Positions 1 to 64,000 of a stretch of 64,000 nucleotides of DNA are shown here, piece after piece. The stretch's first letter is position 1. Every line of letters begins with the position of its first letter. The notes beneath the pieces were generated by a model. It searched no databases and was not told where the DNA came from. It saw nothing but the letters and a program-made list of their open reading frames with translations. Both the position numbers and the translations under genes were made by a program. Source of the stretch: Kosmotoga olearia TBF 19.5.1 (GTDB lineage Bacteria; Thermotogota; Thermotogae; Petrotogales; Kosmotogaceae); NCBI RefSeq assembly GCF_000023325.1, contig NC_012785.1, positions 1 to 64,000 on the forward strand, given 5' to 3'.

Positions 1-102
1 TTTTAGTTCTGGGGTTACTCAGCCTCGTTGGATCGATTTTCATTTATTGTTTGGGGTATTGTTTCGCTTCCAGACGATATTTTCTTTCCACTGGAGGTAA
101 AT

Positions 103-1446
103 GTGTCAAATCGAATAATAAGCATCCTTAAGAAAAGGCTTGCCAGGAAAACCTGGGACAACTGGTTCACAACCTTTCAGGTAAAAAAGGTAACTGACGA
201 CAAGATCATTTTCAGCGTCGGTAACCTTTTCATAAAAGATTGGCTTCAATCCAAGTATGGAAGCGTTATTTCGAAAGCCATTAAGGAAGCTTATGGAAAA
301 AATCTTGATTATGAGATCGTTTATGAAACGACAGAACCTGAAGCCTTTAACAAAAGCAATGAAAGTTACAAAGGACCGCTGGTTAAGAAGAAACCCCTTT
401 TAATATCTAATCTTAACGCTAACTACACCTTTGAAAATTTCGTGGTTGGTCCTGAAAACAGGGTGCTGTATGAGGTTTCACTGGAGATATCCAGGAACCC
501 GGGGAGATACAATCCCTTTTTCGTCTATGGTATGGTAGGACTCGGAAAGACACACCTCCTGCAGGCTATAGCTCACAAGATCATGGAACTCCATCCCGAA
601 ATGAGAGTACTTTACATAACCAGCGAGCAATTCATGAATGATATGATAGATTCCATAAAATACGGTTCTGTAAGAGACTTCAGGGAGCATTACAGAAAAA
701 AAGCCGATGTTTTATTGATCGATGACATCCAGTTTCTTATCGGGAAAAACGGCGTTCAGAAAGAATTATTCCACACCTTCAATGAGCTCTACGACGCAGG
801 AAAGCAAATAGTGATATGTTCTGACAGAAACCCTGAGGAACTCAACGGATTCCATGACCGCCTTGTTTCGCGGTTCCAAATGGGAATGGTAATGGAAATC
901 TGCCCGCCAGAAAAAGACACCCGTTTTAAGATTGCGAAGAAGTTTGCCGAAAGGGAATCCGTGTCTTTGCCGGATGATGTAGCGCAGCTTCTTGCGGATA
1001 GTGTGGACGGAAACCTTAGAATTCTGAGGGGCGTCATCATAAAGTTGATTGTTCAGAGCAGCATAAACAAAGAAAGGATCGGGGCTGCTTTGACTAATCA
1101 GATACTTGCTGCTTTTAACAAAACAACCGTTTCGATAAAAAGGATGAAAGAAGAAGACCTTATCATGAGTACTATCGAAGCGGTTATGGGAGTAAGCCCC
1201 GAAGAGATTAAAGGAACCAGTAGAAAGCAAAACATTGTACTCTCAAGGCAGCTTTTGATGTACATTCTAAAGCGCCATCATGGGAAGAGCATAAAAGAAA
1301 TCTCTAAAATAACAGGCAAGCGCCATTCAACAGTGATTCATTCCATCAAAAAAATTGAGATGAGTGTCATCAAAGGCAACACAGTGGTAAAGGAAAAGCT
1401 GGCCAAAATTTTAAACACGATGGCTACAAGCTCGGCTGCAGGATAG
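103..1446 (+). CDS. dnaA: Chromosomal replication initiator protein DnaA
   Basis: AAA+ initiator that binds DnaA boxes at oriC and melts the origin. The GTG at 103 is chosen because GGAGG (93-97) precedes it by five bases and the protein then begins VSNRIISILKKRL, a normal DnaA domain I start; the frame is open further upstream but shows no family similarity there. Of 447 residues, domain I is about 1-85, a short linker follows, Walker A (GMVGLGKT) is near 143-150, Walker B (LLIDD) near 204-208, and the C-terminal helix-turn-helix that reads DnaA boxes (GKRHSTVIHSIKKIE) is near 410-425. It is convergent with gpsA, 13 bases away. No dnaN or recF follows, and only 102 bases upstream are visible, so oriC cannot be judged. 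Confidence 0.96.
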   Translation: MSNRIISILKKRLARKTWDNWFTTFQVKKVTDDKIIFSVGNLFIKDWLQSKYGSVISKAIKEAYGKNLDYEIVYETTEPEAFNKSNESYKGPLVKKKPLLISNLNANYTFENFVVGPENRVLYEVSLEISRNPGRYNPFFVYGMVGLGKTHLLQAIAHKIMELHPEMRVLYITSEQFMNDMIDSIKYGSVRDFREHYRKKADVLLIDDIQFLIGKNGVQKELFHTFNELYDAGKQIVICSDRNPEELNGFHDRLVSRFQMGMVMEICPPEKDTRFKIAKKFAERESVSLPDDVAQLLADSVDGNLRILRGVIIKLIVQSSINKERIGAALTNQILAAFNKTTVSIKRMKEEDLIMSTIEAVMGVSPEEIKGTSRKQNIVLSRQLLMYILKRHHGKSIKEISKITGKRHSTVIHSIKKIEMSVIKGNTVVKEKLAKILNTMATSSAAG

Positions 1447-1459
1447 AAACACAGTTCCA

Positions 1460-2434
1460 TCATCGTTCATCCTTTTTCTTTCTCGTCATCAGCTCTTCTA
1501 TCGCTTTCTTCGGTTCCTTTTCTTCGTAAAGAACAGCATAAACCTGTTCGACTATCGGAAGTTCGATGTTTAGTTTTCTGGAAAGATGGTAGATCGCTCT
1601 GCAGGTAGCAACTCCTTCTGCTACCATTTTCATTGAAGAGAGTATTTCATCGATTTTTCTTTTTTTAGCTAGTTCTTCGCCAACTTTTCGGTTTCGGCTG
1701 TATACTCCCGTACATGTCACAATAAGATCCCCAACGCCGGCGAGTCCTGCAACGGTTTCAGGTTTTCCGCCCAGGGCTACTCCCAGCCTGGCCATTTCGA
1801 CCGTTGCTCGCGTTATTAACGCGGCTTTTGAGTTGTTCCAGCCTCCGAGACCGTCAATAATACCGGCCGCTATCGCAATGACATTCTTTATTCCACCGGC
1901 GATCTCAACGCCAATCAGATCATCGTTGCTGTAAACCCTGAAATACTTAACATTATACAGATCCCTCACAAAACGGGCAAATTCAATGTCTTTCGCTGCT
2001 ACAACAACACTCGTCGGTATTTCTCTCGCTACTTCTTCAGCGTAACTCGGCCCGGAAAGAGTTGAAACTGTTTTGGCTCCGAAAGACTCAAAGATCTGAG
2101 ATGGTCTTCTGTGAGTACTCATCTCGAGACCCTTGGAGAGATTTACGATACTTTTATTTGCAAGATTCCGTTCACCAAAAACAGTTGAGATATACTGTAC
2201 CGGAACAGCATTAAAGATTACATCGGCGTATTCTAACGCTTCGTTGAGTTTGCCGGTTAATGCCACATTGCTTGGAAGGTGCAGCGATTTCACAAAATAA
2301 GAACGTCTTTCCTCTCTCAAAAGTTCAAGCAGATCCGGTTCCCTGACCCATAGCATAACGTCATGTCCGCTATCCGCAAGTACTTTTGCCATAGTGCTTC
2401 CCCAGCTTCCAGCACCTATTACACTTATTCTCAT
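1460..2434 (-). CDS. gpsA: Glycerol-3-phosphate dehydrogenase [NAD(P)+]
   Basis: Cytosolic enzyme reducing dihydroxyacetone phosphate to sn-glycerol 3-phosphate for phospholipid synthesis. The N-terminal Rossmann motif GAGSWGS (about 7-13) binds NAD(P)H. The GGIKNVIAIAAGI segment carries the conserved active-site Lys, and the C-terminal half has the usual helical substrate domain. Length 324 aa is typical. The ATG at 2434 follows a GGAGGGGAG site. Its start overlaps the trmB stop by four bases (ATGA), so the two genes are probably co-transcribed and translationally coupled. Confidence 0.96.
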   Translation of the reverse strand: MRISVIGAGSWGSTMAKVLADSGHDVMLWVREPDLLELLREERRSYFVKSLHLPSNVALTGKLNEALEYADVIFNAVPVQYISTVFGERNLANKSIVNLSKGLEMSTHRRPSQIFESFGAKTVSTLSGPSYAEEVAREIPTSVVVAAKDIEFARFVRDLYNVKYFRVYSNDDLIGVEIAGGIKNVIAIAAGIIDGLGGWNNSKAALITRATVEMARLGVALGGKPETVAGLAGVGDLIVTCTGVYSRNRKVGEELAKKRKIDEILSSMKMVAEGVATCRAIYHLSRKLNIELPIVEQVYAVLYEEKEPKKAIEELMTRKKKDER

Positions 2435-3375
2435 AGTGCTCCCCTCCTCTTTTCAAGAATCTTTCCAAGTTCATAAACAGCCTTTTTCACTGCCGGAGTT
2501 CGGAAGGGAAGTCCGTGACTGTCCAATTTGACCAACCAGCCCTTGTTTCGTTTGTGGATTTCTACATAGAAATGCTGCTGAAAATCACCATCGATTGCTA
2601 TCGTTTCTACAAGATAACGATCGTCATCCAGATCTTTTAGCATACTCTTATATACGAAGACACCTATATCTTTCTTAATCGGAGAATTTAGAATTTTCTT
2701 TAAATTTTCTGGTTTGAGTTCCTTTATCCATGTATGGGGCATTTCATCACCTCCCGCTATTCGTCTCAACATGGGTGTTTTCAACTTTTCAGCGGTGACC
2801 TTGTAGATCTCTCGTCCTTCACGCTTCCACTTTCGTTCATAACGGGTATTTACCTGCGGAGGATTCTTTATCAATTCTATCTTTATGAAACATGAGGTTT
2901 GACCGAGATTTTCAGCAAAAACCTCCGCAAATTCCAGGGAATCAGTGTACAGCTGAACCATACCACCTTTTTTAAGAACCGCTGCCACACTGAGAAGAAA
3001 ATCAACCGTGTTCAGGCGTTTACCAGAATGCCTTTCACGCGGCCAGGGGCACGGGAAATTCATATATAAACCATCGACACTTTCATCAGGAAAGAGTTCC
3101 CTGACTCCGAATTTGGCGTCAACCATCATCACTTTCACATTCTCGATGTTTTCCCTTGACAATCGTTTCATTATTTTGACCATTGAAATAACAGAAAGTT
3201 CTATACCCAGGAAGTTGTGACCCTGTCTATTCAGCGCGTTTTCTATCAGAAATTCTCCATTTCCAAAACCCACCTCTAGAAATAATGGTGCAGATCTGGT
3301 AAAAAGAGCATCAAGATCCATTGGAAGATTCATCAAACGCGGTTCAACATAGAACTTTGTAAAATCCTGACACAT
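2431..3375 (-). CDS. trmB: tRNA (guanine-N7-)-methyltransferase
   Basis: SAM-dependent enzyme making m7G46 in the tRNA variable loop. The SAM site is LEVGFGNGEFLIE (about 33-45), and the family motif NFPCPWPRERHSGKRL (about 106-121) contains the PWP/K-H active-site block. At 314 aa it is about 100 residues longer than Escherichia coli TrmB. The extra C-terminal region (about 210-314) resembles the extension known in Thermotoga and Aquifex TrmB (established knowledge, not checked here). The ATG at 3375 has a GGAGG site upstream. It heads the trmB-gpsA unit, which diverges from hpt. Confidence 0.94.
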   Translation of the reverse strand: MCQDFTKFYVEPRLMNLPMDLDALFTRSAPLFLEVGFGNGEFLIENALNRQGHNFLGIELSVISMVKIMKRLSRENIENVKVMMVDAKFGVRELFPDESVDGLYMNFPCPWPRERHSGKRLNTVDFLLSVAAVLKKGGMVQLYTDSLEFAEVFAENLGQTSCFIKIELIKNPPQVNTRYERKWKREGREIYKVTAEKLKTPMLRRIAGGDEMPHTWIKELKPENLKKILNSPIKKDIGVFVYKSMLKDLDDDRYLVETIAIDGDFQQHFYVEIHKRNKGWLVKLDSHGLPFRTPAVKKAVYELGKILEKRRGAL

Positions 3376-3568
3376 ATAAAATTACCTCCGAAAAACTCTT
3401 TGTTTATCTGCCTATTGCAGAACAAATATATCATAAATCACAAAATCGCGGTTGCTGTTCGCTTAATTAACCACTCCCGGTTCCTTAGACGAAGTTACCC
3501 TCCATTCTTCGTGAGAGGAAGCCATAAAAGTCATTTTACACTGCCTTGGAGACCATAAAGTACATTGG

Positions 3569-3577
3569 TGATATAAT
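3569..3577 (+). promoter_or_regulatory. Extended -10 promoter for hpt
   Basis: TG-A-TATAAT is a perfect extended -10 element 29 bases before the hpt start. A TTGGAG-like -35 at 3546 is 20 bases away and weak. The assignment rests on the -10 alone. Confidence 0.5.
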
Positions 3578-3605
3578 AATAGACATAAAAACCGGAGGTG
3601 AGAAT

Positions 3606-4154
3606 ATGGAGCTTAGCCCCTCCAGAATAAGAATCCTTTTCTCTGAGGAAGATCTCGATAGAATCGTTAAGAAAGTGGCTGAGGATATAAACAACTATTA
3701 CAAGCCCCTGACTGATGAGATCACGGCTATTTGTGTCTTAAAGGGCTCAGTTCATTTTTACAGTGATCTGTTGAAAAGGCTCGACCTGAAAGTAAGATAC
3801 AATTTTGTCCATGTTTCAAGCTATTCTGGCATGCATACCACCGGGAAGATCAGAGTGAAAACCTGGGTGGACGAATCTTTAACAAATCGCTATGTGCTGG
3901 TTGTAGAAGATATACTAGATACAGGCAATACCTTGCGATACATCATCAACTACATCTGGAAACAGAAACCCAAAGACGTAAAATTGGTATCTTTGTTTGA
4001 AAAAACCGTCCATAAACATGGGGTTAATCTCGATTTCGTAGGTGAAAAGATCGGTGATGTTTTCGTTATAGGTTATGGCCTCGATTACAATGAAATTTAC
4101 CGAAATTTACCATATGTTGGTTATATTCCCGATGAGGAAAACGAAGAAGGGTAA
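3606..4154 (+). CDS. hpt: Hypoxanthine phosphoribosyltransferase
   Basis: Purine salvage enzyme joining hypoxanthine or guanine to PRPP to give IMP or GMP. The PRPP-binding loop VLVVEDILDTGNTL (about 99-112) is intact, preceded by ITAICVLKGSVHF and the flexible-loop segment VSSYSGMHTTGK. The ATG at 3606 is chosen because GGAGGTGAGA lies just upstream; the open frame extends to 3546 without a ribosome site. The protein is 182 aa, the usual length. Its end overlaps the next small gene by 23 bases. Confidence 0.94.
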   Translation: MELSPSRIRILFSEEDLDRIVKKVAEDINNYYKPLTDEITAICVLKGSVHFYSDLLKRLDLKVRYNFVHVSSYSGMHTTGKIRVKTWVDESLTNRYVLVVEDILDTGNTLRYIINYIWKQKPKDVKLVSLFEKTVHKHGVNLDFVGEKIGDVFVIGYGLDYNEIYRNLPYVGYIPDEENEEG

Positions 4155-4449
4155 TTCAACGATTTTCATCACGGTTATTTTGATTTTTGCTCTTGTGGCC
4201 GTGGTATCCGCAGGGATACTTAGAATCGGCAGCGAAATAGTTCGCCTGAGACAGGGATTTGTCGATATAGCGATTAAGAGGATTACACTGGAATCCGCTA
4301 AAGAGCTGCTTGATTTTTCAAAGACCTATCAAACACCCCTTAACCTTACACTCAATGAATACGAACTGAAATCATACTTTAAAGATGGGGAATGGTGGGT
4401 GGAAATCCAATGGGATGATACTGTAGAAATATTGAGAGAATATCCCTGA
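4132..4449 (+). CDS. Small single-span membrane protein, PilX/prepilin-like N-terminus
   Basis: I do not recognise a named family. The 105 residues start with a basic stretch (MRKTKKGNS), then one hydrophobic helix (about 11-31, TIFITVILIFALVAVVSAGIL) followed by an RIGSEIVRLRQG helix and a polar tail. This resembles the N-terminus of PilX-like pilus proteins (basic residues, Gly-Asn/Ser, long hydrophobic helix), but the usual Glu at position +5 is missing. The ATG at 4132 is used; it has no clear ribosome site and lies inside the hpt end, so translational coupling is likely. Upstream ATGs at 4114 and 4075 are alternatives. Confidence 0.6.
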   Translation: MRKTKKGNSTIFITVILIFALVAVVSAGILRIGSEIVRLRQGFVDIAIKRITLESAKELLDFSKTYQTPLNLTLNEYELKSYFKDGEWWVEIQWDDTVEILREYP

Positions 4450-4560
4450 TAGATTCCATTTCACCCGTAAACCGCATTATTAGTTGAACCACAAATCCTC
4501 TTCGAAAGTCAAATCACAACACGCCATGACCCTTAAAAAAATTTGCAGGGAGAATACTCA

Positions 4561-6924
4561 ATGCTGTTAGAAGATTATCTGGATCGTTGCGAGAAACTTT
4601 TAGAAAAGTTTTTAAGCGGAAAGGTTGATACAATTGAGTTAATCCAGGAAATCAAGCGGGGAGCAGAACTCCTTGAACCAGAGGAGTTATCTGCAAATGA
4701 GGGATTAAAAGACTACATCGGAAAGTTTGTCTCTTATTATCTTCCACTGGCATCACTTCCGAATGAACGGCAACACCTTCGTGTAAAAAATGGTTTCACC
4801 ATGATCAACAAACTCAGGGGTAAATTTCTTCTAACATCCTTTGATGAAAGCACTTCCGCTATACCCGTGAAGGTTTCTTCGCTGAACTTTGACATAAAAT
4901 ATGCAAAAGGTGTTGGAGAAAGGCGCGCGAAGATTCTGAAAAAGCTTGGTATAGAAACAGTTAAGGACCTGCTCTGGTGGTTACCGAGAGATTATGAAGA
5001 CCGTCGAAGAATCGTTCCACTGTCTTCCATTGTGGCTGACCGCAAGGTAACTATCAGAGCGAAACTTCAGAACTTTAGCGTTAAAAAGGTAAAGGAATAC
5101 GTGATTATTTCTGCTGTTGTTTCCGATGGATTTGGACAGATCATTCTGAAGTGGTTCAACCAGGAATACATAACGGACAGACTTATAAAAGAAAGGGAGT
5201 ACCTCATTACAGGCATCCCCAAAAAAACACCCTTTGGCCCCTACGAAATGAATTCTCCTGAGATAGAGGAGATAACCGGGCGTGTTCCCCGGGAGATTCT
5301 CCCGCTTTACAGCCTTTCCGCCGGGATCTCCCAAAAGGTAATGCGGAAAATCGTGCGAAAAAATATCACCAACGTACGCTTGCTGAAAGAGTTTATTCCT
5401 GCCGAAGTTATCAAAGAGAGAAATCTGCTGCCAAGACATCATGCCATGTACACCGTGCATTTTCCAAAGAGCCTATATGAGTTGAAAGAATCCAGAAGGC
5501 GCCTGGCATATGAAGAGCTGTTTCTTTTTGAGGTTGCTGTTCTTTACAACCGGGAAAAGTTGAAAACCACGAAAGGTGGAATCAGCAAGAGCATATCCGG
5601 AAAACTTGCCGAAAGATTCATCGACAGTCTCAACTTTGTCCTTACAGGCGACCAGATGAGGGCCTTTGAAGAGATAAGGGAGGATATGAAAGCTCCCACG
5701 CCTATGAATCGATTACTTCAGGGCGACGTTGGTTCAGGAAAAACGGTTGTTGCTGAGCTGGCTATTATTGATAATTTTGAGGCAGGCTACCAGAGTGCGA
5801 TGATGGTTCCAACTACCGTCCTTGCAACCCAGCAGCATCAAAAATTGGTGAAGGATTTAGAACCGCTTGGTATAAAAGTCGAACTGCTTGTCGGTTCTCA
5901 AAAAAAATCGCAGCAGGAAGAAATAAAGAAACGAATAGCAATAGGAGAGGTTGATGTTGTTGTTGGAACACACGCCCTGATCCAGGAGAATGTGAAGTTT
6001 AAAGACCTGGGGCTCGTTATAATTGATGAACAACACAGGTTTGGAGTAAAGCAACGTGAAGCTCTCATGAACAAAGGAGCACTTGTCGACACACTCGTTA
6101 TGACCGCAACTCCAATCCCGCGAACCCTGGCATTGACCGCATATGGCGATCTCGATATCTCCACCATTACTGAAATGCCCCCAGGGAGAGCCCCCATCAG
6201 GACGATGCTGATAAGCGAAAAACGCTTACCGGAACTCTATGCCTTCATTCGCGATGAAGTAAATCACGGTCATCAGGCCTTCTTTATCTATCCTTTAATA
6301 GAAGAATCCGAGCAAATGGATCTGAAAGCAGCGACAGATGAGGCCGAGAGATTGCAAAAGGAAGTGTTCCCGGATATCGGGGTTGAACTGCTTCATGGCA
6401 GGATGAGCGATGAAGAGAAAAACAGGATCATGCACCGCTTCAAAAACAAAGAGGCAATGATTCTCGTGTCGACCTCTGTTGTTGAGGTCGGGATAGACAT
6501 CCCTACAGCCACCGTTATGGTAATAGAACATCCCGAAAGATTTGGACTGGCGCAGCTCCATCAGTTGAGAGGAAGGGTTGGTCGCAGTTCTTTGAAATCT
6601 TACTGTATGCTCGTTCTTAATAGCAACATCTCCGGAGAAGCTCTCGACAGGTTGAGAAAATTTGCGGGTACACAAAACGGATTTAAGCTCGCTGAGATAG
6701 ATCTGAGCCTCAGAGGCCCCGGGGAGTTTATGGGGACGAGACAACATGGCCTTCCGGACTTTCTGGTGGCTGATATTGTTAAAGACAGTGAACTCCTAAT
6801 TATGGCGCGTAACGATGCCATGGAATTGCTGAAAAGGGATCCGAATCTTGAAAAACATAATAGAATAATAGAAGAAATAAAGGAACGATTTGGTGAAAAT
6901 ATATCTCTCATCGAGGTAGGCTGA
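4561..6924 (+). CDS. recG: ATP-dependent DNA helicase RecG
   Basis: Superfamily 2 helicase that remodels stalled forks and Holliday junctions. In order: an N-terminal extension (about 1-100) seen in Thermotogota RecG; the wedge/OB domain starting near FDIKYAKGVGERR; Walker A GDVGSGKT; motif II DEQH (VIIDEQHRFGVKQR); motif III TATPIPRT; motif VI RLRGRVGRS-like; and the C-terminal LRGPGEFMGTRQHG block. The ATG at 4561 follows AGGGAG by eight bases. The protein is 787 aa. The stop overlaps the rsmD start (TGATG), so recG and rsmD are coupled. Confidence 0.96.
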   Translation: MLLEDYLDRCEKLLEKFLSGKVDTIELIQEIKRGAELLEPEELSANEGLKDYIGKFVSYYLPLASLPNERQHLRVKNGFTMINKLRGKFLLTSFDESTSAIPVKVSSLNFDIKYAKGVGERRAKILKKLGIETVKDLLWWLPRDYEDRRRIVPLSSIVADRKVTIRAKLQNFSVKKVKEYVIISAVVSDGFGQIILKWFNQEYITDRLIKEREYLITGIPKKTPFGPYEMNSPEIEEITGRVPREILPLYSLSAGISQKVMRKIVRKNITNVRLLKEFIPAEVIKERNLLPRHHAMYTVHFPKSLYELKESRRRLAYEELFLFEVAVLYNREKLKTTKGGISKSISGKLAERFIDSLNFVLTGDQMRAFEEIREDMKAPTPMNRLLQGDVGSGKTVVAELAIIDNFEAGYQSAMMVPTTVLATQQHQKLVKDLEPLGIKVELLVGSQKKSQQEEIKKRIAIGEVDVVVGTHALIQENVKFKDLGLVIIDEQHRFGVKQREALMNKGALVDTLVMTATPIPRTLALTAYGDLDISTITEMPPGRAPIRTMLISEKRLPELYAFIRDEVNHGHQAFFIYPLIEESEQMDLKAATDEAERLQKEVFPDIGVELLHGRMSDEEKNRIMHRFKNKEAMILVSTSVVEVGIDIPTATVMVIEHPERFGLAQLHQLRGRVGRSSLKSYCMLVLNSNISGEALDRLRKFAGTQNGFKLAEIDLSLRGPGEFMGTRQHGLPDFLVADIVKDSELLIMARNDAMELLKRDPNLEKHNRIIEEIKERFGENISLIEVG

Positions 6925-7487
6925 TGCTGACAATAACCGGAGGGAACTGGAAAGGAAGAAAGGTTGAAGTAACGCCCAGGCTGATAACAAGATATACTCC
7001 CCAATTTGCGAGAAAAGCGCTCTTCGACATCATTGATGTTGAAGGACTGAGGGTTCTGGACCTTTTTTCTGGTAGTGGAATAATTGCATTTGAAGCGCTC
7101 AGCAGAAGCGCTACGAACGCTGTTTGCATCGATAGTTCGCGTGTATCCTGTAACACCATCAAAAAAAATGCCCTAAAACTTGGGTGCCAGGAAAAACTCA
7201 GAATTCTTTGCGCCGACTTCAGAAGAGCAATACCAAAACTCGAAAAAAGCGGAGAACGCTTCGACTTCATTTTTGCTGATCCCCCATTTGGCGAGAATTA
7301 TATTCCCGAACTTTTGGAGGTTCTCGAAAGAAACGCAGGTATCTTCTCAGAGAATGCCTGCCTTGTCATCGAAAGTTCTAAGAAAGAACGTGAGCTTGTG
7401 AAAAAATATTCCGGCGATGCTTCTTGCCTTTACGATACAAGAGAATACGGAAACGTTTTTCTCAGCTTTTTGAAGGTGGTAAAATGA
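6924..7487 (+). CDS. rsmD: 16S rRNA (guanine966-N2)-methyltransferase RsmD
   Basis: Methylates G966 of 16S rRNA using SAM. It has the family opening ITGGNWKGRKVEV, the SAM motif LDLFSGSGIIAFEALSR and the catalytic N6/N2-type motif ADPPF in FIFADPPFGENY. The 187 aa length is standard. The start shares one base with the recG stop and the end overlaps the next gene by four bases, so all three are probably one transcript. Confidence 0.93.
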   Translation: MLTITGGNWKGRKVEVTPRLITRYTPQFARKALFDIIDVEGLRVLDLFSGSGIIAFEALSRSATNAVCIDSSRVSCNTIKKNALKLGCQEKLRILCADFRRAIPKLEKSGERFDFIFADPPFGENYIPELLEVLERNAGIFSENACLVIESSKKERELVKKYSGDASCLYDTREYGNVFLSFLKVVK

Positions 7488-7960
7488 AGTTTTTCGCGGA
7501 TCGGATGCTTGGAAAGCTGGCAAAGAAACTGCGTTTACTGGGTTTTGATACCCTTTATTTCAACAATATTGAAGAAAAAAGCATTCTGGAACTCCTTCAT
7601 GAAGAAGAACGTATTCTTCTTACCAGGGATAGAAGTTTACATTCCAGGGCGTTAAAAGCAGGAATCGACAGCTATCTTTTGAAATCGAATCACTGGAATT
7701 CACAGTTGCGGTCAGTAATTCAAAGATTCAGATTGACAGAAGACAATTTCCATCTCTTTTATCGGTGTTCGGAGTGTAATGCTGAGCTCGAAGAAGCGGA
7801 TGCCGCTTCTGTTTCCGGATTGGTCCCGGATTTTGTGCTCTACACTAACGACAAATTCATGCGCTGTCCCGGTTGTGGAAGGATATACTGGAAAGGTACA
7901 CATCTAGAAAAGATCATAAAAAGCCTTCAGAGCGTTATAAACCTAACTCGAAAGGATTGA
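7484..7960 (+). CDS. Mut7-C RNase domain protein with C-terminal zinc ribbon
   Basis: The 158-residue protein opens with MKFFADRMLGKLAKKLRLLG, the signature of the Mut7-C (PIN-like) domain family; Asp6 and the LLTRDRSL segment supply PIN-type acidic positions. The C-terminal third has two CxxC pairs (CSEC and CPGC), which should bind zinc. The family is predicted to act on RNA but the substrate is unknown. The ATG at 7484 follows AAGGTGG and overlaps the rsmD stop by four bases, so a link to rRNA or translation is plausible but inferred. Confidence 0.88.
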   Translation: MKFFADRMLGKLAKKLRLLGFDTLYFNNIEEKSILELLHEEERILLTRDRSLHSRALKAGIDSYLLKSNHWNSQLRSVIQRFRLTEDNFHLFYRCSECNAELEEADAASVSGLVPDFVLYTNDKFMRCPGCGRIYWKGTHLEKIIKSLQSVINLTRKD

Positions 7961-7967
7961 CGGAGAT

Positions 7968-10667
7968 ATGTCCTCACGGTTGAGGGAGTATCTTGCAAAA
8001 TTGCAAAATCTAATCCGCAAACTTGATGAAGTCTGTTCCAGCGATTTCAGCGTCTTCGTTTTCGAAAAATACAAGAAAAGATTGAAGGAGTTCAATCCCG
8101 GTCGAGATTATTATGTTATGGATTTTCCTGAGGTTCAGGAACTTTTGAATACAAAGAAAGCCATCTCCAAACAGGTTAAACTGCGGAAAGGCGATCGGTT
8201 TGAATCTAAAGAAGGGATATTTGTTCCTCTAATAAAGGACGAATTGATAGGTGCTGTAGCTGTATGGGATACAAACTTTCAGCTGACCGATGCCTTTTTA
8301 GAAGCCGTTTCGAAGATAACAGATATGATATTTCTTTTGTCTGCTGTTAGTTCCGGAGCCGAAGCCACAAGGAGATTGGAACTGGTAAAAGAGCTAACGG
8401 ATGTTTTTGAGTCCACTTACAACGAATCGGAATTACTCCACAAAACTATTGGTATCACGAGAAAAATGGTCAAAGCGAGATATGGCTTCTATTGCAGAAA
8501 ATTCGGAGAAGTCTTTGCTATAGATTCAGCTTCCTGCGATGTTTGCGAGAAGGAGTTTGAGAACTGGTCTTTTAAATTCTCCGAAGATCTGCTTTTGAAA
8601 CTCGGTGAAGGAAAGGTTTTTATATCACCTAAAACCGCCGGTGAGTATTTGAGTATTTTCCCTGAGGATTTTGAGGTACGTTCCTTCATTCTCGTACCGC
8701 TGGATGTCGAAGATAAGATCGAAGGCCTTATTATCATCACCGACAGGGAAAGTGAAGAAGCGGAATTTAGACCTCACCGCTACCTTGACGAAGAGGACCT
8801 GGAAATGGTGCAGGATATTTCTAACAGACTGACCGTCGCGATCAGTCGGATTAGATTGATGGAAACCCTTGAAAAAGAGGTTGAAGAGCTCAACAAACTG
8901 AAAAAGATAAACGAGGATCTGATAGACCTTCAGAGGAACCAGCTTCTAAAAATGAGCGCTGTACACAAAATCGCACAATCGATACGGAGACCCCTGAAAA
9001 AAGACAGGATAATAAAGATAGTTCTGCTCGGGATAACCAGTTCAGCTGGACTTAATTTCGATAGAGCGATCTTTCTTGAAAAGGATCAAACCAGTCCTTT
9101 CATAATTCCCCGATATACAATAACCCGTGAGATTGAATATGAACTTTCCAGAGATATTCCTTTGAGCGGCATTTATGGAAATTTTTCTCAGTATTTGCTC
9201 GAAGCATCTAACTACGAACTCCCTTATTTTTCTAACTTTTCAGATACAAGACGTATATCCTATAGCGGGAATCTACTTTTAGAAAGGGTCGTCCTGAGGC
9301 GCAAGGCATTGCATATTACTCCTGAAATGTGGAAACATCGCTACGAAGAACTCTTTCAGTTAAGAACCATCATAGACAGCGACGACTTTGTTTTGATTCC
9401 CATCGCTGGTGAACAAAGTGTCCAGGGAATGCTTGTCGTGGATAACAGTTTGAGTGGCAGGCCTATACTATCTTCGGATCTCGAGATTCTTGGTCTTTTG
9501 GCGGATAGCTGTGGACTTGCACTGGAGCTGAGTAATAACTATGAACGCCTGCTTGAAATGACACGTTCCCTTGAAAGAGAAAGAAATCTTTCAGATTACT
9601 ACCGGAATTTTGTCTCTAATATCCTGCAGTCCCTTGAATCTTCTATCATCGTTTGCGATAGAGACGGAAAGATAACGGAAATGAATCGAAGAGCTGAAGA
9701 GCTCTTTGGCCTGTCGAGGGAAAAATGCCTTGGCGTTCCCTTGAAAACCGTGTGTGATCAATTGTCTGAGCTTCATTCTCTTATCGCTGAGGTTCTTAAG
9801 GTTGGGGAAACCGTTACCCTCTCCGATCATAGGTTGGAAGATTTCAACGACAGGATTTTTGATATTCGAATAACTCCGCTGGTCAACAAAAGAAGTGAAG
9901 AGATAATCGGAATCATCCTTTCCCTTGACGATGTTACCGAAAGATTCAATCTCGAGAAAGAATTACGTTTCAGAGAAAAAATGGCGGCGCTGGGAGAGAT
10001 GTCCGCGAAAGTCGCTCATGAGATAAGAAATCCAATAACGATTATAAGTGGTTTCACCAGAAGGATCGCTCGTACACGCGATAGAGAAAAGATCCAGCAG
10101 TACGTCGAAATTCTCAATCGAGAACTCGAAAGATTGGAAACCATCGTAAACGATGTCCTGGATTACTCGAGGAGAGCTAAGAAGAAAGAGAACATCGAAT
10201 CTGTAAATGCTCTTGAGCTATGTCAGGAGATAGCGAACGGTTTCAAAGATTTAGCGAAAAAGAAAGGAATTTCCCTGATAGTCGAAGGAGATGAAGAAAC
10301 CGTATTTGTTGGGAACAAAAATAGAATGAAACAGGTTATAATAAACCTAGTACAGAACGCCATTGAGGCGTCAGAAGATAATGGTATTGTAAAAATAGAA
10401 GTCGAATTCGCTCAGGAAAATGTGAGAATCTCTGTGTGGAATAAGGGCAAAGAAATTCCTCCGGAGATATTGAGAAGGGTTTTTGAACCTTTCTTCACAA
10501 CGAAGACCTTTGGAACAGGTCTTGGATTGTCTATATGTAAACGAATAGTCGAAGAACATGGTGGAAACATAACAGCTCAGAGTGATTCTAACGGTACTAT
10601 CTTCGTGGTATCATTGCCCTCAAGGAGGTATGCGAATGGAGACGAAAAAAATAATGATCGTAGATGA
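7968..10667 (+). CDS. Cytosolic GAF-PAS sensor histidine kinase
   Basis: Of 899 residues, about 1-300 form GAF-like sensory regions with no predicted membrane span, a short coiled coil follows (about 297-325), a further GAF-like region covers about 330-520, a PAS domain starts near SSIIVCDRDGKITEMNRRAEELFG (about 550-650), then HisKA with phospho-acceptor His684 (VAHEIRNP), then HATPase with N box (NLVQNAIEAS) and GTGLGLSIC. The lack of transmembrane helices implies an intracellular signal. The next gene is a lone receiver overlapping by 32 bases, almost certainly its partner. The signal is not deducible. Confidence 0.92.
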   Translation: MSSRLREYLAKLQNLIRKLDEVCSSDFSVFVFEKYKKRLKEFNPGRDYYVMDFPEVQELLNTKKAISKQVKLRKGDRFESKEGIFVPLIKDELIGAVAVWDTNFQLTDAFLEAVSKITDMIFLLSAVSSGAEATRRLELVKELTDVFESTYNESELLHKTIGITRKMVKARYGFYCRKFGEVFAIDSASCDVCEKEFENWSFKFSEDLLLKLGEGKVFISPKTAGEYLSIFPEDFEVRSFILVPLDVEDKIEGLIIITDRESEEAEFRPHRYLDEEDLEMVQDISNRLTVAISRIRLMETLEKEVEELNKLKKINEDLIDLQRNQLLKMSAVHKIAQSIRRPLKKDRIIKIVLLGITSSAGLNFDRAIFLEKDQTSPFIIPRYTITREIEYELSRDIPLSGIYGNFSQYLLEASNYELPYFSNFSDTRRISYSGNLLLERVVLRRKALHITPEMWKHRYEELFQLRTIIDSDDFVLIPIAGEQSVQGMLVVDNSLSGRPILSSDLEILGLLADSCGLALELSNNYERLLEMTRSLERERNLSDYYRNFVSNILQSLESSIIVCDRDGKITEMNRRAEELFGLSREKCLGVPLKTVCDQLSELHSLIAEVLKVGETVTLSDHRLEDFNDRIFDIRITPLVNKRSEEIIGIILSLDDVTERFNLEKELRFREKMAALGEMSAKVAHEIRNPITIISGFTRRIARTRDREKIQQYVEILNRELERLETIVNDVLDYSRRAKKKENIESVNALELCQEIANGFKDLAKKKGISLIVEGDEETVFVGNKNRMKQVIINLVQNAIEASEDNGIVKIEVEFAQENVRISVWNKGKEIPPEILRRVFEPFFTTKTFGTGLGLSICKRIVEEHGGNITAQSDSNGTIFVVSLPSRRYANGDEKNNDRR

Positions 10668-10995
10668 TGAAGAGAACATGCGTTTTTTGTTGACTGAAGA
10701 GCTTGGTGAAGAAGGATTTCACGTCATAACCGCTGCTTCCGCAGAAGAAGCCCTGGACCTTTTCGAGAAACATCCGGATATTTCCCTCGTTACCATAGAC
10801 ATCGAGATGCCAGGAATCAGCGGCCTTGAATTAGCAGGCATGCTTAGAAATAAAAAACCTGACCTTAAAATTGTGTTGCTCACCGCCTACACACATTACA
10901 AACAGGATATGGCCTCATGGGCTGCAGACGCCTATGTGGTAAAATCCACGGATTTGCGTGAATTCAAAGAAACGATAAAAAAATTGCTTGATTGA
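10636..10995 (+). CDS. Single-domain (CheY-like) response regulator
   Basis: A 119-residue receiver with no output domain. The acidic pair is in IVDDEENM, the phospho-acceptor Asp in VTIDIEMPG, the conserved Thr in LLTAYTH and the Lys in YVVKST. The ATG at 10636 is chosen over the one at 10630 because AAGGAGGT (10622-10629) leaves proper spacing only for the former. It lies at the end of the kinase gene and just before ileS. With no DNA-binding domain it probably acts by protein contact or as a relay. Confidence 0.92.
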
Positions 10996-11009
10996 TACGG
11001 AGGTGCATC

Positions 11010-13775
11010 ATGGATTATAAGGACACTCTGAATCTTCCCAAAACATCTTTTTCTATGCGTGCCAATCTTGTCAGGAAGGAACCTGAACAACTGAAAAAAT
11101 GGGAAGAAATGGATCTTTACAAGTACGTTCAAAAAAACAGAGAAGGTGCGCCACTTTTTGTTCTTCACGATGGACCGCCCTATGCTAATGGAAACATTCA
11201 TGTCGGAACCGCTTTAAATAAGATCTTAAAGGATTTCATCATAAAGTACAAAACCATGCAAGGGTACAATGCCCCTTACATTCCTGGCTGGGATACCCAC
11301 GGCCTTCCCATTGAGCACCGCGTCGCTTCCGAACTCGGGGAAAAAGCAAAAGAATTGAGCAAGAGCACCATCAGAAAAAAGTGCAGGAAATACGCGGAAA
11401 AATATGTCAAGATACAGCGTGAACAGTTCAAACGCCTTGGTGTGCGGGGAGATTGGGAAAATCCTTACTTAACATTTGATCCAAAATACGAGGCGAGTGT
11501 ATTGAAGGTTCTCTCAAAACTTGTGAAGAGCGGCAACGTTTACCGCACATTGAAGCCCATTTACTGGTGTACAAGCTGTGAGACCGCTCTTGCAGAAGCG
11601 GAGGTCGAGTATCACGATCATAAATCTTACTCGATTTACGTAAAGTTCCAGGATAAGAACAAACCCAATAGATTCTTTGTGATCTGGACCACGACGCCGT
11701 GGACCCTTCCCGCTAATGTGGCCATCGCATTGAATCCCAATTTCGATTACTGCGAAGTAAAAGTAAAGGATGAAATCTGGATTCTTGCTGAAGGGCTTTT
11801 AGAACAAGCTATGAAAGCAATGGGTATCGAAAGCTACGAGATTATCTCAACAAAGAAAGGTTCGGAGTTTGAAGGTGAAGTAGCTCAGCATCCTTTCATG
11901 AATAGGGATTCAGTAATTGTAATGGCTGACTATGTTGCGCTCGACGCTGGAACAGGTTGTGTACACACTGCCCCAGGACATGGTGAAGAAGATTATGGCA
12001 CCGGTTTGAGATACAGACTTCCCGTTATCTCACCTGTGAATGATCAGGGGATTTTCACCAAAGAGGCTGGAAAATATGCTGGACTCTTTGTATTTGACGC
12101 AAATCCTATCATCGTAGAAGATCTGAGAAAATCCGGCCACCTTGTCGGTGAAGGAAAGATTGAACATTCTTACCCGCACTGCTGGAGATGTAAAAATCCG
12201 GTCATCTTCAGGGCAACCGAACAGTGGTTCATAGACGTTGATAAAAATGACTTAAGGCAGAAAGCGCTCTCAGAGATCGAAAAGACTGAATGGCATCCCT
12301 CTTGGGGGCAAAACAGAATAACCGCTATGGTTCAGGACAGGCCGGATTGGTGTATATCCAGACAGAGATCCTGGGGGATCCCCATTCCTGCTTTCCGTTG
12401 TCAAGATTGTGGTGAATCGATTCTTGATGGCAAAGTTATCGATCATTTTGCCGGTATTGTAGAGGAAAAAGGAACGGATGTTTGGTTTGAGTGGAGTGAA
12501 AGCGATCTCTTACCGGAAGGATACACATGTCCAAAATGTGGTTCCAAAAACCTCAAAAAGCAGGAAGATATACTCGATGTCTGGGTTGATTCCGGCTCTT
12601 CATTTGAAGCAGTTGTCAAGGTCATGGACGAGCTTCGCTTCCCGGCAGACGTTTATATAGAAGGTAGTGACCAGCACAGGGGCTGGTTCCAGTCTTCATT
12701 GTTACTGTCAGTCGGCACCGAAGGAGTCGCGCCTTTCAAAAGCGTTATAACTCATGGATTCATAAACGACGAACAGGGCCGAAAAATGTCTAAATCTCTG
12801 GGTAATGCTGTTGATCCGCAGGAAATAAACAACAAGTATGGTGCTGAAATACTCAGACTGTGGGTTGCTAGCTCCAATTACCAGGAAGACATAAGAATCT
12901 CTATGAACATAATCCAGCAACAGATCGAAAACTATAAAAAGATCAGGAACACCCTGAGATACTTGCTGGGTAACCTGAGTGATTATTCTCCTCAAGATAG
13001 CGTACCCTACGAAGAGCTTCTCGAACTCGATAAATGGGCGATAATGAAGCTGCACAAACTCATCAGGGATGTAACCAGGTACTACGATCGATACGAGTTC
13101 TACAAAGTATTTCAGAGTATATTGAAGTTCATAATAACGGATATGAGTGCATTCTACCTGGACATAATAAAGGATAGGCTGTACGTCGAGGGGAAAACCT
13201 CACCTGAAAGGCGTTCCGCACAAACAGTCCTTTTTGAGATTCTGGTTGCCCTTAACAAGATGCTGGCTCCGATCTTAACCTTCACCTCTGAAGAGGTCTA
13301 TGCTCATTTGCCTGAGGCGGCGCGAAACTATAAAACCATTCAGGTGGAGAACTGGCCAGAATATAAAGAGGAGTATATCGATAGCAGTCTCGAAGAACGA
13401 TGGGAAAAGCTCATAAATCTGCGTGAAGATGTGTTGAAAGCTCTTGAAATTGCAAGGGCTGAGAAGCTAATCGGAAATTCCCTGGACGCCAAAGTAACAC
13501 TTCAAATCCGGTCCAAAGATATTGATGAGATAGTTAGACAATACAGCAGAGAATTTATAGCCGACCTATTCATAGTATCTCAGGTAGAATTTGCTGAGTC
13601 TGTGGAAGGATTCAATGGCGAATATGCTGTAGTAAAGGTTGACAGAGCTGAAGGAGAGAAGTGTCAGCGTTGCTGGAAATATTCTATTGAAACCGGTGCT
13701 GACCCGGAACTTCCGGATATGTGTCCGCGTTGTGTCGCTGTTTTAAGAAAGTACGGTTCTGATTACGAACTTTGA
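11010..13775 (+). CDS. ileS: Isoleucyl-tRNA synthetase
   Basis: Class I synthetase charging tRNA-Ile. The HIGH-type motif is GNIHVG (about 61-66) after HDGPPYAN, the KMSKS loop is [10 protein letters not shown] (about 590-599), and the CP1 editing domain with [10 protein letters not shown] lies between. The C-terminus has a zinc knuckle (CQRCWKY and CPRC), as in the bacterial type. The ATG at 11010 follows CGGAGGTG by six bases. The protein is 921 aa. It follows the two-component pair by 14 bases and probably shares its transcript. Confidence 0.97.
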
Positions 13776-13899
13776 GGCTTATAACGTTATAGTACCTGGA
13801 AGAATCGCCCATCCATAAAAATTGAAAACACGCTCAGAACCGATAGTTAAAAAGGAGCCAAATTTTAAAGAAATAGATATTTGCTGGGGGTGAACCCTT

Positions 13900-16800
13900 A
13901 TGTTAAAAAAGGGAAGTCTTTTTTTATTGGTCGCGTTATTGGTGAGTTTTAACCTGGTTTTTGGGGGATATCTTATTCGCGAGGGTGATATTTTAAGTAT
14001 CACCGTTTACGGCCACGAAGAACTCTCCAGTGAGGTTGTTGTTGGACCGGATGGATTCATTTCTGTTCCTCCTATCGGGAGTGTTCGGGTTTCCGGTAAA
14101 ATCCTCGAGGAAGTTGAAAAAGTGTTGAGCAGTAGATTCAGAGATATCCTGATTACTAAACCACAGGTTACCATTTCCATAGTGAAATATGCCCCCTACG
14201 ACTACAATGTTCTGGGTGAGGTAAATCGTCCCGGAAGAGTTTCACTATCCCAAAGTTCCGTCACCATTTCAGAGCTGCTAGCCAGTGTTGGAGGCCCTAA
14301 AGAAACCGCTGATCTTTCAAAGAGTTTTGTTATCAAAAAAAACGGCGAGAAGATTTCTATTGATCTATCTGAACTACTTTCAGAAGGAAAAAACGCTGAT
14401 TTTGTTCTATATCCTGGAGACTCCTTATTTATCCCAAGCGGTATATCCAGCTGGATAAAAGCGGTAGGAGAGTTCAAAAACCCCGGAGTGATCAAGTACT
14501 ATGACGGTATAACGCTCACGGAAGTGATAGCACAGGTCGGTGGGGTAACAGATAAAGCTGACATAGAAAACATCTCAGTGTTGAACAGAATAGGTAATTC
14601 TGTGCAGAGAAAAGAATACAACCTCACAAAGATCTTTTCCGGAAAATCAGCCGATCCCATATTGAAACCTGGAGCCACAGTTATAATTGAAGATTCCTCA
14701 GGAAAAGCAGTGAGGGTTCTCGGTGAGGTTAGGATACCGGGAACGGTCCCTTATAAAAAGGGAATCACACTTTTAGAGGTGATCGGTGAAACAGGAGGAA
14801 TCACCCAACTCGCCGGAGATAAGGTTTTGATAATAGGAAAAGATACGAAACGCCAATTCTCGGTCGAATTGGATAAACTGCTTTCCGGCTCTTCGGAAGA
14901 CATAGAACTGGAACCAGGAGATACGGTTGTTATCTCACGGTCCGACGAAAAATACACCTATATAGTTTCGCCGGAGATGAGCGAACGTGTAGATTTTTCT
15001 ATCTATGAAAACCTGACCCTGAGAAACGTTCTCGTTAAAGCGGGTATCTATTATCCCGATAGAGATATCACGATCTCCATTCTACAACCACGCGACGAAA
15101 AGGGTTTGAAGGTATCCATGAAAGATCTTCAGAATAAAGATTATCCATTAAAGCCCGGAACTCTCGTGGTTCTCCCCCTCATTCGCAACACCGTCTACGT
15201 TTTAGGAGAGGTAAAACATCCAGGCCCGGTAGTTATAGAAAGCTACGAAAAGGCTACTTTGAATACCGTGATAAGCAAAGCCGGAGGGCTAACCGAAAAT
15301 GCTTCTGAAATCCAGTTAATAAAGGACAATAAGAAAACAATTTTTGACCTGAACGAATCTCTTGAATCACAGACAGAGATCGAATCCGGAAGCATAGTTT
15401 ATGTAGAAAAGCTTCCAGAACGCTTCGTGTACCTAATTTCCCCTTCTGTTGGTGGAAAGGTTGATTTCAGCAGAGAAGAAAAGATGAGTTTACGCAGCTT
15501 ACTGTCAAAATACAACCTGTTGGACTTCGAGTCTGAAGAAAAACTCATTTTACTGACTGGAGACGGTGAAAAAACTGAGGTTAAGCTAACGGACCTGCGC
15601 AACAAAGACGTTCCGCTTTCTTCCGGAACGGTTATCATTTACCCGGATACAAGGGTAAAGATTTATATCCTTGGAGAGGTCCGCAGTCCCGGTGTTTTTG
15701 CCATCAATCCCGGGGATACCCACACCCTTTCCGCTGCTATCTCCATGGCAGGCGGTGTTTTGGACACCGGTGATCCCAGGAATATTCGTGTTACCTATCC
15801 CAATGGAGAATCCAGAATTTATAACCTTAAAGAGATACTCAATGGTTCAGAAGCTGATCCACAGTTAAAGTCAGGGGCCACTGTTTACATTTCAAGATAC
15901 GTGCCAGTCACAGTTAATGTTCTTGGAGAGGTAAACAGGCCCGGGGTCGTTGAATTTGATCCCTGGGAAACCCCAACGCTCCTTCTGGCGATTTCAAAAG
16001 CCGGAGGGCTCAAAGAAACCGCAGCTCAGGAAATAAAAATAGCCCACGATGACCAGACGTACATCTGGCTTTCACTGATTGAGAATCAGGATGTCCCCCT
16101 CGAGAGCGGAGTAACAATTTACGTTCCTGAAGATCGCGGTAGATACGTTTACATTTCAGGAAAGGTTATGAAGCCCGGAAGGGTGGATTTCGATAAGTTT
16201 GAACCCTTCACACTATCCAGAGCGATAGCCAAATCCGGTGGGCTTCTGGAAAGCGCGGATAATTTTGTGAAAATAATCGAACCGGATGGAAAGATCAAAA
16301 AGTTCGACATAGAGGAAACTGAAAAAGGAAAGGATCTCAAGCTTGTAGCAGGCAGCATAATTGTCGTTCCTGAGAAAATTAAAAGAATAACCATTATAGG
16401 AGCGGTTAGAGATCCTGGAACATACGTTTTCACAAGAAATGAACGCACCACACCCGCAGACATTATCGCCAGAGCTGGTGGAATTCCGGATCTCAGCAAA
16501 GTCCGGGAAATACGCATTCTATCAAAAGATGGCAAACCTGTAAGTTACAATGAATTCGTAGAATCCGCAAAGGAATTGGAAGATGGTTCCATTGTCTACG
16601 TAAAACCTGTCGATGTTCTTCGATTTTCGGTTATAGGCGCAGTGAAAAGTCCGGGAAGTTTTGACTACAGCAGCAACGAACCTCCAACACTCTTGACCCT
16701 TATATCACGGGCTGGAGGAGCACTAGATGAAGCCGACGAAATTCACATTATCTACAGAAGCGGCAAAATAGAATCTTTCGACGTTTCTAAACTTATTACT

Positions 16801-17469
16801 CAGGGCTCATTTACACTGGAAGAATCAGCAGACATCGTTATCACAAAACTTGCTGAACGCTATATCGGGATCATCGGAGATGTACAAAAGCCAGGGCTCA
16901 TAGATATTTCACTGATCGGTGGCGAAATCACCCTGGGAAAGGTTCTGGCATACGCTGGAGGAGTAAACAACCCTTCAAGCGCTGAAATATGGTTAATCAC
17001 CGATGGAGAATCAGAAAAAATCCTTTTGACTCCGGAGAAACTTTCAGAGGTTTCGGGTAGAGTTCTCGAAGCAGGTACAATAATCTATGTGCCTTTAAGC
17101 TATCTCCGTGTCTATGTTTTCGGTGAGGTTGAAAGACCCGGGGTTATTGAATACACACCGGATATGAACGTACTGGAAGCGATTCTCAGCGCTGGTGGGC
17201 CAAAAAATACAGCCGAGCTTTCAAGGGTGTTGCTGTTTAAAAACGGCATCTCCGAGAACCCGGAGGTTCAGTACGTAGATCTTGACAAATATGCTGTGGA
17301 TAGTAAAAAGAGCAATGAAGTACCGAAAATACCGGAGGTTCCAAAGGTCGAGCCCGGTGACGTGATATACGTTCCGAGTTCGTACATGGTTGACATAAAA
17401 GAGGTAATGGGAGTGATTTCTTCTCTGCTTACGATCATATATACTGGAAAGTTGATCGCAGCACCATAG
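13900..17469 (+). CDS. Multi-SLBB polysaccharide export protein
   Basis: Exported protein of 1189 residues with a signal peptide (about 1-22, KKGSLFLLVALLVSFNLVFGG). An N-terminal poly-export domain (about 23-90) contains YLIREGDILSITVYG. After it come about thirteen SLBB-type repeats, each opening with a variant of VLGEVxxPGxV; two are degenerate (YIVSPEMSERVDF, YLISPSVGGKVDF). Ordinary Wza-type proteins carry two or so SLBB domains, so this one is far longer. It ends in a hydrophobic segment (VISSLLTIIYTGKLI). As first gene of a unit with CpsB- and Wzc-type genes it probably forms a periplasmic or toga-spanning polysaccharide conduit; that role is inferred. Confidence 0.9.
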   Translation: MLKKGSLFLLVALLVSFNLVFGGYLIREGDILSITVYGHEELSSEVVVGPDGFISVPPIGSVRVSGKILEEVEKVLSSRFRDILITKPQVTISIVKYAPYDYNVLGEVNRPGRVSLSQSSVTISELLASVGGPKETADLSKSFVIKKNGEKISIDLSELLSEGKNADFVLYPGDSLFIPSGISSWIKAVGEFKNPGVIKYYDGITLTEVIAQVGGVTDKADIENISVLNRIGNSVQRKEYNLTKIFSGKSADPILKPGATVIIEDSSGKAVRVLGEVRIPGTVPYKKGITLLEVIGETGGITQLAGDKVLIIGKDTKRQFSVELDKLLSGSSEDIELEPGDTVVISRSDEKYTYIVSPEMSERVDFSIYENLTLRNVLVKAGIYYPDRDITISILQPRDEKGLKVSMKDLQNKDYPLKPGTLVVLPLIRNTVYVLGEVKHPGPVVIESYEKATLNTVISKAGGLTENASEIQLIKDNKKTIFDLNESLESQTEIESGSIVYVEKLPERFVYLISPSVGGKVDFSREEKMSLRSLLSKYNLLDFESEEKLILLTGDGEKTEVKLTDLRNKDVPLSSGTVIIYPDTRVKIYILGEVRSPGVFAINPGDTHTLSAAISMAGGVLDTGDPRNIRVTYPNGESRIYNLKEILNGSEADPQLKSGATVYISRYVPVTVNVLGEVNRPGVVEFDPWETPTLLLAISKAGGLKETAAQEIKIAHDDQTYIWLSLIENQDVPLESGVTIYVPEDRGRYVYISGKVMKPGRVDFDKFEPFTLSRAIAKSGGLLESADNFVKIIEPDGKIKKFDIEETEKGKDLKLVAGSIIVVPEKIKRITIIGAVRDPGTYVFTRNERTTPADIIARAGGIPDLSKVREIRILSKDGKPVSYNEFVESAKELEDGSIVYVKPVDVLRFSVIGAVKSPGSFDYSSNEPPTLLTLISRAGGALDEADEIHIIYRSGKIESFDVSKLITQGSFTLEESADIVITKLAERYIGIIGDVQKPGLIDISLIGGEITLGKVLAYAGGVNNPSSAEIWLITDGESEKILLTPEKLSEVSGRVLEAGTIIYVPLSYLRVYVFGEVERPGVIEYTPDMNVLEAILSAGGPKNTAELSRVLLFKNGISENPEVQYVDLDKYAVDSKKSNEVPKIPEVPKVEPGDVIYVPSSYMVDIKEVMGVISSLLTIIYTGKLIAAP

Positions 17470-17508
17470 AAATAATTGTAATTAAACGAAATGATAGGAG
17501 TGTCCTAT

Positions 17509-18198
17509 TTGGTCAACGTGGAGATGCACTGCCACCTTTTGCCCGGTGTGGATGATGGGGCGCGTGATGTAGAAGAAGCTCTCGAGCTAATAAATGAAAT
17601 GAAAGATCTCGGTGTTGAAAGAATTTACCTGACACCGCACCTTTACTCGCCAAAGGTACCAACGGATATCTCAAAAATAAAAAAAGCCTTTTCGCAATTC
17701 AAAGAAATAGTATCAAATGAGGTCGAAATTCTCCCGGGTTCAGAAATCTATCTGGTTCCCGGGGTGAGCAACAGGGAGTTAATTCCGCTTGGGGACACAA
17801 ATTTCTTACTCATTGAACTCCCCACGGACATTCCACCACTTTACCTATGGGAGGAGATAGACAGACTCCAACGAAAAGGTTATGTATTGATTCTGGCACA
17901 TGTGGAAAGGTACGGATACTTTTACAAGTGTTCTGGTTTGCTATCACAGTTGTTTCGGTGCAAGCAGCCGAAAAAGGAATTCTTTGACAGACTTCGCCAG
18001 CAAGGGGTCCTTTTTCAGGTTAACTGGGATATTCTTTCACCAAAAACCGGAAAAACTCCGAAACACATCAGGAATCTGTTAGAGATAACCTTTGTAGATT
18101 TCACAGGAAGCGATAAGCATAGAAGAAATGATTCCCGGCAGCTCATAGATTTTTCCACTCAGCTATATAAAGATCTAAGAAATGGAGAATTATTATAA
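17509..18198 (+). CDS. CpsB/CapC-type tyrosine-protein phosphatase (PHP fold)
   Basis: Metal-dependent phosphatase that dephosphorylates the polysaccharide tyrosine kinase. The PHP/CpsB signature is MHCHLLPGVDDGA near the start, with further metal ligands in LTPHLYS, ILAHVERY and FTGSDKH. The TTG at 17509 is chosen because AGGAG sits eight bases before it; an ATG at 17491 and a GTG at 17500 are possible alternatives. It lies between the SLBB exporter and the kinase that is its expected substrate. Confidence 0.9.
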   Translation: MVNVEMHCHLLPGVDDGARDVEEALELINEMKDLGVERIYLTPHLYSPKVPTDISKIKKAFSQFKEIVSNEVEILPGSEIYLVPGVSNRELIPLGDTNFLLIELPTDIPPLYLWEEIDRLQRKGYVLILAHVERYGYFYKCSGLLSQLFRCKQPKKEFFDRLRQQGVLFQVNWDILSPKTGKTPKHIRNLLEITFVDFTGSDKHRRNDSRQLIDFSTQLYKDLRNGELL

Positions 18199-18231
18199 AA
18201 AATAATCATTCAGTGTTATGGGGGTGCTTTT

Positions 18232-20457
18232 GTGAACGAGCTCGATAATGAATACAGAGAACTAACCCTTGAAGATATTTTGAGGATGTTCAAAAAGAGA
18301 TTCTGGTTCTTTATGGCTATTGTAATTGGAGTCGTTGTCGCAACGGGTATCTACCTTGTCCTGGCGACACCAATCTATGAAGCCAGCGTTAACATAAAGG
18401 TCGAGCCCACCTCAAAATCGTCGGTCAGCGATATATTCATGAATCAGGTTACGGGAAGCTACAGCTCAAAAGATATTTCGACAGAGGTTGAGCTTATAAA
18501 AAGCAGGACGAATTTTGAAGAGGTTATCCGACGGCTCGGTTTAGTAGATAAAATGTACGAACCTGAAGTCAAAGAAAGGCTTCTTTCAGAAGGATATACC
18601 GAGGATGACCTGGTACAATCGCTTACGTACACCCTTTCAGAGATGATTACCGTTTCCCCGGTAAAGGATACCCGAATTGTTAAAGTTGCTGTTCAACATC
18701 CAGATCCGGTTCTTGCAAAAGATATAGCCAACACGTTAGCAGAGGTCTACAACGAAAAACTTGCAGAGCTTTCGAAGCGGGATATAACCATGAAGAAGCA
18801 GTTTATAGAATCTCAGATTCCTGTTCTGGAAGAAGATCTCAAGAAATCAACAAACGAATTAAAGGCATTCAAAGAAAAAACAGGTATATATGTCCTTGAA
18901 GAACAGGCCCGATGGTTGCTGCAAATGATAACCACATACGATCAGCAATACAACAATCTTCAGATTAGCATGGAAGAAAAAATAGCACAGAAGAAGTCTT
19001 ACGAAGAGTTGTTGAAGCAGTTTGATAGTTCTGAAGATAAAACTTTCAGAGACAAATGGCTCAAGACCTCTGAAACCCTTAGTAGAAATCCAATTATTCA
19101 GCAGCTCAAGAGTAAGCTCGTTGAATTGCAGGTGGAGCTAGCTGCTCTCCGTCAGCAATATCCGGAAACGGATCCGCGGGTTAGAGCTAAGCTTACCCAG
19201 ATAGCGGAAACAGAAAATCTTATCAAAAAGGAAACCGAGGAATTCATAAGAACCGGCGAGACCCAAACGTTGAACCCGGCGTATGAGACCGCTTTAACAG
19301 GTGTAATAAGCGCAGAGTCGACTATTCAGATACTTGAAGCTCGCCTAAAAGCAGTTGACAGATTGAGAAAAGAATATGAGAAGGAACTGTCAAAATTACC
19401 AACCATAGAGCAGCAACTTCTAGAACTACAAAGGCAGATAGCTGTTAAAGAAAACCTTTACACCTTATTACTGGAGAGGCTTGAAGAAGCGAGAATCAGT
19501 GAAGCGGCGGTAGTTGGCAATGCCGCAATAATCGATCCCGCAAGGGTACCGCGTTATCCGGTCAAACCCAACAAGAAGCTTTCGCTGGCTATCGGCGGTG
19601 TTCTCGGTATTTTCCTTGGAATGCTCGCTGTTTTCTTGGTGGAGTATGCTGACAAAACCCTGAAGACTGAAGAAGAAATCGAACGTTATTCAGGGGTTCA
19701 GATTCTCGGCCGTATTCCTCAGATTCAGGATTTGAAGGATGAGCTTCATGTAAAAGCTTCACCGATCTCGCCTGAATCCGAAGCCATAAAGATGGCCGCA
19801 AGCAACATCTCTTTCATTCTGGGTGATAAAAAATCCTTTGCTATCACTTCGGTAAGCCCTTCAGAAGGGAAAAGCTTTATCGCCGCTAATCTTGCGTATT
19901 CAATGGCCAGCAACGATACAAAGGTAATACTGGTAGATCTGGATATGAGGCGTCCAAGAGTTGAAAAGATCCTCAAATTGAACGGAAGGAAGACAAAGGG
20001 AATAGTAGATGTAGTTCTTGGAAAAATCACACTGAATGAAGCGATTTTGAACTATGAAGGGGTATTTGACGTTTTGCCGGTAGGGTCAATTCCGCCAAAT
20101 CCAACGGTTATTCTTTCTTCGAAGAAACTAACAGAAATATTCGAAGAATTGAAAAAGCGCTACGATACAATTGTTATTGATATGCCGCCCGCTATGGTTA
20201 CTTCAGATGTTTCTATGGTTGGCAATAAGTTTGATGGGGTTCTGCTCGTGGTGAAACCCGGGACCACTCCAAGGGATGGTCTGAGAATCGCTGTTCAGAA
20301 TCTTCGCACTGTCAATATCAATGTGCTCGGGCTCCTGGTAAACGGTGTTGATGAAAAGACATCTTCTTATTACTATTACTACTACCATTATTACTATACT
20401 CAGGATGGAACAAAAAAGAAAATCAGACGAAAAAAATCCAGGAGGACCGGTGAATGA
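18232..20457 (+). CDS. Wzc-type chain-length regulator / bacterial tyrosine kinase
   Basis: Membrane BY-kinase controlling exopolysaccharide length and export. Wzz domain with first membrane helix about 21-45, a long periplasmic coiled coil (about 180-430), second helix about 450-472, then the cytosolic kinase: Walker A SEGKSFIAA (near 545), Walker A' VILVDLDMRRP (near 570), Walker B IVIDMPPA (near 650). The tail has nine tyrosines in a ten-residue run (YYYYYYHYYY) before a Lys/Arg-rich end, the usual autophosphorylation cluster in extreme form. GTG start with GGGGGTG upstream. The stop overlaps the ZIP gene by four bases. Confidence 0.95.
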   Translation: MNELDNEYRELTLEDILRMFKKRFWFFMAIVIGVVVATGIYLVLATPIYEASVNIKVEPTSKSSVSDIFMNQVTGSYSSKDISTEVELIKSRTNFEEVIRRLGLVDKMYEPEVKERLLSEGYTEDDLVQSLTYTLSEMITVSPVKDTRIVKVAVQHPDPVLAKDIANTLAEVYNEKLAELSKRDITMKKQFIESQIPVLEEDLKKSTNELKAFKEKTGIYVLEEQARWLLQMITTYDQQYNNLQISMEEKIAQKKSYEELLKQFDSSEDKTFRDKWLKTSETLSRNPIIQQLKSKLVELQVELAALRQQYPETDPRVRAKLTQIAETENLIKKETEEFIRTGETQTLNPAYETALTGVISAESTIQILEARLKAVDRLRKEYEKELSKLPTIEQQLLELQRQIAVKENLYTLLLERLEEARISEAAVVGNAAIIDPARVPRYPVKPNKKLSLAIGGVLGIFLGMLAVFLVEYADKTLKTEEEIERYSGVQILGRIPQIQDLKDELHVKASPISPESEAIKMAASNISFILGDKKSFAITSVSPSEGKSFIAANLAYSMASNDTKVILVDLDMRRPRVEKILKLNGRKTKGIVDVVLGKITLNEAILNYEGVFDVLPVGSIPPNPTVILSSKKLTEIFEELKKRYDTIVIDMPPAMVTSDVSMVGNKFDGVLLVVKPGTTPRDGLRIAVQNLRTVNINVLGLLVNGVDEKTSSYYYYYYHYYYTQDGTKKKIRRKKSRRTGE

Positions 20458-21197
20458 CCCCGGCAATCAAAGGAATTGTTTATAGTTTGATTGCTGGAAT
20501 GGCTACCTCGATAGGTGCAATTCCCTTTCTTTTCTGGAAGAAGGGGGTGGATAGGCGTTCTCTCGATATGTTGCTTGGACTTGCCGCCGGCATAATGCTG
20601 GCCGCGACAGCTTTCAGCCTTGTTGTTCCTTCGATACAGATCGGAGGACCGTTTCGCTTTGTTGTTGGATTTATTCTTGGAGCAATCTTCGTCGATTTAA
20701 TGGATAAATTCTCACCGCACGAACACTTCATTAAAGGTTACGAAGGCCCAATGACAAAATCAAAACTCTCCAAGATCTGGTTGTTTGTCATTGCAATAAC
20801 GCTGCACAACTTTCCAGAAGGCATGGCGGTTGGTGTTGGAGGCTTTACGAAGGACGCATTCGCTATCGCAATGGCGATAGGTATTCAAAATATTCCTGAA
20901 GGAGCCGCAGTTGCCGGCAGCCTCATCGGCGCCGGGTACAGTGTCAGGCGCTCTTTCTGGGTGACCTTTCTAACCGGTGCCGTCGAAATTATCGGTGGCG
21001 CTCTTGGTGCATTCCTTATAACGATATCTCAACCTCTGTTGCCGTATGCTATGGCTTTTGCCGGTGGAGCGATGCTGTATGTGATCGGAGATGAGATAAT
21101 CCCGGAAACCCACAGTGGGGGATATCAAAGGATCTCAACATATTCTCTTCTCATCGGGTTTATCATAATGACTCTTCTGGATAATTTGCTCGGTTGA
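20454..21197 (+). CDS. ZIP-family metal transporter (GufA/ZupT-like)
   Basis: Inner-membrane divalent metal (Zn, Fe or Mn) uptake protein of 247 residues and about eight helices. The ZIP metal sites are HNFPEGMAVG in helix 4 and QNIPEGAAVAG in helix 5, the GufA-type pattern with Gln replacing the second His. The start overlaps the tyrosine kinase stop by four bases, so it is translated from the exopolysaccharide transcript, an unusual place for a metal transporter. The metal is not deducible. Confidence 0.92.
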   Translation: MTPAIKGIVYSLIAGMATSIGAIPFLFWKKGVDRRSLDMLLGLAAGIMLAATAFSLVVPSIQIGGPFRFVVGFILGAIFVDLMDKFSPHEHFIKGYEGPMTKSKLSKIWLFVIAITLHNFPEGMAVGVGGFTKDAFAIAMAIGIQNIPEGAAVAGSLIGAGYSVRRSFWVTFLTGAVEIIGGALGAFLITISQPLLPYAMAFAGGAMLYVIGDEIIPETHSGGYQRISTYSLLIGFIIMTLLDNLLG

Positions 21198-21223
21198 TTT
21201 TGTAGATGTCAGAGGTGATTTTT

Positions 21224-24001
21224 GTGGAAAATAAAGCTTACAACAGCACTTTCAAAGCTCAACTTTTTATCTATTATATGATGAGTGTGGTGATACCACT
21301 TTTCGTTGTTAAGAACTTCACCCACGAACCTTCAACAGGCAAACATCTTCTTTATGTAATAGGTTTCACGATTATTATTCTGTCCGCGCTTTTTAGCAAT
21401 AAAAAAATCACAATTAAATACTCTTACGTTCATCTGGCTGCTCTGGGATTTGGTATCACAGCTATTCTATCCCTTATCTCTGTCAGTGCTGAGAACCCCC
21501 AGTACTTCCGCTACTCTCTCGATGTTGCTTTGTTCGCACTCTTTGTCGTTCTAACATCTTTCTACATCTCAAAAGAATTCGATACAAGATTAAAAATAGA
21601 ATTTGCCATGTTTTTCTTCATCATCGGTGCTTTTGTTGTTGCGATTGACGCGCTCCTTAACTATTATGCTGGTTTCGATCTCTTTCTCGGAAAGGTGGGG
21701 GCCCCATTCCAGAGAGCTTCGGCACGTTCAACTATAGGAAATCCGAATTTTGTTTCCGATTATATGGGGCTTACCATTCCAATGATCATCTACTTCCTTG
21801 TAAATCCATACCCGCTGAAAAAAGTTGTGAAATCTCGTATGGGGATAATCCTATTGAAGAGTTCCATGCTGCTCTTCCTCGCTCCTATGATCGCTGCGGT
21901 ATTCGTTGCCGAAACGCGAACGGTCATGACGGGAATATTGTTGGGAAACCTGTTGTTCATCATTGTTTATCTGCTTTTATCAAGGAAATTCCAGCATGAA
22001 GAAGATCCAGCGCTTGTAAAACTATCACGAATTTTCATTGTTGCGGCACTGGTTCTTGCAATAGTTCTCTCAATTCTATACCTCACTCCTTCTCCTCTAA
22101 CCGGTAAGGGTAAGTTGAATATAACCCGGAGACTCGAATACGTATTAACTTCTTCCAAATCGTGGAAAGAGAGATTTTCCGCGTGGTTTAATTCCATCTA
22201 CCAGTGGATAGATCCTTCACATCCTTCAAGGATCATTTTTGGAACGGGAATTGGGACGTTCCAGCTTTATCATCTTCTCTATTCACCTTACGTTATTCAG
22301 GAACATCCAGATTATACAGTTGTATGGAATAACTTCAAGAGAACCCACAACGATTATGTTCAAGCTCTCAGCGAAACAGGGATTCTCGGTTTTTCCATGG
22401 TAGTGCTCTTTTTGATCTTCATGGTGTCACGTTACTTCCGAACTATGTTAAGGCTAAAAAACAAAACGGATATTCTCATGTACGGAGCATTTGGCGCGGC
22501 GATATTCTCATTAGCCATGCATACGATGTTTGAATTTCCACTCCATATGCAGCCCAACCTGATGGCCGGGGTTTTCATAATGTCCATTACTATGGGAACA
22601 TACTTCAATGATGACCTAAAAGAACTGCAGATCTCAAGAACTGCTCTGGCGATACCCTTTGTAATACTCAGTGGAACCATTATTTTCTTAAAGACCACTG
22701 CTTATCTCGGTGAAGGCTTTTTCCGCAAAGGGCAGGTCGCCCAGCAATATTATTATGCATACGCAAGAGAGGCTATCAAGAGAAACCCGGTTGTTATAAA
22801 GAACAAACTGAAAGATCTGGAAAATTACCGCGGTGAATTTGCTTACCTTAAGAATGTCGGAAATTACTATGCTGCCAGAGAAAAAGAGCTCAGAAGTAAA
22901 TTCGGCGGACTCTCTCAGGTAGAGTTCTTGAAAGCAATAGAATCAGAAAGAAAAAAGGAATTTGACGCCATCAGAGCGAATCTAATGCGGGAACTTCAGA
23001 CAGCAGAAGCTCTTCAAAGTAAAACGCGTGCATACTACAACAGGGCAGTCGATTACTTCGAACGTTCTTACAGGATTTACCCGGTTTTCGGAAAACCTCT
23101 ATGGTATCTTGCTGCCTTTGGTATCAAACCCGAAAGGGTTTATTCCCTTTCCTCTGATAAAGAGAAAGTGATTCAAACATTGATGGGAGAGGATCCATAC
23201 GCTGCCCTCATAGTAGATGAGTTCAAAGGAGATCTCAGGGTTATACCGTTACCCGAGAGAAATATCCGTACCATTCCTTTCAAAGAATTTGTGAAAGCAC
23301 ACAAAGAAAAACTCGCAGAACTTTCAGACAAGCTATATCTTTCTTTCCTTGCGCAGATCCAGGCGGTTCTCGACTCGATAGATTACTATGAGTCATCGAT
23401 GATATTCTTCAGTGAGCGTCAGACCCCAAAAATCGTTGGAGGCCTTTATAAAAAGGTTTACGAAGAGCTAAAAAGATATGGTTCTTTCCTTTTGGTGCGC
23501 GAGAAATTATATTCTGATACCATCGATTTGGCTGATCTTTTAATGCAAATAGAGAGGTTCAAAAATTATGCAAAGACACAGATGTACTACTGGTACGATC
23601 TGGCCGTAACGCTTCTCCCCGGTACGTGGAACCGCTACAGTGACTGGGAAGGAATTTACGGTGAGTACATGACGGCGGTAGTATCAGTAGGCGGAGATAC
23701 AACGGCTGTTTCCAATAGAATTCTTGAAATAGCCAAAAAACATGCCTTTGCATGCGAAGGAATGTGGGAAGGAGGATATTATGGTATTCCGGATGATACT
23801 CTTGGAATCGCTTTGAAGTACGCCGGGAACCTAAAGGAAAAGCATCAGAAAGAGTACGAAAGGTTCATGAGAGAACTATCAGAAATCTATCATGGCGTTT
23901 ACGTGAAGACAAAAGAAGGACTCTCTAAATTCCGTTCTGAGGAGTTGAAAAAGAGAGCTGAAAAGTTCATAGAACTTTACGAAAAAATCAGCACTAATTA
24001 G
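21224..24001 (+). CDS. O-antigen ligase/polymerase-like (Wzy/WaaL) membrane protein with long C-terminal extension
   Basis: Residues about 1-500 contain roughly twelve membrane helices. The Wzy_C motif RTHNDYVQALSETG lies in a large periplasmic loop near residue 370, after GTGIGTFQ. This fits a polysaccharide ligase or polymerase completing the export unit. Residues about 505-925 are a soluble, charged, mostly helical extension of unknown function, which may be periplasmic. The GTG at 21224 is preferred because GAGGTGA precedes it by five bases; an ATG at 21206 is the alternative. It is the last gene before the metG promoter. Confidence 0.88.
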   Translation: MENKAYNSTFKAQLFIYYMMSVVIPLFVVKNFTHEPSTGKHLLYVIGFTIIILSALFSNKKITIKYSYVHLAALGFGITAILSLISVSAENPQYFRYSLDVALFALFVVLTSFYISKEFDTRLKIEFAMFFFIIGAFVVAIDALLNYYAGFDLFLGKVGAPFQRASARSTIGNPNFVSDYMGLTIPMIIYFLVNPYPLKKVVKSRMGIILLKSSMLLFLAPMIAAVFVAETRTVMTGILLGNLLFIIVYLLLSRKFQHEEDPALVKLSRIFIVAALVLAIVLSILYLTPSPLTGKGKLNITRRLEYVLTSSKSWKERFSAWFNSIYQWIDPSHPSRIIFGTGIGTFQLYHLLYSPYVIQEHPDYTVVWNNFKRTHNDYVQALSETGILGFSMVVLFLIFMVSRYFRTMLRLKNKTDILMYGAFGAAIFSLAMHTMFEFPLHMQPNLMAGVFIMSITMGTYFNDDLKELQISRTALAIPFVILSGTIIFLKTTAYLGEGFFRKGQVAQQYYYAYAREAIKRNPVVIKNKLKDLENYRGEFAYLKNVGNYYAAREKELRSKFGGLSQVEFLKAIESERKKEFDAIRANLMRELQTAEALQSKTRAYYNRAVDYFERSYRIYPVFGKPLWYLAAFGIKPERVYSLSSDKEKVIQTLMGEDPYAALIVDEFKGDLRVIPLPERNIRTIPFKEFVKAHKEKLAELSDKLYLSFLAQIQAVLDSIDYYESSMIFFSERQTPKIVGGLYKKVYEELKRYGSFLLVREKLYSDTIDLADLLMQIERFKNYAKTQMYYWYDLAVTLLPGTWNRYSDWEGIYGEYMTAVVSVGGDTTAVSNRILEIAKKHAFACEGMWEGGYYGIPDDTLGIALKYAGNLKEKHQKEYERFMRELSEIYHGVYVKTKEGLSKFRSEELKKRAEKFIELYEKISTN

Positions 24002-24041
24002 GTAAATTCTGATAAAATCAGGAATACAGGCGTATAAACCA

Positions 24042-24050
24042 TGATATAAT
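24042..24050 (+). promoter_or_regulatory. Extended -10 promoter for metG
   Basis: TG-A-TATAAT is a perfect extended -10 at 28 bases before the metG start, in the 77-base gap after the ligase gene. No good -35 is seen. Confidence 0.5.
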
Positions 24051-24078
24051 TAAAATAACCAAAAGACGGAGGTGTACT

Positions 24079-25998
24079 ATGAAGCCGAAGTTTTATGTTA
24101 CCACACCGATTTATTACATAAATTCTGAACCCCATATAGGTTCTGCATATACCACAATCGTTGCCGATATTGTGGCGCGATACAAGCGGCTGAGCGGATA
24201 CGATGTGTTTTTTCTAACCGGAACCGATGAGCATGGTCAAAAGGTTCTACAAGCTGCGAAAGAAGAAAACCTTGATCCGCAAACCTACAGCGATCAACTC
24301 GCTGAAAAATTTAAGGTTCTCTGGAAAGAGCTGCAGATTACCAACGATTATTTCGTCAGGACCACAGATGAACGCCACATGAAAACCGTCCAGCTCTTTG
24401 TGAAAAAGATGCTTGAGAATGGCGATGTTTACAAAGGGAAGTACGAAGGATGGTACTGTGTCCCCTGTGAAACATTCTGGACGGAAGAGGACATCGGAAA
24501 AGAAAGAGTTTGCCCGTCCTGCGGCAGAGAGGTCAAATGGGTGAGCGAGGAAAATTACTTCTTCAGGCTTTCAAAATATAACGACGCTTTGCTCAAACAC
24601 TTTCAGGAGCACCCGGAATTTGTACAACCTGATTTTCGAAGAAACGAAATGTTGAGAATACTCGAAAATGGCCTCAGGGATCTGAGCATTACCCGCACCT
24701 CTTTCAAGTGGGGAGTTCCAATGCCGAACGACCCTGAACATGTTATATACGTTTGGGTTGATGCTTTGATAAATTACATAAGCGCTATCGGATATATAGA
24801 TGACCCCGAGACATTCCATAGATATTGGCCGGCTGATGTACATATCATTGGAAAAGAAATAAATCGCTTTCATTCGCTAATATGGCCTGCAATGCTGATG
24901 TCTGTCGGGCTTCCTTTGCCAAAACAGATCTATGCGCACGGCTGGTTGACGGTAAATGGCCAGAAGATATCCAAATCCCTTGGTAACGCCATAGACCCAA
25001 GGGAATTCGTAAAAGCCTATGGAAACGATGCCGTTCGATACTATCTTTTAAGGGACATACAGTTTGGCAGAGACGGAGATTTTTCGGAGGAAAATCTGGT
25101 ACACAGAATAAATGCTGACCTGGCCAATGATCTTGGGAACCTTCTGCACAGAACGGTTGCCATGATCGAGAAATTCAACAACGGCATTGTTCCTAAAAAG
25201 GGCGTTGTTGAAGACGTAGACAACCAGCTTTACGGGCTGGCAGAGGAGGTTATAGCGGAATACATAGATCACATGGATAATCTCAGATTCACCCCTTCAC
25301 TGGATGCAATCTGGAGGTTCGCCAGATTTGGAAATAAGTATATCGATCTTACAGAACCATGGAAACTGGGGAAAGACCCAGAGAAGGCTGAAAGACTGAA
25401 CACGGTTCTTTACAATCTTGTAGATACACTTCGAATAGTTTCGCTGATGATTGAGCCTGTTATGCCAAATACCGCAAAAGCAATCAGAGAGAGGATAGGA
25501 CAGGCAGTGGAACTAGACTTTACGCACTTGAAATTGGGATTAACAAAGAACGGAGTAGGCGTTAAGCACGGTGAACCTTTGTTCCCGAGAATAGATGTTA
25601 AAAAGCACAGGTGGGTGAGTAAAATGCTGGAAGAGAAAAAAGCAGAAGCGTCTGTGGAAGGAAAAGAAGATAACCTTATAGAGATAAGTGATTTTGCTAA
25701 GGTGGAACTTCGTGTCGGCGAAATCCTGGAAGCTGAAAAGGTGGAGAAGTCACGAAAATTAATAAAACTCAAAATAAATCTTGGCGAGCTTGGCGAGCGC
25801 CAGATTGTTGCCGGAATCGCCCGGCATTATAATCCTGAAGAGCTAATTGGGCTCAAGATTGTGGTTGTAACCAACTTGAAACCTGCAAAGCTTATGGGCA
25901 TCGAATCTCAGGGCATGCTCTTGGCAGCAAAAATCGAAGACTCTTTAACAGTATTGACCGTTCACAGGGATATAAAACCAGGCGCAAAAGTTTCTTGA
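24079..25998 (+). CDS. metG: Methionyl-tRNA synthetase with C-terminal tRNA-binding domain
   Basis: Class I synthetase. HIGH motif EPHIGSAY (about 18-25), KMSKS loop QKISKSLGN (about 295-303), and a zinc-binding insertion with CVPC and CPSC pairs (about 127-148). Residues about 530-639 form the EMAPII/Trbp-like OB-fold ([27 protein letters not shown]) that helps dimerise and bind tRNA. The length, 639 aa, fits this two-part type. The ATG at 24079 follows CGGAGGTG. gyrA starts 16 bases downstream. Confidence 0.97.
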
Positions 25999-26014
25999 GA
26001 GAGGAGGCACTACT

Positions 26015-28453
26015 TTGCCCGAGGAAATAATATCGAGATCAATAAACGATGAAATGATAACTTCTTATATGCTCTATTCCATGAGCGTTATTGTCGGGCG
26101 TGCTATTCCCGATGTAAGAGACGGTTTGAAACCGGTTCAAAGAAAGATCCTTTTTGGTATGCTGGAGCTCGGCCTCCGTCATAACCAATCTTACAAAAAG
26201 AGCGCAAGAATCGTTGGTGAGGTAATGGGTAAATTCCATCCTCATGGTGACATGGCGATCTACGATGCCCTTGTGAGGATGGCTCAACCCTTTTCTATGC
26301 GTTATCCCTTAATTCAAGGGCAGGGAAATTTTGGTTCTATAGACCGTGACCCACCCGCGGCAATGCGTTATACCGAAGCCCGTATGCAACGATTGGCCGA
26401 AGAATTGCTCGCAGACATTGATAAGAATACAGTGAAGATGATTCCAAACTTCGATGGTTCTCTTATAGAGCCAGAGGTTCTTCCGGCTAAAGCTCCCAAC
26501 CTGCTGATGAACGGTGCTTCAGGTATCGCTGTTGGAATGATGACCAACATTCCACCCCACAATCTCTCCGAACTTGTTGAAGCTCTAACAGCGCTTATAG
26601 ACAACCCAGATGCCACCATCGAAGAGTTGATGGAGTATGTGAAAGGCCCTGACTTTCCTACCGGCGGTATTATTATGGGCCGTGACGGCATCAAAAAGAT
26701 GTATGAAACCGGTCGCGGCAGAATGGTAGTTCGTGGGGTCGCGGAGATTGAAGAAGCAAAGGGTGGCACCAGGATCGTAATAAGCGAGATACCTTACGGC
26801 GTATCAAAGGCCGACTTGATCCAGCAGATAGCAAATGTAGCTCAGAATGTACGGGATATCCAGGTAAGAAATGTCAGAGATGAATCAGACAAACGAGGGC
26901 TTCGAGTGGTTATCGAGTTGAAACGAGGCGCCGATCCTAACGTTGTTTTGAACCTTCTTTATAAACACACACAGCTTCAAACAACCTTTGGCGCACACAT
27001 GCTGGTGATAGATGAGAAAAAGCGCCCGAAATTGATGAACCTCAAGGAGATATTCCAGGCCTTCATCAAACATCGATATGAGGTTGTAAAGAGGCGCACA
27101 GAGTATGAACTTGAACAAGCTTCTAAGAAGGCCCATATTCTCGAAGGTCTGACGAAAGCTTCAAGAGCCATCGATACAGTCGTTGATATCATCAGAAATT
27201 CAAAGAACATCCAGGAAGCTTCCGTAAATTTGCAGGAGACACTTGAGATAACTCCGGAGCAGAGCCAGGCAATACTCGAGATGAGACTCGGAAAACTAAC
27301 CGCTCTGGAGATCGATAAACTCGTTACTGAATATGCTGAGCTGGTAGAAAAAATAAAAGAGTACAGAGAGATTCTCTCCGACGATAAAAACATATACCAG
27401 ATCATCAAAAAAGAGCTTCAGGAACTTGAGGCCCAGTACGGCGATGCTCGCAGAACAAAAATAAGTATAGATGGGAACACCGATTTTAACGTCGAAGATG
27501 TTATCCCGGATGATGAAGTGGTCGTCACCGTCACCAAAAAAGGTTATATAAAAGCGACACCGCTTGAGGACTACCGCAAGCAGGGTAGAGGCGGAAAAGG
27601 TATAAGGGGTGTCAAAACCACCGATGCTGACTTCGTCACAAACGTGGTAAGTACGACCCGTCTCAGTAAAACCGTTGTTATCACATCCAAGGGTAAAGCT
27701 TACTTTATAAACAACTATGAGCTCGAATGTACTTCACGCAGTTCCAGAGGCAAACTCCTGGCCAATTACGTGAAAATCGAACCCGACGAAACCGTGCAAG
27801 CGGTTCTATCCGTAAAACGCGAAGAAGTCGCAAACAAGCATCTAATAATTACGACCAGAAAGGGCAAAATAAAGCGTACCCCCTTTGAAGCCTTTATCAA
27901 CTCGCGAACATCCGGTATAAAGGCTATAACACTCAACGAAGGTGATAGTGTCGTTGATGCTGGCATCAGCACTTCGGAAGAAGAAACCATAATTATCTCC
28001 ACACGCAAAGGAATGGTTATAAGGTTCCCGATTTCGCAGATCAGACCCATGGGACGTACAGCAGCCGGTGTCAAAGCGATGGCCCTTCGTGGTGATGATG
28101 AGGTCGTCTCCGCTACGATAGTACTCCCGGTTGATGAACGCTATCTTTTCACAGCTACAGAAAGAGGCGTAGGAAAACGAACGCCTCTCAGTGAATACAG
28201 ACCCCAGCACCGTGCTGGCATGGGTGTGAAGAATATCTACGGTCTCGAAAGAACAGGATATGTTGTGGGTTCTCTTGTGGTAACCAATGAAGACGAAATC
28301 ATAGTTATAACCAAAAACGGTATGTCCATAAGAATCCCGGCTGCTGATATAAGGCCGACGGGAAGAGTAACAAAGGGAGTTAAGGTTGTGGAGCTTCGTG
28401 ATGACGATACGGTGGCGAGTCTCGCCGTTGTTGTTGACCAGGCGGAAGTATAG
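26015..28453 (+). CDS. gyrA: DNA gyrase subunit A
   Basis: Breaks and rejoins DNA during supercoiling. Catalytic Tyr119 lies in [10 protein letters not shown], the winged-helix domain has [16 protein letters not shown], and the C-terminal pinwheel (about 500-812) has the repeated blades that wrap DNA. A GyrA-box-like motif QGRGGKG (523-529) supports gyrase rather than topoisomerase IV, although the consensus is QRRGGKG. TTG start at 26015 behind GAGGAGG. It is placed between metG and lexA on one strand with short gaps. Confidence 0.95.
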
Positions 28454-28472
28454 TTCAGGAGGTGGGTTATCC

Positions 28473-29099
28473 GTGAACCTGACAGAACGCCAGAGGGAAA
28501 TTCTGGAATACATAGAAAAGTTCATAAAACTCAATGGTTATCCGCCAAGCATCAGGGATATATGCAGAGATTTCAATATCTCATCTCCCCGAGGAGCTGC
28601 GAAGCACCTGGAAGCCCTGGAAAAGAAGGGCTATATTGAAAGAACGGGTGTTTCCCGGGGAATTCGTGTGATTCGTGATGCGTCTGGAGGTTCGGTAACC
28701 CTTGAAAACGATGTGGTCATGTTACCGGTAGTTGGGGTCATCGCAGCAGGCGAGGCTATTCGTGCTATCGAGAATCGCGATGAAAGCATTCCGGTTCCCA
28801 TGTGGATGGTAAGACGTGGATTCGAATACTACGTTCTTAAAGTTACCGGAAACAGCATGATCGAATCCCATATACTCAACGGGGACTACGTTGTTATCAG
28901 GAAGCAGGAATGGGCAAACAATGGAGACATTGTCGTTGCTCTTATTGACGGTGAGAATGCTACTTTGAAACGCTTTGAACACGAAGGGCCGAAGGTTCGC
29001 CTTGTTCCTTCGAACCCCGAAATGCTTCCCATTGTTCTGGAAGCTGACAGGGTAAAAATCCAGGGGAAGCTGGTTGGACTATTGAGATGGTATAAATAG
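28473..29099 (+). CDS. lexA: LexA repressor
   Basis: SOS repressor of 208 residues. The N-terminal winged helix reads LTERQREILEYIEKFI, with recognition region SSPRGAAKHLEALEKKGYI. The self-cleavage site is Ala92-Gly93 (VIAAGEA), and the catalytic pair is Ser128 (GNSM) and Lys166 (ATLKRF), so autoproteolysis should work. GTG start at 28473 behind AGGAGGTG. It lies 19 bases after gyrA. I could not pick out a confident SOS box before it. Confidence 0.95.
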   Translation: MNLTERQREILEYIEKFIKLNGYPPSIRDICRDFNISSPRGAAKHLEALEKKGYIERTGVSRGIRVIRDASGGSVTLENDVVMLPVVGVIAAGEAIRAIENRDESIPVPMWMVRRGFEYYVLKVTGNSMIESHILNGDYVVIRKQEWANNGDIVVALIDGENATLKRFEHEGPKVRLVPSNPEMLPIVLEADRVKIQGKLVGLLRWYK

Positions 29100-29122
29100 A
29101 TTAGGATTTCGAGGTGATGATT

Positions 29123-29578
29123 GTGAAGGTGGCTATTGCTTCAGATCACGCGGGATTCGCTATGAAAAAAGAACTCATAGATTTTTTAAGCTCAGCAGGA
29201 TATGAAATTACTGACTACGGCACATATTCTGAAGAGTCGGTAGATTATCCCGATTATGCCGCGAAGGTCGCAGAGGCGGTTACTGAAGGAACAGCAGAGC
29301 GCGGAATCCTTATTTGTGGAACAGGGCTCGGAATGTCCATAGCTGCTAATCGTTATAAAGGGGTAAGGGCAGCGCTATGTCTTTATCCCGAAATGGCAAG
29401 AATGACAAGAAAACATAATGATGCGAACGTTCTCGTATTAAGTGGAAGATTAATCGGTGTTGAACTTGCCAGGAGAATCGTAGAGGTGTTCTTTGAAACC
29501 GGGTTCGAGGGTGGTCGCCACGAACGCAGAATAAGAAAGATCGATGATCTACCGGATCTACGGAGGCGGTCTGATTGA
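29123..29578 (+). CDS. rpiB: Ribose-5-phosphate isomerase B
   Basis: Interconverts ribose 5-phosphate and ribulose 5-phosphate in the pentose phosphate pathway. It has the family opening VAIASDHAGF (Asp8, His9) and the catalytic Cys65 in ICGTGLGMSIAANR. Its 151 aa length is typical. The GTG at 29123 is preferred since GAGGTGA is five bases upstream; ATG 29117 lies inside that site. The end overlaps the HDAC-like gene by four bases. Confidence 0.94.
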   Translation: MKVAIASDHAGFAMKKELIDFLSSAGYEITDYGTYSEESVDYPDYAAKVAEAVTEGTAERGILICGTGLGMSIAANRYKGVRAALCLYPEMARMTRKHNDANVLVLSGRLIGVELARRIVEVFFETGFEGGRHERRIRKIDDLPDLRRRSD

Positions 29579-30540
29579 AGATTTTTTATGATCGTCGTCA
29601 TCTCCTGCACATTCCAAAAAAAGAGATGGACAACGGAAAGTGGGTAGAAAATGCCGATAAACCGGATCGTATCGAAGCGATAAGAGAAAGCCTTGAGAGA
29701 CACTTTGGCTTTTCTTTCAACGAACCAAGAGACTACTATAGCTCTTATCTTTATCTCGTACACGATCATGATTACGTTCACTGGCTGAAGAAAAGGTCAG
29801 AAGGAGTCGAGCCAGGAGAGGAGTACTTTCCAGAGGTTTTTGGATACGATAAGGTTTTCGATACAGGAACACCAATAACAAGAAATTCTTTTTTTGCTGC
29901 ATTGAATGCAGTTTCTGCAAGTTTGAATGCTGTGGATGAAATCCTTACGGGTGAGACAATCGTATATGCTCTCTGCCGCCCACCCGGTCACCATGCTTCC
30001 AGCTCCCAGGCGGGTGGGTACTGTTATTTCAACAATGCCGCAATAGCAGCAAGGTACTTCCAGAAATATACCCACGGTTACGTTGCCATACTGGATCTCG
30101 ACTTTCATCATGGCAACGGAACACAGGAGATTTTCTACGCCGACAGCACGGTTCTTTACGTATCACTGCACGGCGATCCGGAAAAATTCTATCCATGGAT
30201 AAGCGGTTATGACTGGGAGATAGGCGAAGAAGACGGTGTCGGATACAATTTCAACTTTCCTTTGCCTGGTGAAACGACAGGAACCGATTATTTGAGAACC
30301 CTTGAGAAGGCCCTGGCAGAAATAGAGAACTTTGACCCGGATCTTCTGATTGTTTCTCTGGGTTTTGATACACACAAGGAAGATCCGGTAGGCCATTTCT
30401 CTCTTGAAGACAAGGATTACTATTTAATAGGAAAAGCTTTGAAAGATCTCGACTTTTCGATCGTGCTGATTCAAGAAGGCGGATACAATCCGGACGCGAA
30501 CATGCGAGCTTCAAGAAATTTCTTTGCGGGTTTGCTATAA
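29575..30540 (+). CDS. Histone-deacetylase-family (acetylpolyamine/AcuC-type) amidohydrolase
   Basis: Zinc hydrolase removing acetyl groups from lysine or polyamines. The His pair is at 139-140 (PPGHHASS), and the zinc-binding run is DLDFHHGNGTQ (Asp176, His178) with the third ligand in GFDTHKEDPVG. Length 321 aa. TTG start behind GGAGG, overlapping rpiB by four bases. The substrate cannot be told from sequence; bacterial members act on acetylated enzymes such as Acs or on polyamines. The transcript ends at the hairpin just downstream. Confidence 0.9.
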   Translation: MKIFYDRRHLLHIPKKEMDNGKWVENADKPDRIEAIRESLERHFGFSFNEPRDYYSSYLYLVHDHDYVHWLKKRSEGVEPGEEYFPEVFGYDKVFDTGTPITRNSFFAALNAVSASLNAVDEILTGETIVYALCRPPGHHASSSQAGGYCYFNNAAIAARYFQKYTHGYVAILDLDFHHGNGTQEIFYADSTVLYVSLHGDPEKFYPWISGYDWEIGEEDGVGYNFNFPLPGETTGTDYLRTLEKALAEIENFDPDLLIVSLGFDTHKEDPVGHFSLEDKDYYLIGKALKDLDFSIVLIQEGGYNPDANMRASRNFFAGLL

Positions 30541-30553
30541 CAGGCAACAATAG

Positions 30554-30581
30554 AAAAAAGGGGCTTGAAAGCCCCTTTTTT
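30554..30581. terminator. Bidirectional intrinsic terminator
   Basis: AAAAAAGGGGCT, a four-base loop, then AGCCCCTTTTTT: a GC-rich stem flanked by A and T tracts between the convergent HDAC-like and BamA-like genes. It can stop transcription from both sides. Confidence 0.9.
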
Positions 30582-30599
30582 GTTGTCGATTGGCTCCGA

Positions 30600-33110
30600 T
30601 CAAAAGACCGGTCCTATTCCGAAGAAGAAGGTTCCGGAATAATCTGTGCTTTCTCCGTACACCGAATTCCAGCCCCAACCCACTCTGAACAGCCCTATCA
30701 TGGGTAGACTTATTTCAAGGCTTACACCTGCATCCCAGATAGTCTTATTTCCAATCAGATCAGCAATGTTGGCACCTTCACGATAGTAAACAAGATCTCC
30801 AAAAAGAACAAAATCGAGAGGCATGCTTCCACGGATTTCAACGAGGGGAACTCTCAACTGCAGAGAAGCTGCTGTCACACCATAAACATCATTTCCCACC
30901 ACCAAACCACCGTTTTTCACTCTAAGATAGGTACCGGGTGAAAGCAGATAAGTTTCAAAGACCTTGTTATATTCATTAAAGGGGAACAATTGATCTGTTC
31001 GCGCTCTAAAACCAAGGACCGGATTCCCCAATCCTTTGGCTATCGGTAAAGGTCCCAGATCGATGAACTTTTTGAATTCAAACATTACTCCTGCAAAAGG
31101 TTCATTGCCAAAGATTCCCCGGGCGTACAGCCTTGCAGAGAATTCTGTTCCGTTTTTCGGTCTCAGAAGATCATCCCGGGTACTGTAACTGTAGGAAAGA
31201 GAGGTATAAAGACCGTAGAATGTGTTTGCCGTCTGACTGGTTGCAACTTCAGTTGAAGTAGCGGTTCTCAATTCCGTAGCGGTTTCTGTATAAATATTTA
31301 TATACTCAAATCCCGCACTTGTTCTGATTTTTTCAGCTGCGGACAGGTTGTAAGTTGGAGCCAATGCTAAATCAATACGATATTCTCTTTCTTCCGTAAT
31401 GGTTGCTTCAATTGTATCTGGTGCCGTTTCGGTGGCTTCTTCAGTGCTCTTTCCTGTGGAACGAAGCTTCATGCTCAAACCAACATCCCAATTCGAGGCG
31501 AAAATTTTTGGAACGATATATGAAAATGATAGGTCGTACGTTGGTGAACTGGTTTCAGTAATAGTCGCCCCGGTGGTTTCATCTGTGCTTATCGTTGTTT
31601 TGCTTCCACCAACGGGAAAGTTCACGTTCGCCTTTAGAGAAATATCCTGACCGTACCCAAAGGGGTTCAGGAACCCGACGTCCAGGTTAAGCATGAGGCC
31701 ATCCTGCCAACCTCCGCCACCCATTATCTTTCCGTTTTTATCCTTTTCATCAAGAACAATTTTGACGTCGAGCGTCTCACCATCTGAAGGAATTGGATTT
31801 ATAACAACAGAGTCGAAATATCCCGTGGAATTGAGAAATGCATATGTGTTCTGGTAATCTTTTAAGCTTAGTACCTCACCTTTTTTGAGCACGATCTTGT
31901 CCTGGATCAGGTAATCTCTGGTCTTGTGCTCACCCACGTATTCGACATTTATATTTCCTACCTTCAACTCTGTTATCTCAAAAGTCAGGGATCCAAGATT
32001 CTCATCAATTCTCACCTGTTGTTTTGTAAAGGGATAGCCCTCTTTTGAATAAACTTCCTGGATTGCCTGAAGCGCCTTTGCTATTTTCTCAGAATCTATT
32101 ACCTCTCCTTCCCTGATGCCCACAGCATTTAAAAGTGTGAGGCTTGAAACGTGCTCATTTCCGGTGAAAAAGATCGTTTTGACTTCCATCGGTCTGGCAA
32201 TGTACGAAGCGGGCTTGAATGAAAGAGTGATGATTTTTGCCTGGCCTTCTACGCCTTCAGGTAGCTCCACCTCTCTTGCGGTTTTTAAGGCATTGCTGTA
32301 TGCGAAAGCCAGCGCCCGATAGACCTTTTCTAATCCCCAGGACCCTTCGGGATTAACATAGTAAGTACTGAAAATCGAACGCACAGCGGAAGCTATATCG
32401 CTTGCTTTAGGAACATAAGAACTCTCCTTCATAAACAGTCTGATTATCCCGGGAGCTTCGTAATAACTCTTGAAAGTTTTAAGCTTCGCGGTGTTCTTGA
32501 GTTCTTCCAGTGCCCTTTCAGATAAAGGTGCTTCGATTTCTACATCCCAGAGATAATAAGGCTTGATCTTGAAAATAATCTTTATATGGTCTTCAACATT
32601 CCCGCGCATAATATCTTTCTTATCCGGTTCCGTATCCCATTCGATATCAAAAAACGCTTCAGGGTATCCAAGAGATTTCAGAGTTTCGGTTAGGCCCTCA
32701 ACGGATCTCGGAATCTCGTAAATAATACGTGTTGGATTTAAAGGTTTTCCATCTTCTATCGTCACTCCTGAAGCCAGCAACGTGTCTTTGTCTGCGATTT
32801 TTGGACCAACGAAGGTTATCTCAACATCAGCACCGGGAAATTCCTCGACGGTTATGCTAAGAAGGCCAGAGGCCTCATCAAAAGAAAAATCCACGTTTTT
32901 GAAATAACCGGAATCGGTAAGAGACCCCAGGGAAGCTTCGAGCGTTTCGCGGTCAATCTCCGTTCTCAGTTTTATTCCCAACAGTTCTCTTATCTCGGAA
33001 TCCTTGAGAATGGTGTTCCCTGTAATCTCGATTTTCTTGACCACAATTCCAGACATCACAATGACTGAAAAGATCAAAAAACTCAATAAAAGAACCGAAA
33101 CTTTCCTCAT
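30600..33110 (-). CDS. BamA/Omp85-type outer-membrane assembly protein
   Basis: Signal peptide (about 1-20, RKVSVLLLSFLIFSVIVMS), several POTRA domains (about 21-450; for example VKKIEITGNTIL and KTIFFTGNEHV), and a C-terminal 16-strand-type barrel (about 480-836) with alternating hydrophobic residues and a terminal Phe (GIGPVF). It should insert barrel proteins into the outer sheath (toga). At 836 aa it is typical of BamA. ATG behind GGGAGG. It is the last gene of the long leftward run. POTRA number was not counted exactly. Confidence 0.9.
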   Translation of the reverse strand: MRKVSVLLLSFLIFSVIVMSGIVVKKIEITGNTILKDSEIRELLGIKLRTEIDRETLEASLGSLTDSGYFKNVDFSFDEASGLLSITVEEFPGADVEITFVGPKIADKDTLLASGVTIEDGKPLNPTRIIYEIPRSVEGLTETLKSLGYPEAFFDIEWDTEPDKKDIMRGNVEDHIKIIFKIKPYYLWDVEIEAPLSERALEELKNTAKLKTFKSYYEAPGIIRLFMKESSYVPKASDIASAVRSIFSTYYVNPEGSWGLEKVYRALAFAYSNALKTAREVELPEGVEGQAKIITLSFKPASYIARPMEVKTIFFTGNEHVSSLTLLNAVGIREGEVIDSEKIAKALQAIQEVYSKEGYPFTKQQVRIDENLGSLTFEITELKVGNINVEYVGEHKTRDYLIQDKIVLKKGEVLSLKDYQNTYAFLNSTGYFDSVVINPIPSDGETLDVKIVLDEKDKNGKIMGGGGWQDGLMLNLDVGFLNPFGYGQDISLKANVNFPVGGSKTTISTDETTGATITETSSPTYDLSFSYIVPKIFASNWDVGLSMKLRSTGKSTEEATETAPDTIEATITEEREYRIDLALAPTYNLSAAEKIRTSAGFEYINIYTETATELRTATSTEVATSQTANTFYGLYTSLSYSYSTRDDLLRPKNGTEFSARLYARGIFGNEPFAGVMFEFKKFIDLGPLPIAKGLGNPVLGFRARTDQLFPFNEYNKVFETYLLSPGTYLRVKNGGLVVGNDVYGVTAASLQLRVPLVEIRGSMPLDFVLFGDLVYYREGANIADLIGNKTIWDAGVSLEISLPMIGLFRVGWGWNSVYGESTDYSGTFFFGIGPVF

Positions 33111-33114
33111 CTTC

Positions 33115-33663
33115 TTAACCTCCCAATGAATTTTCCATCATATTTAAAAGTTCCATTATTTTTTTCATCTTCATAGGATTGGAGTAGAAATCATCACCGA
33201 GAATTTTTTTTAGTTCTTCAGTGGTGAGACTGTATCCATTTTGCCCCTTTACCCGTACTATTTGCCAATTAACACCGGCCTCCATCGTTATCGCTGAAAA
33301 GATCGCGGACGCTAAATCTCCCACAGGCTGACAGTCTATATTTGACAGATTGAATGTTGCGCTCACTTTTGTGCCCACACCCGGTTTGGATTGAATAGAA
33401 AAACTTCCTCCGGTAGATTCCGAAGCAAACTTGAGCATAGGAAGACCCAAACCGAATTTCACTTTCTTTTTCTTTTCAGTATAGAAAGGATCGAGAATTT
33501 CTTTTAACTTTTCCTCTGGAATTCCCTTTCCATTGTCTTCAACCACAAACGAAAAGCGCTCCCCGGGTATTTCTTCTATCGACAACTTAATCTGTGAAGC
33601 ACCCGCATCAACCGCGTTTTGGCAGATATCCAGTATATGATCTGCTATGGTTCTCAAACCCAA
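33115..33663 (-). CDS. Stand-alone HATPase_c protein
   Basis: Only an ATP-binding GHKL domain: N box ICQNAVDAGAS (about 14-24), G1 VEDNGKGIPEEKL, G2 KFGLGLPML. There is no HisKA or sensor domain in its 182 residues, so it resembles anti-sigma-type or hydrogenase-associated ATPases rather than a sensor kinase. It overlaps the PHP gene by ten bases and belongs to the five-gene HATPase/PHP/DRTGG/CBS module. The target is unknown. Confidence 0.88.
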   Translation of the reverse strand: MGLRTIADHILDICQNAVDAGASQIKLSIEEIPGERFSFVVEDNGKGIPEEKLKEILDPFYTEKKKKVKFGLGLPMLKFASESTGGSFSIQSKPGVGTKVSATFNLSNIDCQPVGDLASAIFSAITMEAGVNWQIVRVKGQNGYSLTTEELKKILGDDFYSNPMKMKKIMELLNMMENSLGG

Positions 33664-34388
33664 TTTATTCTCACCCTCGCTTCATAATCTATCAATAAGC
33701 TTTTCTTGAAGGCCTCAAACGTTCGACGCTCACATTCTACGACCATGGAAGGCTTCAACATGTTCAAAGAATGGGCGTCCGAGGAATGTAAACAATTTAT
33801 TGCTACATTCGAAGGGAACTCATGAAGGGTCTTTTTAAAAGCAACTTCTACCAGAACCGGATTCGCCACAGGTGGAATGAATCCAAGTTGATACAAAATA
33901 CCCATTCTTCTCTCAGCGTGCGCAAAAGCAAAGATGCCCTTCCTTTTAAGTATTTCCTGAATAGCTTCATGGATCTTCACATTCGCCGGTTGGCCAAGCC
34001 ATTTTTCTTCCATTCCAATGAATTCATCATTCTCATTTACAAAAAGCTGATACCCAAATTTTTCTGGATCAATGGATATGTCAGGAATCTTATCATACAA
34101 CCAGCTGGAATAATCTTCAGCGGTTTCAGCATCCGGAAAATATGCAAGAAGATGTACGTCTTCGGCGGTATGAACCTCTATACCGGGTATCACCTTGATC
34201 CCTTGAAGAGTAAGGGCCTTCATAAAGGTCCGAACATTACCGGCGGAATTGTGATCGGTTACGGCTATCCAATCTATGCCCTTCTCCGTTAAAACCTTAG
34301 CAACCGCCCTGGGTGTCATGGTGATATCCGCACAGGGCGAAAGGCACGTATGTACGTGAAAATCACAGGAAAATTTCTTAAGCCCCAA
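33654..34388 (-). CDS. PHP-domain phosphoesterase
   Basis: Metal-dependent hydrolase with the PHP motifs DFHVHTCLSPCADI (His ligands near the start), VTDHNSAGNV, GIEVHTAEDVHL and LHSSDAH. The TTG at 34388 is preferred because GAGGTGA precedes it by five bases; GTG 34397 is the alternative. About 244 aa. Its substrate is unknown; within this module, next to HATPase and DRTGG proteins, it is likely regulatory or in cofactor maintenance (inference). Confidence 0.88.
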   Translation of the reverse strand: MGLKKFSCDFHVHTCLSPCADITMTPRAVAKVLTEKGIDWIAVTDHNSAGNVRTFMKALTLQGIKVIPGIEVHTAEDVHLLAYFPDAETAEDYSSWLYDKIPDISIDPEKFGYQLFVNENDEFIGMEEKWLGQPANVKIHEAIQEILKRKGIFAFAHAERRMGILYQLGFIPPVANPVLVEVAFKKTLHEFPSNVAINCLHSSDAHSLNMLKPSMVVECERRTFEAFKKSLLIDYEARVRINWV

Positions 34389-34393
34389 ACCTA

Positions 34394-34726
34394 TCACCTC
34401 AGACCTGCTTCAAAAAGTTTCATGCAGGTCTTAAAAGAGTTTTCGCTGGAGGACAGGAGCGCTATAGCGTTTTCTTTTGCTTTCTCTATGGTTTCATCTT
34501 CGTATGTCAACCCGTTACACAATACGATGGCTTTGACCCCCACAATGGAAGCTACAGCTACGATATTCATATGAGATTGTACCGTTAACCAGATGGAATC
34601 ACCTGGCGCGTTCCCCATAACATCACTCAGAAGATCACCTACATAACCATTGGAGATTTCCACATCAAGGTTTTCGGCTTCAATCACTTTAAGATTGCAT
34701 TTATCAATAATCTCTCTCAAAAGCAA
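34394..34726 (-). CDS. DRTGG-domain-like protein (short form)
   Basis: 110 residues with the fold signature of the small DRTGG family: NGYVGDLLSDVMGNAPGDSIWLTVQSH followed in two halves by VAVASIVGVKAIVLCNG. TTG start behind a GGGAGGGG site. A second, related copy lies three genes upstream (35719-36084). Such proteins accompany CBS and HATPase proteins near iron-only hydrogenases in other anaerobes (from memory). Molecular role unknown. Confidence 0.78.
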   Translation of the reverse strand: MLLREIIDKCNLKVIEAENLDVEISNGYVGDLLSDVMGNAPGDSIWLTVQSHMNIVAVASIVGVKAIVLCNGLTYEDETIEKAKENAIALLSSSENSFKTCMKLFEAGLR

Positions 34727-34765
34727 AGAAGACCCCTCCCCTCTAAATCAAACCGATAATAGCGA

Positions 34766-35722
34766 TTATTTTTTGTTCATGTAAAATATCATTTCTACAA
34801 CGACTCCTTTTCCCACTTCTGACATGACCACCATCTTATCAGAATAGCGCTTCATATTTGGGAGTCCCATTCCAGCTCCAAATCCTAATTCCCTGACATG
34901 ATCAGTGGCGGTGGAATATCCTTCCTTCATGGCCATTTCAATATTTTCAATACCTTTGCCGTGATCTTCAACTCGCACCCTGATGGCATCATCGTCTATC
35001 CAGCAGTAGATGAAGCCGTCGCTTCCACTGTGAATGACCACATTGACCTCAGCCTCATAGGTGGCAATCGATACCTTGCGCACAAGATTCTCATCTTTTA
35101 TCTTTCCCATTAAGAAGCGTTTCAATCTTGCAGCTCCCATTCCTGCAAGGTCCACGTCGGTGTAATTTATCGCAAAGAAGAAATCCGCTTTCTTTTTTTC
35201 GACGTAATCGCCTGTAATTAACGAGCGTTCAAACCATTTATTAGTATTTTCCAATACTCTGCTTCTACGCTCGTCATGAACGTATATGATCCTGAATCGT
35301 TCAAGGATCGCGCTGATTATATCCTTTTTGGTTACTAAACCCACGAGTTTCCCGGATTCATCGACAACGGGAAAACGCCCATAACGATACCTGTCGAATT
35401 TTTGCAGTATCGATTCAAGTTCTTCATCTGGTTTGAGAACGATCACGTCTTTTGTCATGTGCTCCCCTATTTTGTCCCTGATGTGATCCTTCTCAAGAGC
35501 AACAATGATATCCTCAATACTCACGATTCCCAGGAGCTTATTGTCGCGATTTACAATAGGGATGCCGGAGATTTTTCGGAGCTTCATCAATTCTTTGGCT
35601 TGCCAGAGGGTTCTTTCTGGAGTCATTGTGATTATGTTCTTGGTCATTATTTCGCCAGCTTTGATATGCGAAAAAAACTTTCTGAGTTTTTCAATTAGTT
35701 TATCAACGCCTTCGTCGCTCAA
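34766..35722 (-). CDS. CBS-pair protein fused to anti-sigma-like HATPase
   Basis: Two CBS domains (about 15-75 and 85-140; GIPIVNRDNKLLGIVSIED and RFPVVDESGKLVGLVTKKD) should sense an adenine nucleotide. A linker leads to a GHKL ATPase of the RsbW/SpoIIAB type (about 205-318): N-box-like YEAEVNVVIHS, VEDHGKGIENI and GFGAGMGLPNMKRY. TTG start, overlapping the upstream DRTGG gene by four bases. The fusion suggests energy-state sensing coupled to a kinase or anti-sigma activity; that is inference. Confidence 0.87.
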   Translation of the reverse strand: MSDEGVDKLIEKLRKFFSHIKAGEIMTKNIITMTPERTLWQAKELMKLRKISGIPIVNRDNKLLGIVSIEDIIVALEKDHIRDKIGEHMTKDVIVLKPDEELESILQKFDRYRYGRFPVVDESGKLVGLVTKKDIISAILERFRIIYVHDERRSRVLENTNKWFERSLITGDYVEKKKADFFFAINYTDVDLAGMGAARLKRFLMGKIKDENLVRKVSIATYEAEVNVVIHSGSDGFIYCWIDDDAIRVRVEDHGKGIENIEMAMKEGYSTATDHVRELGFGAGMGLPNMKRYSDKMVVMSEVGKGVVVEMIFYMNKK

Positions 35723-36084
35723 AACCCATTCACTTCCTCTAACGCATCTTTGAGGTTGAGGTCATAGAGTTTTCCACATGCCTTGTACATTGAAATCCGT
35801 GCGTGCAATAGAGGGATTTCCAGATCCTTTGCAAGATTGACGGTGGATTCTGGCACCTCCCTTTTTCTAACAATCAGTACGCCGGCTGCACCCACAACCG
35901 AGGCAGTCCTAACACACTGTGGAGAGTTGAGGCCGGTTACCAGTAGCATATTAGGGGTACCGAAGGCAAGCACATCACTCATTAGATCAGCAGCTCCTAT
36001 GTATTCGATCTGCCGTTTATCTAAATCCCCGGTATCATTCAGAATTTCGCAGCCCAAAAACTTGCAAATTTCCTCAAGAGTCAT
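35719..36084 (-). CDS. DRTGG-domain-like protein
   Basis: 121 residues (ATG at 36084, six bases after GGAGGG; ATG 36090 abuts the site). It has the same layout as the copy at 34394: an N-terminal helix (LEEICKFLGCEIL), GAADLMSDVLAFGTPNMLLVTG, then SVVGAAGVLIVRKREV. It overlaps thyX by four bases and the CBS gene by four, so it is the first gene of the five-gene module. No catalytic motif is seen. Confidence 0.78.
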   Translation of the reverse strand: MTLEEICKFLGCEILNDTGDLDKRQIEYIGAADLMSDVLAFGTPNMLLVTGLNSPQCVRTASVVGAAGVLIVRKREVPESTVNLAKDLEIPLLHARISMYKACGKLYDLNLKDALEEVNGF

Positions 36085-36773
36085 AAGCATCCCTCCGTTT
36101 TCAAAAGATCGCCGGTATACGCAAAATTAAGGAAGGCTTCATAGGTAACCGGACATTTACTTTTGAATATCTTTGCAACTGCGAGAGCATATTGCTGCAT
36201 TTCATACTGAGCATGGGAATCCGCTCTCAGATTCAAAAAATTCATCATGCTCCTCGCGTTTATTGTCCAGTAACACTCGGTGTACATCGATGTTGGCAAC
36301 ACGATTCTGGCGAGTTCCCGTGCCACACCCATTTCCAAAAGCCTTTTGTAAGCCTGATAAGTTTTTTCGATGGTTTCTTCAATAAGTCTTATCCCCTCTG
36401 AATTCAGATCGTCATCATCGACAAACACTGACCCCTGCCGATTGACTTTATCGGGTGTTCTGATCCTTTCGGGGATGTACCACTCATCGCTGAATTCAGT
36501 ATATCTTCCGCTACGCTCATTTATCGAAGCAATTCGATGCCTCACCAGCTGGCGCATCACAAAGATGGGCAGTTTTATGTGAAACTTAAAGATGATATGT
36601 TCAAAAGGAGAGTGGTGTCCGTGCTCCATGAGATAAAAAATCAGTTTTTTATCACGTTCGGGGGTTGTTAATCCTTTCCCATAACTGACTCTCGCAGCCT
36701 GAACAGCAGAAAAGTCATCCCCCATTACCTCTACAAGTCTGATAAAACCCTTTTCAAGTACCTTTATCTCCAT
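36081..36773 (-). CDS. thyX: Flavin-dependent thymidylate synthase ThyX
   Basis: Makes dTMP from dUMP using FADH2 and methylene-tetrahydrofolate. The ThyX motif RHRx7S is present as Arg78-His79-Arg80 to Ser88 (RHRIASINERS), with GHHSPFEH upstream for flavin binding. Length 230 aa. ATG behind GAGGAGG. In this run it lies a few genes from trmFO, another folate/flavin-dependent methyl donor enzyme. Confidence 0.96.
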   Translation of the reverse strand: MEIKVLEKGFIRLVEVMGDDFSAVQAARVSYGKGLTTPERDKKLIFYLMEHGHHSPFEHIIFKFHIKLPIFVMRQLVRHRIASINERSGRYTEFSDEWYIPERIRTPDKVNRQGSVFVDDDDLNSEGIRLIEETIEKTYQAYKRLLEMGVARELARIVLPTSMYTECYWTINARSMMNFLNLRADSHAQYEMQQYALAVAKIFKSKCPVTYEAFLNFAYTGDLLKTEGCL

Positions 36774-36784
36774 GGAATCCTCCT

Positions 36785-37957
36785 CTACTTCCGTAAGGCT
36801 TCTTCTTCCTGTTTTTTTCTTCTCTTTATATATATATATTCTACCAAAATTAACCCAAGTACAACCGCAGCAATCAGCGGGAGCACCTGATAGAAAATGA
36901 TCCGCAGTACCAGTCGCTTACGAAGTACGTTCAGAGCCTCCGCTACCTCCGGGTCATAATCTTCCATACCACTCATTTCGAAATAGTATCTGGCCAGGGT
37001 GTCGTGCTCTTCCAGATCTGAATTCATGTAAAGGAATCCAAGATGTACCAGAGCATCACGATTCTTCCCGTTAAATTTAATAGCACGCTTGAAATAATAT
37101 ATCGCCGAATCCGTGTTGCCTTCATTTTCCGCAATCTTGCCGAGGACCTCGAACCCTTTAGAAGCCATCTTCGAAGGTAGAGAAGATAGGTTGGTATCCT
37201 TCAAAAGGATTTCTGCCGTTCCCTGCGATCCTGTTTCAAATTCGGCCATCGCCGCATAGAATTTTGTTTCATCGCCTGGATCTGTGAGTTTCCTGTAATC
37301 CTCCAGGAGTTCTTCGTACAACCCAAGATAGTATTCACCTTTTATCAGAGCCTGTAATATAGCAGAGAATTCATCGCTTTCATCAATCATCCCTAAAACA
37401 ACATCTCTGTATCTCAAGAATTCTGACTTATCTCCGAAGACACTCGAAGAATGAAAGAGAAAGATTGCCTCGTACGGCAAATAAGCTTCAGGATATTTTT
37501 TTTGAAGTGTTTCCGCTATTCTCAACATAGCCTTGCCTGAGTTCGGGTCGCGGGTTTCTGTCCAGTCGATTTTGTAGAGCCTTAAAGCAATTGCTGCTGC
37601 AACAGAGCTTTCGGCAGATTCTTCTAACAATGCCAGTGCACCCACGGTGGAAGTGGAGATCGCCGTTTCCAAAACGTCCAACCCTATGATGATCTCTTCC
37701 GGTAGTTCTTCCCTTTTTAGTTCTTCTAAGGAATCATAAAACCTGTCTTTGTCTATCCATGCGAGATTCTCCATATATCTCACACCATAAGCTATACAGC
37801 TGAAAACCTTCGAAATCTCCGAGTCATCTTGAGCGAAAAATATCTTTTGAGCGTAATCTTTCGAAAGGAGTAATATTATTCCCTCATTTACATCCATCGC
37901 GAAAATGTAGACAAAGGACATCAGTAAAACTAAAATAAGTTCGATCTTATACTTCAT
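36785..37957 (-). CDS. Membrane-anchored TPR-like protein
   Basis: No named family recognised. An N-terminal signal or anchor helix (about 4-21, IELILVLLMSFVYIFAM), a helical middle with TPR-like pairs (for example GNTDSAIYYFKRAIKFNGKNRDALVHLGFLYM), and a C-terminal membrane helix (about 358-380, VLPLIAAVVLGLILVEYIYI) followed by a basic tail. The bulk should lie outside the inner membrane. ATG at 37957 chosen over GTG 37966, which abuts the GGAAGG site. Overlaps manA by 11 bases. Probable scaffold; partner unknown. Confidence 0.75.
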   Translation of the reverse strand: MKYKIELILVLLMSFVYIFAMDVNEGIILLLSKDYAQKIFFAQDDSEISKVFSCIAYGVRYMENLAWIDKDRFYDSLEELKREELPEEIIIGLDVLETAISTSTVGALALLEESAESSVAAAIALRLYKIDWTETRDPNSGKAMLRIAETLQKKYPEAYLPYEAIFLFHSSSVFGDKSEFLRYRDVVLGMIDESDEFSAILQALIKGEYYLGLYEELLEDYRKLTDPGDETKFYAAMAEFETGSQGTAEILLKDTNLSSLPSKMASKGFEVLGKIAENEGNTDSAIYYFKRAIKFNGKNRDALVHLGFLYMNSDLEEHDTLARYYFEMSGMEDYDPEVAEALNVLRKRLVLRIIFYQVLPLIAAVVLGLILVEYIYIKRRKKQEEEALRK

Positions 37958-38768
37958 ATGAAACACCCTTCCAATATTCTCCAGGTTCTATCCAGAGCCC
38001 GATTTTTTTGGTCTCCAGCGAATCATCTACAACAACATAGGCTCTAGGCTTTTCTTCGAGAGTTACAAATATCCCCTTTCCCGAGGCTTTATTGGTTAAT
38101 GTGAGTTTAAAGATACCCATATCTCTCGTCTCAAAATCTTTCAGTGCCTCAATTTCCGGTGTTAACGACGGCTTGATGGCAAGCCTGGCTTTCTCCAGAT
38201 GAAGCTCCCGCGGCCTGTCCCAATCATAGATCCTGTAGGTTAAATCAGATGCCTGCTGTATCTCCAGCAAGCGGGTGTTCGGTCCAAGCGCATGAACCAT
38301 ACCGGCCGGGAGTTTTATCAGTTCACCTTTGTGAACGTCGAGAATGTTCAGATCCTCCGCTTTTATCTCTGAAATATCTTTTTTGTTTACAACTCCAGGA
38401 TCAGAAAAACCGGCTGCTATCGTCCCGTCACTTACAAAATACCAGGCTTCCGTCTTTCCCCATGGCTCCTTTTCCAGCTTCCTTGCCAGGACATCATCCG
38501 GGTGAACCTGAACAGAAAGCCAGTCTTTAGCTGATATGAGTTTTATCAAAAGCGGAAATCTCGGGAGAGGCTTATCACAAAAATCAGATACCAAATCCAT
38601 AGGAAAGACTGTCTTACAACTATCCTTCAAAGGCGTTCTCTTGTCAAGAAAATCACACAACAACCACACCTCACCGATGGGAAGCTCCGAATTCACACCA
38701 TACAGCTTGTTGAGTTCAGGATCCCCCCACGGGCGTTCAGAAAACAGGGGTTCAGAAAGGTATATCAT
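37947..38768 (-). CDS. manA: Mannose-6-phosphate isomerase, class I
   Basis: Zinc enzyme interconverting mannose 6-phosphate and fructose 6-phosphate, feeding GDP-mannose and polysaccharide synthesis. Metal and active-site motif SVQVHPDDVLARK, then GKTEAWYFV and LPAGMVHALGP. At 273 aa it is the short bacterial form (YvyI/ManA-like). It starts one base after the trmFO stop. A link to the exopolysaccharide genes elsewhere in the window is possible but not shown. Confidence 0.9.
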   Translation of the reverse strand: MIYLSEPLFSERPWGDPELNKLYGVNSELPIGEVWLLCDFLDKRTPLKDSCKTVFPMDLVSDFCDKPLPRFPLLIKLISAKDWLSVQVHPDDVLARKLEKEPWGKTEAWYFVSDGTIAAGFSDPGVVNKKDISEIKAEDLNILDVHKGELIKLPAGMVHALGPNTRLLEIQQASDLTYRIYDWDRPRELHLEKARLAIKPSLTPEIEALKDFETRDMGIFKLTLTNKASGKGIFVTLEEKPRAYVVVDDSLETKKIGLWIEPGEYWKGVSYEV

Positions 38769-38769
38769 C

Positions 38770-40083
38770 TCAAAAGCCCCTTTCTTTAAGAAACTTTTTT
38801 AACTCCTCAATAGCTCTCTCGGCCTTTTTCAGGTTCCTTTCTCTCTTCCCCTTCGCTTTAACGGGGGGAAGGAGACCATAATTTGCGTACACGGGAGAAA
38901 GGGGAACCCTCCCGGAGACCGTTATGTGGTTTATCAAGGCTCCAAGCATGGTCTTTTCCGGCAGGTAAAAGGTTGAACCGGTTTTCACTAACTCCATGAC
39001 GTTCAATGCGACAAATCTCCCGCTTGTGATGGCCTCAACATAACCTTCCAATCCTGTTATTTGACCACAGAAAAACAGGTTTGGATAACCCTTGCTTCTT
39101 AGATCTCTATTCAGAATCTTCGGGGAATTCAGATAGGTATTTCGGTGCATAACACCATACCGAACAAATTCAGCATGCTCTAAAGCAGGAATTATCCGAA
39201 ATACCCGTTTTTGCTCTCCCCATTTAAGACGGGTTTGAAACCCGACAAGGTTGTAAAGGGTCCCCTCTTTATTTTCTTTTCTTAGCTGAACCACCGCGTA
39301 GGGTTCACTACCCGTTTTCGGATCTATCAATCCTACAGGTTTCATTGGACCATAGCGCAAAGCATCGATGCCTGTTCTCGCGATCTCCTCAACCGGTTGA
39401 CAGCGATCAAAGAGAAGCTTGTCGGAAAAATTCTCTATTGGAGCAACCTGGGCATTCACAAGTTCATTCCAGAATCTCTCGTAGGTTTCCTTATCAAGGG
39501 GACAGTTCAGATAATCGCCGCTTCCCTTCCCGTAACGATCGCCGACAAAACAGCGTCTATAATCAATAGAATCCGCTGCTACTATTGGTGACAGAGCATC
39601 GAAAAAGAAAAGGTCCTCTCCAAACAAACCCGAAAGCCATTTCTCAAAAGCCGGCGAAGAAAGAGGACCGGTAGCGATAATCCAGAGCGTTCCCTCATCG
39701 TTGAGATCAATTTCTTTGACTTCTTCTCTCACCACATGAATATATGGGGAGCTTTCAATCCTTTCGGTAACCTCCTTAGAGAAGGTTTTTCTATCAACCG
39801 CGAAAGCTTTTCCGGCAGGAACGCGGTGTCTTTCCGCTATCTCCAGAAGAATTGAACCCAGCATCCTGGCTTCCTCTTTCAACAATCCTGAAGCGTTGGT
39901 TAATTCCACGGATTTAAGAGAGTTACTGCACACCAGTTCAGCAAAATACCCCGTCTGGTGAACATCGGTTTTTACCTTTGGTCTCATCTCGTATAATGTT
40001 ACTTCTATTCCCTTTTCAGCTAGGCTCAGGGCCGCTTCAGACCCGGCCAGCCCACCACCGACTATATTTATCTTCACCTTCAC
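38770..40083 (-). CDS. trmFO: Methylenetetrahydrofolate-tRNA-(uracil-5-)-methyltransferase TrmFO
   Basis: Folate- and FAD-dependent enzyme forming m5U54 in tRNA. The FAD-binding GGGLAGSEAALSLAEKG (about 8-24) is followed by VTLYEMRP; CSNSLKS carries a catalytic Cys and QITGLEGYVEA is also family-typical. Length 437 aa is standard. It overlaps the glycosylase gene by four bases. Confidence 0.96.
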   Translation of the reverse strand: MKVKINIVGGGLAGSEAALSLAEKGIEVTLYEMRPKVKTDVHQTGYFAELVCSNSLKSVELTNASGLLKEEARMLGSILLEIAERHRVPAGKAFAVDRKTFSKEVTERIESSPYIHVVREEVKEIDLNDEGTLWIIATGPLSSPAFEKWLSGLFGEDLFFFDALSPIVAADSIDYRRCFVGDRYGKGSGDYLNCPLDKETYERFWNELVNAQVAPIENFSDKLLFDRCQPVEEIARTGIDALRYGPMKPVGLIDPKTGSEPYAVVQLRKENKEGTLYNLVGFQTRLKWGEQKRVFRIIPALEHAEFVRYGVMHRNTYLNSPKILNRDLRSKGYPNLFFCGQITGLEGYVEAITSGRFVALNVMELVKTGSTFYLPEKTMLGALINHITVSGRVPLSPVYANYGLLPPVKAKGKRERNLKKAERAIEELKKFLKERGF

Positions 40084-40973
40084 TGTTTATCTCTCCCCAA
40101 TTTGTGCGTTCTATAGTATCTGAACACAGCTTCCTGATAGTAACCTGCGTAAGGGGCAAAGGTTTCCATGCCAAACTCCATTACCTTTTTTGTGCTACCA
40201 TTTACACCGAAGAGATCCTTCATCACTCTCTTTATCCATACATCAACGGGGAACGAGTTCAGTTCAGCATATGCGAAAAGCGTAATACAACTTCCAACCT
40301 TGTATCCGATCCCCTTTATTTTCATCAGCTCCTCGAGTTTTTCCATCAAGGGTTTATCATAAAGCTCTTCAAAAAACATTTCATCCTCAAGATTCTGGAA
40401 GAGTTCGTACAACCAATCCGCTCTAAAACCAAGCTTGATTTCAAGGAGATCCTCAAGCTTTAAATGCTTCAGCTGTTCCAATGAAGGAAAGGTGTAGAAC
40501 ACCTCATCATCCATTTCAACTCGATTTTCCGGAAACTTTGCAGAAAGCAGGTCGGATATTTTACGTATTGTAGGAATACTGTTTCTCGTTGAGATAATGT
40601 ATTCCACTGTCATCTCAAGGGCATCCTGCCTGAGAATTCTCAAGCCTCTGGCCTGTTTAACCGCATTTAGAGAGAGTTCCTTTGTTCGCTCTGGAAGACT
40701 CCGGATGATCATTTCCAGGGTAGAATGAACCTCTTCTAAATCATCCTCAAACCCAAGATATTTTCGTAATCCTTCATCTATGTCCATTCCAAGTAATGTA
40801 TCTCTGGAAGCTATCACATCAAGCTTTTTCCCAGACTGTTTGAGAAAAAGCACAGTATCCCTTACAACACCTTTCCACCAGCCATCAGTCTTTTCCCATC
40901 TGAATGTCTGACCACAATCGAGTGTGGTATCAAGATCGAAAGCTGTGTCGAGCTTCAGGGAAAACTTTATCAT
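40080..40973 (-). CDS. 8-oxoguanine DNA glycosylase, Ogg1 type
   Basis: Bifunctional glycosylase/lyase removing 8-oxoguanine. The N-terminal OGG domain has FDLDTTLDCGQTFRW (about 12-26). The helix-hairpin-helix with catalytic Lys225 is MKIKGIGYKVGSCI, and the catalytic Asp244 is in FPVDVWIKR. This is the Ogg1 layout rather than MutM or AGOG. 297 aa. In an anaerobe it implies exposure to oxidative damage. Overlaps the 104-residue gene upstream by four bases. Confidence 0.93.
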   Translation of the reverse strand: MIKFSLKLDTAFDLDTTLDCGQTFRWEKTDGWWKGVVRDTVLFLKQSGKKLDVIASRDTLLGMDIDEGLRKYLGFEDDLEEVHSTLEMIIRSLPERTKELSLNAVKQARGLRILRQDALEMTVEYIISTRNSIPTIRKISDLLSAKFPENRVEMDDEVFYTFPSLEQLKHLKLEDLLEIKLGFRADWLYELFQNLEDEMFFEELYDKPLMEKLEELMKIKGIGYKVGSCITLFAYAELNSFPVDVWIKRVMKDLFGVNGSTKKVMEFGMETFAPYAGYYQEAVFRYYRTHKLGRDKQ

Positions 40974-41284
40974 TTAGTCAGCATCCTCTCTGTGACAACC
41001 TTCAAAAGCCTGAAAGCGTTGTCTTCTCTGAATTCTCCAATAACCACGAGAACGAGGGCATTTCCTCCTATATTAACGGGCATTGCCGTTATGGTTTCCA
41101 GGCCGCTTGTTGTGGAACTTCGCGAACCGGTCTGAAGAGAAAGCGCGAGGACAAGGGGAGGAATTTCGACTGGCAACGGTTTCCCCAGAGAATTCCCCTG
41201 CGAGTCCACAAGCCTCAACTGAAGACCTATTTCATTCCCCAATTCTTCAATCCGCTCTATCAATTCTACAGGAACGCTACCCAT
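40970..41284 (-). CDS. Small conserved-looking protein of unknown function
   Basis: Not recognised. The 104 residues start MGSVPVELIERIEELGNEIG and contain LRLVDSQGNSLGKPLPV and a strand-rich stretch (ITAMPVNIGGNALVLVVIGEF). The pattern resembles a GAF/PocR-like ligand-sensing fold, but this is only an impression. The ATG at 41284 has GAGGTGA five bases upstream; GTG 41293 lies in that site. It sits between queH and the glycosylase gene with overlaps on both sides, so expression is coupled to theirs. Confidence 0.65.
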   Translation of the reverse strand: MGSVPVELIERIEELGNEIGLQLRLVDSQGNSLGKPLPVEIPPLVLALSLQTGSRSSTTSGLETITAMPVNIGGNALVLVVIGEFREDNAFRLLKVVTERMLTK

Positions 41285-42092
41285 AAGTTTCACCTCTTTC
41301 TGATCTTTCCAGGCGGCAGTTATAACTACCGCATTTCAACCACTTAGAAGTGAGAGAGAATGCTTTCGCAAATCCTTCGGTAACCACAAGCTTTGATGGT
41401 TTTATTATTTCGAGCAGCTCTTTCAATTCGTTTATGTCATTTATCTCAAAATTATCACTGTTCAAAGGCTTCCTTCTGTACTTCCAGAGATGTATCTTCT
41501 CAGGGAAATCCTGTTTTAGTTTTTCAAAATCCTTTTTTTCAATCTCCTGGCGCTTCATTTCCTGTTCTCTGAGGCCAAAAACACACCCACAATAATCCTG
41601 GACATAAATTCCAGAAAACAGTTCTCTCTTTTTCTTTCCATCTATACCCTTCCGAAAATTTGAGAACAAAAATCTCTTTCCCGTCGCCTTTTCAGCTCGT
41701 TTACCTTCGTTTTCCAGCATAACAATAGACTTTCTCGGGCTTGCCATCAGCGTAGTGGAAAAAAGATCAAAATCCATCTTTTGAGCAAGAGACGCTGTAA
41801 CGCCGAGCCTCAAAGCTATACATCTTCTGCATCTTTCCCCACCTTCAGACTCATCTTCTAAATTCCGGGCAAGGGCATAGAATCTTTCTTCATCGTATTT
41901 TCCTTCCATAGTCTCCAGTCCATATCTTTCAGCAACCTGTTCGAAAGCCCGGAGACGTTTCACATATTCCTCATAGGGAAAGATGTTTGGATTGTAAAAG
42001 AAAGCGGTTATTTTGCCGTTGAAATCGCTTTTCAGGTGTTCCATAGTAACAGCTAAATCAGGGCCACAGCACACATGCAAAAGGAGTTTCAA
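41277..42092 (-). CDS. queH: Epoxyqueuosine reductase QueH
   Basis: Last step of queuosine synthesis in organisms without QueG. The start LLLHVCCGPD carries the adjacent Cys pair (8-9), FFYNPNIFPYEEYVKRL is family-typical, and a second Cys pair is in RCRRCIALRL; these cysteines bind the iron-sulfur cluster and a second metal in characterised QueH. At 271 aa it has a C-terminal extension of some 70 residues (after about 200) with two further cysteines (LKCGSYNC). Overlaps its neighbours by four and eight bases. Confidence 0.92.
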   Translation of the reverse strand: MKLLLHVCCGPDLAVTMEHLKSDFNGKITAFFYNPNIFPYEEYVKRLRAFEQVAERYGLETMEGKYDEERFYALARNLEDESEGGERCRRCIALRLGVTASLAQKMDFDLFSTTLMASPRKSIVMLENEGKRAEKATGKRFLFSNFRKGIDGKKKRELFSGIYVQDYCGCVFGLREQEMKRQEIEKKDFEKLKQDFPEKIHLWKYRRKPLNSDNFEINDINELKELLEIIKPSKLVVTEGFAKAFSLTSKWLKCGSYNCRLERSERGETYG

Positions 42093-42883
42093 AAATCGAT
42101 CATCTCCCTGAACTTGCTCAACGTCTTGATTCCTATTCCGCTTACTTTAAGCAGGTCTTCCGGTTTATGGAATTTTCCATTGTGTTCTCTGTAATCAATT
42201 ATCCTTTCTGCCAGGACAGGTCCTATCCCTGGAAGCGCTACTAACTCCTGAAGAGTCGCGGTATTGACATTTATCTTTCCGGAATTCTCGCTTTTATCCG
42301 GAACATTTGTTGAAACGCTCCCAACTCTTACCAGATTTCTTATTTTGTCCAGAGTGGCTCTTCCTATCCCCTTCACATTTATAAGTTCATCTATGGCCTT
42401 AAAACCACCATGCTCTTCCCGGTATTTCACTATCTCTGCTGCCTTGACTTCCCCTATGCCGGGAAGTGAAGTCAAATCTACTTTCGATGCTGTGTTTAAA
42501 TCCAGTCTGGTATCTCTGGTGTTTTCCGCCTTACTTTTTGCAGCGTTCGTAATGGTAACCAGATCCTTTAGCTTTTCGTAGGTAGAGTTACCTATTCCCT
42601 TAACTTGAAGCAACTCTTCGGTTGACGAAAAACCGCCATTGCTTTCTCTGAACGTAACAATCGCCTTTGCCCTGGTCTCGCCGATTCCCGGAAGTAACTG
42701 CAATATTTCTACAGTAGCGGTGTTCAAGTCTATTGGAAATCGCTCTTTTACATCAAAAAGGGCCTCGCTGTTTTTGGTTACGTCATTGGTCTCACCCATG
42801 TTCAATAAAGCTATAAAACCAATAACAACGATGAAAATCACGGACCCAAGTAATTGCGCTTCTTTTGAAGAAAGTCGTTTCAT
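42089..42883 (-). CDS. ComEA-like protein with three helix-hairpin-helix units
   Basis: An N-terminal membrane anchor (about 12-28, GSVIFIVVIGFIALLN), then three ComEA-type repeats with (L/I)NTATxxxLxxLPGIG cores: DLNTATVEILQLLPGIGE, DLNTASKVDLTSLPGIGE and NVNTATLQELVALPGIGP. Each is followed by a second hairpin (VKGIGNSTYEKL and similar). ComEA binds incoming DNA during natural transformation; normal proteins have one repeat. Here the triple form suggests stronger DNA binding at the membrane, possibly in competence. Overlaps queH by four bases. Confidence 0.85.
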   Translation of the reverse strand: MKRLSSKEAQLLGSVIFIVVIGFIALLNMGETNDVTKNSEALFDVKERFPIDLNTATVEILQLLPGIGETRAKAIVTFRESNGGFSSTEELLQVKGIGNSTYEKLKDLVTITNAAKSKAENTRDTRLDLNTASKVDLTSLPGIGEVKAAEIVKYREEHGGFKAIDELINVKGIGRATLDKIRNLVRVGSVSTNVPDKSENSGKINVNTATLQELVALPGIGPVLAERIIDYREHNGKFHKPEDLLKVSGIGIKTLSKFREMIDF

Positions 42884-43641
42884 TTGATTCTCCTCAAGTA
42901 CCTTCCGGAAATATCCCAGCCTGTTATTTCCTCAACCTTGAAAACATTCAAAGCTTCAGAATAATCTCTCGCGGTTTCGAGATCGGGAAATGCCCCGAGA
43001 ATTGCCGCGTAGAACGTTCGGCCATCGGCAGTGTAGAATTTATAAGCAAAAGCCGGATAACCGTTTGCCCTGAGATTTATAATCTGCGGTGCTATACCAT
43101 CTACTATTGTATGCGAAACAAGCTGAACTCCATAAGCTACCTTTGAAGCAAATAACCCTTCCAGCGGGTTTTCACCAAGGAACATTATTCCGTAATTTCC
43201 TGGATCAATTTTGGTGATGAAATAATTGTCTTTTCCCTTTTCAATACAGAGTTTAAATGCCGTATTCTCATCAACTACAACGTAACTGAACGCAGTTCCC
43301 TGGACAAAGTAATCAAAAGATTCTATAATAAGTCTTTCGTAATCGAAGCTCTCAAGAAAGAAGTGCCTTTCAGGCTCTTCAACCGCCATCTCTTTATCCG
43401 GAGAAGCTTCTTCAAGTTTTTCTATCTCTTTCTTAAGAGGTTCTAAGGAGGGTTCTTGAGGTTCCGTTGCAGCTATAGTTGGATTTACGCTGTTTCTTAT
43501 TTCTTCAACGATGAGTCTATAATTGTCGTTTTCCTGTTTCAATAGGTATGCATACCCCCCAACAATGAATACCGCAATCGAAAGGGCTATCACAAAAACT
43601 GAAAGCATCCTGACCGCTGCTCCAAAGGCTTTGTCACTCAC
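42880..43641 (-). CDS. Membrane-anchored SPOR-like domain protein
   Basis: An N-terminal membrane helix (about 12-33, MLSVFVIALSIAVFIVGGYAYL), an acidic linker, a middle globular region (about 95-185), and a C-terminal region (about 190-250, FAYKFYTADGRTFYAAILGAFPDLETARDYSEAL) that looks like a SPOR peptidoglycan-binding domain. GTG start overlapping the next upstream gene by four bases. A septal or cell-wall role is inferred from the fold; minC lies a few genes upstream in the same run. Confidence 0.68.
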   Translation of the reverse strand: MSDKAFGAAVRMLSVFVIALSIAVFIVGGYAYLLKQENDNYRLIVEEIRNSVNPTIAATEPQEPSLEPLKKEIEKLEEASPDKEMAVEEPERHFFLESFDYERLIIESFDYFVQGTAFSYVVVDENTAFKLCIEKGKDNYFITKIDPGNYGIMFLGENPLEGLFASKVAYGVQLVSHTIVDGIAPQIINLRANGYPAFAYKFYTADGRTFYAAILGAFPDLETARDYSEALNVFKVEEITGWDISGRYLRRIK

Positions 43642-44627
43642 GTAAAACTCTCCAATCCTCTCATATTTTTTCTCACCATCCGGGAAAGTTCTGTAGAAGA
43701 AACCACAACCCTTCTCTGTTGTGCTCCACCCGGGAGCCAGATGACAATTTCCTTCAGTTTATCTATGTATTCAGTAACGGAACTCATATCAAGTCTATAA
43801 GGCCAATTGTTGCACCATATCTTTTTTAGCGTAAGGAAAAATTTTCTGGTATGTTCCTCATCTAAAAGTCCATGCAAAAGTCCAACCCAGCTTTCGATGA
43901 TTGCTCCAAAGGCAAGAGCTACCATATAGTCCAGTTTAAGCCTAAAGGCTGACTGCAATATTCTTGTCATCGAAATTCCAACAGGCTCGTAGTCGTTGCT
44001 AATACCATCGATATATGCTTTCAAAGAAGACCAGAGAAGATCTTCCCACAATTTCAGATCTATTTCCATACCTTCGGATATCAGATTACTGAGATAGTTA
44101 AAGAGCCTCCAATCGTAGCTGTATGCAGTTATTAACATAGGAAACAGTTCGTAGACCCCCTGGCGACTAAAAACCTCATAGCTTAGTTGAGGTTCTATAA
44201 TGACCTCTTCCGGTACGCCAAAAGTCCGTAACACATCTTTTCTGAACTCCAGATTGATGAAGAAGCTTCCGCAAATGGGAAGCATCACCTGCGAAAGCGG
44301 TGTGCTTGGCACCAGTCTCAAGTGTTTAAGTTCAGTGTAGGTGGAGGTTGAATAACCAACGAGATCAAGAAGTGCACCCCCACCGACAGCGGTGACGGAA
44401 TCCTTTTTCGATACCTTGAAAAGCTGGTACATCTCGAGTACCCTATCAAGGGATTTGACGTGTTCGCCACCTTTCAAAGCATAGATGTTAGGAAAGCTCT
44501 TCCCTTTAAACTTAGGGACACCGGAGTCCACTATCAAAAGGGACTCCGGTATGTTTTTCCTGCAATCTTCGACAAATTTCACCACACACTCAGATTCCTG
44601 AACCCTCGTGAAAAGGAACTTTTTCAT
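43638..44627 (-). CDS. Divergent 3-dehydroquinate-synthase-like protein
   Basis: 329 residues with the Rossmann core of AroB: VTAVGGGALLDLVGYSTSTY matches GGGVxxDLxGFxAxTY, and LRLVPSTPLSQV matches the next strand and loop. The usual DSSVGGKT is replaced by MLPICGSFF, and the zinc His motif GHTFGHAIE reads ALAFGAIIE; LLHG of the second His site remains. It therefore probably does not make dehydroquinate. It may be a repurposed sugar-phosphate cyclase or a non-enzymatic relative. ATG start, overlapping the M42 gene by four bases. Confidence 0.72.
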   Translation of the reverse strand: MKKFLFTRVQESECVVKFVEDCRKNIPESLLIVDSGVPKFKGKSFPNIYALKGGEHVKSLDRVLEMYQLFKVSKKDSVTAVGGGALLDLVGYSTSTYTELKHLRLVPSTPLSQVMLPICGSFFINLEFRKDVLRTFGVPEEVIIEPQLSYEVFSRQGVYELFPMLITAYSYDWRLFNYLSNLISEGMEIDLKLWEDLLWSSLKAYIDGISNDYEPVGISMTRILQSAFRLKLDYMVALAFGAIIESWVGLLHGLLDEEHTRKFFLTLKKIWCNNWPYRLDMSSVTEYIDKLKEIVIWLPGGAQQRRVVVSSTELSRMVRKNMRGLESFT

Positions 44628-45634
44628 CCAATACCTTCCTCACAAAGTGCTTTCAGGAGTTTTACCGCATTAAGAACATCGTCATAATCAACCATTTCAT
44701 GGGGTGTGTGGGCATATCTTGTGGGAATTGACAAAGTTCCAGCAGCGATACCGCTTCTGGTAACCTGATAGCCTCTGGCATTTGTGCCACCAAATATCAA
44801 AACCTCGTACTGATAGGGAATCTTATACTTTTCTGCAACCTCTGCCAGCTTTTTCACAACCCAGGAAGAGCTCACGCTTGCCCTGTCCTTTATCTTTATC
44901 GCCGGACCCTTACCGAGTTCAAAGCCCATTCTTTTGTAGGATTTCGGGGTATCGGGTCCGCCGGTTATATCGACAGCTATCGCCATATCCGGCATGATGT
45001 CAAATCCGGCTACGCTTGCCCCAACAAGTCCTACCTCTTCCTGGACGGTAAAAGCAAGGTAGATATCGTCCTTCGGATTCTTCAGTTCCTTCGCAACCTG
45101 TATCAGGATTGCACAGGCGATCCTGTCATCCATTGCTTTGGATATCAACCTCTTCCCGGCATCGTAGAAGGTTGCGTCGTAAGTTCCAAAGGTTCCCACC
45201 GGTGCAAGCTTCCCCGCTTCTTCTCTGCTTGTGGCACCGATATCCACGAAAATGTTGTCAAAACTAAGACCCTTCATATTCTCCTGTAATTCTTTACCAG
45301 ACTCACCTTCAACACCAACAACCCCGATAACACCTGTTTCAAACCTTATTCTTGTACCGAGAAGAATGTACGGAGAAACACCACCAATCATCTCGATCTT
45401 GAGGAATCCCTTGTCGTCTATATTGCTTACCACAACACCGATCTCGTCCATATGAGCATCAAGCAAAAGCTTTTTGCCGGATGAACCTTTTTTCCATGCC
45501 ACGAGGTTTCCAAGACGATCCACTTTATAACCATCAACAAAATCCTTTATCTCCTCAATAATCATTTCCCTTATTTTATCCTCGCGGCCGCTTGGAGAAC
45601 AAACCTCTGTCACTTTCTTTATCAATTCTTTCAT
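44624..45634 (-). CDS. M42-family glutamyl/leucyl aminopeptidase (copy 1)
   Basis: Cobalt- or zinc-dependent exopeptidase that in this family forms large tetrahedral (TET) or smaller assemblies. Metal ligands in LDAHMDEIG, DDRIACA and YAHTPHEM, catalytic Glu in VQEEVGLVGA, and the metal-binding Asp in AVDITGG. 336 aa, ATG start. Third and last in transcription order of three adjacent M42 genes; it shares the VD-type metal site with the copy at 46655. Confidence 0.92.
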   Translation of the reverse strand: MKELIKKVTEVCSPSGREDKIREMIIEEIKDFVDGYKVDRLGNLVAWKKGSSGKKLLLDAHMDEIGVVVSNIDDKGFLKIEMIGGVSPYILLGTRIRFETGVIGVVGVEGESGKELQENMKGLSFDNIFVDIGATSREEAGKLAPVGTFGTYDATFYDAGKRLISKAMDDRIACAILIQVAKELKNPKDDIYLAFTVQEEVGLVGASVAGFDIMPDMAIAVDITGGPDTPKSYKRMGFELGKGPAIKIKDRASVSSSWVVKKLAEVAEKYKIPYQYEVLIFGGTNARGYQVTRSGIAAGTLSIPTRYAHTPHEMVDYDDVLNAVKLLKALCEEGIG

Positions 45635-46665
45635 TCGCTTAACACCTTCCCTTCCCTAACCAGGATTTTCGCAAGTTTTACAACTTTCAAGAAATCATTG
45701 ATATCTATCACTGAAACAGGCGAATGTATGTAACGTGATGGGGTTGAAATCACCCCGGAAGGAATGCCTCTGAGTGTTCTCGCCAGTCGTGCGGCATCCG
45801 TTCCGCCGACTGTTCTGCTTTTGTACTGGAAAGGAATGTCATATCTTTTAGCCGTATCGACTATGGTTTCGAAGATCTTCCTGTCCAGTACCAGCCCTGA
45901 ATGCGCAAAGGTTAACGCTGGCCCTTCACCGAGGCGCGTAGACCACCTCGACTCAGGCATTTCCGGGTTGTCTCCTGCGGTGGTATTCTCAAAAACGAGA
46001 GCCGCATCGGGTTTAATCTGGGCAGCAGCAACGCCGCTTCCTCTAAGCCCTACCTCTTCCTGGACAACCCAGGCAAAGTAGATATCATAGTCAACAGGAT
46101 TTTCAAGAATGTCATCAAGAACTGAAAGCAAAACCTCACAACCGCTACGGTCATCGAAAGCCTTCCCTATCGCGTAATTTCCGACCTCTTCATATTTCGT
46201 GCTGAAAAAAACAGGGTCACCAATTCTCACGTTCTTCACTTCATCTTTACTCGAAACACCAAGATAAACAGATAAAGAATCGTAACTCGGTGACTTCAAG
46301 ACAGTTGCGGGTTCCTGAATATGTATCGCATCGAACCCAATTACCCCGGGGATAAGGTCAGGTCCCACCAGCACCTTCTTGCCGATCAGAACCCTTGGAG
46401 CCAATCCACCTACAGCTCTTATCGCCAGCGTGCCGTCTTCATTCACCCTCTTGACCATGAGCCCAACCTCATCCATATGAGCCAGAAGCATGAGCTTCTT
46501 GCCGTTACCTTTTCCTTTCTTCAGTGCAATAAGATTGCCCACATTGTCACGCCAGTACTTATCGACCTTATCCTTTATCTTTTCTTCTATATAATCCGCG
46601 ACCTTCTCTTCAAAACCTGAAATTCCGGGAAGTTCGGAAAGTTCTTTCAGTCTCTCAAGCTTCAT
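45631..46665 (-). CDS. M42-family aminopeptidase (copy 2)
   Basis: Same fold as its neighbours: LLAHMDEVGL, DDRSGCEVL, VQEEVGLRGSG and YIHSPVSVID. The metal-site segment reads FENTTAGD, so a Glu stands where the other two copies have Asp, pointing to a different subfamily and probably a different substrate preference. The ATG at 46665 follows AGGTGAAGAGA; the frame is open to 46689 without a site. 344 aa, overlapping both neighbours. Confidence 0.92.
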   Translation of the reverse strand: MKLERLKELSELPGISGFEEKVADYIEEKIKDKVDKYWRDNVGNLIALKKGKGNGKKLMLLAHMDEVGLMVKRVNEDGTLAIRAVGGLAPRVLIGKKVLVGPDLIPGVIGFDAIHIQEPATVLKSPSYDSLSVYLGVSSKDEVKNVRIGDPVFFSTKYEEVGNYAIGKAFDDRSGCEVLLSVLDDILENPVDYDIYFAWVVQEEVGLRGSGVAAAQIKPDAALVFENTTAGDNPEMPESRWSTRLGEGPALTFAHSGLVLDRKIFETIVDTAKRYDIPFQYKSRTVGGTDAARLARTLRGIPSGVISTPSRYIHSPVSVIDINDFLKVVKLAKILVREGKVLSE

Positions 46666-47677
46666 TCTCTTCACCTTCTTCCAATTCAAAAAGGAAGTTC
46701 ACGAGTAATCTTGCAGACTCTTCAACATCAGATACCTGCACCACTTCCACAGGAGTGTGCATGAATTTATTTGGAAGCGACACCAGAAGCGCCGGGATTC
46801 CCGTACCGGCTATCTGGACATTATCGGCATCTGTTCCGGTCCTCCCAGCTGCGATTTCGTATTGAACCTTGACACCTTCGCGTTTTGCCACATCATCAAG
46901 CATTTTGAAGTATCCTTTGTGGATATTCGGACCACCTACGGTTATCGCCGGTCCTTTGCCGAGCTCTATTCCTGTCCTTTTGTGAGCGTGGGTTACATCC
47001 ATCGCTATCCCAACATCAGGTTGTATCGCCTCAGCAGCCACTCTGGCTCCCATACCGCCTACCTCTTCGCGACTCGTAAAAACGAAGTACACATCCGGGA
47101 ATCGGGAAAACTTTGAAAGCTGCTTCGCAACGAGTATAGAAATAACAGCGCAGGCTCTATCATCAAGAGCTTTTCCAATAACCTTTCCATTACTTTCAAA
47201 AGCTTCGGTATCTATCACAACAAGATCACCAATTTCGATTTTCTCATAATCCGGATTCATAGAAACATCAATAAACATTTCATCCATTGGCGGTATGTTT
47301 TTGCGATCTGCTGCTTTCTGGAGATGTGGCGCAAGCACTCCAATGACTCCTCGTCGCACTTTGCCGTCCTTTGATACAACCTTTACCCGTTGAGCGATGA
47401 GGACTTTTGGGTCGATCCCGCCCATGGTATCGAACCTTAAAAAACCTCTTTCGTCTTTGGCGGAAACAACAAGAGAGACTTCATCGATGTGAGCGAAAAA
47501 TGCAACTTTTTTCTTGCCTGTCCCCCGTTTGAAGGCAATGAGGTTGCCAAGGTTGTCGACTTTTACTTCATCCACATAGGGTTCGATCTCCTCCTGGATG
47601 ATCTTTCTAACCTCATCTTCATAACCCACAGGGCCAAAGGCATTTGATAGCTTGATCAATAGCTCGGGCGTTTTCAA
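46655..47677 (-). CDS. M42-family aminopeptidase (copy 3)
   Basis: Metal and catalytic motifs FAHIDEVSL, DDRACAVI, SREEVGGMGA, AMDVTHAH and FMHTPVEV are all intact. 340 aa with a TTG start behind GGGGGGAAAG. It is transcribed directly after minC (four-base overlap) and before copy 2 (11-base overlap). Three tandem M42 genes point to peptide breakdown by a set of assemblies with complementary specificities. Confidence 0.92.
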   Translation of the reverse strand: MKTPELLIKLSNAFGPVGYEDEVRKIIQEEIEPYVDEVKVDNLGNLIAFKRGTGKKKVAFFAHIDEVSLVVSAKDERGFLRFDTMGGIDPKVLIAQRVKVVSKDGKVRRGVIGVLAPHLQKAADRKNIPPMDEMFIDVSMNPDYEKIEIGDLVVIDTEAFESNGKVIGKALDDRACAVISILVAKQLSKFSRFPDVYFVFTSREEVGGMGARVAAEAIQPDVGIAMDVTHAHKRTGIELGKGPAITVGGPNIHKGYFKMLDDVAKREGVKVQYEIAAGRTGTDADNVQIAGTGIPALLVSLPNKFMHTPVEVVQVSDVEESARLLVNFLFELEEGEENEA

Positions 47678-48330
47678 ATCTTTCCCCCCTTTACCTCAAA
47701 TTTTGCACTCTCTATTTTTTCCACAACTATTCTTCCCGTTCTGATGTGGGCTACAGCCGGGGTTTCATAGACATTATAATCTTGAGAAATCAAACCGCTT
47801 ATTTGTATCAGAGAAGGCTTCAGATCGAGAGCTGCGATGACTGCTTCATCACCAACCGAATAGCCTGCTCTCAGTATCCCCCGCGCCGTTCCAAAGATCA
47901 CAATGCTTCCTCCAGCGATTATCTCCGCCCCGGGATGGACATTTCCAAAGACTATGATATCGTAGTTATGTACAACAATCTGTCCGGATCGCAGATTTCG
48001 TTTTATTACCTGAGCTCCACGTACCTCGGTTACTTTCTCTCTAACAAGATCGTATTTCTGTCCAATCTTCACATTTTTCTTTTCCAGACTTCCTACGAGA
48101 ATATCCTTCACTCTAACCCCGAGATTCCCGAGAAGGGAAACGATATTCACTATGTCATCCGGTTTGCTTGTTTCCTGTGTAAGCATCAAAGAGATCTCAT
48201 CGCCTTCAGAGAAAAAATCGCGCGCTTCATTGAATTTAGCCATAATCTCCTGCTTCAAACTTTCAATGGACGAATATGACTCGATGAGAAGAATCAACCC
48301 TTTTTTTGTCATGCGAAAATCTATTGGCAA
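47674..48330 (-). CDS. minC: Septum site-determining protein MinC
   Basis: FtsZ inhibitor that blocks division away from midcell. The N-terminal domain (about 1-100) includes FFSEGDEISLML; the C-terminal beta-helix (about 115-200) has the family pattern VFGNVHPGAEIIAGGSIVIFG. The TTG at 48330 is chosen since AGGAGGGA lies five bases upstream; the open frame extends to 48363 without a site. 218 aa. No minD is next to it here. It heads the twenty-gene leftward run. Confidence 0.92.
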   Translation of the reverse strand: MPIDFRMTKKGLILLIESYSSIESLKQEIMAKFNEARDFFSEGDEISLMLTQETSKPDDIVNIVSLLGNLGVRVKDILVGSLEKKNVKIGQKYDLVREKVTEVRGAQVIKRNLRSGQIVVHNYDIIVFGNVHPGAEIIAGGSIVIFGTARGILRAGYSVGDEAVIAALDLKPSLIQISGLISQDYNVYETPAVAHIRTGRIVVEKIESAKFEVKGGKI

Positions 48331-48443
48331 AATTATCCCTCCTTTCGAAGTAAATTCTATCACGAAGCAGGCTTTAAACTAACCCCGACCAGAGATTTAG
48401 TTGGATTTTAACCCCATAATTGAATTTTTACGGGTTAAGGCCC

Positions 48444-48472
48444 TTGACCGAATGGTGTTTATAGTGTAAGAT
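48444..48472 (+). promoter_or_regulatory. Promoter of the Glu-Val-Phe tRNA unit
   Basis: TTGACC (48444-48449), a 17-base spacer and TAAGAT (48467-48472), ending 17 bases before the first tRNA. Spacing is ideal for the main sigma factor. Confidence 0.75.
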
Positions 48473-48489
48473 ATTTAACGATGTTTTGC

Positions 48490-48565
48490 GCCCTCATCGT
48501 CTAGAGGTCTAGGACACTGGCCTTTCAAGCCGGCGGCAGGGGTTCGAATCCCCTTGAGGGCGCCA
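48490..48565 (+). tRNA. tRNA-Glu (anticodon TTC)
   Basis: Cloverleaf: acceptor GCCCTCA pairing with TGAGGGC, D arm with GTCTAGAGG, anticodon loop CTTTCAA giving TTC, T arm GGGGTTCGAATCCCC. CCA is encoded. First gene of a three-tRNA unit. Confidence 0.96.
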
Positions 48566-48570
48566 GGGGT

Positions 48571-48645
48571 GGAAGCGTAGCTCAGTGGGAGAGCGCTTGC
48601 CTTACAAGCAAGAGGCCACAGGTTCGAACCCTGTCGCTTCCACCA
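48571..48645 (+). tRNA. tRNA-Val (anticodon TAC)
   Basis: Acceptor GGAAGCG pairs with CGCTTCC, anticodon loop CTTACAA gives TAC, T arm has GGTTCGAACC, and CCA is encoded. It starts five bases after tRNA-Glu. Confidence 0.96.
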
Positions 48646-48653
48646 GAAGAAGT

Positions 48654-48729
48654 GGCGAGGTAGCTCAGTTGGTAGAGCAGTGGACTGAAAATCCATGTGT
48701 CGACGGTTCGACTCCGTCCCTCGCCACCA
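48654..48729 (+). tRNA. tRNA-Phe (anticodon GAA)
   Basis: Acceptor GGCGAGG pairs with CCTCGCC, anticodon loop CTGAAAA gives GAA, T arm GACGGTTCGACTCCGTC, CCA encoded. A T-run follows directly. Confidence 0.96.
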
Positions 48730-48771
48730 TTTTTTTCAATTCCCACAATTCCATATCCATCCCCTGACTCC

Positions 48772-48800
48772 AGCCTCGCATAAGCGAGGCTTTTTATTTT
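48772..48800 (+). terminator. Intrinsic terminator after the tRNA unit
   Basis: AGCCTCGC, loop ATAA, GCGAGGCT, then TTTTATTTT: an eight-pair GC-rich stem with a T tract, rightward. Confidence 0.88.
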
Positions 48801-48806
48801 GACTTC

Positions 48807-48835
48807 TTGATTTTCTGCAAATTTACTGCTATTAT
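48807..48835 (+). promoter_or_regulatory. Promoter of niaR-niaP
   Basis: TTGATT (48807-48812), a 17-base spacer and TATTAT (48830-48835), 22 bases before the niaR start. If NiaR controls itself, its operator should overlap here; I see no clear inverted repeat. Confidence 0.6.
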
Positions 48836-48857
48836 CAGATACGAAGAGGTGATCTAG

Positions 48858-49364
48858 ATGCGCAAAGAAAGGCTGGAGGGAATCCTCGAAATCCTGTCAA
48901 GTGCCAAACAACCAATAAGTGGATTGGAACTCGCAGAAAAGCTCAATGTGAGCAGACAGATGATCGTCAGAGATATTGCAACCCTCAGAAATGCAGGGCA
49001 TGAAATCCTTTCAACCGCTCATGGATATCTCTTAAAAAAACAGAAAACCGTTAAGAAACTGGTTGCCGTTGCACACGGTAGTGAGAACATCATGGATGAA
49101 CTTTTAACCATTGTGAGAAACGGCGGAAGTGTTGTGGATGTGATCGTTGAACATCCTGTTTATGGCGAATTGAAGGGAAATATAGGTGTGAGTACAGAAG
49201 AAGATGTCATCAGATTCATTTCACTACTCAAAGGTAGCAGTGCATCACCACTTCTGGCAGTCTCGAAAGACGGAATACATCTTCATACGATTGAGGCTCC
49301 AAATCAAAAAATCATGGATACAATCATAAAAAATCTGGATGAGAAGGGTTATCTGCTCAAATAA
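48858..49364 (+). CDS. niaR: NiaR-type niacin-responsive repressor (HTH + 3H domain)
   Basis: 168 residues: an N-terminal winged helix-turn-helix (about 1-60, KPISGLELAEKL-type helix then VSRQMIVRDIATLRNAG) and a C-terminal 3H domain (about 65-168) with the conserved histidines in VAHGS, VEHPVYGEL and IHLHTIE that bind metal and niacin. It represses NAD salvage and niacin uptake genes when niacin is plentiful (established for Thermotoga and Firmicutes NiaR). ATG behind GAGGTGA. The transporter gene follows at once. Confidence 0.9.
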   Translation: MRKERLEGILEILSSAKQPISGLELAEKLNVSRQMIVRDIATLRNAGHEILSTAHGYLLKKQKTVKKLVAVAHGSENIMDELLTIVRNGGSVVDVIVEHPVYGELKGNIGVSTEEDVIRFISLLKGSSASPLLAVSKDGIHLHTIEAPNQKIMDTIIKNLDEKGYLLK

Positions 49365-49389
49365 CGTAACAATTTTGGAGGTGGTATGG

Positions 49390-50667
49390 ATGATCATCGA
49401 TAAAGTTGTGGAAAAATACGTGTCCCGCGCCAGGCAATTGAGAATTCTTCTTGTGACATCGCTTGAATGGATGCTTGTAGCGGCTGGTGTGATGGTGTTG
49501 TCATTAACACTCCCGTCGATACTCAAAGAACTTCCAGGCGCTGCAGAGCTCAAAGGTACCATAGCGAGCTCCGTCTTCATGGGGATGCTTGTGGGAGCTT
49601 TGAGTTCCGGTTTTATCTCCGATATTTTTGGAAGAAAAGTGGGCAATATCATGTTTCTGGTTTTAGCAGGGCTATTTTCCGGTTTAACGGGGGCTTCTTC
49701 CGATGGGACGAATTTCATCATCAACCGTTTTTTAGCAGGGGTTGGTTACGGCGGGCTCTTACCGGTTGTCAACGCCTATCTGACTGAATTCACGGCCATA
49801 AAAATACGGGGGCTTTATCTGACACTGCTTGAAGCCAGCTGGGCTATTGGAAGTATTCTGCTGGGGGTTTATACCATTTTGACACTGGGCGTGTTTGGTT
49901 GGAGAGCGTCCTACTACCTCCTCACTCTGGTTTCTTTGCCGCTTCTCGCTGTGGTCTCCCTTCTTCCCGAAAGCCCAAAGTTCGCCTATATGAGAGGGGG
50001 CAGGAGAGCTCTAGAAAAAGCTCTCGGAACAAAGATAGATGAGAAAGTAGAAATGCACAAAATAAAGAAAGTTCCTTTTCTCGAGATCCTGTCGAAGCGC
50101 TTTGCACCTCGTACACTGATGGTCTGGTTTAGCTGGTTCACCGTTAGTTTTATTTACTACGGCCTCTTCATCTGGGCCCCGAAGATCTTCCGTTCCAAGG
50201 GAATCGCTCCGGGGAATGCCCTCATGTACACATTCTTTATGTTGATGATGCAGCTTCCTGGTTATTTGCTTGCTGCATACCTTATTGAAAGAATAGGACG
50301 AAAGAAGAGCATCATGTTCTTCTTTAGCGGAACCGCTGTATCCGCACTGCTTCTTGCAGCTGTCAATAGCCAGGGAATGCTCCTGTTTTCAAGTGTCGTA
50401 ATGTCCGTTTTCTGTCTTGGCGCCTGGGGAATGGTTTATGCCTACACACCGGAACTCTATCCTACCGAGATGCGCGGCCTGGGAAATGGTTCGGCCGGAG
50501 TGATGGCAAGAATCGCTGGAATCATAGCTCCCTATTATACCGCCTTCATGATGGATAAAACCGGTTCTATTACCTGGGTCATGATCCCCATGTCACTGCT
50601 GGCTATAACGACTGTTATCCTGAACGCCACTTTTGGAATCGAAACCCGGGGAAAACCCGTAGAATAA
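49390..50667 (+). CDS. MFS transporter, probable niacin transporter NiaP
   Basis: 425 residues with about twelve membrane helices. The MFS loop-2/3 motif is GFISDIFGRKVG, its second-half copy AYLIERIGRKKS, and the sugar/acid-transporter-type segment PESPKFAYMRGGR lies in the central loop. The general fold matches the NiaP branch. The assignment to niacin rests on the gene directly following niaR, a pairing known from NiaR regulons; sequence alone does not prove the substrate. ATG at 49390 behind GGAGGTGG. Confidence 0.82.
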   Translation: MIIDKVVEKYVSRARQLRILLVTSLEWMLVAAGVMVLSLTLPSILKELPGAAELKGTIASSVFMGMLVGALSSGFISDIFGRKVGNIMFLVLAGLFSGLTGASSDGTNFIINRFLAGVGYGGLLPVVNAYLTEFTAIKIRGLYLTLLEASWAIGSILLGVYTILTLGVFGWRASYYLLTLVSLPLLAVVSLLPESPKFAYMRGGRRALEKALGTKIDEKVEMHKIKKVPFLEILSKRFAPRTLMVWFSWFTVSFIYYGLFIWAPKIFRSKGIAPGNALMYTFFMLMMQLPGYLLAAYLIERIGRKKSIMFFFSGTAVSALLLAAVNSQGMLLFSSVVMSVFCLGAWGMVYAYTPELYPTEMRGLGNGSAGVMARIAGIIAPYYTAFMMDKTGSITWVMIPMSLLAITTVILNATFGIETRGKPVE

Positions 50668-50691
50668 CACCTCCAATTAAAAAAAGGAAAT

Positions 50692-50717
50692 GGGGACAAT
50701 ACTGTCCCCGTTTTTTA
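50692..50717 (+). terminator. Intrinsic terminator after the MFS gene
   Basis: GGGGACA, loop ATAC, TGTCCCC, then GTTTTTTATT, 25 bases after the transporter stop. Confidence 0.9.
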
Positions 50718-50821
50718 TTGATGAAAACCTGATTGCTTCTTTTTGAAGGAGGTGCTCTTCCTCCATGCAATTCTGTGAAATCATGGTATCATTTTATGAG
50801 AGATATGAGAGGAGGGATAGA

Positions 50822-51394
50822 ATGCTCTACTTCTCAGAACCCGGTGAACATAATACTGATGCTGTACTCGATCTGGTATTTGAAACGGCTGTTAAAGAAG
50901 GCATAAGACACGTGGTCCTTCCTTCTACCCGGGGAAAAGTAGCAACAAAGGCACTTGAAATGGTACCGGAAGATATCGATCTGGTTATCGTTACCCATAG
51001 CGTTGGATTCAGAAAGTCCGGAGTTGACGAATTTGATCCTGAGGTAAGGAAGCTATACGAAAACACCAGACACAAAATACTCACAACAACACATCTTTTC
51101 AGAGGACTGGAAGGCTATTTTTATAAGAAGTTTGGAGGAGTTTATCCTCCGCAGTTTTTCGCTGCTGCTTTGAGACTTTTCGGCGAAGGAACAAAGGTAG
51201 CTGTGGAAATCGCTCTTATGGCTGCTGATGCAGGATTGATACCGATAGATCAGTGGGTTATCTCTGCTGGTGGTACCGGAAAAGGGCTCGATACCGCATA
51301 CATTCTAAAAGCTTGTAACACCAGAGACCTTTCTGAATTCCGTTTTGGAAGGTTGCTGGCTATTCCATCAGAATTTTATTCACGAAGGAGTTGA
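50822..51394 (+). CDS. Pyruvate-kinase C-terminal-domain-like protein
   Basis: 190 residues resembling the pyruvate kinase alpha/beta (C-terminal, allosteric) domain on its own: NTDAVLDLVFETAVKEGIRHVVLPSTRGKVATKAL, then VTHSVGF and a C-terminal VISAGGTGKGLDTAYILK. There is no catalytic barrel. The ATG at 50822 follows GAGAGGAGGGAT; the open frame goes back to 50765 without a site. A TG-G-TATCAT extended -10-like element is at 50783-50791. It precedes deoB by four bases, hinting at sugar-phosphate sensing. Function unknown. Confidence 0.75.
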   Translation: MLYFSEPGEHNTDAVLDLVFETAVKEGIRHVVLPSTRGKVATKALEMVPEDIDLVIVTHSVGFRKSGVDEFDPEVRKLYENTRHKILTTTHLFRGLEGYFYKKFGGVYPPQFFAAALRLFGEGTKVAVEIALMAADAGLIPIDQWVISAGGTGKGLDTAYILKACNTRDLSEFRFGRLLAIPSEFYSRRS

Positions 51395-51398
51395 TTAA

Positions 51399-52568
51399 AT
51401 GAGAGCAATAATAATTGTTCTTGACAGTGCAGGTATTGGTGAAATGCCTGATGCTGAAAAATACGGAGACAAAGGCTCAAATACCTTTGGCAACACAGCC
51501 AAAGCGGTTGGCGGGCTTCACATGCCCAACTCACAAAGGCTTGGCCTCGGGAATCTAACGGATATTCTCGGCGTACCACCAACAGACCACGCACTTGGAG
51601 CTTACGGTAGAATGCTTGAGAAGAGCCCCGGGAAGGATACAACCACGGGACACTGGGAATTCATGGGTATCATTTTAGAAAAGCCCTTTGACATGTTTCC
51701 AAATGGATTCCCGCCTGAAATTATAGAGCCCTTCGAAAAAGAGACTGGAAGAAAGGTCATAGGTAACAAGCCCGCTTCGGGGACAGAGATAATCAAGGAA
51801 CTCGGTCGGGAACACGAGAAAACCGGAGCGCTCATCGTTTACACATCCGCCGACAGTGTTTTCCAGATAGCCGCTCATGAGGAAATTGTTCCTGTTCCTG
51901 AGCTCTACAAATACTGTGAAATTGCGAGAAAGATCTTGAATGAGAGTGGATACAAGGTCGCCCGTGTCATTGCGAGACCTTTCATAGGTGAGTGGCCAAA
52001 TTATACGAGGACTCCAAGAAGGCACGACTATTCCCTCCCACCTGAAGGAAAGATCGCACTCGAATATCTCGTTGAAAACGGGGTTCCCGTTTACGCGGTG
52101 GGAAAAATAAACGACATCTATGATGGCCACGGAATTACCGAATATGTTAAGACAAAGGATAACATGGACGGAGTGGACAAAACCCTCGATTACATAAGGA
52201 AAGTTGATAAAGGCCTCATATTCACTAACCTGGTTGACTTTGATATGAAATACGGCCACAGAAACAACCCTGAAGGCTATGCTAAAGCACTGGAAGAATT
52301 CGATGCGCGGCTTCCAGAAATTATTGGAACGATGAGGCCAGATGACGTTCTCTTCATCACAGCTGATCATGGCTGTGACCCAACGACCCCTTCCACGGAT
52401 CATTCGAGAGAAAAGGTTCCTCTACTAGTCTATGGAAGGCATGTGAAAGAAAATGTATTCCTTGGAGAGCGCGAAACCTTCGCGGACCTTGGACAAACCA
52501 TTCTCGATCTCTTCGGAGTCGAGCCAATGGAAAACGGTACCAGTTTCAAAAAAGAAATTCTCGATTGA
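51399..52568 (+). CDS. deoB: Phosphopentomutase
   Basis: Interconverts (deoxy)ribose 1- and 5-phosphates in nucleoside breakdown and salvage. Alkaline-phosphatase-fold metal motifs VLDSAGIGEMPDA (start), DTTTGHWEFMG with the phosphorylated Thr, FTNLVDFDMKYGHRN, TADHGCDPT and STDHSREKVPLL. 389 aa. ATG at 51399 behind GAAGGAG. A co-transcribed orphan pyruvate-kinase-like domain precedes it. Confidence 0.96.
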   Translation: MRAIIIVLDSAGIGEMPDAEKYGDKGSNTFGNTAKAVGGLHMPNSQRLGLGNLTDILGVPPTDHALGAYGRMLEKSPGKDTTTGHWEFMGIILEKPFDMFPNGFPPEIIEPFEKETGRKVIGNKPASGTEIIKELGREHEKTGALIVYTSADSVFQIAAHEEIVPVPELYKYCEIARKILNESGYKVARVIARPFIGEWPNYTRTPRRHDYSLPPEGKIALEYLVENGVPVYAVGKINDIYDGHGITEYVKTKDNMDGVDKTLDYIRKVDKGLIFTNLVDFDMKYGHRNNPEGYAKALEEFDARLPEIIGTMRPDDVLFITADHGCDPTTPSTDHSREKVPLLVYGRHVKENVFLGERETFADLGQTILDLFGVEPMENGTSFKKEILD

Positions 52569-52593
52569 CCTTTTTCTTGCTTCACGTTATAAT
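52565..52593 (+). promoter_or_regulatory. Promoter of tRNA-Ala
   Basis: TTGACC (52565-52570), a 17-base spacer and perfect TATAAT (52588-52593), 11 bases before the tRNA. The -35 overlaps the deoB stop codon. Confidence 0.85.
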
Positions 52594-52604
52594 ATCCATC
52601 GTGT

Positions 52605-52680
52605 GGGGTCGTAGCGCAGTCGGGAGCGCGTCGCCTTCGCAAGGCGAAAGTCGTGGGTTCGAATCCCATCGACTCCACCA
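52605..52680 (+). tRNA. tRNA-Ala (anticodon CGC)
   Basis: Acceptor GGGGTCG pairs with CGACTCC and includes the G3-U70 pair that identifies alanine. Anticodon loop TTCGCAA gives CGC, which reads GCG. T arm GTGGGTTCGAATCCCAT, CCA encoded. Confidence 0.95.
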
Positions 52681-52689
52681 ATGATAAAA

Positions 52690-52715
52690 GGGGGAGCGAA
52701 AGCTCCCCCCTCTTT
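52690..52715. terminator. Bidirectional terminator between tRNA-Ala and uvrA
   Basis: GGGGGAGC, loop GAAA, GCTCCCCC, then TCTTT rightward; leftward the stem is followed by TTTTATC. It lies between convergent units. Confidence 0.88.
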
Positions 52716-52744
52716 ATGTTCTCCATTTTTCCTTCTAATAGCCT

Positions 52745-55573
52745 CTATTTAAGGTTCAAATGTTTCCGTAGATAATAGCCTGTGTAGCTCTTTTTACAGG
52801 CCGCTACCTCTTCAGGGGTTCCCGCAACAACGATCTGCCCGCCACCATCTCCGCCTTCGGGGCCAAGATCGATTATGTAATCGGCATTTTTTACCACGTC
52901 CATGTTGTGCTCAACGACAACAACGGTGTTTCCTTTTTCCACAAGCCTTCCCAGAACCTTAACAAGTTTTGAAACGTCATCGAAGTGCAGCCCGGTTGTC
53001 GGTTCGTCGAGGATATAGAAAGTCCTGCCAGTTGAGCGTTTCTTCAACTCCGCGGCGAGCTTTATCCTCTGCGCTTCCCCACCGGAAAGGGTTGTAGCCG
53101 GCTGTCCAAGCGCTATATAGCCAAGCCCGACATCGTTCAGAAGCGAAAGAATTCTTTGCAAAGGCGGTATCCTTTCAAAGAATTCAAGCGCCTCTTCAAC
53201 CGTCATGTTCAACACATCGGCGATGTTCTTTCCCTTATACTCGATTTCAAGGGTCTCCTTGTTGTACCTTTTACCTTTACAGACATCACACTCCACATAG
53301 ACATCCGGGAGGAACTGCATCTCAATCTTCAGCAATCCGTGCCCCTGACAGGCTTCACACCGGCCGCCTTTGACATTGAATGAAAATCGGCCTTTCTTGT
53401 AACCCCTTGCGCGAGCCTCCGGTGTTTTCGCAAAGAGATCCCTGACATGGTCAAAAAGACCGGTGTAGGTTGCCGGATTGGATCTCGGGGTTCTCCCGAT
53501 GGGGCTCTGATCTATCACGATGACATTATCGAGTTCCTCTACACCTATAATATCGTCATATTTACCTTCGGGAAGCCGCGACCTGTTCAACCGATTGCTC
53601 AGTGCGGGATAAAGGGTATCCATTACGAGGGAGCTTTTTCCGCTTCCGGAAACACCGGTCACGCAGATGAACTTTCCAAGCGGGAACTCAACGTCTATGG
53701 ACTTCAAATTGTTTTGTCTTGCGCCTTTCAAGATCAATTTCTTTTTGGCCTTAACGTTTCTACTGTCAAATCTGGGGATTTTAAGCTCGCCCCTTAAATA
53801 TTTTCCCGTCAATGAATTTTCTGGCGGGTTGTCCAGCAATTTTTTGGTTGGGCCCTGAAAGACAACCTCTCCTCCATGAATCCCGGCTTTAGGGCCTACA
53901 TCGACTATGTAGTCTGAGTTTCTAATGACCTCTTCATCGTGTTCAACAACTATCACCGTGTTCCCGAGATCCCGGAGATTTTTCAGGGTCTTAATCAATC
54001 TCGCGTTATCCCTGGAATGCAAGCCTATGGTTGGCTCATCCAGCACATAGGTTACGCCGGTCAATCCTGAACCTATCTGCGTGGCAAGCCGGATTCGCTG
54101 CGCTTCCCCACCGGAAAGGGTAGTAGCCGAACGGGACAGCGTTATATAATCCAGCCCCACATCTATAAGAAACTTCAAGCGCCTTTTGATCTCCCTGAGC
54201 AATTCACCGACGATCTTTTCCTGATGCTCCGTTAACTTTAATTCCCCAAGAAAATCGTATATCTCGCGGATAGTTAGGTCAGATAGCTCGGAGATATTTT
54301 TGCCGTCTATTTTTACAGCAAGCGCTTCTGCCCTCAAACGCTGACCGTGACAGCGGGGGCATTCCTGAGTCACCATAAATTTGCTTTCCATCCATTCGCG
54401 AATATCCCCGGATTGGGTTTCCCTGTACCGTCTCTTGAGGTTGTTCATAACCCCTTCAAAGGGTTTTCTTATCTTGTATGAGAGCCTTTCAGACTGGAAT
54501 GAGAAGCTGAGCTCTTCTCTCGTGCCGTAGAGAATGACCCTTTGAGCTTCTTCGGAAAGATCCTTGAAGGGTTTATCGGGGCTCTCCCCGAGCCATTCCA
54601 GAACCCGCATGATCATCCTCATGGTAAAACTATCGAAGGAATTAGAAAAGGCACGGATAGCTCCATCTCTTATACTAAGCTCCCTGTCGATTACAAGCTC
54701 TTCGGAAAACTCCCTTGTGAACCCGAGACCGTGACACTCCGGACAGGCTCCATAGGGATTGTTGAAAGAGAAAATCTTTGGGTTGATTTCCGGGAGACTT
54801 ATCCCGCATACGGGACAGGCAAAATGTTCGCTGAATATCTTCTTCTGAAGATTGTCGAGATTCACTATCTCGACGAATCCGTTACCCTCATGGAGCGCCA
54901 TCTCTATACTGTCAGCGAGCCTCGATTTATTCTCTTCCCTGACCTTCAACCTATCCACCACCAGATTGATGGTGTGGCGCTTGTTTTTATCCAGAGAGAG
55001 CTCATCTTCGAGGTCGTATATGATCCCGTCTATCTCTATTCGTACATACCCTTTTTTCTTGAGGAGATCCAGTTCCTTTTTGAACTCCCCTTTCTTTTCC
55101 TTAGCAATGGGAGCATAAACAGCTATTCTGGTGCCTTCAGGAAAATCCCTGGAAACATGTTCAAGAATTTCATCCAGCGATTGCTTTTCAACGGGCCTTC
55201 CGCATTTTGGACAGTGGGGTTGGCCGATTCTCGCGTAGAGAATACGCAGATAGTCGTGAATCTCCGTAACCGTTCCCACCGTCGAACGCGGGTTGTGGCT
55301 CACCGTTTTCTGTTCTATAGCAATCGCCGGCGAAAGGCCTTCGATGCTCTCAACATCCGGCTTCTTCAGCTCTCCAAGGAACTGCCTGGCGTAGTTTGAG
55401 AGGGATTCCAGGTAGCGCCTCTGCCCCTCAGCGTAAATTGTGTCCAGAGCAAGGGAAGACTTCCCGGAACCCGAAAGCCCAGTGATAACCGTCAGTGAAT
55501 TCTTCGGAATTTTAACGTCTATGTTTTTAAGGTTATGTACCCTTGCACCTTTCACATAGATAAAGTCATTCAT
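52745..55573 (-). CDS. uvrA: UvrABC excision nuclease subunit A
   Basis: Damage-recognition ATPase of nucleotide excision repair, 942 aa. Two ABC modules: Walker [15 protein letters not shown] (about 32-45) and [14 protein letters not shown] (about 630), two LSGGEAQRI signatures, and [22 protein letters not shown] Walker B segments. Zinc-finger cysteines [13 protein letters not shown] and the C-terminal CEACQGHG...CDVCKGKRY are intact. ATG at 55573 overlaps glmM by eight bases, so both share a transcript. Confidence 0.97.
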
Positions 55574-56879
55574 TGCTACAGTCCTCCAGCACCTCCACGA
55601 TCCTTTCTACTATTTCAGAAACCTTTCCTTCGTCCATGCCTTCCACCATAACCCTTATATAAGGCTCCGTACCGGAAGGCCTTACCACAATCCTCAAGGT
55701 TCTGTCCTCTTTCAGCTCTTCAAGAAGCTTATGTAAATCCTCGCATTCCATAACCGCTTTTTTATCTACAACGGGAACGTTTTTAAGCAGCTGGGGAAAT
55801 TTGGGGAAGTTCTCGTAGAATTCCCTTAGATCCGTCCCCAGAACGGCAAGAGAATTCAAGGTCTCAAGAGAGGTAATCAGACCGTCTCCTGTAGTGCTTC
55901 TATCGAAAAAGATTATATGCCCGGATTGTTCGCCGCCAAGCGTGGAACCGGTTTCTATCATCTTTTCCAGCACGTATTTATCTCCAACACGGGTTCTCAG
56001 AAGCTTCATTCCCCTGCTTTCAAGGAACTTCTCGAAACCCAGGTTCGACATCACGGTGGCAACCACCGTGTTGTTTTTCAAACGGCCTTCCCTGTGCAAC
56101 TTGTCGGCATTCAACGCCATGAGCATATCACCATCTATGAGCGTTCCACCCGGAAGAACAAAGAGACACCTGTCGGCATCACCGTCGAAAAGGACACCGA
56201 TATGATCGTCATCCAGCTTTTTCCCCAGGGTCTTCGGATGGAGAGAACCACAACCGTCGTTTATATTTATGCCGTTTGGTTCAAAGAAGGTATAATCGGC
56301 CACAATCCCGAGCCGGGAATATACCTCCTTGAGCACCGTCGTTATGGCACCGTTAGCACCATCGACTATAAGGGAGTTGTTTCGAAACGCCTTCCCGGAG
56401 AACATGCTGACGACATGTTCTATGTATTCTTCCCTGTAAGAATCCTTTGAGCATATCTTTCCCACTTCAGAATAAACCGTGTAGTTCATAGGCATGGCCA
56501 TAAGATTTTCCAGTTCAACCTCAACCTCGTCAGGGATTTTCATTCCCCTTTCCAGAACCTTTATGCCGTTATAAACAGCGGGGTTATGCGAAGCGGATAT
56601 CATTACTCCTATCGTGTCGTATTTCCTCGTTATATATGCCAACGCCGGTGTGGGCATTACGCCGGCATATTCCACGTTGATCCCGGCAGAACTTGCGCCA
56701 GCAGCCAGGGCACTCTCCAGAAGATCCGCGGAGCTCCGTGTGTCTTTAGCGATTATCAAGACGTCGTATTTACCGGCAAAATACCTACCGATCGCGTTCC
56801 CTAATTTAAGCGCCAGTTCCACGGTGAGCTCTTCATTAACGATTCCTCTTATCCCGTCAGTTCCAAAGAGTTTCTTCAC
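55566..56879 (-). CDS. glmM: Phosphoglucosamine mutase
   Basis: Makes glucosamine 1-phosphate for UDP-GlcNAc and cell wall. FGTDGIRG at the start, active-site phosphoserine Ser97 in ISASHNP, metal loop DGDADR, sugar loop GGEQSGH and the phosphate-binding RPSGTEP. The GTG at 56879 is chosen because GGGGGTGA is five bases upstream; GTG 56888 lies inside that site. 437 aa. It diverges from tRNA-Ser. Confidence 0.96.
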
Positions 56880-56928
56880 AAAAATCACCCCCGTCTTCGA
56901 CTAATTCAAAGTTTAACACGAAATAAGA

Positions 56929-56957
56929 TTGACAACTTTAACCACGACTTATATAAT
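56929..56957 (+). promoter_or_regulatory. Consensus promoter of tRNA-Ser
   Basis: Perfect TTGACA (56929-56934), 17-base spacer, perfect TATAAT (56952-56957), 11 bases before the tRNA. It is the strongest promoter in the window by sequence. Confidence 0.93.
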
Positions 56958-56968
56958 TGGAACGTAAC

Positions 56969-57059
56969 GGAGAGATGGCCGAGCGGTCGAAGGCGCACGC
57001 CTGGAGAGCGTGTGACGGGCACAACCCGTCCGTGGGTTCAAATCCCACTCTCTCCGCCA
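56969..57059 (+). tRNA. tRNA-Ser (anticodon GGA)
   Basis: Acceptor GGAGAGA pairs with TCTCTCC. Anticodon loop CTGGAGA gives GGA. The long variable arm (ACGGGCACAACCCGT) marks a class II tRNA. CCA encoded; 91 bases. Confidence 0.96.
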
Positions 57060-57063
57060 GGAA

Positions 57064-57088
57064 CGGGGTAGAAATACCCCGCTTTTTT
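57064..57088 (+). terminator. Intrinsic terminator between tRNA-Ser and ksgA
   Basis: CGGGGTA, loop GAAA, TACCCCG, then CTTTTTT. It ends 15 bases before ksgA, so it may only attenuate transcription; no separate ksgA promoter is evident, and some read-through from the strong tRNA promoter is likely. Confidence 0.82.
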
Positions 57089-57102
57089 CTGTTGGAGGAG
57101 AT

Positions 57103-57921
57103 ATGAATATCACCGATATTCTGAGAAAATATGGAATACACCTAAAAGACTCGCTGGGTCAGAATTTCATCAAAGATGAGAGAATCCTTTCGAGAATCGT
57201 AAAAGATTCTGGAATAACTGACGAGGCAACGGTTATAGAAATCGGGATCGGACTCGGTACCCTGACGCTGAAACTCGCCAAAAAAGCGAAAAAAGTAATT
57301 GGCTTTGAGATCGACAAACGCTTTGAACAGATTCACAAAGAACTATTAAGCGATAAGAACATCCAGATCATTTACGAGGATTTTCTCAAAGCAGATCTTA
57401 AAGACTATGATTCCCGGCCGCTTTTTTACGTCGCCAACATTCCTTATTACATAACCTCGCCTATTCTGGAAAAAATTCTATTCGAAGGGCCGGCCTTTGA
57501 AGCCGCCATACTGATGGTTCAAAAAGAATATGCTGAGCGTTTGCTTGCAAAACCGTCGTCCAAATCCTACGGGGCACTTACGGTTACAATAGGGGCTTTT
57601 ACGATGGTTAGAAGGTTGTTCAACGTTTCCAGGAAAGCTTTTATCCCTGCTCCCGCAGTTGACTCCAGCGTGGTAAAGTTAATAATGAGGGAACAAACCC
57701 TTGTACCTTTAAATGAAAAAAGAAGGTTCAGGAACTTTGTAAAGCTTGCTTTCTCACACAGACGAAAAAAACTAAAGAACAATTTGAAACCCATCATAGA
57801 TAATCCGGAGGAATTTCTAAGATCGCTGGGTTTTTCTGTCAACGTGAGGGCGGAGGAATTGACCATCGAAAGCTTTGTGAAACTCTATGAAGCTTCGAAA
57901 AGGTGGAATAAGAATGAGTGA
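57103..57921 (+). CDS. rsmA: 16S rRNA dimethyladenosine transferase RsmA/KsgA
   Basis: Dimethylates A1518 and A1519 of 16S rRNA during 30S maturation. The start SLGQNFIKDERIL, SAM motif EIGIGLGTLT and catalytic NIPYYITSPI are all present. 272 aa. ATG behind GGAGGAG. Its end overlaps the following regulator by eight bases. The synonym is ksgA. Confidence 0.95.
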   Translation: MNITDILRKYGIHLKDSLGQNFIKDERILSRIVKDSGITDEATVIEIGIGLGTLTLKLAKKAKKVIGFEIDKRFEQIHKELLSDKNIQIIYEDFLKADLKDYDSRPLFYVANIPYYITSPILEKILFEGPAFEAAILMVQKEYAERLLAKPSSKSYGALTVTIGAFTMVRRLFNVSRKAFIPAPAVDSSVVKLIMREQTLVPLNEKRRFRNFVKLAFSHRRKKLKNNLKPIIDNPEEFLRSLGFSVNVRAEELTIESFVKLYEASKRWNKNE

Positions 57922-59626
57922 AAAACTTCTTGAAACCATTGTTAACGCCTTGATAGAAGCCGTAATAGTTATAGACGATTCAGAGAAAATAATCCTCATT
58001 AACAACGAAGCGTGCAACATTCTGAACCTCAAAAAGGATGAAGCTCTGGGGAAGCCTGTTGTTGGAACGATACCCAACACCAGGCTGCATATAGTCTTGA
58101 AAACCGGAAAACCTGAATACAACAGAATCCAAAAACTCGGCGATAAAACTATTGTTACTTCACGAATACCGCTAAAAGACGAAGAAGGAAATGTTTACGC
58201 CGTCATGGCGGTCTTCAGGGATATAACAAGTATCAAAAGGCTGGCCGAAGAGGTTACGAACCTGCGAGAAATAGAAGCCCTCCTCTCCGCGGTCATCGAC
58301 TCCACCCACGATGCCATATCCGTCGCGGATGAAGAAGGAAAAATCGTTCTGGTGAACCGCGCTTACACGAGAATAACCGGGATGAGCGCAAAGTATGTCA
58401 TAGGAAAACTCGCGACCGTTGACATAGCTGAAGGTTCCTCTTTACACCTCGAGGTTGCGAGGCGGAAGGAACCCATACTCAACGCCCGGTTGAAAGTAGG
58501 ACCCGCTAAGAAAGATGTCGCGGTTAATGTCACTCCGTTGTTCGTGAACAACGAATTCAAAGGAAGTGTTGCTGTTATTCACGACCTCTCCGAAATAGAA
58601 AAACTGGCAAGAGAGCTGGAACAGACAAGACGCTTGCTGAGATACGTGAAGGCCAAATACACTTTCGATGATATAGCCGGCAACTCTCAAAAAATGCGTG
58701 TCGCTATCGAACAGGCAAAACGCGTTGCGAAAACACCCATGACCGTTTTGCTGAGAGGACCGAGTGGAACGGGTAAAGAGCTCTTTGCCCATGCCATCCA
58801 TAACGCCAGCGATAGGGCCGATAAGAATTTTATTAGCGTGAACTGTGCCGCGCTACCGGAATCCATACTCGAGTCAGAACTCTTTGGTTACGCCGACGGT
58901 GCTTTCACAGGTGCGAAAAAAGGCGGTAAGCGTGGGCTTCTCGAAGAAGCGAACAGGGGTACCCTCTTCCTCGATGAAATCGGTAAGATGAGTATCTCCG
59001 TGCAATCAAAATTCCTGCGATTCTTGCAGGATAAGGAGATAATCCCTGTTGGCGGAACAAAACCACAAAAACTCGATGTCAGGATTATAGCCGCGACCAA
59101 TTTGAATTTAGAACAATTGGTTGCTGAAGGAAAGTTCCTTGCCGACCTCTATTACCGTCTCAACGTAGTTCCAATAGTTATTCCGCCATTAAAAGATCAT
59201 ATAGAAGATCTTCCTGAAATTGCACGGGTAATTTTGATAAGACTGAACCAGGAATACGGCAGGCTCGTCGAGGATATAGACGATGAAGCCCTCGAGCTCC
59301 TGATGAACTATCCCTGGCCTGGCAACGTGCGAGAACTTGAAAATGTTCTCGGGCGTTCCATGATAAACATGGAACCGGATGAACGAGTCATCAGAAAAGA
59401 CCACCTGCCGAAATTAGAACTGGAGAATCACCACCGCGAAGCCACTCAGATAGGGAAGCTCTCCAATCTCCTGGCAGACTACGAAAAAAAGATCATTGAA
59501 GACACCTTGAAGGCAACCGAAGGTAACAAGACAGCAGCCGCGAAGGTTCTCGGCATAAGTATTAGATCACTTTACTACAAACTCGAAAGATACGGCATAG
59601 ATACTGCTAAAAACTTCGAACCGTGA
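57914..59626 (+). CDS. PAS-PAS-AAA+-Fis sigma-54-type transcription activator
   Basis: 570 residues: PAS 1 (about 1-110, VIVIDDSEKIILINNEACNIL), PAS 2 (about 120-225, ISVADEEGKIVLVNRAYTRITG), AAA+ domain (about 250-485) with Walker A RGPSGTGKE, sigma-54 loop GAFTGA (329-334), Walker B GTLFLDEIG, and a C-terminal Fis helix-turn-helix (about 530-565, KTAAAKVLGISIRSLYYKLERY). ATG at 57914 behind AGGTGGAA. It senses a cytosolic signal by PAS and should activate sigma-54 promoters. Such a regulator needs rpoN, not in this window. Confidence 0.93.
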   Translation: MSEKLLETIVNALIEAVIVIDDSEKIILINNEACNILNLKKDEALGKPVVGTIPNTRLHIVLKTGKPEYNRIQKLGDKTIVTSRIPLKDEEGNVYAVMAVFRDITSIKRLAEEVTNLREIEALLSAVIDSTHDAISVADEEGKIVLVNRAYTRITGMSAKYVIGKLATVDIAEGSSLHLEVARRKEPILNARLKVGPAKKDVAVNVTPLFVNNEFKGSVAVIHDLSEIEKLARELEQTRRLLRYVKAKYTFDDIAGNSQKMRVAIEQAKRVAKTPMTVLLRGPSGTGKELFAHAIHNASDRADKNFISVNCAALPESILESELFGYADGAFTGAKKGGKRGLLEEANRGTLFLDEIGKMSISVQSKFLRFLQDKEIIPVGGTKPQKLDVRIIAATNLNLEQLVAEGKFLADLYYRLNVVPIVIPPLKDHIEDLPEIARVILIRLNQEYGRLVEDIDDEALELLMNYPWPGNVRELENVLGRSMINMEPDERVIRKDHLPKLELENHHREATQIGKLSNLLADYEKKIIEDTLKATEGNKTAAAKVLGISIRSLYYKLERYGIDTAKNFEP

Positions 59627-59651
59627 TAGAATATAATTGTCTAATAAATAC

Positions 59652-60004
59652 GGGGGCGAAACGGTCTCGACGGGGCCGTTGAACCCGTGGGAGCGAGTCG
59701 AGGTTTCCGGTACCGCGTTAAAAAGCCGGACAAAGAAAAGTGCCAACACTGAATTTGCTCTCGCTGCTTAATTAGAGTAAGCAGCCGCCCCTGTGAGGTT
59801 GTGGTTCGGGACCTCGCAGAAGGGTGTCATAGCTCCGAACCTTGCTCGGGATTGAGCTCCGCAATCCCGGGGACTTTATAGGAGCTTGGGGAAGTGCACC
59901 TTGCCTGTGTGGTGTAACTTCCCGACAACGAACACAGGCTGCGCTCGGAGAGCCCACGGGGGATACGGCTTCGGACGCGGGTTCGACTCCCGCCGCCTCC
60001 ACCA
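59652..60004 (+). ncRNA. ssrA: Transfer-messenger RNA (tmRNA)
   Basis: Rescues stalled ribosomes. The 5' GGGGGCGAAACGGTCTCGAC and 3' GGGTTCGACTCCCGCCGCCTCCACCA-type tRNA-like half pair as GGGGGCG with CGCCTCC, including the G3-U70 pair for alanine. The tag frame GCC AAC ACT GAA TTT GCT CTC GCT GCT TAA (59743-59772) gives ANTEFALAA. A TATAAT at 59632-59637 is the likely -10, with a short 5' leader to be removed. Pseudoknot pairing was not folded in full. Confidence 0.96.
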
Positions 60005-60013
60005 GGTAAAAAC

Positions 60014-60045
60014 AAAGGGGAGCTAAAACAGCTCCCCTTTATTAT
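60014..60045. terminator. Terminator after tmRNA
   Basis: AAAGGGGAGCT, loop AAAAC, AGCTCCCCTTT, then ATTATTT. It lies between tmRNA and the convergent fabG and could serve both. Confidence 0.88.
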
Positions 60046-60060
60046 TTGATCTCAAAAACG

Positions 60061-60807
60061 TTAGATAACAAGACCACCATCAACGCCAATGACCTGCCCG
60101 GTTATATAACTCGATTCATCGGAAATGAGGAAAAGATAGACATTGGCGATTTCTTCAGGCGTTCCCATTCTCTTCAACGGGATTCTCTCTTCAACCATCT
60201 TAACGATCTTCTCCGGGATCTTTTCAGTCATAGGGGTTTTTATGAATCCCGGTGCCACAGCGTTAACCCTTATATTCGCACCTTTTCTGGTAAATTCCTT
60301 TGCCCAGGTTTTCGTCATGGCTATAACGCCGCCTTTTGTCGCCGCATAGTTCGTTTGTCCGATGTTCCCGTAAATCCCGACGATAGATGACGTGTTTACA
60401 ATCGAACCGTAACCCTGCTTCAGCATAACCGGTGCAACAAACTGAGTCATATTGAAAACACCCTTCAAGTTTACATTGATAACTATGTCCCAATTCTCTT
60501 CAGTCATTCTCTGCAACAGGGCATCCCTTGTTATCCCCGCATTGTTAACGAGACCATCAATCTTCCCGAACTTTTCTTTGATCTCCTCAACAAGCTCCTT
60601 AATGGCTTCCCTATCCGTTACATTCAGTTTCTTGGGGTAAATCTCTCCACCGAAATCCTTCGTCTCATCTTTCAATGCCTGCAGGAGTTCTTCATTCAGG
60701 TCGCATGCAACAACCGTTGCCCCCTCTTTACAGAATAGCTTCGCCGCTGCCTTACCAATACCACTCGCAGCGCCCGTAATAATTACAACTTTCTCTTTCA
60801 ATCTCAC
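60061..60807 (-). CDS. fabG: 3-oxoacyl-[acyl-carrier-protein] reductase FabG
   Basis: NADPH-dependent short-chain reductase of fatty acid synthesis. Cofactor motif TGAASGIG (about 11-18), NNAG (88-91), and catalytic Ser141, Tyr154, Lys158 (NTSSIVG; NYAATKGG). The GTG at 60807 is used because GGAGGG is seven bases upstream; ATG 60813 touches that site. 248 aa. No other fab gene is adjacent, so a different short-chain dehydrogenase role is possible, although FabG is the best fit. Confidence 0.88.
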   Translation of the reverse strand: MRLKEKVVIITGAASGIGKAAAKLFCKEGATVVACDLNEELLQALKDETKDFGGEIYPKKLNVTDREAIKELVEEIKEKFGKIDGLVNNAGITRDALLQRMTEENWDIVINVNLKGVFNMTQFVAPVMLKQGYGSIVNTSSIVGIYGNIGQTNYAATKGGVIAMTKTWAKEFTRKGANIRVNAVAPGFIKTPMTEKIPEKIVKMVEERIPLKRMGTPEEIANVYLFLISDESSYITGQVIGVDGGLVI

Positions 60808-61124
60808 ATTCATCCCTCCGCTTCATTATTTCTCTCTTAAAATTATAATTTCCATCTGACTTTTTGATTCTCCACAGCCATATTATAACGTGAAAAACGA
60901 CTAATTTTTCCGTCCGATTCTTCAGGGGAGCAACATATTATTTTCATCACTCTTAACTCCAAACTCATAACTCATAATTCTCTGATCTCCAGCGTCATAA
61001 TTCTATCATCACAACGCCGCAAAAGAAAACTTCTTTAAAAAAAACAAACGGCTGCATTGAACCGCCATCGATTTTGTCGCTACAATAACAAAATGGTAAA
61101 ATTATGACGGTGTTTTTTACTAAA
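60808..61124. other. Intergenic region between fabG and the insertion sequence
   Basis: No gene found. On the minus strand two TATAAT elements (60842-60847 and 60882-60887) may be -10 boxes for fabG, without good -35 boxes. TCATAATTCT occurs twice (60972-60981 and 60995-61004), with nearby CTCATAA repeats. The rest is AT-rich and unremarkable up to the insertion-sequence end. Confidence 0.6.
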
Positions 61125-61142
61125 TTAGGGTGTCACGAAAAA
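61125..61142 (+). repeat. Left terminal inverted repeat of the insertion sequence
   Basis: TTAGGGTGTCACGAAAAA; 16 of 18 positions match the right end in reverse complement. Confidence 0.85.
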
Positions 61143-61212
61143 AAGCGGGCCTCCCAAGTTCCAATGGTGGTACCATTGAAATAGCCCAAAACAAGAAAGG
61201 AGGCCCAAATAA

Positions 61213-62180
61213 ATGGTACCACAAGAACTCACAAAAAGCGATATTGTAAAGATTATTGAGCAGTTAGACAAGCTTTTGCCTTCTAACTTCGTTAACAAAC
61301 AAGGCAGAGGTAGAAGAAAGGCTTATTCTGACAAGAGCATCTTGAAACTTTCCATTTTATTGAAGCTATGCGATGTCTCATATCGTGGGGCAAAGAACTT
61401 TTTAGAAAAGAATCCCAAATACATGGGAACTCTTGGACTTGAAAAACATACCACCATTCCAGACTATATCCAGGAGAGTAAGAGAATTGCCTCTTCACAG
61501 GATAAACAAAGATGTTGTAAACCTCTTTTTGGATATAGAAGGACTTGAAAGGATTGGGTTGGTGGTGGATTCCTTTCGTGACCAAGACTTGTAAAGCCCA
61601 TACAGCACAAAGACGAAGAAGGACAGGGAAATACAAAGACCCCCAATCCAGTTGGACAAAGACGACAAAAGGCTGGGAATATGGAAGAAAAGTACATATG
61701 AGTTTGGTTGCACAGAACCTATTGATTCAAGATTGGATGACAACGCCAGCAGCTGTACACGATTCGACGGTGGCAAAGGCACAAATAGATTCTGGCCAGG
61801 GATATAAGTATTTCCTCGCAGACAGCGCATATGATTCGCAACAGATATACCGTTATATATTCGATTGTAGTAGCATGATACCAGTAATAGACACAAACAA
61901 AAGGAAAGGTGTATCACTGGAAAAACAGTGTCAGGCTCGTTGGCTGGGCATTCAATTGAGGCAAATATATGCGGAGAAGTATAAAAACCGTTGGGAGATA
62001 GAGAGAACGATTAACATTCTACAAGAATATTTCAATCTGGAATACATTTGGTATGTGAGAAACAGGAATTATGATGCGGTATTGGGTTTGGCCATATTGG
62101 CATACAATCTTTGTGTTATGTTCAATATCTTGAACAGCCGTCCTCACAGAAAGGTGGCTGATATTATTGGCTGTTACTGA
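61213..62180 (+). pseudogene. DDE transposase, broken by two frameshifts
   Basis: ATG at 61213 behind AGGAGG. Frame 1 encodes the N-terminal part to about 61480 (KHTTIPDYIQES); sense then continues in the next frame (RINKDVVNLFLDIEGLERIGLVVDS) to about 61575, and then in the third frame (VTKTCKAHTAQRRRRTGKYKD) to the stop at 62180. Catalytic candidates are the Asp in VVDS, Asp in LADSAYDS and Glu in RWEIERTINIL. Each join needs one base removed. An active element would need an unusual double frameshift, so it is probably dead, unless the read has errors. Confidence 0.82.
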
Positions 62181-62197
62181 TTTTTGAGACACCCTAA
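62180..62197 (-). repeat. Right terminal inverted repeat of the insertion sequence
   Basis: Reads TTAGGGTGTCTCAAAAAT on the minus strand. It starts at the last base of the transposase stop codon. Confidence 0.85.
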
Positions 62198-62581
62198 GTT
62201 CAAAGGGTAATTGAATTTTGTGAAAAGAACGGAATAAAATATCACATTAAACATGGGACTCCACTCAGTAAAAACACAACTACAAACATTTTTATTGAAG
62301 AAAGTGAATAACCCAATAGAATTACAAGAAAAGGAAAATAGGGACAAACACGTATGTCCAGAAAAGGCAAGTGCATTCAGTGGGGGATAAACCCACCAGG
62401 ACAAAAGCCAGAACCTTGTAGCTTGGTCAGCATGAAGAAGGGATTGGAAATAGGAAATCCAGACTTTATTGCATGAAGAGTGTTTATCCTATTATTGACT
62501 AAATGCTAGATTTTTGTTTTGCTTAAAATAATCTCATTTTATTAGCTAGATGCTAGGAGTATGCATAGGTGGTGGGTGGAC
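62198..62581. other. AT-rich region with gene remnants after the insertion sequence
   Basis: No intact gene. An open 37-codon stretch from the insertion-sequence edge (62198) to the stop at 62309 reads FCEKNGIKYHIKHGTPL-type sequence and looks like the C-terminal end of a cut gene. A second small frame, 62354-62476 (40 codons, starting MSRKGKCIQWGINPPG), has no ribosome site and is not recognised. Two ATGCTAG copies lie close to the next gene. Confidence 0.55.
62503..62556 (+). repeat. Paired ATGCTAG sites upstream of the STAND gene
   Basis: ATGCTAG at 62503-62509 and again at 62550-62556, the second extended as GCTAGATGCTAGG with a partial third copy (GCTAG at 62545-62549). The spacing, about 47 bases or four to five helical turns, and the place 26-79 bases before the start suit a regulator site, but this is untested. 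Confidence 0.4.
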
Positions 62582-64000
62582 ATGAGTTTGTTTAGTTTGG
62601 AAATAAAAGATTTAACTAATTTGGGACCGGATAGAGCTGTTAGTTTCTTTAGGAAATTGCTATGGGCTGAAGCGTTGCAGGTTGGAATTAGTAGAAATAT
62701 GATTGATGTTCCAGAAAATATTAATGTTCCCGATGGTGGAATAGATGCTATTATTAGAGACGCAAATCCTACAAGTGACGAAGTCATACCCCAAGGATTA
62801 ACTGGATTCCAGATAAAGAGCTCAGACTTATGTCCTTCCCGGTGCAAACAAGAACTTCATATTAACGGAGATATTCACAATGATCTAAAACCTGAAATCA
62901 AACAGATTTTGGAGAGTGACGGAACCTATGTTCTTGTTTTGTTTGCTGATATTACAACTCAGCAGAAAAGAAAACGTGAAGAAGCTATAAAACAAGAGTT
63001 GGAAGAATTTGGTTACCGAAACCCGAAAATTCGCATATATACAGCTTCCCAAATAATTGAATTTGCTAATCGTTTTCCCGCTGTCATCTGCTATTTGAAA
63101 CCTCATATAACATCTTGCATGCCTTACGAATTGTGGCATAAGAATTTTGATGTAAGTAATCCCTACACATTTGTTGTAGATCCAGAAAGAGAAAAAATAA
63201 TAAATGATATAAGAGAACTAATAAGGTCGGCAAAATCTACTACTATTATTAGAATAGAAGGTTTATCCGGTATCGGTAAGACTCGCTTGATATTTGAGGC
63301 ATTATCCCCAAATGATCTTAAAAATAAGGTTATTTACTTTAAAAGCTCCGAAGACTTTAAAAATTCCACTTTGTTTAATCAGTTTAAAATAGATGAAAAT
63401 TTAGATGCCATAATAGTGGTTGATGAGTGTTCTTCAAGTGACCACGATATATTTAAGAATTCTTTTGTTAACGTGGGCAAAAGGATAACACTAATAACTC
63501 TCTCTCATGAAATAAGTAATTATAACTCGTCGTTTCCTACTCATTACTGGAAATTAGAACCTCTGTCTCAAGAAAAGATAAAAGAATTATTATCTGAAGA
63601 GTTTCGAGGATTGCCACGCGAAGCAATAGATAGAATATCAGTATTTTCAGGAGGTTGTCCAAGAATAGCTGTTCTTATTGCTAACAATTACGCAACTGTG
63701 CCTACTTCATATCAAGGAGATTTTCTTTTTATAAGTGATGAAAGTCTTGTAAATAGATTAATAGCAGGCAGGATGGACACAAATTCAGAAAGATTTAAGA
63801 TAACCAAAAGAGTTCTAATGGGATTATCACTTTTTGAAAAGATAGGTTATAGGGACAAAGTAGTGGAGGAATCTAAATGGTTAGCTGAGTATTTAAGAAT
63901 CGATTGGATTGAATTCCAAGAAATAATTGCGGAGCAAAAAAAGAGAGGAATTGTTCAAGGAGAACACTATATTTATATCACTCCTTTCGTTCTTGCAGTG
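62582..64000 (+). CDS. Nuclease-STAND NTPase, Avs-like defence protein (3' end outside window)
   Basis: Open for 473 codons to the window edge with no stop. Residues about 1-175 look like a PD-(D/E)XK nuclease: Glu30, Asp51 or Asp55 in VPDGGIDAI, and Gln77-x-Lys79 in TGFQIKSS. Residues about 195-400 are a P-loop NTPase: Walker A GLSGIGKT (227-234), Walker B AIIVVDE (275-281), sensor-like ITLITLSHE, and the STAND/NB-ARC-type GGCPRIAVLIAN (357-368). A winged helix follows (about 405-470). The missing C-terminus should be the sensor. ATG 62582 has a weak GGTGG site; GTG 62576 and ATG 62561 are in frame. Codon use is much more AT-rich than its neighbours. Confidence 0.82.
   Translation, partial: MSLFSLEIKDLTNLGPDRAVSFFRKLLWAEALQVGISRNMIDVPENINVPDGGIDAIIRDANPTSDEVIPQGLTGFQIKSSDLCPSRCKQELHINGDIHNDLKPEIKQILESDGTYVLVLFADITTQQKRKREEAIKQELEEFGYRNPKIRIYTASQIIEFANRFPAVICYLKPHITSCMPYELWHKNFDVSNPYTFVVDPEREKIINDIRELIRSAKSTTIIRIEGLSGIGKTRLIFEALSPNDLKNKVIYFKSSEDFKNSTLFNQFKIDENLDAIIVVDECSSSDHDIFKNSFVNVGKRITLITLSHEISNYNSSFPTHYWKLEPLSQEKIKELLSEEFRGLPREAIDRISVFSGGCPRIAVLIANNYATVPTSYQGDFLFISDESLVNRLIAGRMDTNSERFKITKRVLMGLSLFEKIGYRDKVVEESKWLAEYLRIDWIEFQEIIAEQKKRGIVQGEHYIYITPFVLAV

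Follow-up and report, generated by a model that had tools for sequence, protein, structure and literature searches.

The window analysed here, a stretch of 64,000 nucleotides of the Kosmotoga olearia genome (one contig, 2,302,126 bases), contains a thyX-to-bamA operon that encloses a module of five genes (Table 1), referred to below as HATP, PHP, CBS-HATPase and the first and second DRTGG genes. The spacing along the strand, from HATP to the first DRTGG gene, is -10, -4, +39 and -4 nt; together with the open reading frames and the Pfam matches this confirms an earlier note made from the letters of the window, which had described five overlapping or nearly touching genes of these families. The end of bamA lies 4 nt from the HATPase gene, thyX and the first DRTGG gene overlap by 10 nt, and a purine-rich stretch is located upstream of every module gene start. 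The hairpin after bamA is the probable end of the operon; terminator-like sites are no more numerous in the region than in shuffles of it. No iron-sulfur protein gene was found in the 12 kb examined around the module, as the same note had reported for its position between thyX and a BamA homologue. The CBS-HATPase and PHP genes are present in single copy in the genome, and the only matches to the DRTGG family are the two proteins of the window. The five-gene order is not a chance arrangement, since it is conserved in other families of the Thermotogota.

Table 1. Features of the module, its operon and the hydrogenase-related genes elsewhere in the K. olearia genome
Feature	Position	Strand	Description
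Terminator-like hairpin	30554..30581	(-)	12 pairs and T tail, after bamA; consensus match
bamA/Omp85	30600..33110	(-)	Pfam POTRA/Omp85; conserved on the downstream side in many Thermotogota; given for context
HATP	33115..33663	(-)	Free-standing GHKL ATPase, 182 aa (ORF list, Pfam HATPase_c)
PHP	33654..34397	(-)	PHP-family metallophosphoesterase, 247 aa (Pfam PHP)
Second DRTGG-domain protein	34394..34726	(-)	110 aa; Pfam DRTGG 24.4 against a cut-off of 25.2 bits
CBS-HATPase	34766..35722	(-)	CBS pair fused to SpoIIAB/RsbW-like HATPase kinase domain, 318 aa (Pfam 2xCBS and HATPase_c)
First DRTGG-domain protein	35719..36090	(-)	123 aa; Pfam DRTGG 23.8 against a cut-off of 25.2 bits
thyX	36081..36773	(-)	Pfam Thy1; conserved on the upstream side in many Thermotogota; given for context, outside module
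hydA	192.6 kb		[FeFe] hydrogenase of HydABC-type set
hydC, small 2Fe-2S protein (hydD-like), hydB, and second NuoE/NuoF pair	202.2-207.1 kb		
Sensory-type hydrogenase with PAS and SpoIIE	1,919-1,922 kb		Hydrogenase at 1,921 kb, SpoIIE phosphatase at 1,919-1,921 kb

Residue conservation was determined from aligned relatives (112 for CBS-HATPase, 83 for PHP, 85 for the second and 43 for the first DRTGG protein). In CBS-HATPase, E223, N227, D253 (D253-G-K-G) and the segment GFGAGMGL (280-287) are kept in at least 96% of the relatives. The fold and the E-x3-N and DxGxG motifs are those by which GHKL proteins are recognised as Ser/Thr kinases of the SpoIIAB/RsbW type, and SpoIIAB (PDB 1til) is among the few solved matches of the kinase half. 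The match to NCBIfam TIGR01925 (4e-15, 55.9 bits) is under the family cut-off of 135 bits. These features suggest that CBS-HATPase is a SpoIIAB/RsbW-like Ser/Thr kinase, which may phosphorylate a partner protein. The metal motifs of PHP are intact (HxH 14/16, H49, E74, H160, D207/H209), with the HxH, DH, E, H and DxH ligands 98-100% conserved in 83 sequences, which qualifies the protein as a metallophosphoesterase. C22, six residues past the second His, is invariant in the 83 relatives; we take its position to be that of a metal ligand in E. coli YcdX.

A D-x-x-S motif is common to both DRTGG proteins in every sequence examined: D35 and S38 are invariant in the first (43 of 43 aligned relatives), D31 and S34 in the 85 relatives of the second. 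The first protein is modelled with a DRTGG fold (AlphaFold, pLDDT 95.6); its best PDB match is 2ioj (AF1212, DRTGG; TM 0.76), and the CBS-DRTGG region of a C. perfringens pyrophosphatase is also matched (TM 0.7). In the model D35-x-x-S38 is located at the start of a helix, and the serine could be a structural helix cap instead of a phospho-acceptor. HATP has conserved ATP-binding motifs (N16, DNGKG at 43-47, GLG at 71-73, and D110) and consists of the HATPase domain and a short C-terminal extension, with no DHp/His domain. Its model is closest, with modest scores, to MutL-type GHKL proteins, to which the resemblance is no weaker than to histidine kinases. A two-component histidine kinase was considered for HATP and rejected: a phospho-accepting His dimerisation domain is absent, and the clusters of neighbouring genes with five or more loci include no recurrent response regulator. 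No close relative of HATP, PHP or the DRTGG proteins was found by sequence among solved structures.

Two [FeFe]-hydrogenase domains were identified in the K. olearia genome, hydA and the sensory-type gene (Table 1). The earlier note had spoken of a hydrogenase-type regulatory module without a hydrogenase, which is true of the neighbourhood and not of the genome. A BfuB with both N-terminal and C-terminal Fe-S regions is encoded at G000:C1:203131-204927 (full length, 599 aa). The hydCDB genes lie about 168 kb from the module, well outside the 10-kb flanks used for other genomes below. A second copy of the module beside a hydrogenase, named in the same note as a case that would count against its reading, was looked for in the K. 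olearia genome and not found. The best match of K. olearia HydB in the genome G090 is a gene at 8.7-10.5 kb (73%), the operon gene at 1,439 kb being 53% identical.

The neighbourhood survey proposed in the note was run on a Thermotogota sample of 103 genomes. CBS-HATPase is present in 81 and PHP in 82 of them, with 80 carrying both. The order recurs in several families, as bamA-HATP-PHP-DRTGG-CBSHAT-DRTGG-thyX in f1, f2 and f8 (in f4 the sequence ends before thyX). In family f7 (three genera; G008, G012, G015) the module stands directly before hydrogenase genes, in the order DRTGG-CBSHAT-DRTGG-PHP-HATP-hydC-hydD-hydB, and G012 carries hydA as well, no more than about 3 kb from the module. The same adjacency to hydC-hydD-hydB is seen at loci L116 and L117. 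K. olearia HydB shares about 70% identity with the module-linked HydB of f7. The f7 order was considered as the ancestral state of the Thermotogota and set aside, the CBS-HATPase tree not placing f7 at the base; the tree is compatible with a module that left the hyd genes and with one that joined them. The module genes are scattered in family f9. A single operon is not obligatory, as in the Fervidobacteriaceae the PHP gene is not adjacent to that of CBS-HATPase.

HydA was found in 96 and HydB in 102 of the 103 Thermotogota genomes, the latter in all 81 that bear the module. The co-occurrence check of module and hydA, also proposed in the note, gave no tracking: hydA is present in 77 of 81 genomes with the module and in 19 of 22 without it (p=0.17). 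With hydrogenase this close to ubiquitous its presence does not separate the two groups, and a strict co-occurrence was set aside as uninformative. The Petrotoga-like genera have HydB and hydCDBA operons and lack the module. A tie between loss of the module and loss of the N-terminal domain of HydB was likewise rejected: it fits nine Petrotoga-like genomes, which form one clade, and fails in genera g32, g33 and g36, where the module is absent and HydB is full.

The scan of the wider collection kept 80 loci, 77 of them outside the Thermotogota, many on short contigs and many from metagenome-assembled genomes; no Firmicutes were among the 80, and Synergistota were outside the survey. A HydB or HydC homologue is encoded in the 10-kb flanks of 51 of the 77 loci, in about 15 phyla, where chance would give about 2% (estimated for 20-kb windows and a handful of these genes in every 3 Mb). 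HydB is encoded elsewhere in 25 of 26 sampled genomes with an unlinked module. Among the Spirochaetota, 53 of 55 genomes with the module have a close HydB and 78 of 241 others do (Fisher 8e-20, uncorrected for ancestry). Since none of the co-occurrence counts is corrected for shared ancestry, the breadth over phyla is their main safeguard. In other phyla HATP often lies inside the enzyme operon (hydC-HATP-hydD-hydB-A). A Rex-like gene is directly upstream of the module in five loci and nearby in three more, which fits a redox context. BfuBC enzymes can do without the module: many genomes, the Petrotoga-like genera and those 78 of the Spirochaetota among them, have BfuBC genes and lack it.

A catalytic A subunit could be recognised beside the module at 43 loci, 41 of which were assigned to a class: [FeFe] in 7, molybdopterin/NuoG-like in 19, HdrA-like in 13 and GltD plus molybdopterin in 2. 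Complete formate dehydrogenase alpha subunits, over the curated NCBIfam cut-off, are encoded at L134 and L191, and HdrA-like or Nfn/GltD-like subunits lie by the module at other loci; the catalytic partner is thus not always a hydrogenase. A [NiFe] hydrogenase large-subunit gene is present in seventeen loci, and in most of the whole large subunits the Cys pair that binds nickel is retained at each end, the pattern of the first pair being unmatched at three (L122, L137, L145). The [FeFe] domain is absent genome-wide from 24 of the 35 genomes in which the module accompanies a non-[FeFe] A subunit. In nine of these 24 the locus itself encodes a [NiFe] large subunit; [NiFe] genes were counted at the loci only, and presence of the module in genomes free of any hydrogenase is therefore not claimed.

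The Bfu family is defined by its BfuBC core, and the range of partners found here is that of the family (Schut et al. 2022, PMC9304861). With the catalytic partner variable and HydBC constant, the module is best taken to belong with the electron-bifurcating BfuBC (HydBC) core and not with hydrogenase as such. The statement of the earlier note that these families accompany electron-bifurcating [FeFe] hydrogenases holds for HydABC-type genes (family f7, and HydB or HydC near 51 of 77 loci) and is too narrow for the partner, which is of the [FeFe] type at no more than 7 of the 41 loci classified. The alternative offered in the same note, service to another redox enzyme, agrees with the [NiFe], formate dehydrogenase, Hdr-like and Nfn-like partners on a BfuBC core. 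Overall the observation was confirmed and its interpretation partly supported.

Judged from gene neighbourhoods and motifs, the module is very probably coupled to the BfuBC family, and on balance the five genes would be accessories that control electron-bifurcating oxidoreductases with this core. The likely client in K. olearia, judged by homology, is the HydABC-type [FeFe] hydrogenase (hydA with hydC-hydD-hydB and the second NuoEF pair). Intact kinase and phosphoesterase motifs and the invariant DRTGG serine suggest a nucleotide-sensing phospho-switch, for which we tentatively propose a kinase-acceptor-phosphatase scheme. The CBS pair, perhaps with the DRTGG proteins, would sense adenine nucleotides or a related cofactor and gate the attached SpoIIAB/RsbW-like kinase domain, which would phosphorylate the invariant serine of both DRTGG proteins (S38 and S34). 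PHP might then strip the phosphate or break down the nucleotide signal, and HATP might relay the state to the BfuBC core, tuning its activity or assembly. In its widest form, in which a CBS-gated SpoIIAB-type kinase phosphorylates serines of DRTGG proteins in place of STAS proteins, PHP is the resetting phosphatase, and bifurcating enzymes are controlled generally, whatever their third substrate, via energy or redox cofactor sensing, the proposal is speculative and may well fail.

On a different reading the module would help to assemble or mature the BfuBC core, by inserting flavin or iron-sulfur clusters, and both GHKL ATPases would be chaperones, not kinases. The many loci at which HATP stands between hydC and hydB and the resemblance of the HATP model to MutL-type proteins, at least equal to that to histidine kinases, are in its favour, as is the paper of Feng et al. 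(2022, PMC8880783), in which "maturation and/or regulation" is assumed for HydD, HydP and HisK of A. mobile. We consider it unlikely, though still to be reckoned with: BfuBC genes do without the module in many genomes (Petrotoga-like hydCDBA operons included), the N-box Glu and Asn of CBS-HATPase match SpoIIAB-type Ser/Thr kinases, and sensing is the typical role of CBS and DRTGG domains.

Three further readings fare worse. A regulator that acts from a distance on hydrogenase alone, the first option of the earlier note, would find hydA, hydCDB and a sensory hydrogenase in the K. olearia genome, and is in keeping with the f7 module beside hydCB and the nearby hydA of G012. As a general rule it is largely refuted by the formate dehydrogenase, HdrA-like and Nfn-like partners, by the 24 of 35 such genomes without an [FeFe] domain and by the failure of the module to track hydA in the Thermotogota. 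As the module's role in K. olearia alone it may stand, but overall we regard it as improbable. The SpoIIE phosphatase of the sensory cluster could instead form one H2-sensing circuit with the CBS-HATPase kinase by partner switching, as PAS, SpoIIE and a sensory-type hydrogenase occur together in K. olearia and CBS-HATPase is present in 46 of 47 Thermotogota with SpoIIE against 35 of 56 without (p 5e-6, although the counts follow clades). Those 35 genomes, in which the kinase occurs without this phosphatase, led us to reject an obligate partnership, and with SpoIIE beside the module in 1 of 80 other loci such a circuit is highly improbable. Service to the operon neighbours, in thymidylate synthesis (thyX) or outer-membrane assembly (bamA), is scarcely to be expected: the bamA-module-thyX order is kept in several Thermotogota families, but outside the phylum the module is beside HydBC genes, with ThyX matches in 0 and BamA in 1 of 77 loci.

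Electron-bifurcating HydABC/Bfu enzymes, which share out electron pairs to NAD and ferredoxin and of which many but not all are hydrogenases, determine how the electrons of anaerobes are distributed over H2, formate, NADH and ferredoxin; we know of no account of how their activity is controlled. A five-gene companion that gene order reveals in about 15 phyla, with any catalytic subunit, offers a defined set of proteins for this question. Should the proposed switch prove real, DRTGG domains would be put to a new use in it, and it would bear on H2 yield in fermenters.

A literature search, which covered few subscription journals and may have missed an earlier description, yielded no account of the five-gene unit or of its DRTGG and CBS-HATPase members, of how widely it is spread over Bfu types or of its occurrence apart from the enzyme genes, nor any experimental study of the module. 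Among the papers searched none joins DRTGG with PHP, and DRTGG and hydrogenase meet only in a Desulfovibrio mutant survey.

The module can be compared with several known systems. It shares with Bfu operons the presence of accessory genes beside HydABC-type genes, and HisK and HydP of A. mobile, going by name, may correspond to HATP and PHP. The three extra genes of the A. mobile operon, hydD, hydP and hisK, have products absent from the purified enzyme (Feng et al. 2022, PMC8880783), and hisK and hydD are placed outside the holoenzyme (Schut et al. 2022, PMC9304861). In the text searched, these two papers differ from the present account in that they name no DRTGG protein or CBS-HATPase and describe no five-gene unit, unlinked copies or spread over Bfu types. 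The sensory (group C) [FeFe] hydrogenase clusters, which include PAS and SpoIIE, are likewise signalling genes that accompany bifurcating hydrogenases, but they comprise other gene families at another locus and occur in 47 of 103 Thermotogota, against 81 of 103 for the module. The family II pyrophosphatase of C. perfringens (PDB 3l2b/3l31) also uses a CBS pair and DRTGG as a regulatory unit, whereas in the module each is part of a different protein, a kinase is present too, and the D-x-x-S motif is kept. Finally, the anti-sigma kinases SpoIIAB and RsbW have in common with CBS-HATPase the GHKL kinase domain, the E-x3-N N-box, DxGxG and the glycine lid. The kinase of the module differs in being fused to a CBS pair and in having no STAS antagonist or sigma factor gene alongside; in the gene order, the STAS/sigma place is occupied by the DRTGG proteins.

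In the Spirochaetota loci compared (within L153-L195), DRTGG-CBSHAT-DRTGG-PHP (CBSHAT, the CBS-HATPase gene) often occurs without a nearby HATP, the gene of the free-standing GHKL ATPase, while in others HATP remains within the hydC-hydB operon, which suggests that HATP is the arm of the module touching the enzyme. A gene for a Rex-like redox-sensing repressor is located directly upstream of DRTGG1/CBS-HATPase at five loci (L193, L151, L171, L173 and L185), with the hydABC operon divergently transcribed in four of them.

The first ~110 residues of hydB (N-terminal Fe-S region) are missing in nine module-less genomes of the Petrotoga-like genera g6, g7 and g11; related genera carrying the module retain full-length HydB. 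Both operons read among these Petrotoga-like genera, L216 (G048) and L217 (G036), are compact, with the order hydC-hydD-hydB-hydA. The nine genomes belong to one clade and therefore represent at most one event.

CBS-HATPase is present in 46 of the 47 Thermotogota genomes having the SpoIIE of the sensory-hydrogenase cluster.

Location of features in K. olearia
Feature	Window	Genome (locus)
PHP protein, motif HxHTCLSPCAD	33654-34397	
Sensory-type [FeFe] hydrogenase, PAS, SpoIIE phosphatase, small Fe-S proteins		1,919-1,922 kb (L009:5829-9424)

One cysteine of the PHP motif is invariant among 83 relatives, and the protein might be redox-sensitive through it; in other PHP enzymes this position is presumably a metal ligand.
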